64,000 nucleotides of DNA. Origin: Strigamia acuminata. Lineage: Eukaryota > Arthropoda > Chilopoda > Geophilomorpha > Linotaeniidae. The stretch covers positions 372,001 to 436,000 of the forward strand of contig OX442316.1 in the NCBI GenBank assembly GCA_949358305.1, given 5' to 3'. The notes under the pieces are model-generated. The model did not search any database, was not told the origin of the DNA, and was given only the letters and a program-made list of their open reading frames with translations. The position numbers were made by a program, and so were the translations under genes. Shown here one piece after another: positions 1-64,000 of the stretch (the stretch's first letter is position 1; each line of letters begins with the position of its first letter).

Positions 1-2
1 TT

Positions 3-812
3 TATGTAGACCCGGCACAAATGTCCAGCACCTCGACTCCACGAGGAGGATTTACGGAGCCACAACGCGAGCCGGAAACCCCCACCCCTGCGATTGATGG
101 AACTTCAGTCGTCTCGGCGGAAAACGAACCAATGTCAGTTGTTGCGTCTGATTCTCCGCCGGTTGCCTCCGATTCTGGTCTGCAAACCGCCGCTTCTCCA
201 GAGGGAACATCGACTAACAACATGATTGTAGCGACTATTCCGCTCCCCGAAGTAAGCGACGCTGCTGAACCGGTCATTTTACTGGTTCACCCATACATGC
301 CAAGACCAAACATGTCGCTCACGGAGCAAACTAAGGCGGAAGTGGAACATTATTTCCCAATTTTATTGGAAGCAGCTAAGCGTATTAGTGTGTCGATTTC
401 AAACGACCAAATTCCAGATTTGAGCGTGCCGCTGGCCGTGATCCAATGGATTTTTCATCCATCCCGGCCGGAATCCTTTCAAACTCGCTCTTTCATTTGG
501 TGTAAGATTTTGCAACAGGTCTCAGCAGCAGCACACCCATTGATTCGTGAGGGATGGCACTCTGGCTTACCCGACCATCACTTGGTTTTTTCCGAGCCAA
601 CCAGCGCTAACACCATTCCGTTAGGAGGGCCTGATCCCCTGGAAGTATTCACCGAGGAACAACACAGAATGCTCCTGAATCCCCTGGCCCATGACGTTGA
701 GCCAGATGCAGTACCGGAATTGGTAGCTATGCAACTTAATTCTCCACCCGCAGCCGTCTCGGAAGTTGTTACATCCATGGAAGGATTCATTGAGGATGAA
801 GAGTTGGACTAG
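3..812 (+). CDS. C-terminal part of an unrecognised ORF, probably of the 5' retrotransposon
   Basis: I do not recognise this protein. The frame is open from the first bases of the window to a TAG at 810-812, giving 269 residues; the first in-window ATG is at 21, so the true start is probably upstream. The first 80 or so residues are rich in Ser, Thr, Pro and Glu and look disordered. The middle (about residues 90-200) is more ordered, with hydrophobic stretches and several Trp and His residues. The C-terminus is acidic, ending EDEELD. No RT, RNase H, integrase, zinc-knuckle or membrane-envelope signature is visible. It lies upstream of a 3' LTR on the same strand, so it may be the tail of a Pol polyprotein or a third retroelement ORF. 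A host exon is the alternative. Its base composition is clearly richer in G+C than the AT-rich DNA after it, which supports real coding sequence. Confidence 0.5.
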   Translation, partial: YVDPAQMSSTSTPRGGFTEPQREPETPTPAIDGTSVVSAENEPMSVVASDSPPVASDSGLQTAASPEGTSTNNMIVATIPLPEVSDAAEPVILLVHPYMPRPNMSLTEQTKAEVEHYFPILLEAAKRISVSISNDQIPDLSVPLAVIQWIFHPSRPESFQTRSFIWCKILQQVSAAAHPLIREGWHSGLPDHHLVFSEPTSANTIPLGGPDPLEVFTEEQHRMLLNPLAHDVEPDAVPELVAMQLNSPPAAVSEVVTSMEGFIEDEELD

Positions 813-1458
813 AAAGCGTCAACGATGTCGGGATCCGTTACTTTCCCGATATCTTTCCTTTTAGGCAAGACCAGAAGTAACGAGTCCATTTTCTCCATCT
901 CCATTTCTTGACCCGAGTTGAAACAAAGATTTAGTCAGGTTCAGGTGTATTTTATGCCGTTTTTTGTGAATAATTCAAAGATCTTTAATATTTAAACTAA
1001 CAATTCTGTTAAAATTTGATTACGAGTCAATGTGAGTTTGTTTATATGAATACTAATTTTAATACTTGAATTTTAACGTGTAAAGTGTTATTTTGCAAAT
1101 CATTACATTTCCAGTGAGAAGTTAAGTTTTGTGAAAATAATTGTTAAATTTTATTAATCATTTGTTTGATACAAGAGTTTGGTGTTAGTTTAAGTTATCG
1201 CCTTTTCTTGATGCAGTTGTAAGTCCACCTGTAAAGAGAGATTGGAATTATTATTAATAATTGAGAGTTTTATAATCCTAATAAATATTTTTTGAAGCAT
1301 TTGATTAAGAAATACGCTTTATTTATACTATTAAGATATAAAATAAAGGTTTTTACTTACCAAGGATTACAGCTCCAGTTCCAGAGATGACAGTGTGGTC
1401 TTGATCCTCAAGATATTCGGAATAAATAGTATGTTAATACAGGTATTAACATATATTT
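813..1458 (+). other. Non-coding stretch between ORF and polypurine tract
   Basis: AT-rich sequence with no ORF of note, lying between the stop at 812 and the purine tract. It is probably the 3' untranslated part of the retrotransposon. Its last bases hold a perfect 11-bp inverted repeat (1430-1453). A 14-base string, AAGACCAGAAGTAA, near 865 also occurs near the end of the BEL/Pao ORF (about 31408). This is probably chance. Confidence 0.5.
1430..1453. repeat. Perfect 11-bp inverted repeat, 2-nt loop
   Basis: The arm TATGTTAATAC (1430-1440) is the exact reverse complement of 1443-1453, separated by AG. It sits 5 bp upstream of the polypurine tract and could fold in the element RNA next to the plus-strand priming site. 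Function unknown. Confidence 0.8.
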
Positions 1459-1467
1459 AAGGGGGAC
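1459..1467 (+). promoter_or_regulatory. Polypurine tract of the 5' retrotransposon
   Basis: The purine run AAGGGGGAC ends one base before the TGTGACG start of the LTR. This is the normal position of the RNase H-resistant primer for plus-strand DNA synthesis in LTR retrotransposons. Confidence 0.65.
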
Positions 1468-2058
1468 TTGTGACGGTTACACTGTCAAACACTTTGTTAA
1501 TATAGGACGAACATTTCACCGATAGATGGCGCTGGTACGTTTTAGCGGTAATTTCAAATTTCGACAATTTTTGAGTGAATAAAATATAAATTACTATTTA
1601 TATTTTATTCCACTGCAACTTTATACACTTTTAAATACTTTTGGATGTTTAAATACTAGTTGATTTATTTGTCACATAATTCTATTGAATTATGTGCAAA
1701 CTCTACACCTGGTGAAGTCACCCCCCATCACCCACTGTGAGTTGGACTCCTTTTGGATTATAGTCAAAGGGACTTAATCCAAAATGTGTCCTGCGTATCC
1801 AGTTCCTGTAGTGGACCTAGTAGAAGACTATGTCCTGAGTATCCACTTCCTATGATCTGGGATTGGATGGATTTGACTGCCCGGTGATCCCATTGGATCA
1901 CTGAACAGCTATTCTCCTCACCGAGTATATATCCCCCTGCAAAACGGATATAGCTCGCTCTTGTTCTGTTTTTGTTTGATACTGATATTACTTGAGCACA
2001 TATTATACTTCTCTGCGTTCCGACAATCCGTTGTAGAAATACTTTGTATTTAGTGTAA

Positions 2059-2325
2059 GTATCTAGAGTGGGTAGAAGACTCACAGACACACTTCCCGCC
2101 TCTTCATGCCAACATTCCGTTGTAGAAATGTAGTAACTAGAGTGGAGAGATTCACAGACACATTTAAGTGTAGTATCTAGAGTGGGGTACAACCCACAGA
2201 CGCACTCCCTCCAGCTTCATGCCAACATTCCGTTGTAGAGTGCAGAATCTAGAGTGGAGTAAAATTCACAGACGCATTGGTAATGTAGAATCTAGAGTGG
2301 AGTATTTATATTTCACAGACGCATT
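2059..2325 (+). repeat. Imperfect dimeric tandem repeat within the LTR
   Basis: Five diverged copies of a 33-39 bp motif, roughly an AGTATCTAGAGTGG start and a CACAGACGCA end, begin at 2059, 2132, 2172, 2244 and 2287. The spacing alternates (73, 40, 72, 43 bp), so the larger unit is a dimer of about 113 bp. The longer interval carries a second shared block, CATGCCAACATTCCGTTGTA, at about 2105 and 2219, with a partial copy near 2020. Copy 3 has a local inverted repeat (GTGGG...CCCAC). The position before the TATA-like box resembles U3 enhancer repeats of other LTR elements; that role is inferred. Confidence 0.7.
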
Positions 2326-2496
2326 ATCAGAGTGATCGACGCGGAGTAATTTCCCGGTTACTCTCCCGCCAGCCAGGACCGAGTGGAGTAATTTCCCGGC
2401 GATGGATAACCTTTCCTGCGAGATATTTCGATTCAATTCGTTATTGGTTTGACGGAACATTTAAGTCTAACTTAGATGTTGATTGCACTCGGGGCA

Positions 2497-2517
2497 AAAA
2501 TAGCTCGGCGCTATTTT
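2497..2517. repeat. Hairpin, 8-bp stem and 5-nt loop
   Basis: AAAATAGC (2497-2504) pairs with GCTATTTT (2510-2517) around TCGGC. It lies in the LTR just before the TATA-like box. Confidence 0.7.
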
Positions 2518-2560
2518 AATATATTTTACTTATTTTCATAGTTTTAGTTAAGTTTGTGAC

Positions 2561-2568
2561 TATAAAAT
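2561..2568 (+). promoter_or_regulatory. TATA-like box in the LTR
   Basis: TATAAAAT lies in the 3' half of the LTR, upstream of the poly(A) signal at 2948, which is the expected order for U3 promoter and R/U5. This is a motif match only in AT-rich DNA. Confidence 0.35.
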
Positions 2569-2628
2569 ATCATGATCAATTCCATAGAATTAATATGAAT
2601 ATTTATTCTCACATTGTTACATCTCGCA

Positions 2629-2652
2629 ATAATTATTGATTACAATAATTAT
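2629..2652. repeat. 10-bp perfect stem-loop in the LTR
   Basis: ATAATTATTG (2629-2638) and CAATAATTAT (2643-2652) are exact reverse complements around the loop ATTA. The outer flanks, ACATCTCGC and GCGATGT, can extend the pairing with bulges. It may be a structure in the R/leader RNA. Confidence 0.7.
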
Positions 2653-2947
2653 CTGCGACGCGATGTGTGTGACGATACAGAAAAGTCAACCGCACCTCTC
2701 GGATATAACCCACCCAGCCTAACCATTTACACGCCTTTTAGAACCAAACCCCGGACCATTTAGAAGCCAAAGCCATTCATAGATGACATCTTTTACGTCA
2801 CAGCAATAAGACCGTTACAAATTCTTATTGCATGACTGAAGCCTTCAAATGATATTATTTCAGGGCTTTTGCCAAATAACTGTATAGTTTAACTTATCGT
2901 CATTTTAGCCACTTGTAGGCATAGTATTTTTATAAGGTTCAAACCGG

Positions 2948-2976
2948 AATAAATGTTATATGTTTTGAGAAAACAT
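2948..2976 (+). terminator. Poly(A) signal followed by a hairpin
   Basis: AATAAA at 2948-2953 is followed within 7 bases by a 7-bp hairpin (ATGTTTT 2960-2966, AAAACAT 2970-2976, loop GAG). Within the LTR this is a good candidate for 3' end formation of the element transcript. Confidence 0.5.
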
Positions 2977-3094
2977 CAGGTTTGCATATTTTACATTTTC
3001 ACACGGATAGTTCACACTTTAGTTTAGCAATTGCTATCTCCAGAAGGTAATCGTCACAGACTTAGCACAAACACCACAAGACCAATGTCTCTAA

Positions 3095-6000
3095 ATGTTC
3101 AGAAATAGTGTTTAAACCTTAGTAGAAGGCTCCAATGTAAGTTTTAGAAACATCCAACCAATGATTTGGGAGAATAGACTTTTGATCTCATCACAGTTGA
3201 CTTAGCACAAACACCACAAGACCAATGTCTCTGAACGTTCAGAAATAGTGTTTAAACCTTAGTAGAAGCCTTCAATATAAGTTTTAGCAACACCCAAGCA
3301 TTAAATTTTGAAAAAAAAATTTTGAACTCATTTCACATCGCAGTTGACTTAGCACAAACACCACAAGACCAATGTCTCTGAATGTTCAGAAATAGTGTTT
3401 AAACCTTAGTAGAAGGCTCCAATGTAAGTTTTAGAAACATCCAACCAATGATTTGGGAGAATAGACTTTTGATCTCATCACAGTTGACTTAGCACAAACA
3501 CCACAAGACCAATGTCTCTGAACGTTCAGAAATAGTGTTTAAACCTTAGTAGAAGGCTCCAATGTAAGTTTTAGAAACATCCAACCAATGATTTGGGAGA
3601 ATAAACTTTTGATCTCATCACAGTTGACTTAGCACAAACACCACAAGACCAATGTCTCTGAATGTTCAGAAATAATGTTTAAACCTTAGTAGAAGCCTTC
3701 AATATAAGTTTTAGCAACACCCAAGCATTAAATTTTGAAAAAAAAATTTTGAACTCATTTCACATCGCAGTTGACTTAGCACAAACACCACAAGACCAAT
3801 GTCTCTGAATGTTCAGAAATAGTGTTTAAACCTTAGTAGAAGGCTCCAATGTAAGTTTTAGAAACATCCAACCAATGATTTGGGAGAATAGACTTTTGAT
3901 CTCATCACAGTTGACTTAGCACAAACACCACAAGACCAATGTCTCTGAACGTTCAGAAATAGTGTTTAAACCTTAGTAGAAGGCTCCAATGTAAGTTTTA
4001 GAAACATCCAACCAATGATTTGGGAGAATAAACTTTTGATCTCATCACAGTTGACTTAGCACAAACACCACAAGACCAATGTCTCTGAATGTTCAGAAAT
4101 AGTGTTTAAACCTTAGTAGAAGGCTCCAATGTAAGTTTTAGAAACATCCAACCAATGATTTGGGAGAATAGACTTTTGATCTCATCACAGTTGACTTAGC
4201 ACAAACACCACAAGACCAATGTCTCTGAACGTTCAGAAATAGTGTTTAAACCTTAGTAGAAGGCTCCAATGTAAGTTTTAGAAACATCCAACCAATGATT
4301 TGGGAGAATAAACTTTTGATCTCATCACAGTTGACTTAGCACAAACACCACAAGACCAATGTCTCTGAATGTTCAGAAATAATGTTTAAACCTTAGTAGA
4401 AGCCTTCAATATAAGTTTTAGCAACACCCAAGCAATAAAATTTGAAAAAAAAATTTTGAGCTTATTTCACATCGCAGTTGACTTAGCACAAACACCACAA
4501 GACCAATGTCTCTGAATGTTCAGAAATAGTGTTTAAACCTTAGTAGAAAGCTCCAATGTAAGTTTTAGAAACATCCAACCAATGATTTGGGAGAATAGAC
4601 TTTTGATCTCATCACAGTTGACTTAACACAAACACCACAAGACCAATGTCTCTGAACGTTCAGAAATAGTGTTTAAACTTTAGTAGAAGGCTCTAATGTA
4701 AGTTTTAGAAACATCCAACCAATGATTTGGGAGAATAAACTTTTGATCTCATCACAGTTGACTTAGCACAAACACCACAAGTCCAATGTCTCTGAATGTT
4801 TAGAAATAGTGTTTAAACCTTAGTAGAAGCCTTCAATATAAGTTTTAGCAACACCCAAGCAATAAATTTTGAAAAAAAAATTTTGAGCTTATTTCACATC
4901 GCAGTTGACTTAGCACAAACACCACAAGACCAATGTCTCTGAATGTTCAGAAATAGTGTTTAAACCTTAGTAGAAGGCTCTAATGTAAGTTTTAGAAACA
5001 TTCAACCGATGATTTGGGAGAATAGACTTTTGATCTCATCACAGTTGACTTAGCACAAACACCACAAGACCAATGTCTCTGAAAGTTCAGAAATAGTGTT
5101 TAAACCTTAGTAGAAGGCTCCAATGTAAGTTTTAGAAACATCCAACCGATGATTTGGTTGAATAGACTTTTGATCTCATCACAGTTGACTTAGCACAAAC
5201 ACCACAAGTCCAATGTCTCTGAATGTTCAGAAATAGTGTTTAAACCTTAGTAGAAGCCTTCAATATAAGTTTTAGCAACACCCAAGCAATAAATTTTGAA
5301 AAAAAAATTTTGAGCTTATTTCACATCGCAGTTGACTTAGCACAAACACCACAAGACCAATGTCTCTGAATGTTCAGAAATAGTGTTTAAACCTTAGTAG
5401 AAGGCTCCAATGTAAGTTTTAGAAACATCCAACCGATAATTTGGGAGAATAGACTTTTGATCTCATCACAGTTGACTTAGCACAAACACCACAAGACCAA
5501 TGTTTCTGAATGTTCAGAAATAGTGTTTAAACCTTAGTAGAAGGCTCTAATGTAAGTTTTAGAAACATTCAACCGATGATTTGGGAGAATAGACTTTTGA
5601 TCTCATCACAGTTGACTTAGCACAAACACCACAAGACCAATGTCTCTGAAAGTTCAGAAATAGTGTTTAAACCTTAGTAGAAGGCTCCAATGTAAGTTTT
5701 AGAAACATCCAACCGATGATTTGGTTGAATAGACTTTTGATCTCATCACAGTTGACTTAGCACAAACACCACAAGACCAATGTCTCTGAATGTTCAGAAA
5801 TAGTGTTTAAACCTTAGTAGAAGGCTCCAATGTAAGTTTTAGAAACATCCAACCAATGATTTGGGAGAATAGACTTTTGATCTCATCACAGTTGACTTAG
5901 CACAAACACCACAAGACCAATGTCTCTGAACGTTCAGAAATAGTGTTTAAACCTTAGTAGAAGGCTCCAATGTAAGTTTTAGAAACATCCAACCAATGAT

Positions 6001-9000
6001 TTGGGAGAATAAACTTTTGATCTCATCACAGTTGACTTAGCACAAACACCACAAGACCAATGTCTCTGAATGTTCAGAAATAATGTTTAAACCTTAGTAG
6101 AAGCCTTCAATATAAGTTTTAGCAACACCCAAGCATTAAATTTTGAAAAAAAAATTTTGAACTCATTTCACATCGCAGTTGACTTAGCACAAACACCACA
6201 AGACCAATGTCTCTGAATGTTCAGAAATAGTGTTTAAACCTTAGTAGAAGGCTCCAATGTAAGTTTTAGAAACATCCAACCAATGATTTGGGAGAATAGA
6301 CTTTTGATCTCATCACAGTTGACTTAGCACAAACACCACAAGACCAATGTCTCTGAACGTTCAGAAATAGTGTTTAAACCTTAGTAGAAGGCTCCAATGT
6401 AAGTTTTAGAAACATCCAACCAATGATTTGGGAGAATAGACTTTTGATCTCATCACAGTTGACTTAGCACAAACACCACAAGACCAATGTCTCTGAACGT
6501 TCAGAAATAGTGTTTAAACCTTAGTAGAAGCCTTCAATATAAGTTTTAGCAACACCCAAGCATTAAATTTTGAAAAAAAAATTTTGAACTCATTTCACAT
6601 CGCAGTTGACTTAGCACAAACACCACAAGACCAATGTCTCTGAATGTTCAGAAATAGTGTTTAAACCTTAGTAGAAGGCTCCAATGTAAGTTTTAGAAAC
6701 ATCCAACCAATGATTTGGGAGAATAGACTTTTGATCTCATCACAGTTGACTTAGCACAAACACCACAAGACCAATGTCTCTGAACGTTCAGAAATAGTGT
6801 TTAAACCTTAGTAGAAGGCTCCAATGTAAGTTTTAGAAACATCCAACCAATGATTTGGGAGAATAAACTTTTGATCTCATCACAGTTGACTTAGCACAAA
6901 CACCACAAGACCAATGTCTCTGAATGTTCAGAAATAATGTTTAAACCTTAGTAGAAGCCTTCAATATAAGTTTTAGCAACACCCAAGCATTAAATTTTGA
7001 AAAAAAAATTTTGAACTCATTTCACATCGCAGTTGACTTAGCACAAACACCACAAGACCAATGTCTCTGAATGTTCAGAAATAGTGTTTAAACCTTAGTA
7101 GAAGGCTCCAATGTAAGTTTTAGAAACATCCAACCAATGATTTGGGAGAATAGACTTTTGATCTCATCACAGTTGACTTAGCACAAACACCACAAGACCA
7201 ATGTCTCTGAACGTTCAGAAATAGTGTTTAAACCTTAGTAGAAGGCTCCAATGTAAGTTTTAGAAACATCCAACCAATGATTTGGGAGAATAAACTTTTG
7301 ATCTCATCACAGTTGACTTAGCACAAACACCACAAGACCAATGTCTCTGAATGTTCAGAAATAGTGTTTAAACCTTAGTAGAAGGCTCCAATGTAAGTTT
7401 TAGAAACATCCAACCAATGATTTGGGAGAATAGACTTTTGATCTCATCACAGTTGACTTAGCACAAACACCACAAGACCAATGTCTCTGAACGTTCAGAA
7501 ATAGTGTTTAAACCTTAGTAGAAGGCTCCAATGTAAGTTTTAGAAACATCCAACCAATGATTTGGGAGAATAAACTTTTGATCTCATCACAGTTGACTTA
7601 GCACAAACACCACAAGACCAATGTCTCTGAATGTTCAGAAATAATGTTTAAACCTTAGTAGAAGCCTTCAATATAAGTTTTAGCAACACCCAAGCAATAA
7701 AATTTGAAAAAAAAATTTTGAGCTTATTTCACATCGCAGTTGACTTAGCACAAACACCACAAGACCAATGTCTCTGAATGTTCAGAAATAGTGTTTAAAC
7801 CTTAGTAGAAAGCTCCAATGTAAGTTTTAGAAACATCCAACCAATGATTTGGGAGAATAGACTTTTGATCTCATCACAGTTGACTTAACACAAACACCAC
7901 AAGACCAATGTCTCTGAACGTTCAGAAATAGTGTTTAAACTTTAGTAGAAGGCTCTAATGTAAGTTTTAGAAACATCCAACCAATGATTTGGGAGAATAA
8001 ACTTTTGATCTCATCACAGTTGACTTAGCACAAACACCACAAGTCCAATGTCTCTGAATGTTTAGAAATAGTGTTTAAACCTTAGTAGAAGCCTTCAATA
8101 TAAGTTTTAGCAACACCCAAGCAATAAATTTTGAAAAAAAAATTTTGAGCTTATTTCACATCGCAGTTGACTTAGCACAAACACCACAAGACCAATGTCT
8201 CTGAATGTTCAGAAATAGTGTTTAAACCTTAGTAGAAGGCTCTAATGTAAGTTTTAGAAACATTCAACCGATGATTTGGGAGAATAGACTTTTGATCTCA
8301 TCACAGTTGACTTAGCACAAACACCACAAGACCAATGTCTCTGAAAGTTCAGAAATAGTGTTTAAACCTTAGTAGAAGGCTCCAATGTAAGTTTTAGAAA
8401 CATCCAACCGATGATTTGGTTGAATAGACTTTTGATCTCATCACAGTTGACTTAGCACAAACACCACAAGTCCAATGTCTCTGAATGTTCAGAAATAGTG
8501 TTTAAACCTTAGTAGAAGCCTTCAATATAAGTTTTAGCAACACCCAAGCAATAAATTTTGAAAAAAAAATTTTGAGCTTATTTCACATCGCAGTTGACTT
8601 AGCACAAACACCACAAGACCAATGTCTCTGAATGTTCAGAAATAGTGTTTAAACCTTAGTAGAAGGCTCCAATGTAAGTTTTAGAAACATCCAACCGATA
8701 ATTTGGGAGAATAGACTTTTGATCTCATCACAGTTGACTTAGCACAAACACCACAAGACCAATGTTTCTGAATGTTCAGAAATAGTGTTTAAACCTTAGT
8801 AGAAGGCTCTAATGTAAGTTTTAGAAACATTCAACCGATGATTTGGGAGAATAGACTTTTGATCTCATCACAGTTGACTTAGCACAAACACCACAAGACC
8901 AATGTCTCTGAAAGTTCAGAAATAGTGTTTAAACCTTAGTAGAAGGCTCCAATGTAAGTTTTAGAAACATCCAACCGATGATTTGGTTGAATAGACTTTT

Positions 9001-9699
9001 GATCTCATCACAGTTGACTTAGCACAAACACCACAAGACCAATGTCTCTGAATGTTCAGAAATAGTGTTTAAACCTTAGTAGAAGGCTCCAATGTAAGTT
9101 TTAGAAACATCCAACCAATGATTTGGGAGAATAGACTTTTGATCTCATCACAGTTGACTTAGCACAAACACCACAAGACCAATGTCTCTGAACGTTCAGA
9201 AATAGTGTTTAAACCTTAGTAGAAGGCTCCAATGTAAGTTTTAGAAACATCCAACCAATGATTTGGGAGAATAAACTTTTGATCTCATCACAGTTGACTT
9301 AGCACAAACACCACAAGACCAATGTCTCTGAATGTTCAGAAATAATGTTTAAACCTTAGTAGAAGCCTTCAATATAAGTTTTAGCAACACCCAAGCATTA
9401 AATTTTGAAAAAAAAATTTTGAACTCATTTCACATCGCAGTTGACTTAGCACAAACACCACAAGACCAATGTCTCTGAATGTTCAGAAATAGTGTTTAAA
9501 CCTTAGTAGAAGGCTCCAATGTAAGTTTTAGAAACATCCAACCAATGATTTGGGAGAATAGACTTTTGATCTCATCACAGTTGACTTAGCACAAACACCA
9601 CAAGACCAATGTCTCTGAACGTTCAGAAATAGTGTTTAAACCTTAGTAGAAGGCTCCAATGTAAGTTTTAGAAACATCCAACCAATGATTTGGGAGAAT
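3095..9699 (+). repeat. Higher-order repeat, 3262-bp period, about two copies
   Basis: Diagnostic variants recur at exactly 3262 bp. Examples are the CTTAACAC variant at 4621 and 7883, the AAAATTTG B-type junction before 4477 and 7739, and matched B monomers at 3623 and 6885. The match starts near 3095 and fails near 6438/9700, where AATAGA and AATAAA differ. This suggests a recent tandem duplication of about 23 monomers. Boundaries are approximate because neighbouring monomers are nearly identical. Confidence 0.8.
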
Positions 9700-12369
9700 A
9701 AACTTTTGATCTCATCACAGTTGACTTAGCACAAACACCACAAGACCAATGTCTCTGAATGTTCAGAAATAGTGTTTAAACCTTAGTAGAAGGCTCCAAT
9801 GTAAGTTTTAGAAACATCCAACCAATGATTTGGGAGAATAGACTTTTGATCTCATCACAGTTGACTTAGCACAAACACCACAAGACCAATGTCTCTGAAC
9901 GTTCAGAAATAGTGTTTAAACCTTAGTAGAAGGCTCCAATGTAAGTTTTAGAAACATCCAACCAATGATTTGGGAGAATAAACTTTTGATCTCATCACAG
10001 TTGACTTAGCACAAACACCACAAGACCAATGTCTCTGAATGTTCAGAAATAATGTTTAAACCTTAGTAGAAGCCTTCAATATAAGTTTTAGCAACACCCA
10101 AGCAATAAAATTTGAAAAAAAAATTTTGAGCTTATTTCACATCGCAGTTGACTTAGCACAAACACCACAAGACCAATGTCTCTGAATGTTCAGAAATAGT
10201 GTTTAAACCTTAGTAGAAGGCTCCAATGTAAGTTTTAGAAACATCCAACCAATGATTTGGGAGAATAAACTTTTGATCTCATCACAGTTGACTTAACACA
10301 AACACCACAAGACCAATGTCTCTGAACGTTCAGAAATAGTATTTAAACTTTAGTAGAAGGCTCCAATGTAAGTTTTAGAAACATCCAACCAATGATTTGG
10401 GAGAATAAACTTTTGATCTCATGACAGTTGACTTAGCACAAACACCACAAGTCCAATGTCTCTGAATGTTTAGAAATAGTGTTTAAACCTTAGTAGAAGC
10501 CTTCAATTAAGTTTTAGCAACACCCAAGCAATAAATTTTAAAAAAAAAATTTTGAGCTTATTTCACATCGCAGTTGACTTAGCACAAACACCACAAGACC
10601 AATGTCTCTGAATGTTCAGAAATAGTGTTTAAACCTTAGTAGAAGGCTCCAATGTAAGTTTTAGAAACATCCAACCGATAATTTGGGAGAATAGACTTTT
10701 GATCTCATCACAGTTGACTTAGCACAAACACCACAAGACCAATGTTTCTGAATGTTCAGAAATAGTGTTTAAACCTTAGTAGAAGGCTCTAATGTAAGTT
10801 TTAGAAACATTCAACCGATGATTTGGGAGAATAGACTTTTGATCTCATCACAGTTGACTTAGCACAAACACCACAAGACCAATGTCTCTGAAAGTTCAGA
10901 AATAGTGTTTAAACCTTAGTAGAAGGCTCCAATGTAAGTTTTAGAAACATCCAACCGATGATTTGGTTGAATAGACTTTTGATCTCATCACAGTTGACTT
11001 AGCACAAACACCACAAGTCCAATGTCTCTGAATGTTCAGAAATAGTGTTTAAACCTTAGTAGAAGCCTTCAATATAAGTTTTAGCAACACCCAAGCATTA
11101 AATTTTGAAAAAAAAATTTTGAGCTTATTTCACATCGCAGTTGACTTAGCACAAACACCACAAGACCAATGTCTCTAAATGTTCAGAAATAGTGTTTAAA
11201 CCTTAGTAGAAGGCTCCAATGTAAGTTTTAGAAACATCCAACCAATGATTTGGGAGAATAGACTTTTGATCTCATCACAGTTGACTTAGCACAAACACCA
11301 CAAGACCAATGTCTCTGAATGTTCAGAAATAGTGTTTAAACCTTAGTAGAAGGCTTCAATGTAAGTTTTAGAAACATCCAACCAATGATTTGGGAGAATA
11401 GACTTTGATCTCATCACAGTTGACTTAGCACAAACACCACAAGACCAATGTCTCTGAATGTTCAGAAATAGTGTTTAAACCTTAGTAGAAGGCTCCAATG
11501 TAAGTTTTAGAAACATCCAACCGATGATTTGGGAGAATCGACTTTTGATCTCATCACAGTTGACTTAGCACAAACACCACAAGACCAATGTCTCTGAACG
11601 TTCAGAAATAGTGTTTAAACCTTAGTAGAAGGCTCCAATGTAAGTTTTAGAAACATCCAACCAATGATTTGGGAGAATAAACTTTTGATCTCATCACAGT
11701 TGACTTAGCACAAACACCACAAGACCAATGTCTCTGAATGTTCAGAAATAATGTTTAAACCTTAGTAGAAGCCTTCAATATAAGTTTTAGCAACACCCAA
11801 GCAATAAAATTTGAAAAAAAAATTTTGAGCTTATTTCACATCGCAGTTGACTTAGCACAAACACCACAAGACCAATGTCTCTAAATGTTCAGAAATAGTG
11901 TTTAAACCTTAGTAGAAGGCTCCAATGTAAGTTTTAGAAACATCCAACCAATGATTTGGGAGAATAGACTTTGATCTCATCACAGTTGACTTAGCACAAA
12001 CACCACAAGACCAATGTTTCTGAATGTTCAGAAATAGTGTTTAAACCTTAGTAGAAGGCTCTAATGTAAGTTTTAGAAACATTCAACCGATGATTTGGGA
12101 GAATAGACTTTTGATCTCATCACAGTTGACTTAGCACAAACACCACAAGACCAATGTCTCTGAAAGTTCAGAAATAGTGTTTAAACCTTAGTAGAAGGCT
12201 CCAATGTAAGTTTTAGAAACATCCAATTGATGATTTGGTTGAATAGACTTTTGATCTCATCACAGTTGACTTAGCACAAACACCACAAGACCAATGTCTC
12301 TGAATGTTCAGAAATAGTGTTTAAACCTTAGTAGAAGGCTCCAATGTAAGTTTTAGAAACATCCAACCA

Positions 12370-15300
12370 ATGATTTGGGAGAATTGACTTTTGATCTCAT
12401 CACAGTTGACTTAGCACAAACACCACAAGACCAATGTCTCTGAACGTTCAGAAATAGTGTTTAAACCTTAGTAGAAGGCTCCAATGTAAGTTTTAGAAAC
12501 ATCCAACCAATGATTTGGGAGAATAAACTTTTGATCTCATCACAGTTGACTTAGCACAAACACCACAAGACCAATGTCTCTGAATGTTCAGAAATAATGT
12601 TTAAACCTTAGTAGAAGCCTTCAATATAAGTTTTAGCAACACCCAAGCATTAAATTTTGAAAAAAAAATTTTGAACTCATTTCACATCGCAGTTGACTTA
12701 GCACAAACACCACAAGACCAATGTCTCTGAATGTTCAGAAATAGTGTTTAAACCTTAGTAGAAGGCTCCAATGTAAGTTTTAGAAACATCCAACCAATGA
12801 TTTGGGAGAATAGACTTTTGATCTCATCACAGTTGACTTAGCACAAACACCACAAGACCAATGTCTCTGAACGTTCAGAAATAGTGTTTAAACCTTAGTA
12901 GAAGGCTCCAATGTAAGTTTTAGAAACATCCAACCAATGATTTGGGAGAATAAACTTTTGATCTCATCACAGTTGACTTAGCACAAACACCACAAGACCA
13001 ATGTCTCTGAATGTTCAGAAATAGTGTTTAAACCTTAGTAGAAGGCTCCAATGTAAGTTTTAGAAACATCCAACCAATGATTTGGGAGAATAGACTTTTG
13101 ATCTCATCACAGTTGACTTAGCACAAACACCACAAGACCAATGTCTCTGAACGTTCAGAAATAGTGTTTAAACCTTAGTAGAAGGCTCCAATGTAAGTTT
13201 TAGAAACATCCAACCAATGATTTGGGAGAATAAACTTTTGATCTCATCACAGTTGACTTAGCACAAACACCACAAGACCAATGTCTCTGAATGTTCAGAA
13301 ATAATGTTTAAACCTTAGTAGAAGCCTTCAATATAAGTTTTAGCAACACCCAAGCAATAAAATTTGAAAAAAAAATTTTGAGCTTATTTCACATCGCAGT
13401 TGACTTAGCACAAACACCACAAGACCAATGTCTCTGAATGTTCAGAAATAGTGTTTAAACCTTAGTAGAAGGCTCCAATGTAAGTTTTAGAAACATCCAA
13501 CCAATGATTTGGGAGAATAGACTTTTGATCTCATCACAGTTGACTTAACACAAACACCACAAGACCAATGTCTCTGAACGTTCAGAAATAGTATTTAAAC
13601 TTTAGTAGAAGGCTCCAATGTAAGTTTTAGAAACATCCAACCAATGATTTGGGAGAATAAACTTTTGATCTCATGACAGTTGACTTAGCACAAACACCAC
13701 AAGTCCAATGTCTCTGAATGTTTAGAAATAGTGTTTAAACCTTAGTAGAAGCCTTCAATTAAGTTTTAGCAACACCCAAGCAATAAATTTTGAAAAAAAA
13801 ATTTTGAGCTTATTTCACATCGCAGTTGACTTAGCACAAACACCACAAGACCAATGTCTCTGAATGTTCAGAAATAGTGTTTAAACCTTAGTAGAAGGCT
13901 CCAATGTAAGTTTTAGAAACATCCAACCGATAATTTGGGAGAATAGACTTTTGATCTCATCACAGTTGACTTAGCACAAACACCACAAGACCAATGTTTC
14001 TGAATGTTCAAAAATAGTGTTTAAACCTTAGTAGAAGGCTCTAATGTAAGTTTTAGAAACATTCAACCGATGATTTGGGAGAATAGACTTTTGATCTCAT
14101 CACAGTTGACTTAGCACAAACACCACAAGACCAATGTCTCTGAAAGTTCAGAAATAGTGTTTAAACCTTAGTAGAAGGCTCCAATGTAAGTTTTAGAAAC
14201 ATCCAACCGATGATTTGGGAGAATTGACTTTTGATCTCATCACAGTTGACTTAGCACAAACACCACAAGACCAATGTCTCTGAACGTTCAGAAATAGTGT
14301 TTAAACCTTAGTAGAAGGCTCCAATGTAAGTTTTAGAAACATCCAACCAATGATTTGGGAGAATAAACTTTTGATCTCATCACAGTTGACTTAGCACAAA
14401 CACCACAAGACCAATGTCTCTGAATGTTCAGAAATAATGTTTAAACCTTAGTAGAAGCCTTCAATATAAGTTTTAGCAACACCCAAGCATTAAATTTTGA
14501 AAAAAAAATTTTGAACTCATTTCACATCGCAGTTGACTTAGCACAAACACCACAAGACCAATGTCTCTGAATGTTCAGAAATAGTGTTTAAACCTTAGTA
14601 GAAGGCTCCAATGTAAGTTTTAGAAACATCCAACCAATGATTTGGGAGAATAGACTTTTGATCTCATCACAGTTGACTTAGCACAAACACCACAAGACCA
14701 ATGTCTCTGAACGTTCAGAAATAGTGTTTAAACCTTAGTAGAAGGCTCCAATGTAAGTTTTAGAAACATCCAACCAATGATTTGGGAGAATAAACTTTTG
14801 ATCTCATCACAGTTGACTTAGCACAAACACCACAAGACCAATGTCTCTGAATGTTCAGAAATAGTGTTTAAACCTTAGTAGAAGGCTCCAATGTAAGTTT
14901 TAGAAACATCCAACCAATGATTTGGGAGAATAGACTTTTGATCTCATCACAGTTGACTTAGCACAAACACCACAAGACCAATGTCTCTGAACGTTCAGAA
15001 ATAGTGTTTAAACCTTAGTAGAAGGCTCCAATGTAAGTTTTAGAAACATCCAACCAATGATTTGGGAGAATAAACTTTTGATCTCATCACAGTTGACTTA
15101 GCACAAACACCACAAGACCAATGTCTCTGAATGTTCAGAAATAATGTTTAAACCTTAGTAGAAGCCTTCAATATAAGTTTTAGCAACACCCAAGCAATAA
15201 AATTTGAAAAAAAAATTTTGAGCTTATTTCACATCGCAGTTGACTTAGCACAAACACCACAAGACCAATGTCTCTGAATGTTCAGAAATAGTGTTTAAAC

Positions 15301-17898
15301 CTTAGTAGAAGGCTCCAATGTAAGTTTTAGAAACATCCAACCAATGATTTGGGAGAATAGACTTTTGATCTCATCACAGTTGACTTAACACAAACACCAC
15401 AAGACCAATGTCTCTGAACGTTCAGAAATAGTATTTAAACTTTAGTAGAAGGCTCCAATGTAAGTTTTAGAAACATCCAACCAATGATTTGGGAGAATAA
15501 ACTTTTGATCTCATGACAGTTGACTTAGCACAAACACCACAAGTCCAATGTCTCTGAATGTTTAGAAATAGTGTTTAAACCTTAGTAGAAGCCTTCAATT
15601 AAGTTTTAGCAACACCCAAGCAATAAATTTTGAAAAAAAAATTTTGAGCTTATTTCACATCGCAGTTGACTTAGCACAAACACCACAAGACCAATGTCTC
15701 TGAATGTTCAGAAATAGTGTTTAAACCTTAGTAGAAGGCTCCAATGTAAGTTTTAGAAACATCCAACCGATAATTTGGGAGAATAGACTTTTGATCTCAT
15801 CACAGTTGACTTAGCACAAACACCACAAGACCAATGTTTCTGAATGTTCAAAAATAGTGTTTAAACCTTAGTAGAAGGCTCTAATGTAAGTTTTAGAAAC
15901 ATTCAACCGATGATTTGGGAGAATAGACTTTTGATCTCATCACAGTTGACTTAGCACAAACACCACAAGACCAATGTCTCTGAAAGTTCAGAAATAGTGT
16001 TTAAACCTTAGTAGAAGGCTCCAATGTAAGTTTTAGAAACATCCAACCGATGATTTGGGAGAATTGACTTTTGATCTCATCACAGTTGACTTAGCACAAA
16101 CACCACAAGACCAATGTCTCTGAACGTTCAGAAATAGTGTTTAAACCTTAGTAGAAGGCTCCAATGTAAGTTTTAGAAACATCCAACCAATGATTTGGGA
16201 GAATAAACTTTTGATCTCATCACAGTTGACTTAGCACAAACACCACAAGACCAATGTCTCTGAATGTTCAGAAATAATGTTTAAACCTTAGTAGAAGCCT
16301 TCAATATAAGTTTTAGCAACACCCAAGCATTAAATTTTGAAAAAAAAATTTTGAACTCATTTCACATCGCAGTTGACTTAGCACAAACACCACAAGACCA
16401 ATGTCTCTGAATGTTCAGAAATAGTGTTTAAACCTTAGTAGAAGGCTCCAATGTAAGTTTTAGAAACATCCAACCAATGATTTGGGAGAATAGACTTTTG
16501 ATCTCATCACAGTTGACTTAGCACAAACACCACAAGACCAATGTCTCTGAACGTTCAGAAATAGTGTTTAAACCTTAGTAGAAGGCTCCAATGTAAGTTT
16601 TAGAAACATCCAACCAATGATTTGGGAGAATAAACTTTTGATCTCATCACAGTTGACTTAGCACAAACACCACAAGACCAATGTCTCTGAATGTTCAGAA
16701 ATAGTGTTTAAACCTTAGTAGAAGGCTCCAATGTAAGTTTTAGAAACATCCAACCAATGATTTGGGAGAATAGACTTTTGATCTCATCACAGTTGACTTA
16801 GCACAAACACCACAAGACCAATGTCTCTGAACGTTCAGAAATAGTGTTTAAACCTTAGTAGAAGGCTCCAATGTAAGTTTTAGAAACATCCAACCAATGA
16901 TTTGGGAGAATAAACTTTTGATCTCATCACAGTTGACTTAGCACAAACACCACAAGACCAATGTCTCTGAATGTTCAGAAATAATGTTTAAACCTTAGTA
17001 GAAGCCTTCAATATAAGTTTTAGCAACACCCAAGCAATAAAATTTGAAAAAAAAATTTTGAGCTTATTTCACATCGCAGTTGACTTAGCACAAACACCAC
17101 AAGACCAATGTCTCTGAATGTTCAGAAATAGTGTTTAAACCTTAGTAGAAGGCTCCAATGTAAGTTTTAGAAACATCCAACCAATGATTTGGGAGAATAG
17201 ACTTTTGATCTCATCACAGTTGACTTAACACAAACACCACAAGACCAATGTCTCTGAACGTTCAGAAATAGTATTTAAACTTTAGTAGAAGGCTCCAATG
17301 TAAGTTTTAGAAACATCCAACCAATGATTTGGGAGAATAAACTTTTGATCTCATGACAGTTGACTTAGCACAAACACCACAAGTCCAATGTCTCTGAATG
17401 TTTAGAAATAGTGTTTAAACCTTAGTAGAAGCCTTCAATTAAGTTTTAGCAACACCCAAGCAATAAATTTTGAAAAAAAAATTTTGAGCTTATTTCACAT
17501 CGCAGTTGACTTAGCACAAACACCACAAGACCAATGTCTCTGAATGTTCAGAAATAGTGTTTAAACCTTAGTAGAAGGCTCCAATGTAAGTTTTAGAAAC
17601 ATCCAACCGATAATTTGGGAGAATAGACTTTTGATCTCATCACAGTTGACTTAGCACAAACACCACAAGACCAATGTTTCTGAATGTTCAAAAATAGTGT
17701 TTAAACCTTAGTAGAAGGCTCTAATGTAAGTTTTAGAAACATTCAACCGATGATTTGGGAGAATAGACTTTTGATCTCATCACAGTTGACTTAGCACAAA
17801 CACCACAAGACCAATGTCTCTGAAAGTTCAGAAATAGTGTTTAAACCTTAGTAGAAGGCTCCAATGTAAGTTTTAGAAACATCCAACCGATGATTTGG
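12370..17898 (+). repeat. Higher-order repeat, 1840-bp 13-monomer unit, three tandem copies
   Basis: Monomer starts from 13539 give lengths 140, 146, 140, 140, 140, 140, 147, 140, 140, 140, 140, 147, 140, summing to 1840. The same pattern with the same variant bases repeats at 15379 and again from 17219. The periodic match begins just after 12369/14209 and breaks at about 17899, where GGGAG becomes GGTTG. That gives almost exactly three copies, virtually identical by eye. Confidence 0.85.
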
Positions 17899-20800
17899 TT
17901 GAATAGACTTTTGATCTCATCACAGTTGACTTAGCACAAACACCACAAGTCCAATGTCTCTGAATGTTCAGAAATAGTGTTTAAACCTTAGTAGAAGCCT
18001 TCAATATAAGTTTTAGCAACACCCAACCATTAAATTTTGAAAAAAAAATTTTGAGCTTATTTCACATCGCAGTTGACTTAGCACAAACACCACAAGACCA
18101 ATGTCTCTAAATGTTCAGAAATAGTGTTTAAACCTTAGTAGAAGGCTCCAATGTAAGTTTTAGAAACATCCAACCAATGATTTGGGAGAATAGACTTTTG
18201 ATCTCATCACAGTTGACTTAGCACAAACACCACAAGACCAATGTCTCTGAATGTTCAGAAATAGTGTTTAAACCTTAGTAGAAGGCTTCAATGTAAGTTT
18301 TAGAAACATCCAACCAATGATTTGGGAGAATAGACTTTGATCTCATCACAGTTGACTTAGCACAAACACCACAAGACCAATGTCTCTGAATGTTCAGAAA
18401 TAGTGTTTAAACCTTAGTAGAAGGCTCCAATGTAAGTTTTAGAAACATCCAACCGATGATTTGGGAGAATCGACTTTTGATCTCATCACAGTTGACTTAG
18501 CACAAACACCATAAGACCAATGTCTCTGAACGTTCAGAAATAGTGTTTAAACCTTAGTAGAAGGCTCCAATGTAAGTTTTAGAAACATCCAACCAATGAT
18601 TTGGGAGAATAAACTTTTGATCTCATCACAGTTGACTTAGCACAAACACCACAAGACCAATGTCTCTGAATGTTCAGAAATAATGTTTAAACCTTAGTAG
18701 AAGCCTTCAATATAAGTTTTAGCAACACCCAAGCAATAAAATTTGAAAAAAAAATTTTGAGCTTATTTCACATCGCAGTTGACTTAGCACAAACACCACA
18801 AGACCAATGTCTCTAAATGTTCAGAAATAGTGTTTAAACCTTAGTAGAAGGCTCCAATGTAAGTTTTAGAAACATCCAACCAATGATTTGGGAGAATAGA
18901 CTTTGATCTCATCACAGTTGACTTAGCACAAACACCACAAGACCAATGTCTCTGAATGTTCAGAAATAGTGTTTAAACCTTAGTAGAAGCCTTCAATGTA
19001 AGTTTTAGCAACATCCAAGCAATGATTTAGGAGAATAGACTTTTGATCTCATCACAGTTGACTTAGCACAAACACCACAAAACCAATGTTTCTGAATGTT
19101 CAGAAATAGTGTTTAAACCTTAGTAGAAGGCTCCAATGTAAGTTTTAGAAACATCCAACCAATGATTTGGGAGAATAGACTTTTGATCTCATCACAGTTG
19201 ACTTAGCACAAACACCACAAGACCAATGTCTCTGAATGTTCAGAAATAGTGTTTAAACCTTAGTAGAAGGCTCCAATGTAAGTTTTAGAAACATCCAACC
19301 GATGATTTGGGAGAATCGACTTTTGATCTCATCACAGTTGACTTAGCACAAACACCACAAGACCAATGTCTCTGAATGTTCAGAAATAGTGTTTAAACCT
19401 TAGTAGAAGGCTCCAATGTAAGTTTTAGAAACATCCAACCGATGATTTGGGAGAATTGACTTTTGATCTCATCACAGTTGACTTAGCACAAACACCACAA
19501 GACCAATGTCTCTGAATGTTCAGAAATAGTGTTTAAACCTTAGTAGAAGGCTCCAATGTAAGTTTTAGAAACATCCAACCAATGATTTGGGAGAATAGAC
19601 TTTTGATCTCATCACAGTTGACTTAGCACAAACACCACAAGACCAATGTCTCTGAACGTTCAGAAATAGTGTTTAAACCTTAGTAGAAGCCTTCAATATA
19701 AGTTTTAGCAACACCCAAGCATTAAATTTTGAAAAAAAAATTTTGAGCTTATTTCACATCGCAGTTGACTTAGCACAAACACCACAAGACCAATGTCTCT
19801 GAATGTTCAGAAATAGTGTTTAAACCTTAGTAGAAGGCTCCAATGTAAGTTTTAGAAACATCCAACCAATGATTTGGGAGAATAGACTTTTGATCTCATC
19901 ACAGTTGACTTAGCACAAACACCACAAGACCAATGTCTCTGAATGTTCAGAAATAGTGTTTAAACCTTAGTAGAAGGCTTCAATGTAAGTTTTAGAAACA
20001 TCCAACCAATGATTTGGGAGAATAGACTTTGATCTCATCACAGTTGACTTAGCACAAACACCACAAGACCAATGTCTCTGAATGTTCAGAAATAGTGTTT
20101 AAACCTTAGTAGAAGGCTCCAATGTAAGTTTTAGAAACATCCAACCGATGATTTGGGAGAATCGACTTTTGATCTCATCACAGTTGACTTAGCACAAACA
20201 CTACAAGACCAATGTCTCTGAACGTTCAGAAATAGTGTTTAAACCTTAGTAGAAGGCTCCAATGTAAGTTTTAGAAACATCCAACCAATGATTTGGGAGA
20301 ATAAACTTTTGATCTCATCACAGTTGACTTAGCACAAACACCACAAGACCAATGTCTCTGAATGTTCAGAAATAATGTTTAAACCTTAGTAGAAGCCTTC
20401 AATATAAGTTTTAGCAACACCCAAGCAATAAAATTTGAAAAAAAAATTTTGAGCTTATTTCACATCGCAGTTGACTTAGCACAAACACCACAAGACCAAT
20501 GTCTCTAAATGTTCAGAAATAGTGTTTAAACCTTAGTAGAAGGCTCCAATGTAAGTTTTAGAAACATCCAACCAATGATTTGGGAGAATAGACTTTTGAT
20601 CTCATCACAGTTGACTTAGCACAAACACCACAAGACCAATGTCTCTGAATGTTCAAAAATAGTGTTTAAACCTTAGTAGAAGGCTCCAATGTAAGTTTTA
20701 GAAACATCCAACCAATGATTTGGGAGAATAAACTTTGATCTCATCACAGTTGACTTAGCACAAACACCACAAGACCAATGTCTCTGAATGTTCAGAAATA

Positions 20801-23800
20801 GTGTTTAAACCTTAGTAGAAGCCTTCAATGTAAGTTTTAGCAACATCCAAGCAAAGATTTGGGAGAATAGACTTTTGATCTCATCACAGTTGACTTAGCA
20901 CAAACACCACAAAACCAATGTCTCTGAATGTTCAGAAATAGTGTTTAAACCTTAGTAGAAGGCTCCAATGTAAGTTTTAGAAACATCCAACCAATGATTT
21001 GGGAGAATAGACTTTTGATCTCATCACAGTTGACTTAGCACAAACACCACAAGACCAATGTCTCTGAATGTTCAGAAATAGTGTTTAAACCTTAGTAGAA
21101 GGCTCCAATGTAAGTTTTAGAAACATCCAACCGATGATTTGGGAGAATCGACTTTTGATCTCATCACAGTTGACTTAGCACAAACACCACAAGACCAATG
21201 TCTCTGAATGTTCAGAAATAGTGTTTAAACCTTAGTAGAAGGCTCCAATGTAAGTTTTAGAAACATCCAACCAATGATTTGGGAGAATAGACTTTTGATC
21301 TCATCACAGTTGACTTAGCACAAACACCACAAGACCAATGTCTCTGAATGTTCAGAAATAGTGTTTAAACCTTAGTAGAAGGCTTCAATGTAAGTTTTAG
21401 AAACATCCAACCAATGATTTGGGAGAATAGACTTTGATCTCATCACAGTTGACTTAGCACAAACACCACAAGACCAATGTCTCTGAATGTTCAGAAATAG
21501 TGTTTAAACCTTAGTAGAAGGCTCCAATGTAAGTTTTAGAAACATCCAACCGATGATTTGGGAGAATCGACTTTTGATCTCATCACAGTTGACTTAGCAC
21601 AAACACTACAAGACCAATGTCTCTGAACGTTCAGAAATAGTGTTTAAACCTTAGTAGAAGGCTCCAATGTAAGTTTTAGAAACATCCAACCAATGATTTG
21701 GGAGAATAAACTTTTGATCTCATCACAGTTGACTTAGCACAAACACCACAAGACCAATGTCTTTGAATGTTCAGAAATAATGTTTAAACCTTAGTAGAAG
21801 CCTTCAATATAAGTTTTAGCAACACCCAAGCAATAAAATTTGAAAAAAAAATTTTGAGCTTATTTCACATCGCAGTTGACTTAGCACAAACACCACAAGA
21901 CCAATGTCTCTAAATGTTCAGAAATAGTGTTTAAACCTTAGTAGAAGGCTCCAATGTAAGTTTTAGAAACATCCAACCAATGATTTGGGAGAATAGACTT
22001 TTGATCTCATCACAGTTGACTTAGCACAAACACCACAAGACCAATGTCTCTGAATGTTCAAAAATAGTGTTTAAACCTTAGTAGAAGGCTCCAATGTAAG
22101 TTTTAGAAACATCCAACCAATGATTTGGGAGAATAAACTTTGATCTCATCACAGTTGACTTAGCACAAACACCACAAGACCAATGTCTCTGAATGTTCAG
22201 AAATAGTGTTTAAACCTTAGTAGAAGCCTTCAATGTAAGTTTTAGCAACATCCAAGCAAAGATTTGGGAGAATAGACTTTTGATCTCATCACAGTTGACT
22301 TAGCACAAACACCACAAAACCAATGTCTCTGAATGTTCAGAAATAGTGTTTAAACCTTAGTAGAAGGCTCCAATGTAAGTTTTAGAAACATCCAACCAAT
22401 GATTTGGGAGAATAGACTTTTGATCTCATCACAGTTGACTTAGCACAAACACCACAAGACCAATGTCTCTGAATGTTCAGAAATAGTGTTTAAACCTTAG
22501 TAGAAGGCTCCAATGTAAGTTTTAGAAACATCCAACCGATGATTTGGGAGAATCGACTTTTGATCTCATCACAGTTGACTTAGCACAAACACCACAAGAC
22601 CAATGTCTCTGAATGTTCAGAAATAGTGTTTAAACCTTAGTAGAAGCCTTCAATATAAGTTTTAGCAACACCCAAGCATTAAATTTTGAAAAAAAAATTT
22701 TGAGCTTATTTCACATCGCAGTTGACTTAGCACAAACACCACAAGACCAATGTCTCTGAATGTTCAGAAATAGTGTTTAAACCTTAGTAGAAGGCTTCAA
22801 TGTAAGTTTTAGAAACATCCAACCAATGATTTGGGAGAATAGACTTTGATCTCATCACAGTTGACTTAGCACAAACACCACAAGACCAATGTCTCTGAAT
22901 GTTCAGAAATAGTGTTTAAACCTTAGTAGAAGGCTCCAATGTAAGTTTTAGAAACATCCAACCAATGATTTGGGAGAATAAACTTTTGATCTCATCACAG
23001 TTGACTTAGCACAAACACCACAAGACCAATGTCTCTGAATGTTCAGAAATAATGTTTAAACCTTAGTAGAAGCCTTCAATATAAGTTTTAGCAACACCCA
23101 AGCAATAAAATTTGAAAAAAAAATTTTGAGCTTATTTCACATCGCAGTTGACTTAGCACAAACACCACAAGACCAATGTCTCTAAATGTTCAGAAATAGT
23201 GTTTAAACCTTAGTAGAAGGCTCCAATGTAAGTTTTAGAAACATCCAACCAATGATTTGGGAGAATAGACTTTTGATCTCATCACAGTTGACTTAGCACA
23301 AACACCACAAGACCAATGTCTCTGAATGTTCAGAAATAGTGTTTAAACCTTAGTAGAAGGCTCCAATGTAAGTTTTAGAAACATCCAACCAATGATTTGG
23401 GAGAATAGACTTTGATCTCATCACAGTTGACTTAGCACAAACACCACAAGACCAATGTCTCTGAATGTTCAGAAATAGTGTTTAAACCTTAGTAGAAGCC
23501 TTCAATGTAAGTTTTAGCAACATCCAAGCAATGATTTGGGAGAATAGACTTTTGATCTCATCACAGTTGACTTAGCACAAACACCACAAAACCAATGTCT
23601 CTGAATGTTCAGAAATAGTGTTTAAACCTTAGTAGAAGGCTCCAATGTAAGTTTTAGAAACATCCAACCAATGATTTGGGAGAATAGACTTTTAATCTCA
23701 TCACAGTTGACTTAGCACAAACACCACAAGACCAATGTCTCTGAATGTTCAGAAATAGTGTTTAAACCTTAGTAGAAGGCTCCAATGTAAGTTTTAGAAA

Positions 23801-26233
23801 CATCCAACCGATGATTTGGGAGAATCGACTTTTGATCTCATCACAGTTGACTTAGCACAAACACCACAAGACCAATGTCTCTGAATGTTCAGAAATAGTG
23901 TTTAAACCTTAGTAGAAGGCTCCAATGTAAGTTTTAGAAACATCCAACCGATGATTTGGGAGAATTGACTTTTGATCTCATCACAGTTGACTTAGCACAA
24001 ACACCACAAAACCAATGTCTCTGAATGTTCAGAAATAGTGTTTAAACCTTAGTAGAAGGCTCCAATGTAAGTTTTAGAAACATCCAACCAATGATTTGGG
24101 AGAATAGACTTTTGATCTCATCACAGTTGACTTAGCACAAACACCACAAGACCAATGTCTCTGAATGTTCAGAAATAGTGTTTAAACCTTAGTAGAAGGC
24201 TCCAATGTAAGTTTTAGAAACATCCAACCGATGATTTGGGAGAATCGACTTTTGATCTCATCACAGTTGACTTAGCACAAACACCACAAGACCAATGTCT
24301 CTGAATGTTCAGAAATAGTGTTTAAACCTTAGTAGAAGGCTCCAATGTAAGTTTTAGAAACATCCAACCGATGATTTGGGAGAATTGACTTTTGATCTCA
24401 TCACAGTTGACTTAGCACAAACACCACAAGACCAATGTCTCTGAATGTTCAGAAATAGTGTTTAAACCTTAGTAGAAGGCTCCAATGTAAGTTTTAGAAA
24501 CATCCAACCAATGATTTGGGAGAATAGACTTTTGATCTCATCACAGTTGACTTAGCACAAACACCACAAGACCAATGTCTCTGAACGTTCAGAAATAGTG
24601 TTTAAACCTTAGTAGAAGCCTTCAATATAAGTTTTAGCAACACCCAAGCATTAAATTTTGAAAAAAAAATTTTGAGCTTATTTCACATCGCAGTTGACTT
24701 AGCACAAACACCACAAGACCAATGTCTCTGAATGTTCAGAAATAGTGTTTAAACCTTAGTAGAAGGCTCCGATGTAAGTTTTAGAAACATCCAACCAATG
24801 ATTTGGGAGAATAGACTTTTGATCTCATCACAGTTGACTTAGCACAAACACCACAAGACCAATGTCTCTGAACGTTCAGAAATAGTGTTTAAACTTTAGT
24901 AGAAGGCTCCAATGTAAGTTTTAGAAACATCCAACCAATGATTTGGGAGAATATACTTTTGATCTGATCACAGTTGACTTAGCACAAACACCACAAGTCC
25001 AATGTCTCTGAATGTTTAGAAATAGTGTTTAAACCTTAGTAGAAGCCTTCAATATAAGTTTTAGCAACACCCAAGCAATAAATTTTGAAAAAAAAATTTT
25101 GAGCTTATTTCACATCGCAGTTGACTTAGCACAAACACCACAAGACCAATGTCTCTGAATGTTCAGAAATAGTGTTTAAACCTTAGTAGAAGGCTCCAAT
25201 GTAAGTTTTAGAAACATCCAACCAATGATTTGGGAGAATAGACTTTTGATCTCATCACAGTTGACTTAGCACAAACACCACAAGTCCAATGTCTCTGAAT
25301 GTTTAGAAATAGTGTTTAAACCTTAGTAGAAGCCTTCAATATAAGTTTTAGCAACACCCAAGCAATAAATTTTGAAAAAAAAATTTTGAGCTTATTTCAC
25401 ATCGCAGTTGACTTAGCACAAACACCACAAGACCAATGTCTCTGAATGTTCAGAAATAGTGTTTAAACCTTAGTAGAAGGCTCTAATGTAAGTTTTAGAA
25501 ACATTCAACCGATGATTTGGGAGAATAGACTTTTGATCTCATCACAGTTGACTTAGCACAAACACCACAAGACCAATGTCTCTGAAAGTTCAGAAATAGT
25601 GTTTAAACCTTAGTAGAAGGCTCCAATGTAAGTTTTAGAAACATCCAACCGATGATTTGGTTGAATAGACTTTTGATCTCATCACAGTTGACTTAGCACA
25701 AACACCACAAGTCCAATGTCTCTGAATGTTCAGAAATAGTGTTTAAACCTTAGTAGAAGCCTTCAATATAAGTTTTAGCAACACCCAAGCATTAAATTTT
25801 GAAAATAAAATTTTGAGCTTATTTCACATCGCAGTTGACTTAGCACAAACACCACAAGACCAATGTCTCTAAATGTTCAGAAATAGTGTTTAAACCTTAG
25901 TAGAAGGCTCCAATGTAAGTTTTAGAAACATCCAACCAATGATTTGGGAGAATAGACTTTTGATCTCATCACAGTTGACTTAGCACAAACACCACAAGAC
26001 CAATGTCTCTGAATGTTCAGAAATAGTGTTTAAACCTTAGTAGAAGGCTTCAATGTAAGTTTTAGAAACATCCAACCAATGATTTGGGAGAATAGACTTT
26101 GATCTCATCACAGTTGACTTAGCACAAACACCACAAGACCAATGTCTCTGAATGTTCAGAAATAGTGTTTAAACCTTAGTAGAAGGCTCCAATGTAAGTT
26201 TTAGAAACATCCAACCGATGATTTGGGAGAATC

Positions 26234-26237
26234 GACT
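26234..26237 (+). repeat. Target site duplication GACT, left copy
   Basis: GACT, the last four satellite bases before the 5' LTR, is repeated at 32828-32831 right after the 3' LTR. Joining the flanks at one copy restores an uninterrupted satellite monomer (GAATCGACTTTTGATC), which confirms a clean integration. Confidence 0.85.
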
Positions 26238-27595
26238 TGTTGCTAGCAACATAAAGGAAAGCTGCTAAACGTCTTAAAAATTAGTCATCTGGAATTATTA
26301 AAAAGGGTTTTTAATATTTATCTTAGATTGGGAATTTAATTAGACACTTATTTGAATATAAGTCTTCTTTGAGTTAGTTTGAGTGAATTTCTCAGTACTG
26401 GTTGATCTGACCGGATAAATCTGGGAAGAAAAGAGTTCTTACATTAGTTATTTATCCACTTAGAATTTATTTTCTATCTTGTTTACCTGTGTTATGCATG
26501 TTTTGATGTTTCCAAGTGTTTTCCTGTTTCCAGTCCACTACTGTCAATGTAGTGACAAGGTGTAATGATGCTCTCAGACAGCAAAAGGGTACTAGAATGA
26601 GAAATGTATGTTATTATCAGTTTTAAGCTGTTTCAATCAATTTCTGTTTGTTTTCTGTATATTACTAACCAATTAAGCGTTTTGTTAACTTAGATTGTGT
26701 GTAGCCTGTCTAGTGAGCTAATTTCAAGCCTTTTTATCTTCCTGCAAGTGATCTCTGTTTACATTGTCGGCCATTACTGTGGGAGTGGTCTACTTGTATC
26801 TGTAAAGAGAGGAGAAAATGTTTAATCCCAAAGAGTTTTTGTGGGTTCTGATTAATAATTAATCACTTAATTATTATGCAATGTAAAAGTGTTAAGTTTA
26901 AGATTTATCTGTGTTGATTTATAACTTAACTTCTGCACTTACTGTAAAGTTGCCAGCTCATTGGTCTAAAATGTCTTTACTTATTCTTTTCTCTATTTTA
27001 TGAGTTGTTCAGTGTGTTTTAGAGTGAATAATTTAGTTCTCAATGAGCATTGTGTTTAGAGACTGTTGTTAATGTATACTTTTGCATTTAATGTCAAATA
27101 CTTGCTGTTAGGCTTATGTGTTTTCAACTATTAACTTCTACGGTAGTTTTGTTGTGCCAGCAGTACTTATTTCTCTTTACAAGCACTTAGAGACCTCTGT
27201 AACTTTAAGTGCAAGTGTCCTTATACAATGTGGAGATAGTTACACTTGTTGTTTCTTATTATTGTTAAAGTGTGACTTCTTTGTAAAATCCTCGTGATTC
27301 AATTGTAGTAGTCTTGTTAAGAATTTAGAGAATAAAATGGTTGCTTTTTATTTCTCTCCAAGTCTCATTTCTCTATACAACCAGAAAGCAATGTGCAGTG
27401 AGTAGAAAAATCCTCCTTCCTCCTCCTTGAACTCACCAGTGGCAGATCATCATGTGAAGCAGCAAGTTCAATTCCAGTGTTTGCATTTCTTCAAGTCTTT
27501 GGCCAACTTCTGTGTATCAGTTTTAGCCAAGCAGCAGTCAAGTATTGCCGCCCCTCCTTCTGGCCTGGTTGTCACCTGCGACCTTGCCAGAAACA
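26238..27595 (+). repeat. 5' LTR of the BEL/Pao-type element (1358 bp)
   Basis: It begins TGTTGCTAGCAACA, itself a 14-bp palindrome, and ends GAAACA, giving canonical TG...CA termini. It matches the 3' LTR at the same length with only two differences seen by eye. A poly(A) signal lies near the 3' end (27331). Short ORFs crossing this LTR start at non-ATG codons or run into the leader and are not credible genes. Confidence 0.95.
27331..27336 (+). terminator. Poly(A) signal in the 5' LTR
   Basis: AATAAA is followed by a T-rich stretch. The same site in the 3' LTR (32563-32568) would be the one used to end the element transcript. Confidence 0.5.
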
Positions 27596-27598
27596 ATT

Positions 27599-27616
27599 TG
27601 GTACCGTGAACCAAGG
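27599..27616 (+). promoter_or_regulatory. Primer-binding site
   Basis: TGGTACCGTGAACCAAGG starts three bases after the 5' LTR. It begins TGG, the complement of a tRNA CCA end, and lies where minus-strand synthesis is primed in LTR elements. I cannot name the matching tRNA without a tRNA set. Confidence 0.75.
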
Positions 27617-28020
27617 ATTTCTTCCAGTTATCTCAGTGGACCTTCATGTGTGCTGCAAAATTCATCAGTGGGTTTTGTTCTCAAGCTGTGCAAAGCTTTT
27701 ATGTGTAAAGTGCCATTGAAGCTGTGCCACTACAGTGAAGTGTATGCTCTCGTCAGCCTTTCACAGGCAAAAAAGTGGGTTTTTCAAGTTGGATTCTCAA
27801 ATTGTCAAGATGGTCAAGATGTTTTTCAACTTGGATCAAGCAAGGCTTCGAGAGTACGAGCGATCCTGCACGACAATCAATTCCAAACACAACGCAATGT
27901 ACATCCTACAAGAAGATTTGAAGAAATAATTATTAAGAATTATTATTTAAATAGAATAATATCCGAATTTGCTGCTGTAATTATTTCAAAAAGAGTTTTT
28001 GATTAGAAACTGGTGTAGTT

Positions 28021-28034
28021 GGGGGGAGAAGAAG
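28021..28034 (+). other. Polypurine run in the leader
   Basis: GGGGGGAGAAGAAG is the strongest purine tract in the element, but it is about 380 bp upstream of the gag start rather than next to the 3' LTR. It could be a displaced or internal plus-strand primer, or chance. Confidence 0.4.
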
Positions 28035-28416
28035 TTTAAGTCTTAACCATTTGATAAAATTCTCGATTCCAGTTTGTGGAATTTAGAGAATATCCAGTGA
28101 ATTAGTGAATAATACCAAGCTTTAGTGTTGGTATCCCAATTTAAAACGAGTATCTAGTCAGAAACTCAATTGTGAAAATAAGAGAATTGTCAATTACCTT
28201 TAATTATTGAATTTTGGGGGTTAAATTGCCAATCCTGTTAACATCTCGTGTGTTTCAATCCTGTTAACAGCTTGTGGATATCCATCCTGTTTTTGTGTGT
28301 TCAGTAAATCCTAGAGTGTAAAAGAATTAGACAATTTCTTGTTAACCAATTTAGTCAGTTAAGTTGAGTTTGAATCCTGAACTGATCCTTGAATTCTTCA
28401 TTTCTCGGTGAGGATT

Positions 28417-31400
28417 ATGGCTACATTATCCGCTGCTGATCTCGAGGAAAAGGAGGTCATTTGGAAAGCAAAGGCTCAAGGAGCCGAGGATCTGCTGGGA
28501 TCTTCAGTCAACATTCTAGACGGAGGAGAGCTGGAAGCCATGCAAATAACGGTTGACCAGCAATTGAGTGATCTCGCCGACGAATTGAAAGCTCTTAAAG
28601 ACGAGTCAAAAAGAGAGGACTATTTAGCGGGGCTTCAACGAATTGAAGACATTAGAACCAGAGTAAATTTATTGAAGCAAAGAGCAAAAGTGTCTGGAAA
28701 AATGGCAGGGCAATTTGGTTCCCATCCGGGACAGAATTCCAGTTTAAACCAGACGTCCGCTTCATCTAGGAGAAACACGAGATTGCCGAAAACCGACATT
28801 GCCAAATTTAGTGGCGATGCAACTGAATATAGAGGTTTTGCGAATTTATTCGAATCAGCAGTTGATCAGAACACGGAGCTTTCGAACGTGGAAAAGCTTA
28901 TATATCTGAGGTCATGCTGCACTGGGGCTGCAGAATCCGCAATCAAGTCGTACCCAATAACTGATGACGCCTACCCATTAGCGAAAAATACATTGGAGAG
29001 TCTATTCGGTTCTGAAAACACGCAGAGAAATGCTATTTCAAAGATGATTAGGGAGTCGAAACCTGTTTTCGATCTCTACCCAATCGAGCCACTCAAAGCT
29101 CTATTCACGTCATTGGCATCTGCTGTCCGGACCATGGCGCAACTGTCTGTGTCAGTTGACACTACTGGAACGTACCTTATTCCAGAACTACTTAGAAAAT
29201 TTCCACCGGAGATCTCCCAACGTTTTTACCGAAAGCATCAAGGAAAAGTTGATGATGTTAACGTTTTTCTGGACTTCGTAGCAACCGAGATACAACTGGC
29301 TGAATTGTCGGAAGAAAGCGTTCTCCTTAAGCGCGCTCATCTGAAGAAGTCAGAAAAATTTGAGAAAACTTCAAAGGAAACAAGAGAAAGACCAACTGGA
29401 ACCATGTCCTCATTCGTGACTTCCGAGAATGGAAAATTGAGTATGAATTCCAAGTCAAATCCAAACCGCAAACCCGCCTGCGCTTATTGTGATGGTGATC
29501 ACGCACACGCAAATTGTGATGCGGATCTCGATGTACCAGCGAGGATCGAAATAGTGAAGAAGAAACGACTTTGTTTCAACTGCTTGAGATATAACCACAC
29601 AGCCAAAGAATGTACCGTGAAGTTTTGTTGTCGCTTGTGTGGTGGAAGACATCACACATCGATCTGCAACAAAAACAACAAAGAAAAAGCGATTACACCA
29701 AAAGAAGAAAACGTGTCTACTAATGTATCGCTTACCGAGTCGGTGGAGATTCAACTGATGGTCTTCACTGCTCTTTTTGTGAAGAAAAATGGAGACATGT
29801 ACCCCGTCCGCGGATTATTAGATCCAGGAAGCCATCGCTCCTACGTCACGAAGAGACTAGTAAATAAATTCCGGATGCAAAAGATCGAGACACTACACAC
29901 GATGACACAGTGTCTGCTCAACAAAAAGCCAGTTCCGACGACACATGATGTCTTTAGATTCGAACTACAATCAAGACACGGAACAAAAAAGACATCAATC
30001 CTTGCATTAGAAACCGACACACTCCCGAAAGTCAAAGGGATAATTGGAGCAGAAGCCATAAAGCAAGTCCAATCACTCGGACTTGAGATGGCTGAGATAC
30101 ATCCGTCAGAATCGGAAGACATTGACGTCTTATTAGGAAGCAACGCATGGTGGAAGATTTGTCAAGGTGGAAGCCGAAAAATCAACGACGAGTTGGGATT
30201 AATGGAGACAATTTTTGGGTGGATTCTAAACGGTCGACTGAAACCAAACAACCCGCTTGAAGAAAACATGGCAGCGTGCAACATTTCTTGCATGGCGGTC
30301 GAGTCCAAAGAAGAAGTGATCTCAAATCAACCTGAAAATGACGAAAACAAAATAGTCCAATTAATTCCGAAATCACTGCCCAACATGAATGGCGAACCCG
30401 GTGTGAATAAACAGACAGACGTCACACCTTCTTGTTTTGCCGCGAGCCTCTCCAGTGGTCTGGAGAAAGAGGAACTGGACACCACCCTCCAAAAAACGAA
30501 AAAGTCGTTCAAGGATGGAGGATTGGTCAACAGAACTCCAAGCTCGGACATGAAGCCGGAATTACGAGGGCGAAATCAGTTAGAGTCAGGGAGAAAGAAC
30601 GTCGAATTACTTACAAACCAAGTGCCCAGTTTACCCAAATTGTGTGCAATCGTGAGATGGAGTGGAAACGTGATTCTGAATTTCTGGAAAAAGAAAATTG
30701 ATTTGTCAACCAATCAAAAGGGAATTCATCTCATCATTGGTCCAATGTATGCGGGAAAAACGACCAAGTTATTGAAGCTTTTAGAAAAGGAAGAGAAGAC
30801 GTCGTCCCTGCTAATTAAACACTCCAATGACGATCGTTACAGTAAAACCGAAGTCGTGACCCACGACGGTCATCGACGAGAAGCAATTGCTACCAGTAGC
30901 CTAACCAATGCTGTGGAAAAAACGAAATTAGTGAAGACAATCAGAATTGACGAAGGACAGTTTTTTCCCGACATTTTTACTTTTTCAAATGAAATGGCTG
31001 AGCAAAAGAAAAAGGTAATAGTCGCCGCATTAGACGTCGACTTCAAGAGGAAGCCATTTGATCAGATATCCGAGTTAGTTCCACTAGCCGAGTCTGTTGT
31101 GAAACTACAAGCAAAATGTTATTTTTGCGGAGATAAAGCTGAATTTTCAAGACGAATTTCGCACGAAACCAGAGTCAAGATGATAGGAGGGATCGACAAA
31201 TACAAACCAACCTGTCGAGTATGTTTCTCAAAGCCCATGAAGTCTCTAGAGACGAAAAGGAAAATCATCAACGGAATTATTCGACTTAGTTGTATGATTG
31301 TCAACCGAAGAATACCTCCGTGGATACCAAATTTGATCCGTCAAAGAATCATGCCACCCAGAGTGAAATACAAAAAGGTGAAAGAAGTCTCCCAAATATT

Positions 31401-31434
31401 ATCATCAAAGACCAGAAGTAATCAAACTAAATGA
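28417..31434 (+). CDS. Gag-protease-thymidine kinase fusion polyprotein
   Basis: A single open frame of 1005 aa. I chose the ATG at 28417 because it has a good eukaryotic context (A at -3, G at +4); the in-frame GTG at 28408 is unlikely to be used. Residues 1-115: acidic, heptad-like Gag N-terminus. 125-300: DUF1759-like Gag core (KFSGD at 130). 355-367, 386-399 and 405-417: three CCHC zinc knuckles. About 455-608: DUF1758-like aspartic protease with D469-P-G-S where families usually have D-S/T-G, ending in the GWILNG motif typical of BEL/Pao. 609-768: linker. 769-939: TK1-type thymidine kinase. 940-1005: basic tail. RT, RNase H and integrase are missing. The kinase should phosphorylate thymidine to dTMP with ATP. 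As part of Gag it would be expected in virus-like particles, made in equal amounts with Gag. Start, domain order and frame are seen; activity and packaging are inferred. Confidence 0.93.
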   Translation: MATLSAADLEEKEVIWKAKAQGAEDLLGSSVNILDGGELEAMQITVDQQLSDLADELKALKDESKREDYLAGLQRIEDIRTRVNLLKQRAKVSGKMAGQFGSHPGQNSSLNQTSASSRRNTRLPKTDIAKFSGDATEYRGFANLFESAVDQNTELSNVEKLIYLRSCCTGAAESAIKSYPITDDAYPLAKNTLESLFGSENTQRNAISKMIRESKPVFDLYPIEPLKALFTSLASAVRTMAQLSVSVDTTGTYLIPELLRKFPPEISQRFYRKHQGKVDDVNVFLDFVATEIQLAELSEESVLLKRAHLKKSEKFEKTSKETRERPTGTMSSFVTSENGKLSMNSKSNPNRKPACAYCDGDHAHANCDADLDVPARIEIVKKKRLCFNCLRYNHTAKECTVKFCCRLCGGRHHTSICNKNNKEKAITPKEENVSTNVSLTESVEIQLMVFTALFVKKNGDMYPVRGLLDPGSHRSYVTKRLVNKFRMQKIETLHTMTQCLLNKKPVPTTHDVFRFELQSRHGTKKTSILALETDTLPKVKGIIGAEAIKQVQSLGLEMAEIHPSESEDIDVLLGSNAWWKICQGGSRKINDELGLMETIFGWILNGRLKPNNPLEENMAACNISCMAVESKEEVISNQPENDENKIVQLIPKSLPNMNGEPGVNKQTDVTPSCFAASLSSGLEKEELDTTLQKTKKSFKDGGLVNRTPSSDMKPELRGRNQLESGRKNVELLTNQVPSLPKLCAIVRWSGNVILNFWKKKIDLSTNQKGIHLIIGPMYAGKTTKLLKLLEKEEKTSSLLIKHSNDDRYSKTEVVTHDGHRREAIATSSLTNAVEKTKLVKTIRIDEGQFFPDIFTFSNEMAEQKKKVIVAALDVDFKRKPFDQISELVPLAESVVKLQAKCYFCGDKAEFSRRISHETRVKMIGGIDKYKPTCRVCFSKPMKSLETKRKIINGIIRLSCMIVNRRIPPWIPNLIRQRIMPPRVKYKKVKEVSQILSSKTRSNQTK
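30721..31233 (+). other. Captured TK1-type thymidine kinase domain (residues 769-939)
   Basis: All landmarks of type II thymidine kinases are present in order. P-loop GPMYAGKTT at 775-783 (Lys781 binds ATP phosphates). DRY at 806-808 and THDG at 815-818. DEGQFF at 845-850, with Glu846 as the expected catalytic base. LDVDFKRKPF at 872-881. LAESVVKL at 890-897. Zinc-binding cysteines C901, C904, C933 and C936, with the lasso segment IGGIDKY at 923-929 between the pairs. The length (171 aa) matches a full catalytic core, with no stop or frameshift. The AESVVKL and GGxDKY motifs resemble animal and poxvirus-type TK1 more than bacterial enzymes. The DVDF string differs from the DGTF of animal TK1 and recalls bacterial forms. 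No intron is present, as expected for a sequence carried through RNA. Confidence 0.93.
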
Positions 31435-31469
31435 TGGGTTGTTCGCACTTTCTTTTCGCCGGCAATCTA
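31435..31469 (+). other. Short gap between ORF stop and 3' LTR, no clear polypurine tract
   Basis: Only 35 bp separate the TGA from the 3' LTR. The bases next to the LTR (CGCCGGCAATCTA) are mixed, not a purine run, although this is where the plus-strand primer is expected. Confidence 0.7.
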
Positions 31470-32827
31470 TGTTGCTAGCAACATAAAGGAAAGCTGCTAA
31501 ACGTCTTAAAAATTAGTCATCTGGAATTATTAAAAAGGGTTTTTAATATTTATCTTAGATTGGGAATTTAATTAGACACTTATTTGAATATAAGTCTTCT
31601 TTGAGTTAGTTTGAGTGAATTTCTCAGTACTGGTTGATCTGACCGGATAAATCTGGGAAGAAAAGAGTTCTTACATTAGTTATTTATCCACTTAGAATTT
31701 ATTTTCTATCTTGTTTACCTGTGTTATGCATGTTTTGATGTTTCCAAGTGTTTTCCTGTTTCCAGTCCACTACTGTCAATGTAGTGACAAGGTGTAATGA
31801 TGCTCTCAGACAGCAAAAGGGTACTAGAATGAGAAATGTATGTTATTATCAGTTTTAAGCTGTTTCAATCAATTTCTGTTTGTTTTCTGTATATTACTAA
31901 CCAATTAAGCGTTTTGTTAACTTAGATTGTGTGTAGCCTGTCTAGTGAGCTAATTTCAAGCCTTTTTATCTTCCTGCAAGTGATCTCTGTTTACATTGTC
32001 GGCCATTACTGTGGGAGTGGTCTACTTGTATCTGTAAAGAGAGGAGAAAATGTTTAATCCCAAAGAGTTTTTGTGGGTTCTGATTAATAATTAATCACTT
32101 AATTATTATGCAATGTAAAAGTGTTAAGTTTAAGATTTATCTGTGTTGATTTATAACTTAACTTCTGCACTTACTGTAAAGTTGCCAGCTCATTGGTCTA
32201 AAATGTCTTTACTTATTCTTTTCTCTATTTTATGAGTTGTTCAGTGTGTTTTAGAGTGAATAATTTAGTTCTCAATGAGCATTGTGTTTAGAGACTGTTG
32301 TTAATGTATACTTTTGCATTTAATGTCAAATACTTGCTGTTAGGCTTATGTGTTTTCAACTATTAACTTCTACGGTAGTTTTGTTGTGCCAGCAGTACTT
32401 ATTTCTCTTTACAAGCACTTAGAGACCTCTGTAACTTTAAGTGCAAGTGTCCTTATACAATGTGGAGATAGTTACACTTGTTGTTTCTTATTATTGTTAA
32501 AGTGTGACTTCTTTGTAAAATCCTCGTGATTCAATTGTAGTAGTCTTGTTAAGAATTTAGAGAATAAAATGGTTGCTTTTTATTTCTCTCCAAGTCTCAT
32601 TTCTCTATACAACCAGAAAGCAATGTGCAGTGAGTAGAAAAATCCTCCTTCCTCCTCCTTGAACTCACCAGTGGCAGATCATCATGTGAAGCAGCAAGTT
32701 CAATTCCAGTGTTTGCATTTCTTCAAGTCTTTGGCCAACTTCTGTGTATCAATTTTAGCCAAGCAGCAGTCAAGTATTGCCGCCCCTCCTTCTGGCCTGG
32801 TTGTCGCCTGCGACCTTGCCAGAAACA
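31470..32827 (+). repeat. 3' LTR of the BEL/Pao-type element (1358 bp)
   Basis: Same length and sequence as the 5' LTR apart from A at 32752 (G at 27520) and G at 32806 (A at 27574). It ends GAAACA and is followed directly by the GACT target duplication and satellite. It carries the poly(A) signal AATAAA at 32563-32568. Confidence 0.95.
32563..32568 (+). terminator. Poly(A) signal in the 3' LTR
   Basis: AATAAA followed by a T-rich run. This is the likely processing signal for the gag-protease-TK transcript. Confidence 0.5.
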
Positions 32828-35800
32828 GACTTTTGATCTCATCACAGTTGACTTAGCACAAACACCACAAGACCAATGTCTCTGAACGTTCAGAAATAGT
32901 GTTTAAACCTTAGTAGAAGGCTCCAATGTAAGTTTTAGAAACATCCAACCAATGATTTGGGAGAATAGACTTTGATCTCATCACAGTTGACTTAGCACAA
33001 ACACCACAAGACCAATGTCTCTGAATGTTCAGAAATAGTGTTTAAACCTTAGTAGAAGCCTTCAATGTAAGTTTTAGCAACATCCAAGCAATGATTTGGG
33101 AGAATAGACTTTTGATCTCATCACAGTTGACTTAGCACAAACACCACAAAACCAATGTTTCTGAATGTTCAGAAATAGTGTTTAAACCTTAGTAGAAGGC
33201 TCCAATGTAAGTTTTAGAAACATCCAACCAATGATTTGGGAGAATAGACTTTTGATCTCATCACAGTTGACTTAGCACAAACACCACAAGACCAATGTCT
33301 CTGAATGTTCAGAAATAGTGTTTAAACCTTAGTAGAAGGCTCCAATGTAAGTTTTAGAAACATCCAACCGATGATTTGGGAGAATTGACTTTTGATCTCA
33401 TCACAGTTGACTTAGCACAAACACCACAAGACCAATGTCTCTGAATGTTCAGAAATAGTGTTTAAACCTTAGTAGAAGGCTCCAATGTAAGTTTTAGAAA
33501 CATCCAACCAATGATTTGGGAGAATAGACTTTTGATCTCATCACAGTTGACTTAGCACAAACACCACAAGACCAATGTCTCTGAACGTTCAGAAATAGTG
33601 TTTAAACCTTAGTAGAAGCCTTCAATATAAGTTTTAGCAACACCCAAGCATTAAATTTTGAAAAAAAAATTTTGAGCTTATTTCACATCGCAGTTGACTT
33701 AGCACAAACACCACAAGACCAATGTCTCTGAATGTTCAAAAATAGTGTTTAAACCTTAGTAGAAGGCTCCAATGTAAGTTTTAGAAACATCCAACCAATG
33801 ATTTGGGAGAATAGACTTTTGATATCATCACAGTTGACTTAGCACAAACACCACAAGACCAATGTCTCTGAACGTTCAGAAATAGTGTTTAAACTTTAGT
33901 AGAAGGCTCCAATGTAAGTTTTAGAAACATCCAACCAATGATTTGGGAGAATAAACTTTTGATCTGATCACAGTTGACTTAGCACAAACACCACAAGTCC
34001 AATGTCTCTGAATGTTTAGAAATAGTGTTTAAACCTTAGTAGAAGCCTTCAATATAAGTTTTAGCAACACCCAAGCAATAAATTTTGAAAAAAAAATTTT
34101 GAGCTTATTTCACATCGCAGTTGACTTAGCACAAACACCACAAGACCTATGTCTCTGAATGTTCAGAAATAGTGTTTAAACCTTAGTAGAAGGCTCCAAT
34201 GTAAGTTTTAGAAACATCCAACCAATGATTTGGGAGAATAGACTTTTGATCTCATCACAGTTGACTTAGCACAAACACCACAAGTCCAATGTCTCTGAAT
34301 GTTTAGAAATAGTGTTTAAACCTTAGTAGAAGCCTTCAATATAAGTTTTAGCAACACCCAAGCAATAAATTTTGAAAAAAAAATTTTGAGCTTATTTCAC
34401 ATCGCAGTTGACTTAGCACAAACACCACAAGACCTATGTCTCTGAATGTTCAGAAATAGTGTTTAAACCTTAGTAGAAGGCTCCAATGTAAGTTTTAGAA
34501 ACATCCAACCAATGATTTGGGAGAATAGACTTTTGATCTCATCACAGTTGACTTAGCACAAACACCACAAGACCAATGTCTCTGAATGTTCAGAAATAGT
34601 GTTTAAACCTTAGTAGAAGGCTCCAATGTAAGTTTTAGAAACATCCAACCGATGATTTGGGAGAATTGACTTTTGATCTCATCACAGTTGACTTAGCACA
34701 AACACCACAAGACCAATGTCTCTGAATGTTCAGAAATAGTGTTTAAACCTTAGTAGAAGGCTCCAATGTAAGTTTTAGAAACATCCAACCAATGATTTGG
34801 GAGAATAGACTTTTGATCTCATCACAGTTGACTTAGCACAAACACCACAAGACCAATGTCTCTGAACGTTCAGAAATAGTGTTTAAACCTTAGTAGAAGC
34901 CTTCAATATAAGTTTTAGCAACACCCAAGCATTAAATTTTGAAAAAAAAATTTTGAGCTTATTTCACATCGCAGTTGACTTAGCACAAACACCACAAGAC
35001 CAATGTCTCTGAATGTTCAAAAATAGTGTTTAAACCTTAGTAGAAGGCTCCAATGTAAGTTTTAGAAACATCCAACCAATGATTTGGGAGAATAGACTTT
35101 TGATATCATCACAGTTGACTTAGCACAAACACCACAAGACCAATGTCTCTGAACGTTCAGAAATAGTGTTTAAACTTTAGTAGAAGGCTCCAATGTAAGT
35201 TTTAGAAACATCCAACCAATGATTTGGGAGAATAAACTTTTGATCTGATCACAGTTGACTTAGCACAAACACCACAAGTCCAATGTCTCTGAATGTTTAG
35301 AAATAGTGTTTAAACCTTAGTAGAAGCCTTCAATATAAGTTTTAGCAACACCCAAGCAATAAATTTTGAAAAAAAAATTTTGAGCTTATTTCACATCGCA
35401 GTTGACTTAGCACAAACACCACAAGACCTATGTCTCTGAATGTTCAGAAATAGTGTTTAAACCTTAGTAGAAGGCTCCAATGTAAGTTTTAGAAACATCC
35501 AACCAATGATTTGGGAGAATAGACTTTTGATCTCATCACAGTTGACTTAGCACAAACACCACAAGTCCAATGTCTCTGAATGTTTAGAAATAGTGTTTAA
35601 ACCTTAGTAGAAGCCTTCAATATAAGTTTTAGCAACACCCAAGCAATAAATTTTGAAAAAAAAATTTTGAGCTTATTTCACATCGCAGTTGACTTAGCAC
35701 AAACACCACAAGACCTATGTCTCTGAATGTTCAGAAATAGTGTTTAAACCTTAGTAGAAGGCTCCAATGTAAGTTTTAGAAACATCCAACCAATGATTTG

Positions 35801-38800
35801 GGAGAATAGACTTTTGATCTCATCACAGTTGACTTAGCACAAACACCACAAGACCAATGTTTCTGAATGTTCAGAAATAGTGTTTAAACCTTAGTAGAAG
35901 GCTCTAATGTAAGTTTTAGAAACATTCAACCGATGATTTGGGAGAATAGACTTTTGATCTCATCACAGTTGACTTAGCACAAACACCACAAGACCAATGT
36001 CTCTGAAAGTTCAGAAATAGTGTTTAAACCTTAGTAGAAGGCTCCAATGTAAGTTTTAGAAACATCCAACCGATGATTTGGTTGAATAGACTTTTGATCT
36101 CATCACAGTTGACTTAGCACAAACACCACAAGTCCAATGTCTCTGAATGTTCAGAAATAGTGTTTAAACCTTAGTAGAAGCCTTCAATATAAGTTTTAGC
36201 AACACCCAAGCATTAAATTTTGAAGAAAAAAATTTTGAGCTTATTTCACATCGCAGTTGACTTAGCACAAACACCACAAGACCAATGTCTCTAAATGTTC
36301 AGAAATAGTGTTTAAACCTTAGTAGAAGGCTCCAATGTAAGTTTTAGAAACATCCAACCAATGATTTGGGAGAATAGACTTTTGATCTCATCACAGTTGA
36401 CTTAGCACAAACACCACAAGACCAATGTCTCTGAATGTTCAGAAATAGTGTTTAAACCTTAGTAGAAGGCTTCAATGTAAGTTTTAGAAACATCCAACCA
36501 ATGATTTGGGAGAATAGACTTTGATCTCATCACAGTTGACTTAGCACAAACACCACAAGACCAATGTCTCTGAATGTTCAGAAATAGTGTTTAAACCTTA
36601 GTAGAAGGCTCCAATGTAAGTTTTAGAAACATCCAACCGATGATTTGGGAGAATCGACTTTTGATCTCATCACAGTTGACTTAGCACAAACACCACAAGA
36701 CCAATGTCTCTGAACGTTCAGAAATAGTGTTTAAACCTTAGTAGAAGGCTCCAATGTAAGTTTTAGAAACATCCAACCAATGATTTGGGAGAATAGACTT
36801 TTGATCTCATCACAGTTGACTTAGCACAAACACCACGAGACCAATGTCTCTGAATGTTCAGAAATAATGTTTAAACCTTAGTAGAAGCCTTCAATATAAG
36901 TTTTAGCAACACCCAAGCAATAAATTTTGAAAAAAAAATTTTGAGCTTATTTTACATCGCAGTTGACTTAGCACAAACACCACAAGACCAATGTCTCTAA
37001 ATGTTCAGAAATAGTGTTTAAACCTTAGTAGAAGGCTCCAATGTAAGTTTTAGAAACATCCAACCAATGATTTGGGAGAATAGACTTTTGATCTCATCAC
37101 AGTTGACTTAGCACAAACACCACAAGACCAATGTCTCTGAATGTTCAGAAATAGTGTTTAAACCTTAGTAGAAGGCTCCAATGTAAGTTTTAGAAACATC
37201 CAACCGATGATTTGGGAGAATCGACTTTTGATCTCATCACAGTTGACTTAGCACAAACACCACAAGACCAATGTCTCTGAACGTTCAGAAATAGTGTTTA
37301 AACCTTAGTAGAAGGCTCCAATGTAAGTTTTAGAAACATCCAACCAATGATTTGGGAGAATAGACTTTTGATCTCATCACAGTTGACTTAGCACAAACAC
37401 CACGAGACCAATGTCTCTGAATGTTCAGAAATAATGTTTAAACCTTAGTAGAAGCCTTCAATATAAGTTTTAGCAACACCCAAGCAATAAAATTTGAAAA
37501 AAAAATTTTGAGCTTATTTCACATCGCAGTTGACTTAGCACAAACACCACAAGACCAATGTCTCTGAATGTTCAGAAATAGTGTTTAAACCTTAGTAGAA
37601 GCCTTCAATGTAAGTTTTAGCAACATCCAAGCAATGATTTGGGAGAATAGACTTTTGATCTCATCACAGTTGACTTAGCACAAACACCACAAAACCAATG
37701 TTTCTGAATGTTCAGAAATAGTGTTTAAACCTTAGTAGAAGGCTCCAATGTAAGTTTTAGAAACATCCAACCAATGATTTGGGAGAATAGACTTTTGATC
37801 TCATCACAGTTGACTTAGCACAAACACCACAAGACCAATGTCTCTGAATGTTCAGAAATAGTGTTTAAACCTTAGTAGAAGGCTCCAATGTAAGTTTTAG
37901 AAACATCCAACCAATGATTTGGGAGAATAGACTTTTGATCTCATCACAGTTGACTTAGCACAAACACCACAAGACCAATGTCTCTGAATGTTCAGAAATA
38001 GTGTTTAAACCTTAGTAGAAGGCTCCAATGTAAGTTTTAGAAACATCCAACCAATGATTTGGGAGAATAAACTTTTGATCTGATCACAGTTGACTTAGCA
38101 CAAACACCACAAGTCCAATGTCTCTGAATGTTTAGAAATAGTGTTTAAACCTTAGTAGAAGCCTTCAATATAAGTTTTAGCAACACCCAAGCAATAAATT
38201 TTGAAAAAAAAATTTTGAGCTTATTTCACATTGCAGTTGACTTAGCACAAACACCACAAGACCAATGTCTCTGAATGTTCAGAAATAGTGTTTAAACCTT
38301 AGTAGAAGACTCCAATGTAAGTTTTAGAAACATCCAACCAATGATTTGGGAGAATAGACTTTTGATCTCATCACAGTTGACTTAGCACAAACACCACAAG
38401 TCCAATGTCTCTGAATGTTTAGAAATAGTGTTTAAACCTTAGTAGAAGCCTTCAATATAAGTTTTAGCAACACCCAAGCAATAAATTTTGAAAAAAAAAT
38501 TTTGAGCTTATTTCACATCGCAGTTGACTTAGCACAAACACCACAAGACCAATGTCTCTGAATGTTCAGAAATAGTGTTTAAACCTTAGTAGAAGGCTCC
38601 AATGTAAGTTTTAGAAACATCCAACCGATGATTTGGGCGAATAGACTTTTGATCTCATCACAGTTGACTTAGCACAAACACCACAAGACCAATGTCTCTG
38701 AATGTTCAGAAATAGTGTTTAAACCTTAGTAGAAGGCTCCAATGTAAGTTTTAGAAACATTCAACCGATGATTTGGGAGAATAGACTTTTGATCTCATCA

Positions 38801-40859
38801 CAGTTGACTTAGCACAAACACCACAAGACCAATGTCTCTGAACGTTCAGAAATAGTGTTTAAACTTTAGTAGAAGGCTCCAATGTAAGTTTTAGAAACAT
38901 CCAACCAATGATTTGGGAGAATAAACTTTTGATCTGATCACAGTTGACTTAGCACAAACACCACAAGTCCAATGTCTCTGAATGTTTAGAAATAGTGTTT
39001 AAACCTTAGTAGAAGCCTTCAATATAAGTTTTAGCAACACCCAAGCAATAAATTTTGAAAAAAAAATTTTGAGCTTATTTCACATTGCAGTTGACTTAGC
39101 ACAAACACCACAAGACCAATGTCTCTGAATGTTCAGAAATAGTGTTTAAACCTTAGTAGAAGGCTCCAATGTAAGTTTTAGAAACATCCAACCAATGATT
39201 TGGGAGAATAGACTTTTGATCTCATCACAGTTGACTTAGCACAAACACCACAAGACCAATGTCTCTAAATGTTCAGAAATAGTGTTTAAACCTTAGTAGA
39301 AGGCTCCAATGTAAGTTTTAGAAACATCCAACCAATGATTTGGGAGAATAGACTTTTGATCTCATCACAGTTGACTTAGCACAAACACCACAAGACCAAT
39401 GTCTCTAAATGTTCAGAAATAGTGTTTAAACCTTAGTAGAAGGCTCCAATGTAAGTTTTAGAAACATCCAACCAATGATTTGGGAGAATAGACTTTGATC
39501 TCATCACAGTTGACTTAGCACAAACACCACAAGACCAATGTCTCTGAATGTTCAGAAATAGTGTTTAAACCTTAGTAGAAGGCTCCAATGTAAGTTTTAG
39601 AAACATCCAACCGATGATTTGGGAGAATCGACTTTTGATCTCATCACAGTTGACTTAGCACAAACACCACAAGACCAATGTCTCTGAACGTTCAGAAATA
39701 GTGTTTAAACCTTAGTAGAAGGCTCCAATGTAAGTTTTAGAAACATCCAACCAATGATTTGGGAGAATAGACTTTTGATCTCATCACAGTTGACTTAGCA
39801 CAAACACCACGAGACCAATGTCTCTGAATGTTCAGAAATAATGTTTAAACCTTAGTAGAAGCCTTCAATATAAGTTTTAGCAACACCCAAGCAATAAATT
39901 TTGAAAAAAAAATTTTGAGCTTATTTCACATCGCAGTTGACTTAGCACAAACACCACAAGACCAATGTCTCTAAATGTTCAGAAATAGTGTTTAAACCTT
40001 AGTAGAAGGCTCCAATGTAAGTTTTAGAAACATCCAACCAATGATTTGGGAGAATAGACTTTTGATCTCATCACAGTTGACTTAGCACAAACACCACAAG
40101 ACCAATGTCTCTGAATGTTCAGAAATAGTGTTTAAACCTTAGTAGAAGGCTCCAATGTAAGTTTTAGAAACATCCAACCGATGATTTGGGAGAATCGACT
40201 TTTGATCTCATCACAGTTGACTTAGCACAAACACCACAAGACCAATGTCTCTGAACGTTCAGAAATAGTGTTTAAACCTTAGTAGAAGGCTCCAATGTAA
40301 GTTTTAGAAACATCCAACCAATGATTTGGGAGAATAGACTTTTGATCTCATCACAGTTGACTTAGCACAAACACCACGAGACCAATGTCTCTGAATGTTC
40401 AGAAATAATGTTTAAACCTTAGTAGAAGCCTTCAATATAAGTTTTAGCAACACCCAAGCAATAAAATTTGAAAAAAAAATTTTGAGCTTATTTCACATCG
40501 CAGTTGACTTAGCACAAACACCACAAGACCAATGTCTCTGAATGTTCAGAAATAGTGTTTAAACCTTAGTAGAAGCCTTCAATGTAAGTTTTAGCAACAT
40601 CCAAGCAATGATTTGGGAGAATAGACTTTTGATCTCATCACAGTTGACTTAGCACAAACACCACAAAACCAATGTTTCTGAATGTTCAGAAATAGTGTTT
40701 AAACCTTAGTAGAAGGCTCCAATGTAAGTTTTAGAAACATCCAACCAATGATTTGGGAGAATAGACTTTTGATCTCATCACAGTTGACTTAGCACAAACA
40801 CCACAAGACCAATGTCTCTGAATGTTCAGAAATAGTGTTTAAACCTTAGTAGAAGGCTC

Positions 40860-43800
40860 CAATGTAAGTTTTAGAAACATCCAACCAATGATTTGGGAGA
40901 ATAGACTTTTGATCTCATCACAGTTGACTTAGCACAAACACCACAAGACCAATGTCTCTGAATGTTCAGAAATAGTGTTTAAACCTTAGTAGAAGGCTCC
41001 AATGTAAGTTTTAGAAACATCCAACCAATGATTTGGGAGAATAAACTTTTGATCTGATCACAGTTGACTTAGCACAAACACCACAAGTCCAATGTCTCTG
41101 AATGTTTAGAAATAGTGTTTAAACCTTAGTAGAAGCCTTCAATATAAGTTTTAGCAACACCCAAGCAATAAATTTTGAAAAAAAAATTTTGAGCTTATTT
41201 CACATTGCAGTTGACTTAGCACAAACACCACAAGACCAATGTCTCTGAATGTTCAGAAATAGTGTTTAAACCTTAGTAGAAGACTCCAATGTAAGTTTTA
41301 GAAACATCCAACCAATGATTTGGGAGAATAGACTTTTGATCTCATCACAGTTGACTTAGCACAAACACCACAAGTCCAATGTCTTTGAATGTTTAGAAAT
41401 AGTGTTTAAACCTTAGTAGAAGCCTTCAATATAAGTTTTAGCAACACCCAAGCAATAAATTTTGAAAAAAAAATTTTGAGCTTATTTCACATCGCAGTTG
41501 ACTTAGCACAAACACCACAAGACCAATGTCTCTGAATGTTCAGAAATAGTGTTTAAACCTTAGTAGAAGGCTCCAATGTAAGTTTTAGAAACATCCAACC
41601 GATGATTTGGGCGAATAGACTTTTGATCTCATCACAGTTGACTTAGCACAAACACCACAAGACCAATGTCTCTGAATGTTCAGAAATAGTGTTTAAACCT
41701 TAGTAGAAGGCTCCAATGTAAGTTTTAGAAACATTCAACCGATGATTTGGGAGAATAGACTTTTGATCTCATCACAGTTGACTTAGCACAAACACCACAA
41801 GACCAATGTCTCTGAACGTTCAGAAATAGTGTTTAAACTTTAGTAGAAGGCTCCAATGTAAGTTTTAGAAACATCCAACCAATGATTTGGGAGAATAAAC
41901 TTTTGATCTGATCACAGTTGACTTAGCACAAACACCACAAGTCCAATGTCTCTGAATGTTTAGAAATAGTGTTTAAACCTTAGTAGAAGCCTTCAATATA
42001 AGTTTTAGCAACACCCAAGCAATAAATTTTGAAAAAAAAATTTTGAGCTTATTTCACATTGCAGTTGACTTAGCACAAACACCACAAGACCAATGTCTCT
42101 GAATGTTCAGAAATAGTGTTTAAACCTTAGTAGAAGGCTCCAATGTAAGTTTTAGAAACATCCAACCAATGATTTGGGAGAATAGACTTTTGATCTCATC
42201 ACAGTTGACTTAGCACAAACACCACAAGACCAATGTCTCTAAATGTTCAGAAATAGTGTTTAAACCTTAGTAGAAGGCTCCAATGTAAGTTTTAGAAACA
42301 TCCAACCAATGATTTGGGAGAATAGACTTTTGATCTCATCACAGTTGACTTAGCACAAACACCACAAGACCAATGTCTCTGAATGTTCAGAAATAGTGTT
42401 TAAACCTTAGTAGAAGGCTCCAATGTAAGTTTTAGAAACATCCAACCAATGATTTGGGAGAATAGACTTTGATCTCATCACAGTTGACTTAGCACAAACA
42501 CCACAAGACCAATGTCTCTGAATGTTCAGAAATAGTGTTTAAACCTTAGTAGAAGCCTTCAATGTAAGTTTTAGAAACATCCAACCAATGATTTGGGAGA
42601 ATAGACTTTTGATATCATCACAGTTGACTTAGCACAAACACCACAAGACCAATGTCTCTGAACGTTCAGAAATAGTGTTTAAACTTTAGTAGAAGGCTCC
42701 AATGTAAGTTTTAGAAACATCCAACCAATGATTTGGGAGAATAAACTTTTGATCTGATCACAGTTGACTTAGCACAAACACCACAAGTCCAATGTCTCTG
42801 AATGTTTAGAAATAGTGTTTAAACCTTAGTAGAAGCCTTCAATATAAGTTTTAGCAACACCCAAGCAATAAATTTTGAAAAAAAAATTTTGAGCTTATTT
42901 CACATCGCAGTTGACTTAGCACAAACACCACAAGACCTATGTCTCTGAATGTTCAGAAATAGTGTTTAAACCTTAGTAGAAGGCTCCAATGTAAGTTTTA
43001 GAAACATCCAACCAATGATTTGGGAGAATAGACTTTTGATCTCATCACAGTTGACTTAGCACAAACACCACAAGTCCAATGTCTCTGAATGTTTAGAAAT
43101 AGTGTTTAAACCTTAGTAGAAGCCTTCAATATAAGTTTTAGCAACACCCAAGCAATAAATTTTGAAAAAAAAATTTTGAGCTTATTTCACATCGCAGTTG
43201 ACTTAGCACAAACACCACAAGACCTATGTCTCTGAATGTTCAGAAATAGTGTTTAAACCTTAGTAGAAGGCTCCAATGTAAGTTTTAGAAACATCCAACC
43301 AATGATTTGGGAGAATAGACTTTTGATCTCATCACAGTTGACTTAGCACAAACACCACAAGTCCAATGTCTCTGAATGTTTAGAAATAGTGTTTAAACCT
43401 TAGTAGAAGCCTTCAATATAAGTTTTAGCAACACCCAAGCAATAAATTTTGAAAAAAAAATTTTGAGCTTATTTCACATCGCAGTTGACTTAGCACAAAC
43501 ACCACAAGACCTATGTCTCTGAATGTTCAGAAATAGTGTTTAAACCTTAGTAGAAGGCTCCAATGTAAGTTTTAGAAACATCCAACCAATGATTTGGGAG
43601 AATAGACTTTTGATCTCATCACAGTTGACTTAGCACAAACACCACAAGACCAATGTTTCTGAATGTTCAGAAATAGTGTTTAAACCTTAGTAGAAGGCTC
43701 TAATGTAAGTTTTAGAAACATTCAATCGATGATTTGGGAGAATAGACTTTTGATCTCATCACAGTTGACTTAGCACAAACACCACAAGACCAATGTCTCT

Positions 43801-46800
43801 GAAAGTTCAGAAATAGTGTTTAAACCTTAGTAGAAGGCTCCAATGTAAGTTTTAGAAACATCCAACCGATGATTTGGTTGAATAGACTTTTGATCTCATC
43901 ACAGTTGACTTAGCACAAACACCACAAGTCCAATGTCTCTGAATGTTCAGAAATAGTGTTTAAACCTTAGTAGAAGCCTTCAATATAAGTTTTAGCAACA
44001 CCCAAGCATTAAATTTTGAAGAAAAAAATTTTGAGCTTATTTCACATCGCAGTTGACTTAGCACAAACACCACAAGACCAATGTCTCTAAATGTTCAGAA
44101 ATAGTGTTTAAACCTTAGTAGAAGGCTCCAATGTAAGTTTTAGAAACATCCAACCAATGATTTGGGAGAATAGACTTTTGATCTCATCACAGTTGACTTA
44201 GCACAAACACCACAAGACCAATGTCTCTGAATGTTCAGAAATAGTGTTTAAACCTTAGTAGAAGGCTTCAATGTAAGTTTTAGAAACATCCAACCAATGA
44301 TTTGGGAGAATAGACTTTGATCTCATCACAGTTGATTTAGCACAAACACCACAAGACCAATGTCTCTGAATGTTCAGAAATAGTGTTTAAACCTTAGTAG
44401 AAGGCTCCAATGTAAGTTTTAGAAACATCCAACCGATGATTTGGGAGAATCGACTTTTGATCTCATCACAGTTGACTTAGCACAAACACCACAAGACCAA
44501 TGTCTCTGAACGTTCAGAAATAGTGTTTAAACCTTAGTAGAAGGCTCCAATGTAAGTTTTAGAAACATCCAACCAATGATTTGGGAGAATAGACTTTTGA
44601 TCTCATCACAGTTGACTTAGCACAAACACCACGAGACCAATGTCTCTGAATGTTCAGAAATAATGTTTAAACCTTAGTAGAAGCCTTCAATATAAGTTTT
44701 AGCAACACCCAAGCAATAAATTTTGAAAAAAAAATTTTGAGCTTATTTCACATCGCAGTTGACTTAGCACAAACACCACAAGACCAATGTCTCTAAATGT
44801 TCAGAAATAGTGTTTAAACCTTAGTAGAAGGCTCCAATGTAAGTTTTAGAAACATCCAACCAATGATTTGGGAGAATAGACTTTTGATCTCATCACAGTT
44901 GACTTAGCACAAACACCACAAGACCAATGTCTCTGAATGTTCAGAAATAGTGTTTAAACCTTAGTAGAAGGCTCCAATGTAAGTTTTAGAAACATCCAAC
45001 CAATGATTTGGGAGAATAAACTTTTGATCTGATCACAGTTGACTTAGCACAAACACCACAAGTCCAATGTCTCTGAATGTTTAGAAATAGTGTTTAAACC
45101 TTAGTAGAAGCCTTCAATATAAGTTTTAGCAACACCCAAGCAATAAATTTTGAAAAAAAAATTTTGAGCTTATTTCACATTGCAGTTGACTTAGCACAAA
45201 CACCACAAGACCAATGTCTCTGAATGTTCAGAAATAGTGTTTAAACCTTAGTAGAAGACTCCAATGTAAGTTTTAGAAACATCCAACCAATGATTTGGGA
45301 GAATAGACTTTTGATCTCATCACAGTTGACTTAGCACAAACACCACAAGTCCAATGTCTTTGAATGTTTAGAAATAGTGTTTAAACCTTAGTAGAAGCCT
45401 TCAATATAAGTTTTAGCAACACCCAAGCAATAAATTTTGAAAAAAAAATTTTGAGCTTATTTCACATCGCAGTTGACTTAGCACAAACACCACAAGACCA
45501 ATGTCTCTGAATGTTCAGAAATAGTGTTTAAACCTTAGTAGAAGGCTCCAATGTAAGTTTTAGAAACATCCAACCGATGATTTGGGCGAATAGACTTTTG
45601 ATCTCATCACAGTTGACTTAGCACAAACACCACAAGACCAATGTCTCTGAATGTTCAGAAATAGTGTTTAAACCTTAGTAGAAGGCTCCAATGTAAGTTT
45701 TAGAAACATTCAACCGATGATTTGGGAGAATAGACTTTTGATCTCATCACAGTTGACTTAGCACAAACACCACAAGACCAATGTCTCTGAACGTTCAGAA
45801 ATAGTGTTTAAACTTTAGTAGAAGGCTCCAATGTAAGTTTTAGAAACATCCAACCAATGATTTGGGAGAATAAACTTTTGATCTGATCACAGTTGACTTA
45901 GCACAAACACCACAAGTCCAATGTCTCTGAATGTTTAGAAATAGTGTTTAAACCTTAGTAGAAGCCTTCAATATAAGTTTTAGCAACACCCAAGCAATAA
46001 ATTTTGAAAAAAAAATTTTGAGCTTATTTCACATTGCAGTTGACTTAGCACAAACACCACAAGACCAATGTCTCTGAATGTTCAGAAATAGTGTTTAAAC
46101 CTTAGTAGAAGGCTCCAATGTAAGTTTTAGAAACATCCAACCAATGATTTGGGAGAATAGACTTTTGATCTCATCACAGTTGACTTAGCACAAACACCAC
46201 AAGACCAATGTCTCTAAATGTTCAGAAATAGTGTTTAAACCTTAGTAGAAGGCTCCAATGTAAGTTTTAGAAACATCCAACCAATGATTTGGGAGAATAG
46301 ACTTTTGATCTCATCACAGTTGACTTAGCACAAACACCACAAGACCAATGTCTCTGAATGTTCAGAAATAGTGTTTAAACCTTAGTAGAAGGCTCCAATG
46401 TAAGTTTTAGAAACATCCAACCAATGATTTGGGAGAATAGACTTTGATCTCATCACAGTTGACTTAGCACAAACACCACAAGACCAATGTCTCTGAATGT
46501 TCAGAAATAGTGTTTAAACCTTAGTAGAAGCCTTCAATGTAAGTTTTAGAAACATCCAACCAATGATTTGGGAGAATAGACTTTTGATATCATCACAGTT
46601 GACTTAGCACAAACACCACAAGACCAATGTCTCTGAACGTTCAGAAATAGTGTTTAAACTTTAGTAGAAGGCTCCAATGTAAGTTTTAGAAACATCCAAC
46701 CAATGATTTGGGAGAATAAACTTTTGATCTGATCACAGTTGACTTAGCACAAACACCACAAGTCCAATGTCTCTGAATGTTTAGAAATAGTGTTTAAACC

Positions 46801-48975
46801 TTAGTAGAAGCCTTCAATATAAGTTTTAGCAACACCCAAGCAATAAATTTTGAAAAAAAAATTTTGAGCTTATTTCACATCGCAGTTGACTTAGCACAAA
46901 CACCACAAGACCTATGTCTCTGAATGTTCAGAAATAGTGTTTAAACCTTAGTAGAAGGCTCCAATGTAAGTTTTAGAAACATCCAACCAATGATTTGGGA
47001 GAATAGACTTTTGATCTCATCACAGTTGACTTAGCACAAACACCACAAGTCCAATGTCTCTGAATGTTTAGAAATAGTGTTTAAACCTTAGTAGAAGCCT
47101 TCAATATAAGTTTTAGCAACACCCAAGCAATAAATTTTGAAAAAAAAATTTTGAGCTTATTTCACATCGCAGTTGACTTAGCACAAACACCACAAGACCT
47201 ATGTCTCTGAATGTTCAGAAATAGTGTTTAAACCTTAGTAGAAGGCTCCAATGTAAGTTTTAGAAACATCCAACCAATGATTTGGGAGAATAGACTTTTG
47301 ATCTCATCACAGTTGACTTAGCACAAACACCACAAGTCCAATGTCTCTGAATGTTTAGAAATAGTGTTTAAACCTTAGTAGAAGCCTTCAATATAAGTTT
47401 TAGCAACACCCAAGCAATAAATTTTGAAAAAAAAATTTTGAGCTTATTTCACATCGCAGTTGACTTAGCACAAACACCACAAGACCTATGTCTCTGAATG
47501 TTCAGAAATAGTGTTTAAACCTTAGTAGAAGGCTCCAATGTAAGTTTTAGAAACATCCAACCAATGATTTGGGAGAATAGACTTTTGATCTCATCACAGT
47601 TGACTTAGCACAAACACCACAAGACCAATGTTTCTGAATGTTCAGAAATAGTGTTTAAACCTTAGTAGAAGGCTCTAATGTAAGTTTTAGAAACATTCAA
47701 TCGATGATTTGGGAGAATAGACTTTTGATCTCATCACAGTTGACTTAGCACAAACACCACAAGACCAATGTCTCTGAAAGTTCAGAAATAGTGTTTAAAC
47801 CTTAGTAGAAGGCTCCAATGTAAGTTTTAGAAACATCCAACCGATGATTTGGTTGAATAGACTTTTGATCTCATCACAGTTGACTTAGCACAAACACCAC
47901 AAGTCCAATGTCTCTGAATGTTCAGAAATAGTGTTTAAACCTTAGTAGAAGCCTTCAATATAAGTTTTAGCAACACCCAAGCATTAAATTTTGAAGAAAA
48001 AAATTTTGAGCTTATTTCACATCGCAGTTGACTTAGCACAAACACCACAAGACCAATGTCTCTAAATGTTCAGAAATAGTGTTTAAACCTTAGTAGAAGG
48101 CTCCAATGTAAGTTTTAGAAACATCCAACCAATGATTTGGGAGAATAGACTTTTGATCTCATCACAGTTGACTTAGCACAAACACCACAAGACCAATGTC
48201 TCTGAATGTTCAGAAATAGTGTTTAAACCTTAGTAGAAGGCTTCAATGTAAGTTTTAGAAACATCCAACCAATGATTTGGGAGAATAGACTTTGATCTCA
48301 TCACAGTTGATTTAGCACAAACACCACAAGACCAATGTCTCTGAATGTTCAGAAATAGTGTTTAAACCTTAGTAGAAGGCTCCAATGTAAGTTTTAGAAA
48401 CATCCAACCGATGATTTGGGAGAATCGACTTTTGATCTCATCACAGTTGACTTAGCACAAACACCACAAGACCAATGTCTCTGAACGTTCAGAAATAGTG
48501 TTTAAACCTTAGTAGAAGGCTCCAATGTAAGTTTTAGAAACATCCAACCAATGATTTGGGAGAATAGACTTTTGATCTCATCACAGTTGACTTAGCACAA
48601 ACACCACGAGACCAATGTCTCTGAATGTTCAGAAATAATGTTTAAACCTTAGTAGAAGCCTTCAATATAAGTTTTAGCAACACCCAAGCAATAAATTTTG
48701 AAAAAAAAATTTTGAGCTTATTTCACATCGCAGTTGACTTAGCACAAACACCACAAGACCAATGTCTCTAAATGTTCAGAAATAGTGTTTAAACCTTAGT
48801 AGAAGGCTCCAATGTAAGTTTTAGAAACATCCAACCAATGATTTGGGAGAATAGACTTTTGATCTCATCACAGTTGACTTAGCACAAACACCACAAGACC
48901 AATGTCTCTGAATGTTCAGAAATAGTGTTTAAACCTTAGTAGAAGGCTCCAATGTAAGTTTTAGAAACATCCAAC
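40860..48975 (+). repeat. Higher-order repeat, 3975-bp period, about two copies
   Basis: Rare variants recur at exactly 3975 bp. These are GTCTTTGAATG at 41381 and 45356, TTCAATCGATG at 43721 and 47696, and GTTGATTTAG at 44331 and 48306. The match starts near 40,86x and fails near 45,000/48,975, where one copy has AATGATTTGG and the other GATGATTTGG. This is a recent tandem duplication of about 28 monomers. Confidence 0.85.
42900..43620 (+). repeat. Run of A-B dimers, 287-bp period
   Basis: The GACCTATG variant lies at 42934, 43221 and 43508, spaced 287 bp (140 + 147). The same dimer run occurs in the other copy of the 3975-bp unit near 46,900-47,600, and shorter versions occur near 34,150 and 35,430. 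Confidence 0.8.
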
Positions 48976-51900
48976 CGATGATTTGGGAGAATCGACTTTT
49001 GATCTCATCACAGTTGACTTAGCACAAACACCACAAGACCAATGTCTCTGAACGTTCAGAAATAGTGTTTAAACCTTAGTAGAAGGCTCCAATGTAAGTT
49101 TTAGAAACATCCAACCAATGATTTGGGAGAATAGACTTTTGATCTCATCACAGTTGACTTAGCACAAACACCACGAGACCAATGTCTCTGAATGTTCAGA
49201 AATAATGTTTAAACCTTAGTAGAAGCCTTCAATATAAGTTTTAGCAACACCCAAGCAATAAAATTTGAAAAAAAAATTTTGAGCTTATTTCACATCGCAG
49301 TTGACTTAGCACAAACACCACAAGACCAATGTCTCTGAATGTTCAGAAATAGTGTTTAAACCTTAGTAGAAGCCTTCAATGTAAGTTTTAGCAACATCCA
49401 AGCAATGATTTGGGAGAATAGACTTTTGATCTCATCACAGTTGACTTAGCACAAACACCACAAAACCAATGTTTCTGAATGTTCAGAAATAGTGTTTAAA
49501 CCTTAGTAGAAGGCTCCAATGTAAGTTTTAGAAACATCCAACCAATGATTTGGGAGAATAGACTTTTGATCTCATCACAGTTGACTTAGCACAAACACCA
49601 CAAGACCAATGTCTCTGAATGTTCAGAAATAGTGTTTAAACCTTAGTAGAAGGCTCCAATGTAAGTTTTAGAAACATCCAACCAATGATTTGGGAGAATA
49701 GACTTTTGATCTCATCACAGTTGACTTAGCACAAACACCACAAGACCAATGTCTCTGAATGTTCAGAAATAGTGTTTAAACCTTAGTAGAAGGCTCCAAT
49801 GTAAGTTTTAGAAACATCCAACCAATGATTTGGGAGAATAAACTTTTGATCTGATCACAGTTGACTTAGCACAAACACCACAAGTCCAATGTCTCTGAAT
49901 GTTTAGAAATAGTGTTTAAACCTTAGTAGAAGCCTTCAATATAAGTTTTAGCAACACCCAAGCAATAAATTTTGAAAAAAAAATTTTGAGCTTATTTCAC
50001 ATTGCAGTTGACTTAGCACAAACACCACAAGACCAATGTCTCTGAATGTTCAGAAATAGTGTTTAAACCTTAGTAGAAGACTCCAATGTAAGTTTTAGAA
50101 ACATCCAACCAATGATTTGGGAGAATAGACTTTTGATCTCATCACAGTTGACTTAGCACAAACACCACAAGTCCAATGTCTCTGAATGTTTAGAAATAGT
50201 GTTTAAACCTTAGTAGAAGCCTTCAATATAAGTTTTAGCAACACCCAAGCAATAAATTTTGAAAAAAAAATTTTGAGCTTATTTCACATCGCAGTTGACT
50301 TAGCACAAACACCACAAGACCAATGTCTCTGAATGTTCAGAAATAGTGTTTAAACCTTAGTAGAAGGCTCCAATGTAAGTTTTAGAAACATCCAACCGAT
50401 GATTTGGGCGAATAGACTTTTGATCTCATCACAGTTGACTTAGCACAAACACCACAAGACCAATGTCTCTGAATGTTCAGAAATAGTGTTTAAACCTTAG
50501 TAGAAGGCTCCAATGTAAGTTTTAGAAACATTCAACCGATGATTTGGGAGAATAGACTTTTGATCTCATCACAGTTGACTTAGCACAAACACCACAAGAC
50601 CAATGTCTCTGAACGTTCAGAAATAGTGTTTAAACTTTAGTAGAAGGCTCCAATGTAAGTTTTAGAAACATCCAACCAATGATTTGGGAGAATAAACTTT
50701 TGATCTGATCACAGTTGACTTAGCACAAACACCACAAGTCCAATGTCTCTGAATGTTTAGAAATAGTGTTTAAACCTTAGTAGAAGCCTTCAATATAAGT
50801 TTTAGCAACACCCAAGCAATAAATTTTGAAAAAAAAATTTTGAGCTTATTTCACATTGCAGTTGACTTAGCACAAACACCACAAGACCAATGTCTCTGAA
50901 TGTTCAGAAATAGTGTTTAAACCTTAGTAGAAGGCTCCAATGTAAGTTTTAGAAACATCCAACCAATGATTTGGGAGAATAGACTTTTGATCTCATCACA
51001 GTTGACTTAGCACAAACACCACAAGACCAATGTCTCTAAATGTTCAGAAATAGTGTTTAAACCTTAGTAGAAGGCTCCAATGTAAGTTTTAGAAACATCC
51101 AACCAATGATTTGGGAGAATAGACTTTTGATCTCATCACAGTTGACTTAGCACAAACACCACAAGACCAATGTCTCTGAATGTTCAGAAATAGTGTTTAA
51201 ACCTTAGTAGAAGGCTCCAATGTAAGTTTTAGAAACATCCAACCAATGATTTGGGAGAATAGACTTTGATCTCATCACAGTTGACTTAGCACAAACACCA
51301 CAAGACCAATGTCTCTGAATGTTCAGAAATAGTGTTTAAACCTTAGTAGAAGCCTTCAATGTAAGTTTTAGCAACATCCAAGCAATGATTTGGGAGAATA
51401 GACTTTTGATCTCATCACAGTTGACTTAGCACAAACACCACAAAACCAATGTCTCTGAATGTTCAGAAATAGTGTTTAAACCTTAGTAGAAGGCTCCAAT
51501 GTAAGTTTTAGAAACATCCAACCAATGATTTGGGAGAATAGACTTTTGATCTCATCACAGTTGACTTAGCACAAACACCACAAGACCAATGTCTCTGAAT
51601 GTTCAGAAATAGTGTTTAAACCTTAGTAGAAGGCTCCAATGTAAGTTTTAGAAACATCCAACCGATGATTTGGGAGAATTGACTTTTGATCTCATCACAG
51701 TTGACTTAGCACAAACACCACAAGACCAATGTCTCTGAATGTTCAGAAATAGTGTTTAAACCTTAGTAGAAGGCTCCAATGTAAGTTTTAGAAACATCCA
51801 ACCAATGATTTGGGAGAATAGACTTTTGATCTCATCACAGTTGACTTAGCACAAACACCACAAGACCAATGTCTCTGAACGTTCAGAAATAGTGTTTAAA

Positions 51901-52139
51901 CCTTAGTAGAAGCCTTCAATATAAGTTTTAGCAACACCCAAGCATTAAATTTTGAAAAAAAAATTTTGAGCTTATTTCACATCGCAGTTGACTTAGCACA
52001 AACACCACAAGACCAATGTCTCTGAATGTTCAGAAATAGTGTTTAAACCTTAGTAGAAGGCTCCAATGTAAGTTTTAGAAACATCCAACCAATGATTTGG
52101 GAGAATAGACTTTTGATCTCATCACAGTTGACTTAGCAC

Positions 52140-53500
52140 AAACACCACAAGACCAATGTCTCTGAACGTTCAGAAATAGTGTTTAAACTTTAGTAGAAGG
52201 CTCCAATGTAAGTTTTAGAAACATCCAACCAATGATTTGGGAGAATAAACTTTTGATCTGATCACAGTTGACTTAGCACAAACACCACAAGTCCAATGTC
52301 TCTGAATGTTTAGAAATAGTGTTTAAACCTTAGTAGAAGCCTTCAATATAAGTTTTAGCAACACCCAAGCAATAAATTTTGAAAAAAAAATTTTGAGCTT
52401 ATTTCACATTGCAGTTGACTTAGCACAAACACCACAAGACCAATGTCTCTGAATGTTCAGAAATAGTGTTTAAACCTTAGTAGAAGGCTCCAATGTAAGT
52501 TTTAGAAACATCCAACCAATGATTTGGGAGAATAGACTTTTGATCTCATCACAGTTGACTTAGCACAAACACCACAAGTCCAATGTCTCTGAATGTTTAG
52601 AAATAGTGTTTAAACCTTAGTAGAAGCCTTCAATATAAGTTTTAGCAACACCCAAGCAATAAATTTTGAAAAAAAAATTTTGAGCTTATTTCACATCGCA
52701 GTTGACTTAGCACAAACACCACAAGATTAATGTCTCTGAATGTTCAGAAATAGTGTTTAAACCTTAGTAGAAGGCTCCAATGTAAGTTTTAGAAACATCC
52801 AACCAATGATTTGGGAGAATAGACTTTTGATCTCATCACAGTTGACTTAGCACAAACACCACAAGACCAATGTCTCTGAACGTTCAGAAATAGTGTTTAA
52901 ACTTTAGTAGAAGGCTCCAATGTAAGTTTTAGAAACATCCAACCAATGATTTGGGAGAATAAACTTTTGATCTGATCACAGTTGACTTAGCACAAACACC
53001 ACAAGTCCAATGTCTCTGAATGTTTAGAAATAGTGTTTAAACCTTAGTAGAAGCCTTCAATATAAGTTTTAGCAACACCCAAGCAATAAATTTTGAAAAA
53101 AAAATTTTGAGCTTATTTCACATTGCAGTTGACTTAGCACAAACACCACAAGACCAATGTCTCTGAATGTTCAGAAATAGTGTTTAAACCTTAGTAGAAG
53201 GCTCCAATGTAAGTTTTAGAAACATCCAACCAATGATTTGGGAGAATAGACTTTTGATCTCATCACAGTTGACTTAGCACAAACACCACAAGTCCAATGT
53301 CTCTGAATGTTTAGAAATAGTGTTTAAACCTTAGTAGAAGCCTTCAATATAAGTTTTAGCAACACCCAAGCAATAAATTTTGAAAAAAAAATTTTGAGCT
53401 TATTTCACATCGCAGTTGACTTAGCACAAACACCACAAGATTAATGTCTCTGAATGTTCAGAAATAGTGTTTAAACCTTAGTAGAAGGCTCCAATGTAAG
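52140..53500 (+). repeat. Higher-order repeat, 714-bp pentamer, two copies
   Basis: The rare GATTAATG variant at 52725 and 53439 is spaced 714 bp (three A plus two B). Surrounding monomers match in order. A third related copy with GATTAATG lies at 58106, 4667 bp further on, with matching neighbours. Confidence 0.75.
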
Positions 53501-56500
53501 TTTTAGAAACATCCAACCGATGATTTGGGCGAATAGACTTTTGATCTCATCACAGTTGACTTAGCACAAACACCACAAGACCAATGTCTCTGAACGTTCA
53601 GAAATAGTGTTTAAACTTTAGTAGAAGGCTCCAATGTAAGTTTTAGAAACATCCAACCAATGATTTGGGAGAATAAACTTTTGATCTGATCACAGTTGAC
53701 TTAGCACAAACACCACAAGTCCAATGTCTCTGAATGTTTAGAAATAGTGTTTAAACCTTAGTAGAAGCCTTCAATATAAGTTTTAGCAACACCCAAGCAA
53801 TAAATTTTGAAAAAAAAATTTTGAGCTTATTTCACATCGCAGTTGACTTAGCACAAACACCACAAGACCAATGTTTCTGAATGTTCAGAAATAGTGTTTA
53901 AACCTTAGTAGAAGGCTCCAATGTAAGTTTTAGAAACATCCAACCGATGATTTGGGCGAATAGACTTTTGATCTCATCACAGTTGACTTAGCACAAACAC
54001 CACAAGACCAATGTCTCTGAATGTTCAGAAATAGTGTTTAAACCTTAGTAGAAGGCTCCAATGTAAGTTTTAGAAACATTCAACCGATGATTTGGGAGAA
54101 TAGACTTTTGATCTCATCACAGTTGACTTAGCACAAACACCACAAGACCAATGTCTCTGAATGTTCAGAAATAGTGTTTAAACTTTAGTAGAAGGCTCCA
54201 ATGTAAGTTTTAGAAACATCCAACCAATGATTTGGGAGAATAAACTTTTGATCTCATCACAGTTGACTTAGCACAAACACCACAAGTCCAATGTCTCTGA
54301 ATGTTCAGAAATAGTGTTTAAACCTTAGTAGAAGGCTCCAATGTAAGTTTTAGAAACATCCAACCAATGATTTGGGAGAATAGACTTTTGATCTCATCAC
54401 AGTTGACTTAGCACAAACACCACAAAACCAATGTTTCTGAATGTTCAGAAATAGTGTTTAAACCTTAGTAGAAGGCTCCAATGTAAGTTTTAGAAACATC
54501 CAACCAATGATTTGGGAGAATAGACTTTTGATCTCATCACAGTTGACTTAGCACAAACACCACAAGACCAATGTCTCTGAATGTTCAGAAATAGTGTTTA
54601 AACCTTAGTAGAAGGCTCCAATGTAAGTTTTAGAAACATCCAACCGATAATTTGGGAGAATAGACTTTTGATCTCATCACAGTTGACTTAGCACAAACAC
54701 CACAAGACCAATGTTTCTGAATGTTCAGAAATAGTGTTTAAACCTTAGTAGAAGGCTCTAATGTAAGTTTTAGAAACATTCAACCGATGATTTGGGAGAA
54801 TAGACTTTTGATCTCATCACAGTTGACTTAGCACAAACACCACAAGACCAATGTCTCTGAAAGTTCAGAAATAGTGTTTAAACCTTAGTAGAAGGCTCCA
54901 ATGTAAGTTTTAGAAACATCCAACCGATGATTTGGTTGAATAGACTTTTGATCTCATCACAGTTGACTTAGCACAAACACCACAAGTCCAATGTCTCTGA
55001 ATGTTCAGAAATAGTGTTTAAACCTTAGTAGAAGCCTTCAATATAAGTTTTAGCAACACCCAAGCATTAAATTTTGAAAAAAAAATTTTGAGCTTATTTC
55101 ACATCGCAGTTGACTTAGCACAAACACCACAAGACCAATGTCTCTAAATGTTCAGAAATAGTGTTTAAACCTTAGTAGAAGGCTCCAATGTAAGTTTTAG
55201 AAACATCCAACCAATGATTTGGGAGAATAGACTTTTGATCTCATCACAGTTGACTTAGCACAAACACCACAAGACCAATGTCTCTGAATGTTCAGAAATA
55301 GTGTTTAAACCTTAGTAGAAGGCTTCAATGTAAGTTTTAGAAACATCCAACCAATGATTTGGGAGAATAGACTTTGATCTCATCACAGTTGACTTAGCAC
55401 AAACACCACAAGACCAATGTTTCTGAATGTTCAGAAATAGTGTTTAAACCTTAGTAGAAGCCTTCAATGTAAGTTTTAGCAACATCCAAGCAATGATTTG
55501 GGAGAATAGACTTTTGATCTCATCACAGTTGACTTAGCACAAACACCACAAAACCAATGTTTCTGAATGTTCAGAAATAGTGTTTAAACCTTAGTAGAAG
55601 CCTTCAATATAAGTTTTAGCAACACCCAAGCAATAAATTTTGAAAAAAAAATTTTGAGCTTATTTCACATCGCAGTTGACTTAGCACAAACACCACAAGA
55701 CCAATGTCTCTGAATGTTCAGAAATAGTGTTTAAACCTTAGTAGAAGGCTCCAATGTAAGTTTTAGAAACATCCAACCGATGATTTGGGCGAATAGACTT
55801 TTGATCTCATCACAGTTGACTTAGCACAAACACCACAAGACCAATGTCTCTGAATGTTCAGAAATAGTGTTTAAACCTTAGTAGAAGGCTCCAATGTAAG
55901 TTTTAGAAACATTCAACCGATGATTTGGGAGAATAGACTTTTGATCTCATCACAGTTGACTTAGCACAAACACCACAAGACCAATGTCTCTGAACGTTCA
56001 GAAATAGTGTTTAAACTTTAGTAGAAGGCTCCAATGTAAGTTTTAGAAACATCCAACCAATGATTTGGGAGAATAAACTTTTGATCTGATCACAGTTGAC
56101 TTAGCACAAACACCACAAGTCCAATGTCTCTGAATGTTTAGAAATAGTGTTTAAACCTTAGTAGAAGCCTTCAATATAAGTTTTAGCAACACCCAAGCAA
56201 TAAATTTTGAAAAAAAAATTTTGAGCTTATTTCACATTGCAGTTGACTTAGCACAAACACCACAAGACCAATGTCTCTGAATGTTCAGAAATAGTGTTTA
56301 AACCTTAGTAGAAGGCTCCAATGTAAGTTTTAGAAACATCCAACCAATGATTTGGGAGAATAGACTTTTGATCTCATCACAGTTGACTTAGCACAAACAC
56401 CACAAGACCAATGTCTCTAAATGTTCAGAAATAGTGTTTAAACCTTAGTAGAAGGCTCCAATGTAAGTTTTAGAAACATCCAACCAATGATTTGGGAGAA

Positions 56501-59349
56501 TAGACTTTTGATCTCATCACAGTTGACTTAGCACAAACACCACAAGACCAATGTCTCTGAATGTTCAGAAATAGTGTTTAAACCTTAGTAGAAGGCTCCA
56601 ATGTAAGTTTTAGAAACATCCAACCAATGATTTGGGAGAATAGACTTTGATCTCATCACAGTTGACTTAGCACAAACACCACAAGACCAATGTCTCTGAA
56701 TGTTCAGAAATAGTGTTTAAACCTTAGTAGAAGCCTTCAATGTAAGTTTTAGCAACATCCAAGCAATGATTTGGGAGAATAGACTTTTGATCTCATCACA
56801 GTTGACTTAGCACAAACACCACAAAACCAATGTCTCTGAATGTTCAGAAATAGTGTTTAAACCTTAGTAGAAGGCTCCAATGTAAGTTTTAGAAACATCC
56901 AACCAATGATTTGGGAGAATAGACTTTTGATCTCATCACAGTTGACTTAGCACAAACACCACAAGACCAATGTCTCTGAATGTTCAGAAATAGTGTTTAA
57001 ACCTTAGTAGAAGGCTCCAATGTAAGTTTTAGAAACATCCAACCGATGATTTGGGAGAATTGACTTTTGATCTCATCACAGTTGACTTAGCACAAACACC
57101 ACAAGACCAATGTCTCTGAATGTTCAGAAATAGTGTTTAAACCTTAGTAGAAGGCTCCAATGTAAGTTTTAGAAACATCCAACCAATGATTTGGGAGAAT
57201 AGACTTTTGATCTCATCACAGTTGACTTAGCACAAACACCACAAGACCAATGTCTCTGAACGTTCAGAAATAGTGTTTAAACCTTAGTAGAAGCCTTCAA
57301 TATAAGTTTTAGCAACACCCAAGCATTAAATTTTGAAAAAAAAATTTTGAGCTTATTTCACATCGCAGTTGACTTAGCACAAACACCACAAGACCAATGT
57401 CTCTGAATGTTCAGAAATAGTGTTTAAACCTTAGTAGAAGGCTCCAATGTAAGTTTTAGAAACATCCAACCAATGATTTGGGAGAATAGACTTTTGATCT
57501 CATCACAGTTGACTTAGCACAAACACCACAAGACCAATGTCTCTGAACGTTCAGAAATAGTGTTTAAACTTTAGTAGAAGGCTCCAATGTAAGTTTTAGA
57601 AACATCCAACCAATGATTTGGGAGAATAAACTTTTGATCTGATCACAGTTGACTTAGCACAAACACCACAAGTCCAATGTCTCTGAATGTTTAGAAATAG
57701 TGTTTAAACCTTAGTAGAAGCCTTCAATATAAGTTTTAGCAACACCCAAGCAATAAATTTTGAAAAAAAAATTTTGAGCTTATTTCACATTGCAGTTGAC
57801 TTAGCACAAACACCACAAGACCAATGTCTCTGAATGTTCAGAAATAGTGTTTAAACCTTAGTAGAAGGCTCCAATGTAAGTTTTAGAAACATCCAACCAA
57901 TGATTTGGGAGAATAGACTTTTGATCTCATCACAGTTGACTTAGCACAAACACCACAAGTCCAATGTCTCTGAATGTTTAGAAATAGTGTTTAAACCTTA
58001 GTAGAAGCCTTCAATATAAGTTTTAGCAACACCCAAGCAATAAATTTTGAAAAAAAAATTTTGAGCTTATTTCACATCGCAGTTGACTTAGCACAAACAC
58101 CACAAGATTAATGTCTCTGAATGTTCAGAAATAGTGTTTAAACCTTAGTAGAAGGCTCCAATGTAAGTTTTAGAAACATCCAACCGATGATTTGGGCGAA
58201 TAGACTTTTGATCTCATCACAGTTGACTTAGCACAAACACCACAAGACCAATGTCTCTGAACGTTCAGAAATAGTGTTTAAACTTTAGTAGAAGGCTCCA
58301 ATGTAAGTTTTAGAAACATCCAACCAATGATTTGGGAGAATAAACTTTTGATCTGATCACAGTTGACTTAGCACAAACACCACAAGTCCAATGTTCTTGA
58401 ATGTTTAGAAATAGTGTTTAAACCTTAGTAGAAGCCTTCAATATAAGTTTTAGCAACACCCAAGCAATAAATTTTGAAAAAAAAATTTTGAGCTTATTTC
58501 ACATCGCAGTTGACTTAGCACAAACACCACAAGACCAATGTTTCTGAATGTTCAGAAATAGTGTTTAAACCTTAGTAGAAGGCTCCAATGTAAGTTTTAG
58601 AAACATCCAACCGATGATTTGGGCGAATAGACTTTTGATCTCATCACAGTTGACTTAGCACAAACACCACAAGACCAATGTCTCTGAATGTTCAGAAATA
58701 GTGTTTAAACCTTAGTAGAAGGCTCCAATGTAAGTTTTAGAAACATTCAACCGATGATTTGGGAGAATAGACTTTTGATCTCATCACAGTTGACTTAGCA
58801 CAAACACCACAAGACCAATGTCTCTGAATGTTCAGAAATAGTGTTTAAACTTTAGTAGAAGGCTCCAATGTAAGTTTTAGAAACATCCAACCAATGATTT
58901 GGGAGAATAAACTTTTGATCTCATCACAGTTGACTTAGCACAAACACCACAAGTCCAATGTCTCTGAATGTTCAGAAATAGTGTTTAAACCTTAGTAGAA
59001 GGCTCCAATGTAAGTTTTAGAAACATCCAACCAATGATTTGGGAGAATAGACTTTTGATCTCATCACAGTTGACTTAGCACAAACACCACAAAACCAATG
59101 TTTCTGAATGTTCAGAAATAGTGTTTAAACCTTAGTAGAAGGCTCCAATGTAAGTTTTAGAAACATCCAACCAATGATTTGGGAGAATAGACTTTTGATC
59201 TCATCACAGTTGACTTAGCACAAACACCACAAGACCAATGTCTCTGAATGTTCAGAAATAGTGTTTAAACCTTAGTAGAAGGCTCCAATGTAAGTTTTAG
59301 AAACATCCAACCGATAATTTGGGAGAATAGACTTTTGATCTCATCACAG

Positions 59350-62300
59350 TTGACTTAGCACAAACACCACAAGACCAATGTTTCTGAATGTTCAGAAATA
59401 GTGTTTAAACCTTAGTAGAAGGCTCCAATGTAAGTTTTAGAAACATCCAACCAATGATTTGGGAGAATAGACTTTTGATCTCATCACAGTTGACTTAGCA
59501 CAAACACCACAAGTCCAATGTCTCTGAATGTTTAGAAATAGTGTTTAAACCTTAGTAGAAGCCTTCAATATAAGTTTTAGCAACACCCAAGCAATAAATT
59601 TTGAAAAAAAAATTTTGAGCTTATTTCACATCGCAGTTGACTTAGCACAAACACCACAAGACCTATGTCTCTGAATGTTCAGAAATAGTGTTTAAACCTT
59701 AGTAGAAGGCTCCAATGTAAGTTTTAGAAACATCCAACCAATGATTTGGGAGAATAGACTTTTGATCTCATCACAGTTGACTTAGCACAAACACCACAAG
59801 ACCAATGTTTCTGAATGTTCAGAAATAGTGTTTAAACCTTAGTAGAAGGCTCTAATGTAAGTTTTAGAAACATTCAACCGATGATTTGGGAGAATAGACT
59901 TTTGATCTCATCACAGTTGACTTAGCACAAACACCACAAGACCAATGTCTCTGAAAGTTCAGAAATAGTGTTTAAACCTTAGTAGAAGGCTCCAATGTAA
60001 GTTTTAGAAACATCCAACCGATGATTTGGTTGAATAGACTTTTGATCTCATCACAGTTGACTTAGCACAAACACCACAAGTCCAATGTCTCTGAATGTTC
60101 AGAAATAGTGTTTAAACCTTAGTAGAAGCCTTCAATATAAGTTTTAGCAACACCCAAGCATTAAATTTTGAAGAAAAAAATTTTGAGCTTATTTCACATC
60201 GCAGTTGACTTAGCACAAACACCACAAGACCAATGTCTCTAAATGTTCAGAAATAGTGTTTAAACCTTAGTAGAAGGCTCCAATGTAAGTTTTAGAAACA
60301 TCCAACCAATGATTTGGGAGAATAGACTTTTGATCTCATCACAGTTGACTTAGCACAAACACCACAAGACCAATGTCTCTGAATGTTCAGAAATAGTGTT
60401 TAAACCTTAGTAGAAGGCTTCAATGTAAGTTTTAGAAACATCCAACCAATGATTTGGGAGAATAGACTTTGATCTCATCACAGTTGACTTAGCACAAACA
60501 CCACAAGACCAATGTCTCTGAATGTTCAGAAATAGTGTTTAAACCTTAGTAGAAGGCTCCAATGTAAGTTTTAGAAACATCCAACCGATGATTTGGGAGA
60601 ATCGACTTTTGATCTCATCACAGTTGACTTAGCACAAACACCACAAGACCAATGTCTCTGAACGTTCAGAAATAGTGTTTAAACCTTAGTAGAAGGCTCC
60701 AATGTAAGTTTTAGAAACATCCAACCAATGATTTGGGAGAATAGACTTTTGATCTCATCACAGTTGACTTAGCACAAACACCACGAGACCAATGTCTCTG
60801 AATGTTCAGAAATAATGTTTAAACCTTAGTAGAAGCCTTCAATATAAGTTTTAGCAACACCCAAGCAATAAATTTTGAAAAAAAAATTTTGAGCTTATTT
60901 TACATCGCAGTTGACTTAGCACAAACACCACAAGACCAATGTCTCTAAATGTTCAGAAATAGTGTTTAAACCTTAGTAGAAGGCTCCAATGTAAGTTTTA
61001 GAAACATCCAACCAATGATTTGGGAGAATAGACTTTTGATCTCATCACAGTTGACTTAGCACAAACACCACAAGACCAATGTCTCTGAATGTTCAGAAAT
61101 AGTGTTTAAACCTTAGTAGAAGGCTCCAATGTAAGTTTTAGAAACATCCAACCGATGATTTGGGAGAATCGACTTTTGATCTCATCACAGTTGACTTAGC
61201 ACAAACACCACAAGACCAATGTCTCTGAACGTTCAGAAATAGTGTTTAAACCTTAGTAGAAGGCTCCAATGTAAGTTTTAGAAACATCCAACCAATGATT
61301 TGGGAGAATAGACTTTTGATCTCATCACAGTTGACTTAGCACAAACACCACGAGACCAATGTCTCTGAATGTTCAGAAATAATGTTTAAACCTTAGTAGA
61401 AGCCTTCAATATAAGTTTTAGCAACACCCAAGCAATAAAATTTGAAAAAAAAATTTTGAGCTTATTTCACATCGCAGTTGACTTAGCACAAACACCACAA
61501 GACCAATGTCTCTGAATGTTCAGAAATAGTGTTTAAACCTTAGTAGAAGCCTTCAATGTAAGTTTTAGCAACATCCAAGCAATGATTTGGGAGAATAGAC
61601 TTTTGATCTCATCACAGTTGACTTAGCACAAACACCACAAAACCAATGTTTCTGAATGTTCAGAAATAGTGTTTAAACCTTAGTAGAAGGCTCCAATGTA
61701 AGTTTTAGAAACATCCAACCAATGATTTGGGAGAATAGACTTTTGATCTCATCACAGTTGACTTAGCACAAACACCACAAGACCAATGTCTCTGAATGTT
61801 CAGAAATAGTGTTTAAACCTTAGTAGAAGGCTCCAATGTAAGTTTTAGAAACATCCAACCAATGATTTGGGAGAATAGACTTTTGATCTCATCACAGTTG
61901 ACTTAGCACAAACACCACAAGACCAATGTCTCTGAATGTTCAGAAATAGTGTTTAAACCTTAGTAGAAGGCTCCAATGTAAGTTTTAGAAACATCCAACC
62001 AATGATTTGGGAGAATAAACTTTTGATCTGATCACAGTTGACTTAGCACAAACACCACAAGTCCAATGTCTCTGAATGTTTAGAAATAGTGTTTAAACCT
62101 TAGTAGAAGCCTTCAATATAAGTTTTAGCAACACCCAAGCAATAAATTTTGAAAAAAAAATTTTGAGCTTATTTCACATTGCAGTTGACTTAGCACAAAC
62201 ACCACAAGACCAATGTCTCTGAATGTTCAGAAATAGTGTTTAAACCTTAGTAGAAGACTCCAATGTAAGTTTTAGAAACATCCAACCAATGATTTGGGAG

Positions 62301-64000
62301 AATAGACTTTTGATCTCATCACAGTTGACTTAGCACAAACACCACAAGTCCAATGTCTCTGAATGTTTAGAAATAGTGTTTAAACCTTAGTAGAAGCCTT
62401 CAATATAAGTTTTAGCAACACCCAAGCAATAAATTTTGAAAAAAAAATTTTGAGCTTATTTCACATCGCAGTTGACTTAGCACAAACACCACAAGACCAA
62501 TGTCTCTGAATGTTCAGAAATAGTGTTTAAACCTTAGTAGAAGGCTCCAATGTAAGTTTTAGAAACATCCAACCGATGATTTGGGCGAATAGACTTTTGA
62601 TCTCATCACAGTTGACTTAGCACAAACACCACAAGACCAATGTCTCTGAATGTTCAGAAATAGTGTTTAAACCTTAGTAGAAGGCTCCAATGTAAGTTTT
62701 AGAAACATTCAACCGATGATTTGGGAGAATAGACTTTTGATCTCATCACAGTTGACTTAGCACAAACACCACAAGACCAATGTCTCTGAACGTTCAGAAA
62801 TAGTGTTTAAACTTTAGTAGAAGGCTCCAATGTAAGTTTTAGAAACATCCAACCAATGATTTGGGAGAATAAACTTTTGATCTGATCACAGTTGACTTAG
62901 CACAAACACCACAAGTCCAATGTCTCTGAATGTTTAGAAATAGTGTTTAAACCTTAGTAGAAGCCTTCAATATAAGTTTTAGCAACACCCAAGCAATAAA
63001 TTTTGAAAAAAAAATTTTGAGCTTATTTCACATTGCAGTTGACTTAGCACAAACACCACAAGACCAATGTCTCTGAATGTTCAGAAATAGTGTTTAAACC
63101 TTAGTAGAAGGCTCCAATGTAAGTTTTAGAAACATCCAACCAATGATTTGGGAGAATAGACTTTTGATCTCATCACAGTTGACTTAGCACAAACACCACA
63201 AGACCAATGTCTCTAAATGTTCAGAAATAGTGTTTAAACCTTAGTAGAAGGCTCCAATGTAAGTTTTAGAAACATCCAACCAATGATTTGGGAGAATAGA
63301 CTTTTGATCTCATCACAGTTGACTTAGCACAAACACCACAAGACCAATGTCTCTAAATGTTCAGAAATAGTGTTTAAACCTTAGTAGAAGGCTCCAATGT
63401 AAGTTTTAGAAACATCCAACCAATGATTTGGGAGAATAGACTTTGATCTCATCACAGTTGACTTAGCACAAACACCACAAGACCAATGTCTCTGAATGTT
63501 CAGAAATAGTGTTTAAACCTTAGTAGAAGGCTCCAATGTAAGTTTTAGAAACATCCAACCGATGATTTGGGAGAATCGACTTTTGATCTCATCACAGTTG
63601 ACTTAGCACAAACACCACAAGACCAATGTCTCTGAACGTTCAGAAATAGTGTTTAAACCTTAGTAGAAGGCTCCAATGTAAGTTTTAGAAACATCCAACC
63701 AATGATTTGGGAGAATAGACTTTTGATCTCATCACAGTTGACTTAGCACAAACACCACGAGACCAATGTCTCTGAATGTTCAGAAATAATGTTTAAACCT
63801 TAGTAGAAGCCTTCAATATAAGTTTTAGCAACACCCAAGCAATAAATTTTGAAAAAAAAATTTTGAGCTTATTTCACATCGCAGTTGACTTAGCACAAAC
63901 ACCACAAGACCAATGTCTCTAAATGTTCAGAAATAGTGTTTAAACCTTAGTAGAAGGCTCCAATGTAAGTTTTAGAAACATCCAACCAATGATTTGGGAG
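59350..64000 (+). repeat. Distant copy of the 35.4-40.05 kb satellite block
   Basis: Rare markers recur 23,948 bp apart. These are the B variant with GAAG in its A-tract (36222 and 60170), TTTACATCGC (36951 and 60899), CACATTGCAG, and AGAAGACTCC (about 38,307 and 62,255). The copy runs to the window end. It shows large-scale segmental amplification beyond the local tandem units. Confidence 0.75.

What the first reader, a model, noticed from the sequence alone, without database searches (positions are those of the whole stretch)
28417..31434. BEL/Pao retrotransposon has captured a TK1-type thymidine kinase in frame with Gag and protease
The sequence shows one uninterrupted 1005-aa ORF in which BEL/Pao Gag, three zinc knuckles and protease are followed by a thymidine kinase with every recognised catalytic and zinc residue intact. 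Some retroviruses carry dUTPase, and large DNA viruses carry TK, to raise nucleotide supply. I know of no described LTR retrotransposon encoding a thymidine kinase. The inference is that the element makes its own dTMP inside or near the particle, helping reverse transcription in cells with low dTTP.
Basis: partly seen in the sequence, partly recalled or inferred. Interest (0 to 1): 0.95.

Follow-up and report, generated by a model that had tools for sequence, protein, structure and literature searches.

The report
Retrotransposon carrying a thymidine kinase gene
A recently inserted BEL/Pao-type retrotransposon in the satellite DNA of an unidentified, probably animal, genome shows no reverse transcriptase or integrase of its own and encodes instead an intact-looking thymidine kinase fused in frame to its particle protein, a combination not found in the literature searched here.

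Summary
The 1005-aa ORF (28417-31434) joins a BEL/Pao-type Gag (DUF1759, E 2e-17; triple Cys-His box) and a protease-like region to a TK1-type thymidine kinase (Pfam TK, E 8e-54; 47% identical to a human TK1 chain; P-loop, DEGQFF and both Cys pairs present). It lies in one transposed unit, 26238-32827: two 1358-bp LTRs with 2 mismatches and a 4-bp duplication (GACT) inside a 140-bp satellite array. The flanks joined with one GACT give a 50-mer found exactly 19 times in the array; the other lengths tried (0-3, 5-8) give no exact match. The element is therefore read as non-autonomous, copied by a helper, with TK in place of pol, somewhat like maize Bs1. That TK feeds reverse transcription is possible but unshown. 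Other copies, a helper and expression could not be tested: the own-genome search did not complete (16 calls) and the protein database was off.

The parts
26234..26237 (.). Left copy of the 4-bp target site duplication, GACT
   Evidence: left and right 4-mers identical; of lengths 0-8, only 4 bp restores satellite sequence exactly (19 exact 50-mers)
26238..27595 (+). 5' LTR, 1358 bp, TGTTGC...AAACA
   Evidence: 99.85% identical to the 3' LTR, 2 mismatches (27520 G/A, 27574 A/G). AATAAA at 27331
27596..28416 (+). 5' leader, 821 bp
   Evidence: Between the 5' LTR end and the ATG; overlapping ORF 27545-28006 has no Pfam match
27599..27616 (+). Candidate primer binding site TGGTACCGTGAACCAAGG, 3 nt after the LTR
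   Evidence: Sequence; begins TGG as the complement of a tRNA CCA end (recalled rule); the tRNA was not identified
28417..31434 (+). Single ORF, Gag - protease-like - linker - thymidine kinase - tail, 1005 aa
   Evidence: shuffle control
28807..29232 (+). Gag region, DUF1759
   Evidence: Pfam PF03564, E 2e-17, 2.8e-18 on the piece alone
29479..29667 (+). Triple Cys-His box: CX2CX3HX4C, CX2CX4HX4C, CX2CX3HHX3C
   Evidence: first two fit the patterns in PMC554778 and the third has the HH doublet named there, but ends in C where that paper prints H
29815..30234 (+). Aspartic protease-like region; LLDPGS-X99-LLG and GWILNG; active-site triplet DPG
   Evidence: DUF1758 only E 0.024
30235..30720 (+). 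Linker of 162 aa, no recognised domain
   Evidence: Piece 30220-30720: one Pfam match, below its cut-off (GLYCAM-1, E 0.024)
30721..31248 (+). TK1-type thymidine kinase domain (Pfam match 30724-31227)
   Evidence: Pfam TK E 8.4e-54; PDB chain 2wvj, cytosolic TK, 146 bits, 80 of 169 identical
30739..30762 (+). P-loop GPMYAGKT
   Evidence: aligned to GPMFSGKS
30949..30966 (+). DEGQFF motif with the catalytic Glu
   Evidence: role of the Glu recalled
31117..31224 (+). Zinc Cys pairs CYFC and CRVC flanking the lasso loop
   Evidence: roles recalled
31249..31431 (+). C-terminal tail, 61 aa, no recognised domain
   Evidence: Piece 31231-31431: no Pfam match; codon-position G+C unlike the rest of the ORF
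31435..31469 (+). Stretch before the 3' LTR; no purine tract adjoins the LTR
   Evidence: in the last 200 nt the nearest purine run of 7 or more ends 82 nt before the LTR
31470..32827 (+). 3' LTR, 1358 bp
32828..32831 (.). Right copy of the 4-bp target site duplication, GACT

Best explanation
This is a recently transposed, non-autonomous BEL/Pao-derived LTR retrotransposon in which a spliced TK1-type transcript replaced the reverse transcriptase, RNase H and integrase part of pol. Shown: paired LTRs, target duplication, and one frame joining Gag, a protease-like region and a complete TK domain. Inferred: the join arose by template switching between element RNA and TK mRNA; an autonomous relative copies and integrates the element in trans; the product is a Gag-TK fusion, so some of the particle's Gag carries a kinase, and the DPG protease probably cannot cut it free unless a helper's protease does. 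Most likely function: a potentially active TK tethered to Gag, present by capture. A benefit through local dTMP supply is possible but unproven.
For: LTRs 1358 bp with 2 mismatches. GACT duplication; empty site equals 19 satellite 50-mers exactly, and none for each of the eight other lengths from 0 to 8; with up to 2 mismatches 178 for 4 bp, 17 for 5 bp, 0 for the rest. Single 1005-aa ORF. DUF1759 and TK domains. Triple Cys-His box and LLDXG...LLG motifs close to those in PMC554778. No RT, RNase H or integrase among Pfam matches of the ORF and pieces of it or of 10 of the 40 other stop-free segments of 45 codons or more in the element; only 3874 bp lie between the LTRs. The TK domain is uninterrupted by introns. 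TK is nearer to the human (47%) and poxvirus (46%) chains (organisms of PDB chains recalled) than to phage TKs (28-36% in the 15 rows listed of 64 records). Non-autonomous LTR elements depend on active ones (PMC11963269, passages).
Against: One copy only; no helper, other copy, transcript or host TK1 gene was seen, because the genome search did not complete. No purine tract adjoins the 3' LTR, odd for an element that was reverse transcribed. The 1358-bp LTR exceeds the 100-900 bp that PMC7642597 gives for BEL-Pao. The intron structure of the donor gene is unknown, so the mRNA origin is inferred from an uninterrupted domain alone. 30 of 40 other stop-free segments were not scanned for pol.
Confidence: 0.72

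Rival explanations
1. Deletion derivative: an autonomous BEL/Pao lineage carries TK between protease and reverse transcriptase, the place where dUTPase sits in some other LTR elements, and this copy lost RT, RNase H and integrase.
For: TK lies after the protease-like region. PMC6431247 describes dUTPase-like sequence between PR and RT in a planarian Gypsy-like element and in this position in fungal and rotifer LTR elements (passage). Codon usage of TK is not distinguishable from that of Gag-protease (p = 0.59; low power), as expected after long residence.
Against: No such autonomous element was seen; tail and linker show no recognisable pol remnant. Scans of viral contigs and genome contigs found no relative, but single-sequence scans reach close relatives only and these collections are viral or prokaryotic.
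Confidence: 0.17
2. Accessory enzyme under selection: the Gag-tethered TK makes dTMP in or near the particle and raises the yield of reverse transcription by a helper enzyme in cells with low dTTP. (Compatible with the main anatomy.)
For: The TK motifs checked are present at 47% identity to a human TK1 chain, while the protease triplet in the same frame is not of the active type. dUTPase in LTR elements is a parallel.
Against: No second copy, so no dN/dS; intactness may only reflect recent capture. TK gives dTMP, not dTTP, so two more kinase steps are needed (recalled). No polymerase of its own was found.
Confidence: 0.3
3. Selfish passenger: the TK is cargo that persists by chance and will decay. 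(Compatible with the main anatomy.)
For: LTRs differ at 2 of 1358 sites, so the copy is young and had little time to decay. Captured genes are common in plant transposons (400 in maize, 672 in rice, 1343 in sorghum, as cited in PMC7264820).
Against: The domain is full length with its motifs kept, whereas none of the Bs1 segments had full-length ORFs (PMC13317346). PMC7264820 also says that a high percentage of genes captured by LTR elements in sorghum are still functional.
Confidence: 0.5
4. Assembly or sequencing chimera joining a retroelement to a TK gene.
For: Single copy seen, inside a long satellite array, a hard region to assemble; no reads were available.
Against: Exact target duplication at both ends and paired LTRs; TK is in frame with Gag and the frame ends 35 nt before the 3' LTR, so a false join would need two matching breaks.
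Confidence: 0.04

Closest known systems
BEL/Pao LTR retrotransposons, e.g. Sinbad
   Same: DUF1759 Gag, triple Cys-His box with an HH doublet in the third finger, LLDXG and LIG-like protease motifs (PMC554778, passages), TG...CA LTRs, short target duplication
   Different: No RT, RNase H or integrase found; DPG protease triplet; 1358-bp LTRs; third finger ends in C; carries TK
Maize Bs1
   Same: LTR element that took up parts of cellular genes, giving a chimeric gene that is transcribed and translated; helper-dependent movement is recalled
   Different: Plant element; [quoted passage not shown] here a complete enzyme domain in a BEL/Pao Gag frame. The primary Bs1 paper could not be opened
Acutely transforming retroviruses with Gag-oncogene fusions (recalled)
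   Same: Cellular coding sequence replaces pol, fused to Gag, helper-dependent
   Different: Vertebrate infectious viruses; signalling proteins, not nucleotide salvage
dUTPase-bearing LTR elements (planarian giant Gypsy-like; rotifer Juno, Vesta, TelKA)
   Same: Nucleotide-metabolism enzyme in an LTR element, placed after the protease
   Different: dUTPase, together with RT and the rest of pol (PMC6431247, PMC5408684, passages)
Anakin (mosquito Pao elements with a chuvirus glycoprotein)
   Same: BEL/Pao element with a captured foreign gene; non-autonomous versions noted
   Different: Envelope-like glycoprotein added to a pol-bearing element, not an enzyme in place of pol (PMC7642597, passages)

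Membership tests
BEL/Pao LTR retrotransposon | Triple Cys-His box in Gag | tested here: met
   CX2CX3HX4C, CX2CX4HX4C, CX2CX3HHX3C against PMC554778; the third finger ends in C where that paper prints H
BEL/Pao LTR retrotransposon | Gag domain DUF1759 (link to BEL/Pao recalled) | tested here: met
   E 2e-17
BEL/Pao LTR retrotransposon | Protease with LLDXG and LIG motifs | tested here: met
   LLDPGS-X99-LLG, L for I in the second; DUF1758 itself below cut-off
BEL/Pao LTR retrotransposon | Active-site triplet D(T/S)G | tested here: not met
   DPG; PMC554778 regards non-D(T/S)G as likely inactivating
BEL/Pao LTR retrotransposon | RT, RNase H and integrase in pol | tested here: not met
   No Pfam match in the ORF, its pieces, or 10 of 40 other stop-free segments
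BEL/Pao LTR retrotransposon | LTR pair with TG...CA ends and target duplication | tested here: met
BEL/Pao LTR retrotransposon | LTR of 100-900 bp | tested here: not met
   1358 bp against PMC7642597
BEL/Pao LTR retrotransposon | Place in the RT phylogeny | not testable with these tools
   No RT found in the element
TK1-type thymidine kinase | Sequence match over the whole domain | tested here: met
   Pfam TK positions 3-176 of 176; residues 21-191 of chain 2wvj
TK1-type thymidine kinase | P-loop, catalytic Glu, two zinc Cys pairs | tested here: met
   roles recalled
TK1-type thymidine kinase | Kinase activity | not testable with these tools
   Needs an assay
Transducing non-autonomous LTR element (Bs1-like) | Cellular-type coding sequence inside an LTR pair with Gag kept and pol lost | tested here: met
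   donor not identified
Transducing non-autonomous LTR element (Bs1-like) | Captured sequence is spliced | tested here: inconclusive
   Whole TK domain open in one frame, but the donor gene and its introns were not seen
Transducing non-autonomous LTR element (Bs1-like) | Helper with matching LTRs in the same genome | not tested
   The genome search on the own assembly did not complete (16 calls)

The most novel reading that the evidence does not exclude
A retrotransposon lineage equipped with its own nucleotide-salvage enzyme: every Gag-TK fusion protein brings a thymidine kinase into the particle, so that reverse transcription by a helper enzyme is fed from thymidine on site, and the kinase is kept by selection for replication in cells with low dTTP.
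Probability: 0.25. Interest if true: 0.88.

Novelty: new variant of a known kind. Interest (0 to 1): 0.7.

Why it matters
In the papers seen here, gene capture by LTR elements appears as host-gene pieces in plants, envelope-like genes, dUTPase and the rotifer ORF3 enzymes. A complete thymidine kinase domain fused to a BEL/Pao Gag, in an element young enough to have near-identical LTRs, gives a clean case of pol replaced by a cellular-type enzyme in what is probably an animal. It also makes a concrete question testable: whether retroelements gain from carrying their own dNTP-supply enzymes.

Tried and rejected
Assembly join at the element ends: set aside because of the 4-bp duplication and exact empty site. 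TK match as chance: rejected (182.5 bits). Hidden pol in other frames: none in the 10 of 40 other stop-free segments scanned; the other 30, some as long as 82 codons, were not scanned. Phage origin of TK: 64 phage records match, all below 60% identity, the 15 listed at 28-36%, so a eukaryotic or poxvirus-type TK is nearer (46-47%); those two score too alike (146 and 142 bits) to decide between an animal and a viral donor. Defence-system reading of TK: only marginal PADLOC matches (E 0.0009 and 0.0013), taken as shared P-loop. Structure prediction without an alignment gave useless models (mean pLDDT 32 and 31); no fold search was made. Rfam at gathering scores on 1-34000: nothing. tRNA genes in the window: none.

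Literature: ten searches ran; no title or abstract start listed describes an LTR retrotransposon with a thymidine kinase. Several lists were capped (for example 20 of 1,091, 10 of 31,631, 12 of 30, 8 of 30). Exact phrases joining retrotransposon or Gag with thymidine kinase gave no paper. Of the papers that held both retrotransposon words and thymidine kinase, PMC5784592, PMC4982230 and PMC11619804 were not opened; the thymidine kinase of Meloidogyne graminicola (PMC7593179, passages) is reported as horizontal transfer, not as part of a retroelement. The library holds open-licence papers only. Of the nine papers opened I saw passages only. PMC3118150 added nothing beyond calling BEL/Pao metazoan.
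Full report
What is there. The reported ORF is real: 28417-31434 on the + strand, 1005 aa from the ATG, with an in-frame GTG nine bases upstream. In 300 single-base shuffles of the region the longest stop-free run was 225 codons against 1008 observed. Pfam finds DUF1759 (E 2e-17) and thymidine kinase (E 8.4e-54, profile positions 3-176 of 176) in the same frame. Three Cys-His knuckles lie at 29479-29667. The protease region is recognised by Pfam only weakly (DUF1758 E 0.024, below cut-off), but has the motif pair LLDXG-X99-LLG; PMC554778 (passages) gives ALLDSGS-X98-LIG for Sinbad.

The unit. Most of the window is a satellite array with a unit of about 140 bp. The element interrupts it at 26238-32827. 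Its LTRs are 1358 bp each and differ at 2 positions. They run TG...CA and are flanked by GACT on both sides. Joining the flanks with one GACT gives a 50-mer that occurs exactly 19 times in the rest of the array (200 bp next to the element left out). Assuming 0-3 or 5-8 bp instead gives no exact match; with up to 2 mismatches the counts are 178 for 4 bp, 17 for 5 bp and 0 for the others. I read this as the footprint of integrase-mediated insertion of the complete unit, TK included. The host is not identified, so the LTR divergence (2 of 1358) is not turned into years. That it is an animal is inferred from BEL/Pao being described as metazoan (PMC3118150).

What is missing. Only 3874 bp lie between the LTRs: an 821-bp leader, the ORF, and 35 bp after the stop. 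No reverse transcriptase, RNase H or integrase appears in Pfam scans of the ORF, of its protease, linker, tail, Gag and zinc pieces or of 10 of the 40 other stop-free segments of at least 45 codons on both strands. I therefore take the element as non-autonomous; such elements depend on active ones (PMC11963269, passages). The protease active-site triplet is DPG. PMC554778 regards triplets other than D(T/S)G as likely inactivating, so processing would need a helper's protease or TK stays attached to Gag. No purine tract adjoins the 3' LTR: in the last 200 nt the nearest run of 7 or more ends 82 nt away. This is unexplained for a unit that was evidently copied, and it is a result against a simple picture.

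The kinase. Against the Protein Data Bank the best match is chain 2wvj, cytosolic thymidine kinase (146 bits); 2j87 scores 142 and 4uxh 141. From recall these are human, vaccinia and trypanosomatid enzymes. Identity is 80 of 169 with 2wvj and 77 of 167 with 2j87. Phage TKs are more distant: 28-36% in the 15 rows listed of 64 records. Prokaryotic NCBIfam TK models match below their cut-offs (best 144.5 bits against 183). The P-loop, DEGQFF, both Cys pairs and GGIDKY are present. At one lasso position where chains 1w4r and 1xbt have Thr, the query has Ser, as do 2j87 and 2wvj, so this is a variant seen in other TK chains. Whether the donor was an animal or a virus cannot be decided here. TK is open in one frame without an intron, which suggests capture from a spliced RNA, but the donor gene was not seen. 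Codon usage of TK, linker and tail does not differ detectably from Gag-protease (p = 0.59, 0.53, 0.95); power is low. The tail's codon-position G+C differs from the rest, so it may be former non-coding sequence; this is a guess.

How it probably works. LTR-driven RNA is translated to a Gag-protease-TK protein. That protein or a helper's Gag packages the RNA; the helper supplies reverse transcriptase and integrase; the product inserts with a 4-bp duplication. The anatomy and the insertion footprint are shown; expression, packaging and the helper are inferred. Whether TK helps is open. It would give dTMP and not dTTP (recalled), so the benefit depends on host kinases. I give passenger status about one half and a selected accessory role about three in ten; both are compatible with the main anatomy.

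Against known systems. By Gag, Cys-His box and protease motifs it derives from BEL/Pao; by the missing RT, RNase H and integrase, the DPG triplet and the 1358-bp LTR (PMC7642597 gives 100-900 bp) it is not a standard member but, on this evidence, a non-autonomous derivative. It resembles maize Bs1 (PMC13317346, passages) and, from recall, Gag-oncogene retroviruses. dUTPase after the protease in planarian and rotifer elements (PMC6431247, PMC5408684, passages) is the nearest functional parallel, and rotifer TelKA2n is a non-autonomous family missing the end of gag and most of pol while keeping an env-like ORF. Captured glycoproteins in mosquito Pao elements show that this group takes up genes. 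No title or abstract start in the ten literature searches describes a thymidine kinase in an LTR retrotransposon; several lists were capped, three papers holding the words were not opened, and the library is limited to open licences.

Limits. There is one copy. The own-genome search was asked 16 times and never answered, the protein database was off, scans of viral contigs and prokaryote genome contigs found no relative, and those collections are not the place to expect one. Predicted structures were unusable.

Noticed in passing
window 3100-26237 and 32832-64000: Long satellite array with a unit of about 140 bp (218.7 copies counted in 33000-64000), with variant units spaced 139-147 bp in a recurring order that suggests a higher-order repeat.
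   Followed up: partly
window 1-3100: Non-satellite stretch with a 5'-open ORF (3-812, 269 aa; no Pfam match) and, at 1459, a purine tract AAGGGGGA followed by CTTGTGACGG, which looks like the 3' LTR start of another retroelement; short direct repeats at 1990-2304.
   Followed up: partly
window 27545-28006: A 153-aa TTG-initiated ORF begins in the 5' LTR and covers part of the leader; no Pfam match.
   Followed up: partly
window 31435-31469: No purine tract next to the 3' LTR of an element with near-identical LTRs; how plus-strand synthesis was primed is unexplained.
   Followed up: partly
window 30235-30720: A 162-aa linker between protease-like region and TK without recognised domain, in frame and with codon usage not distinguishable from Gag-protease.
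   Followed up: partly
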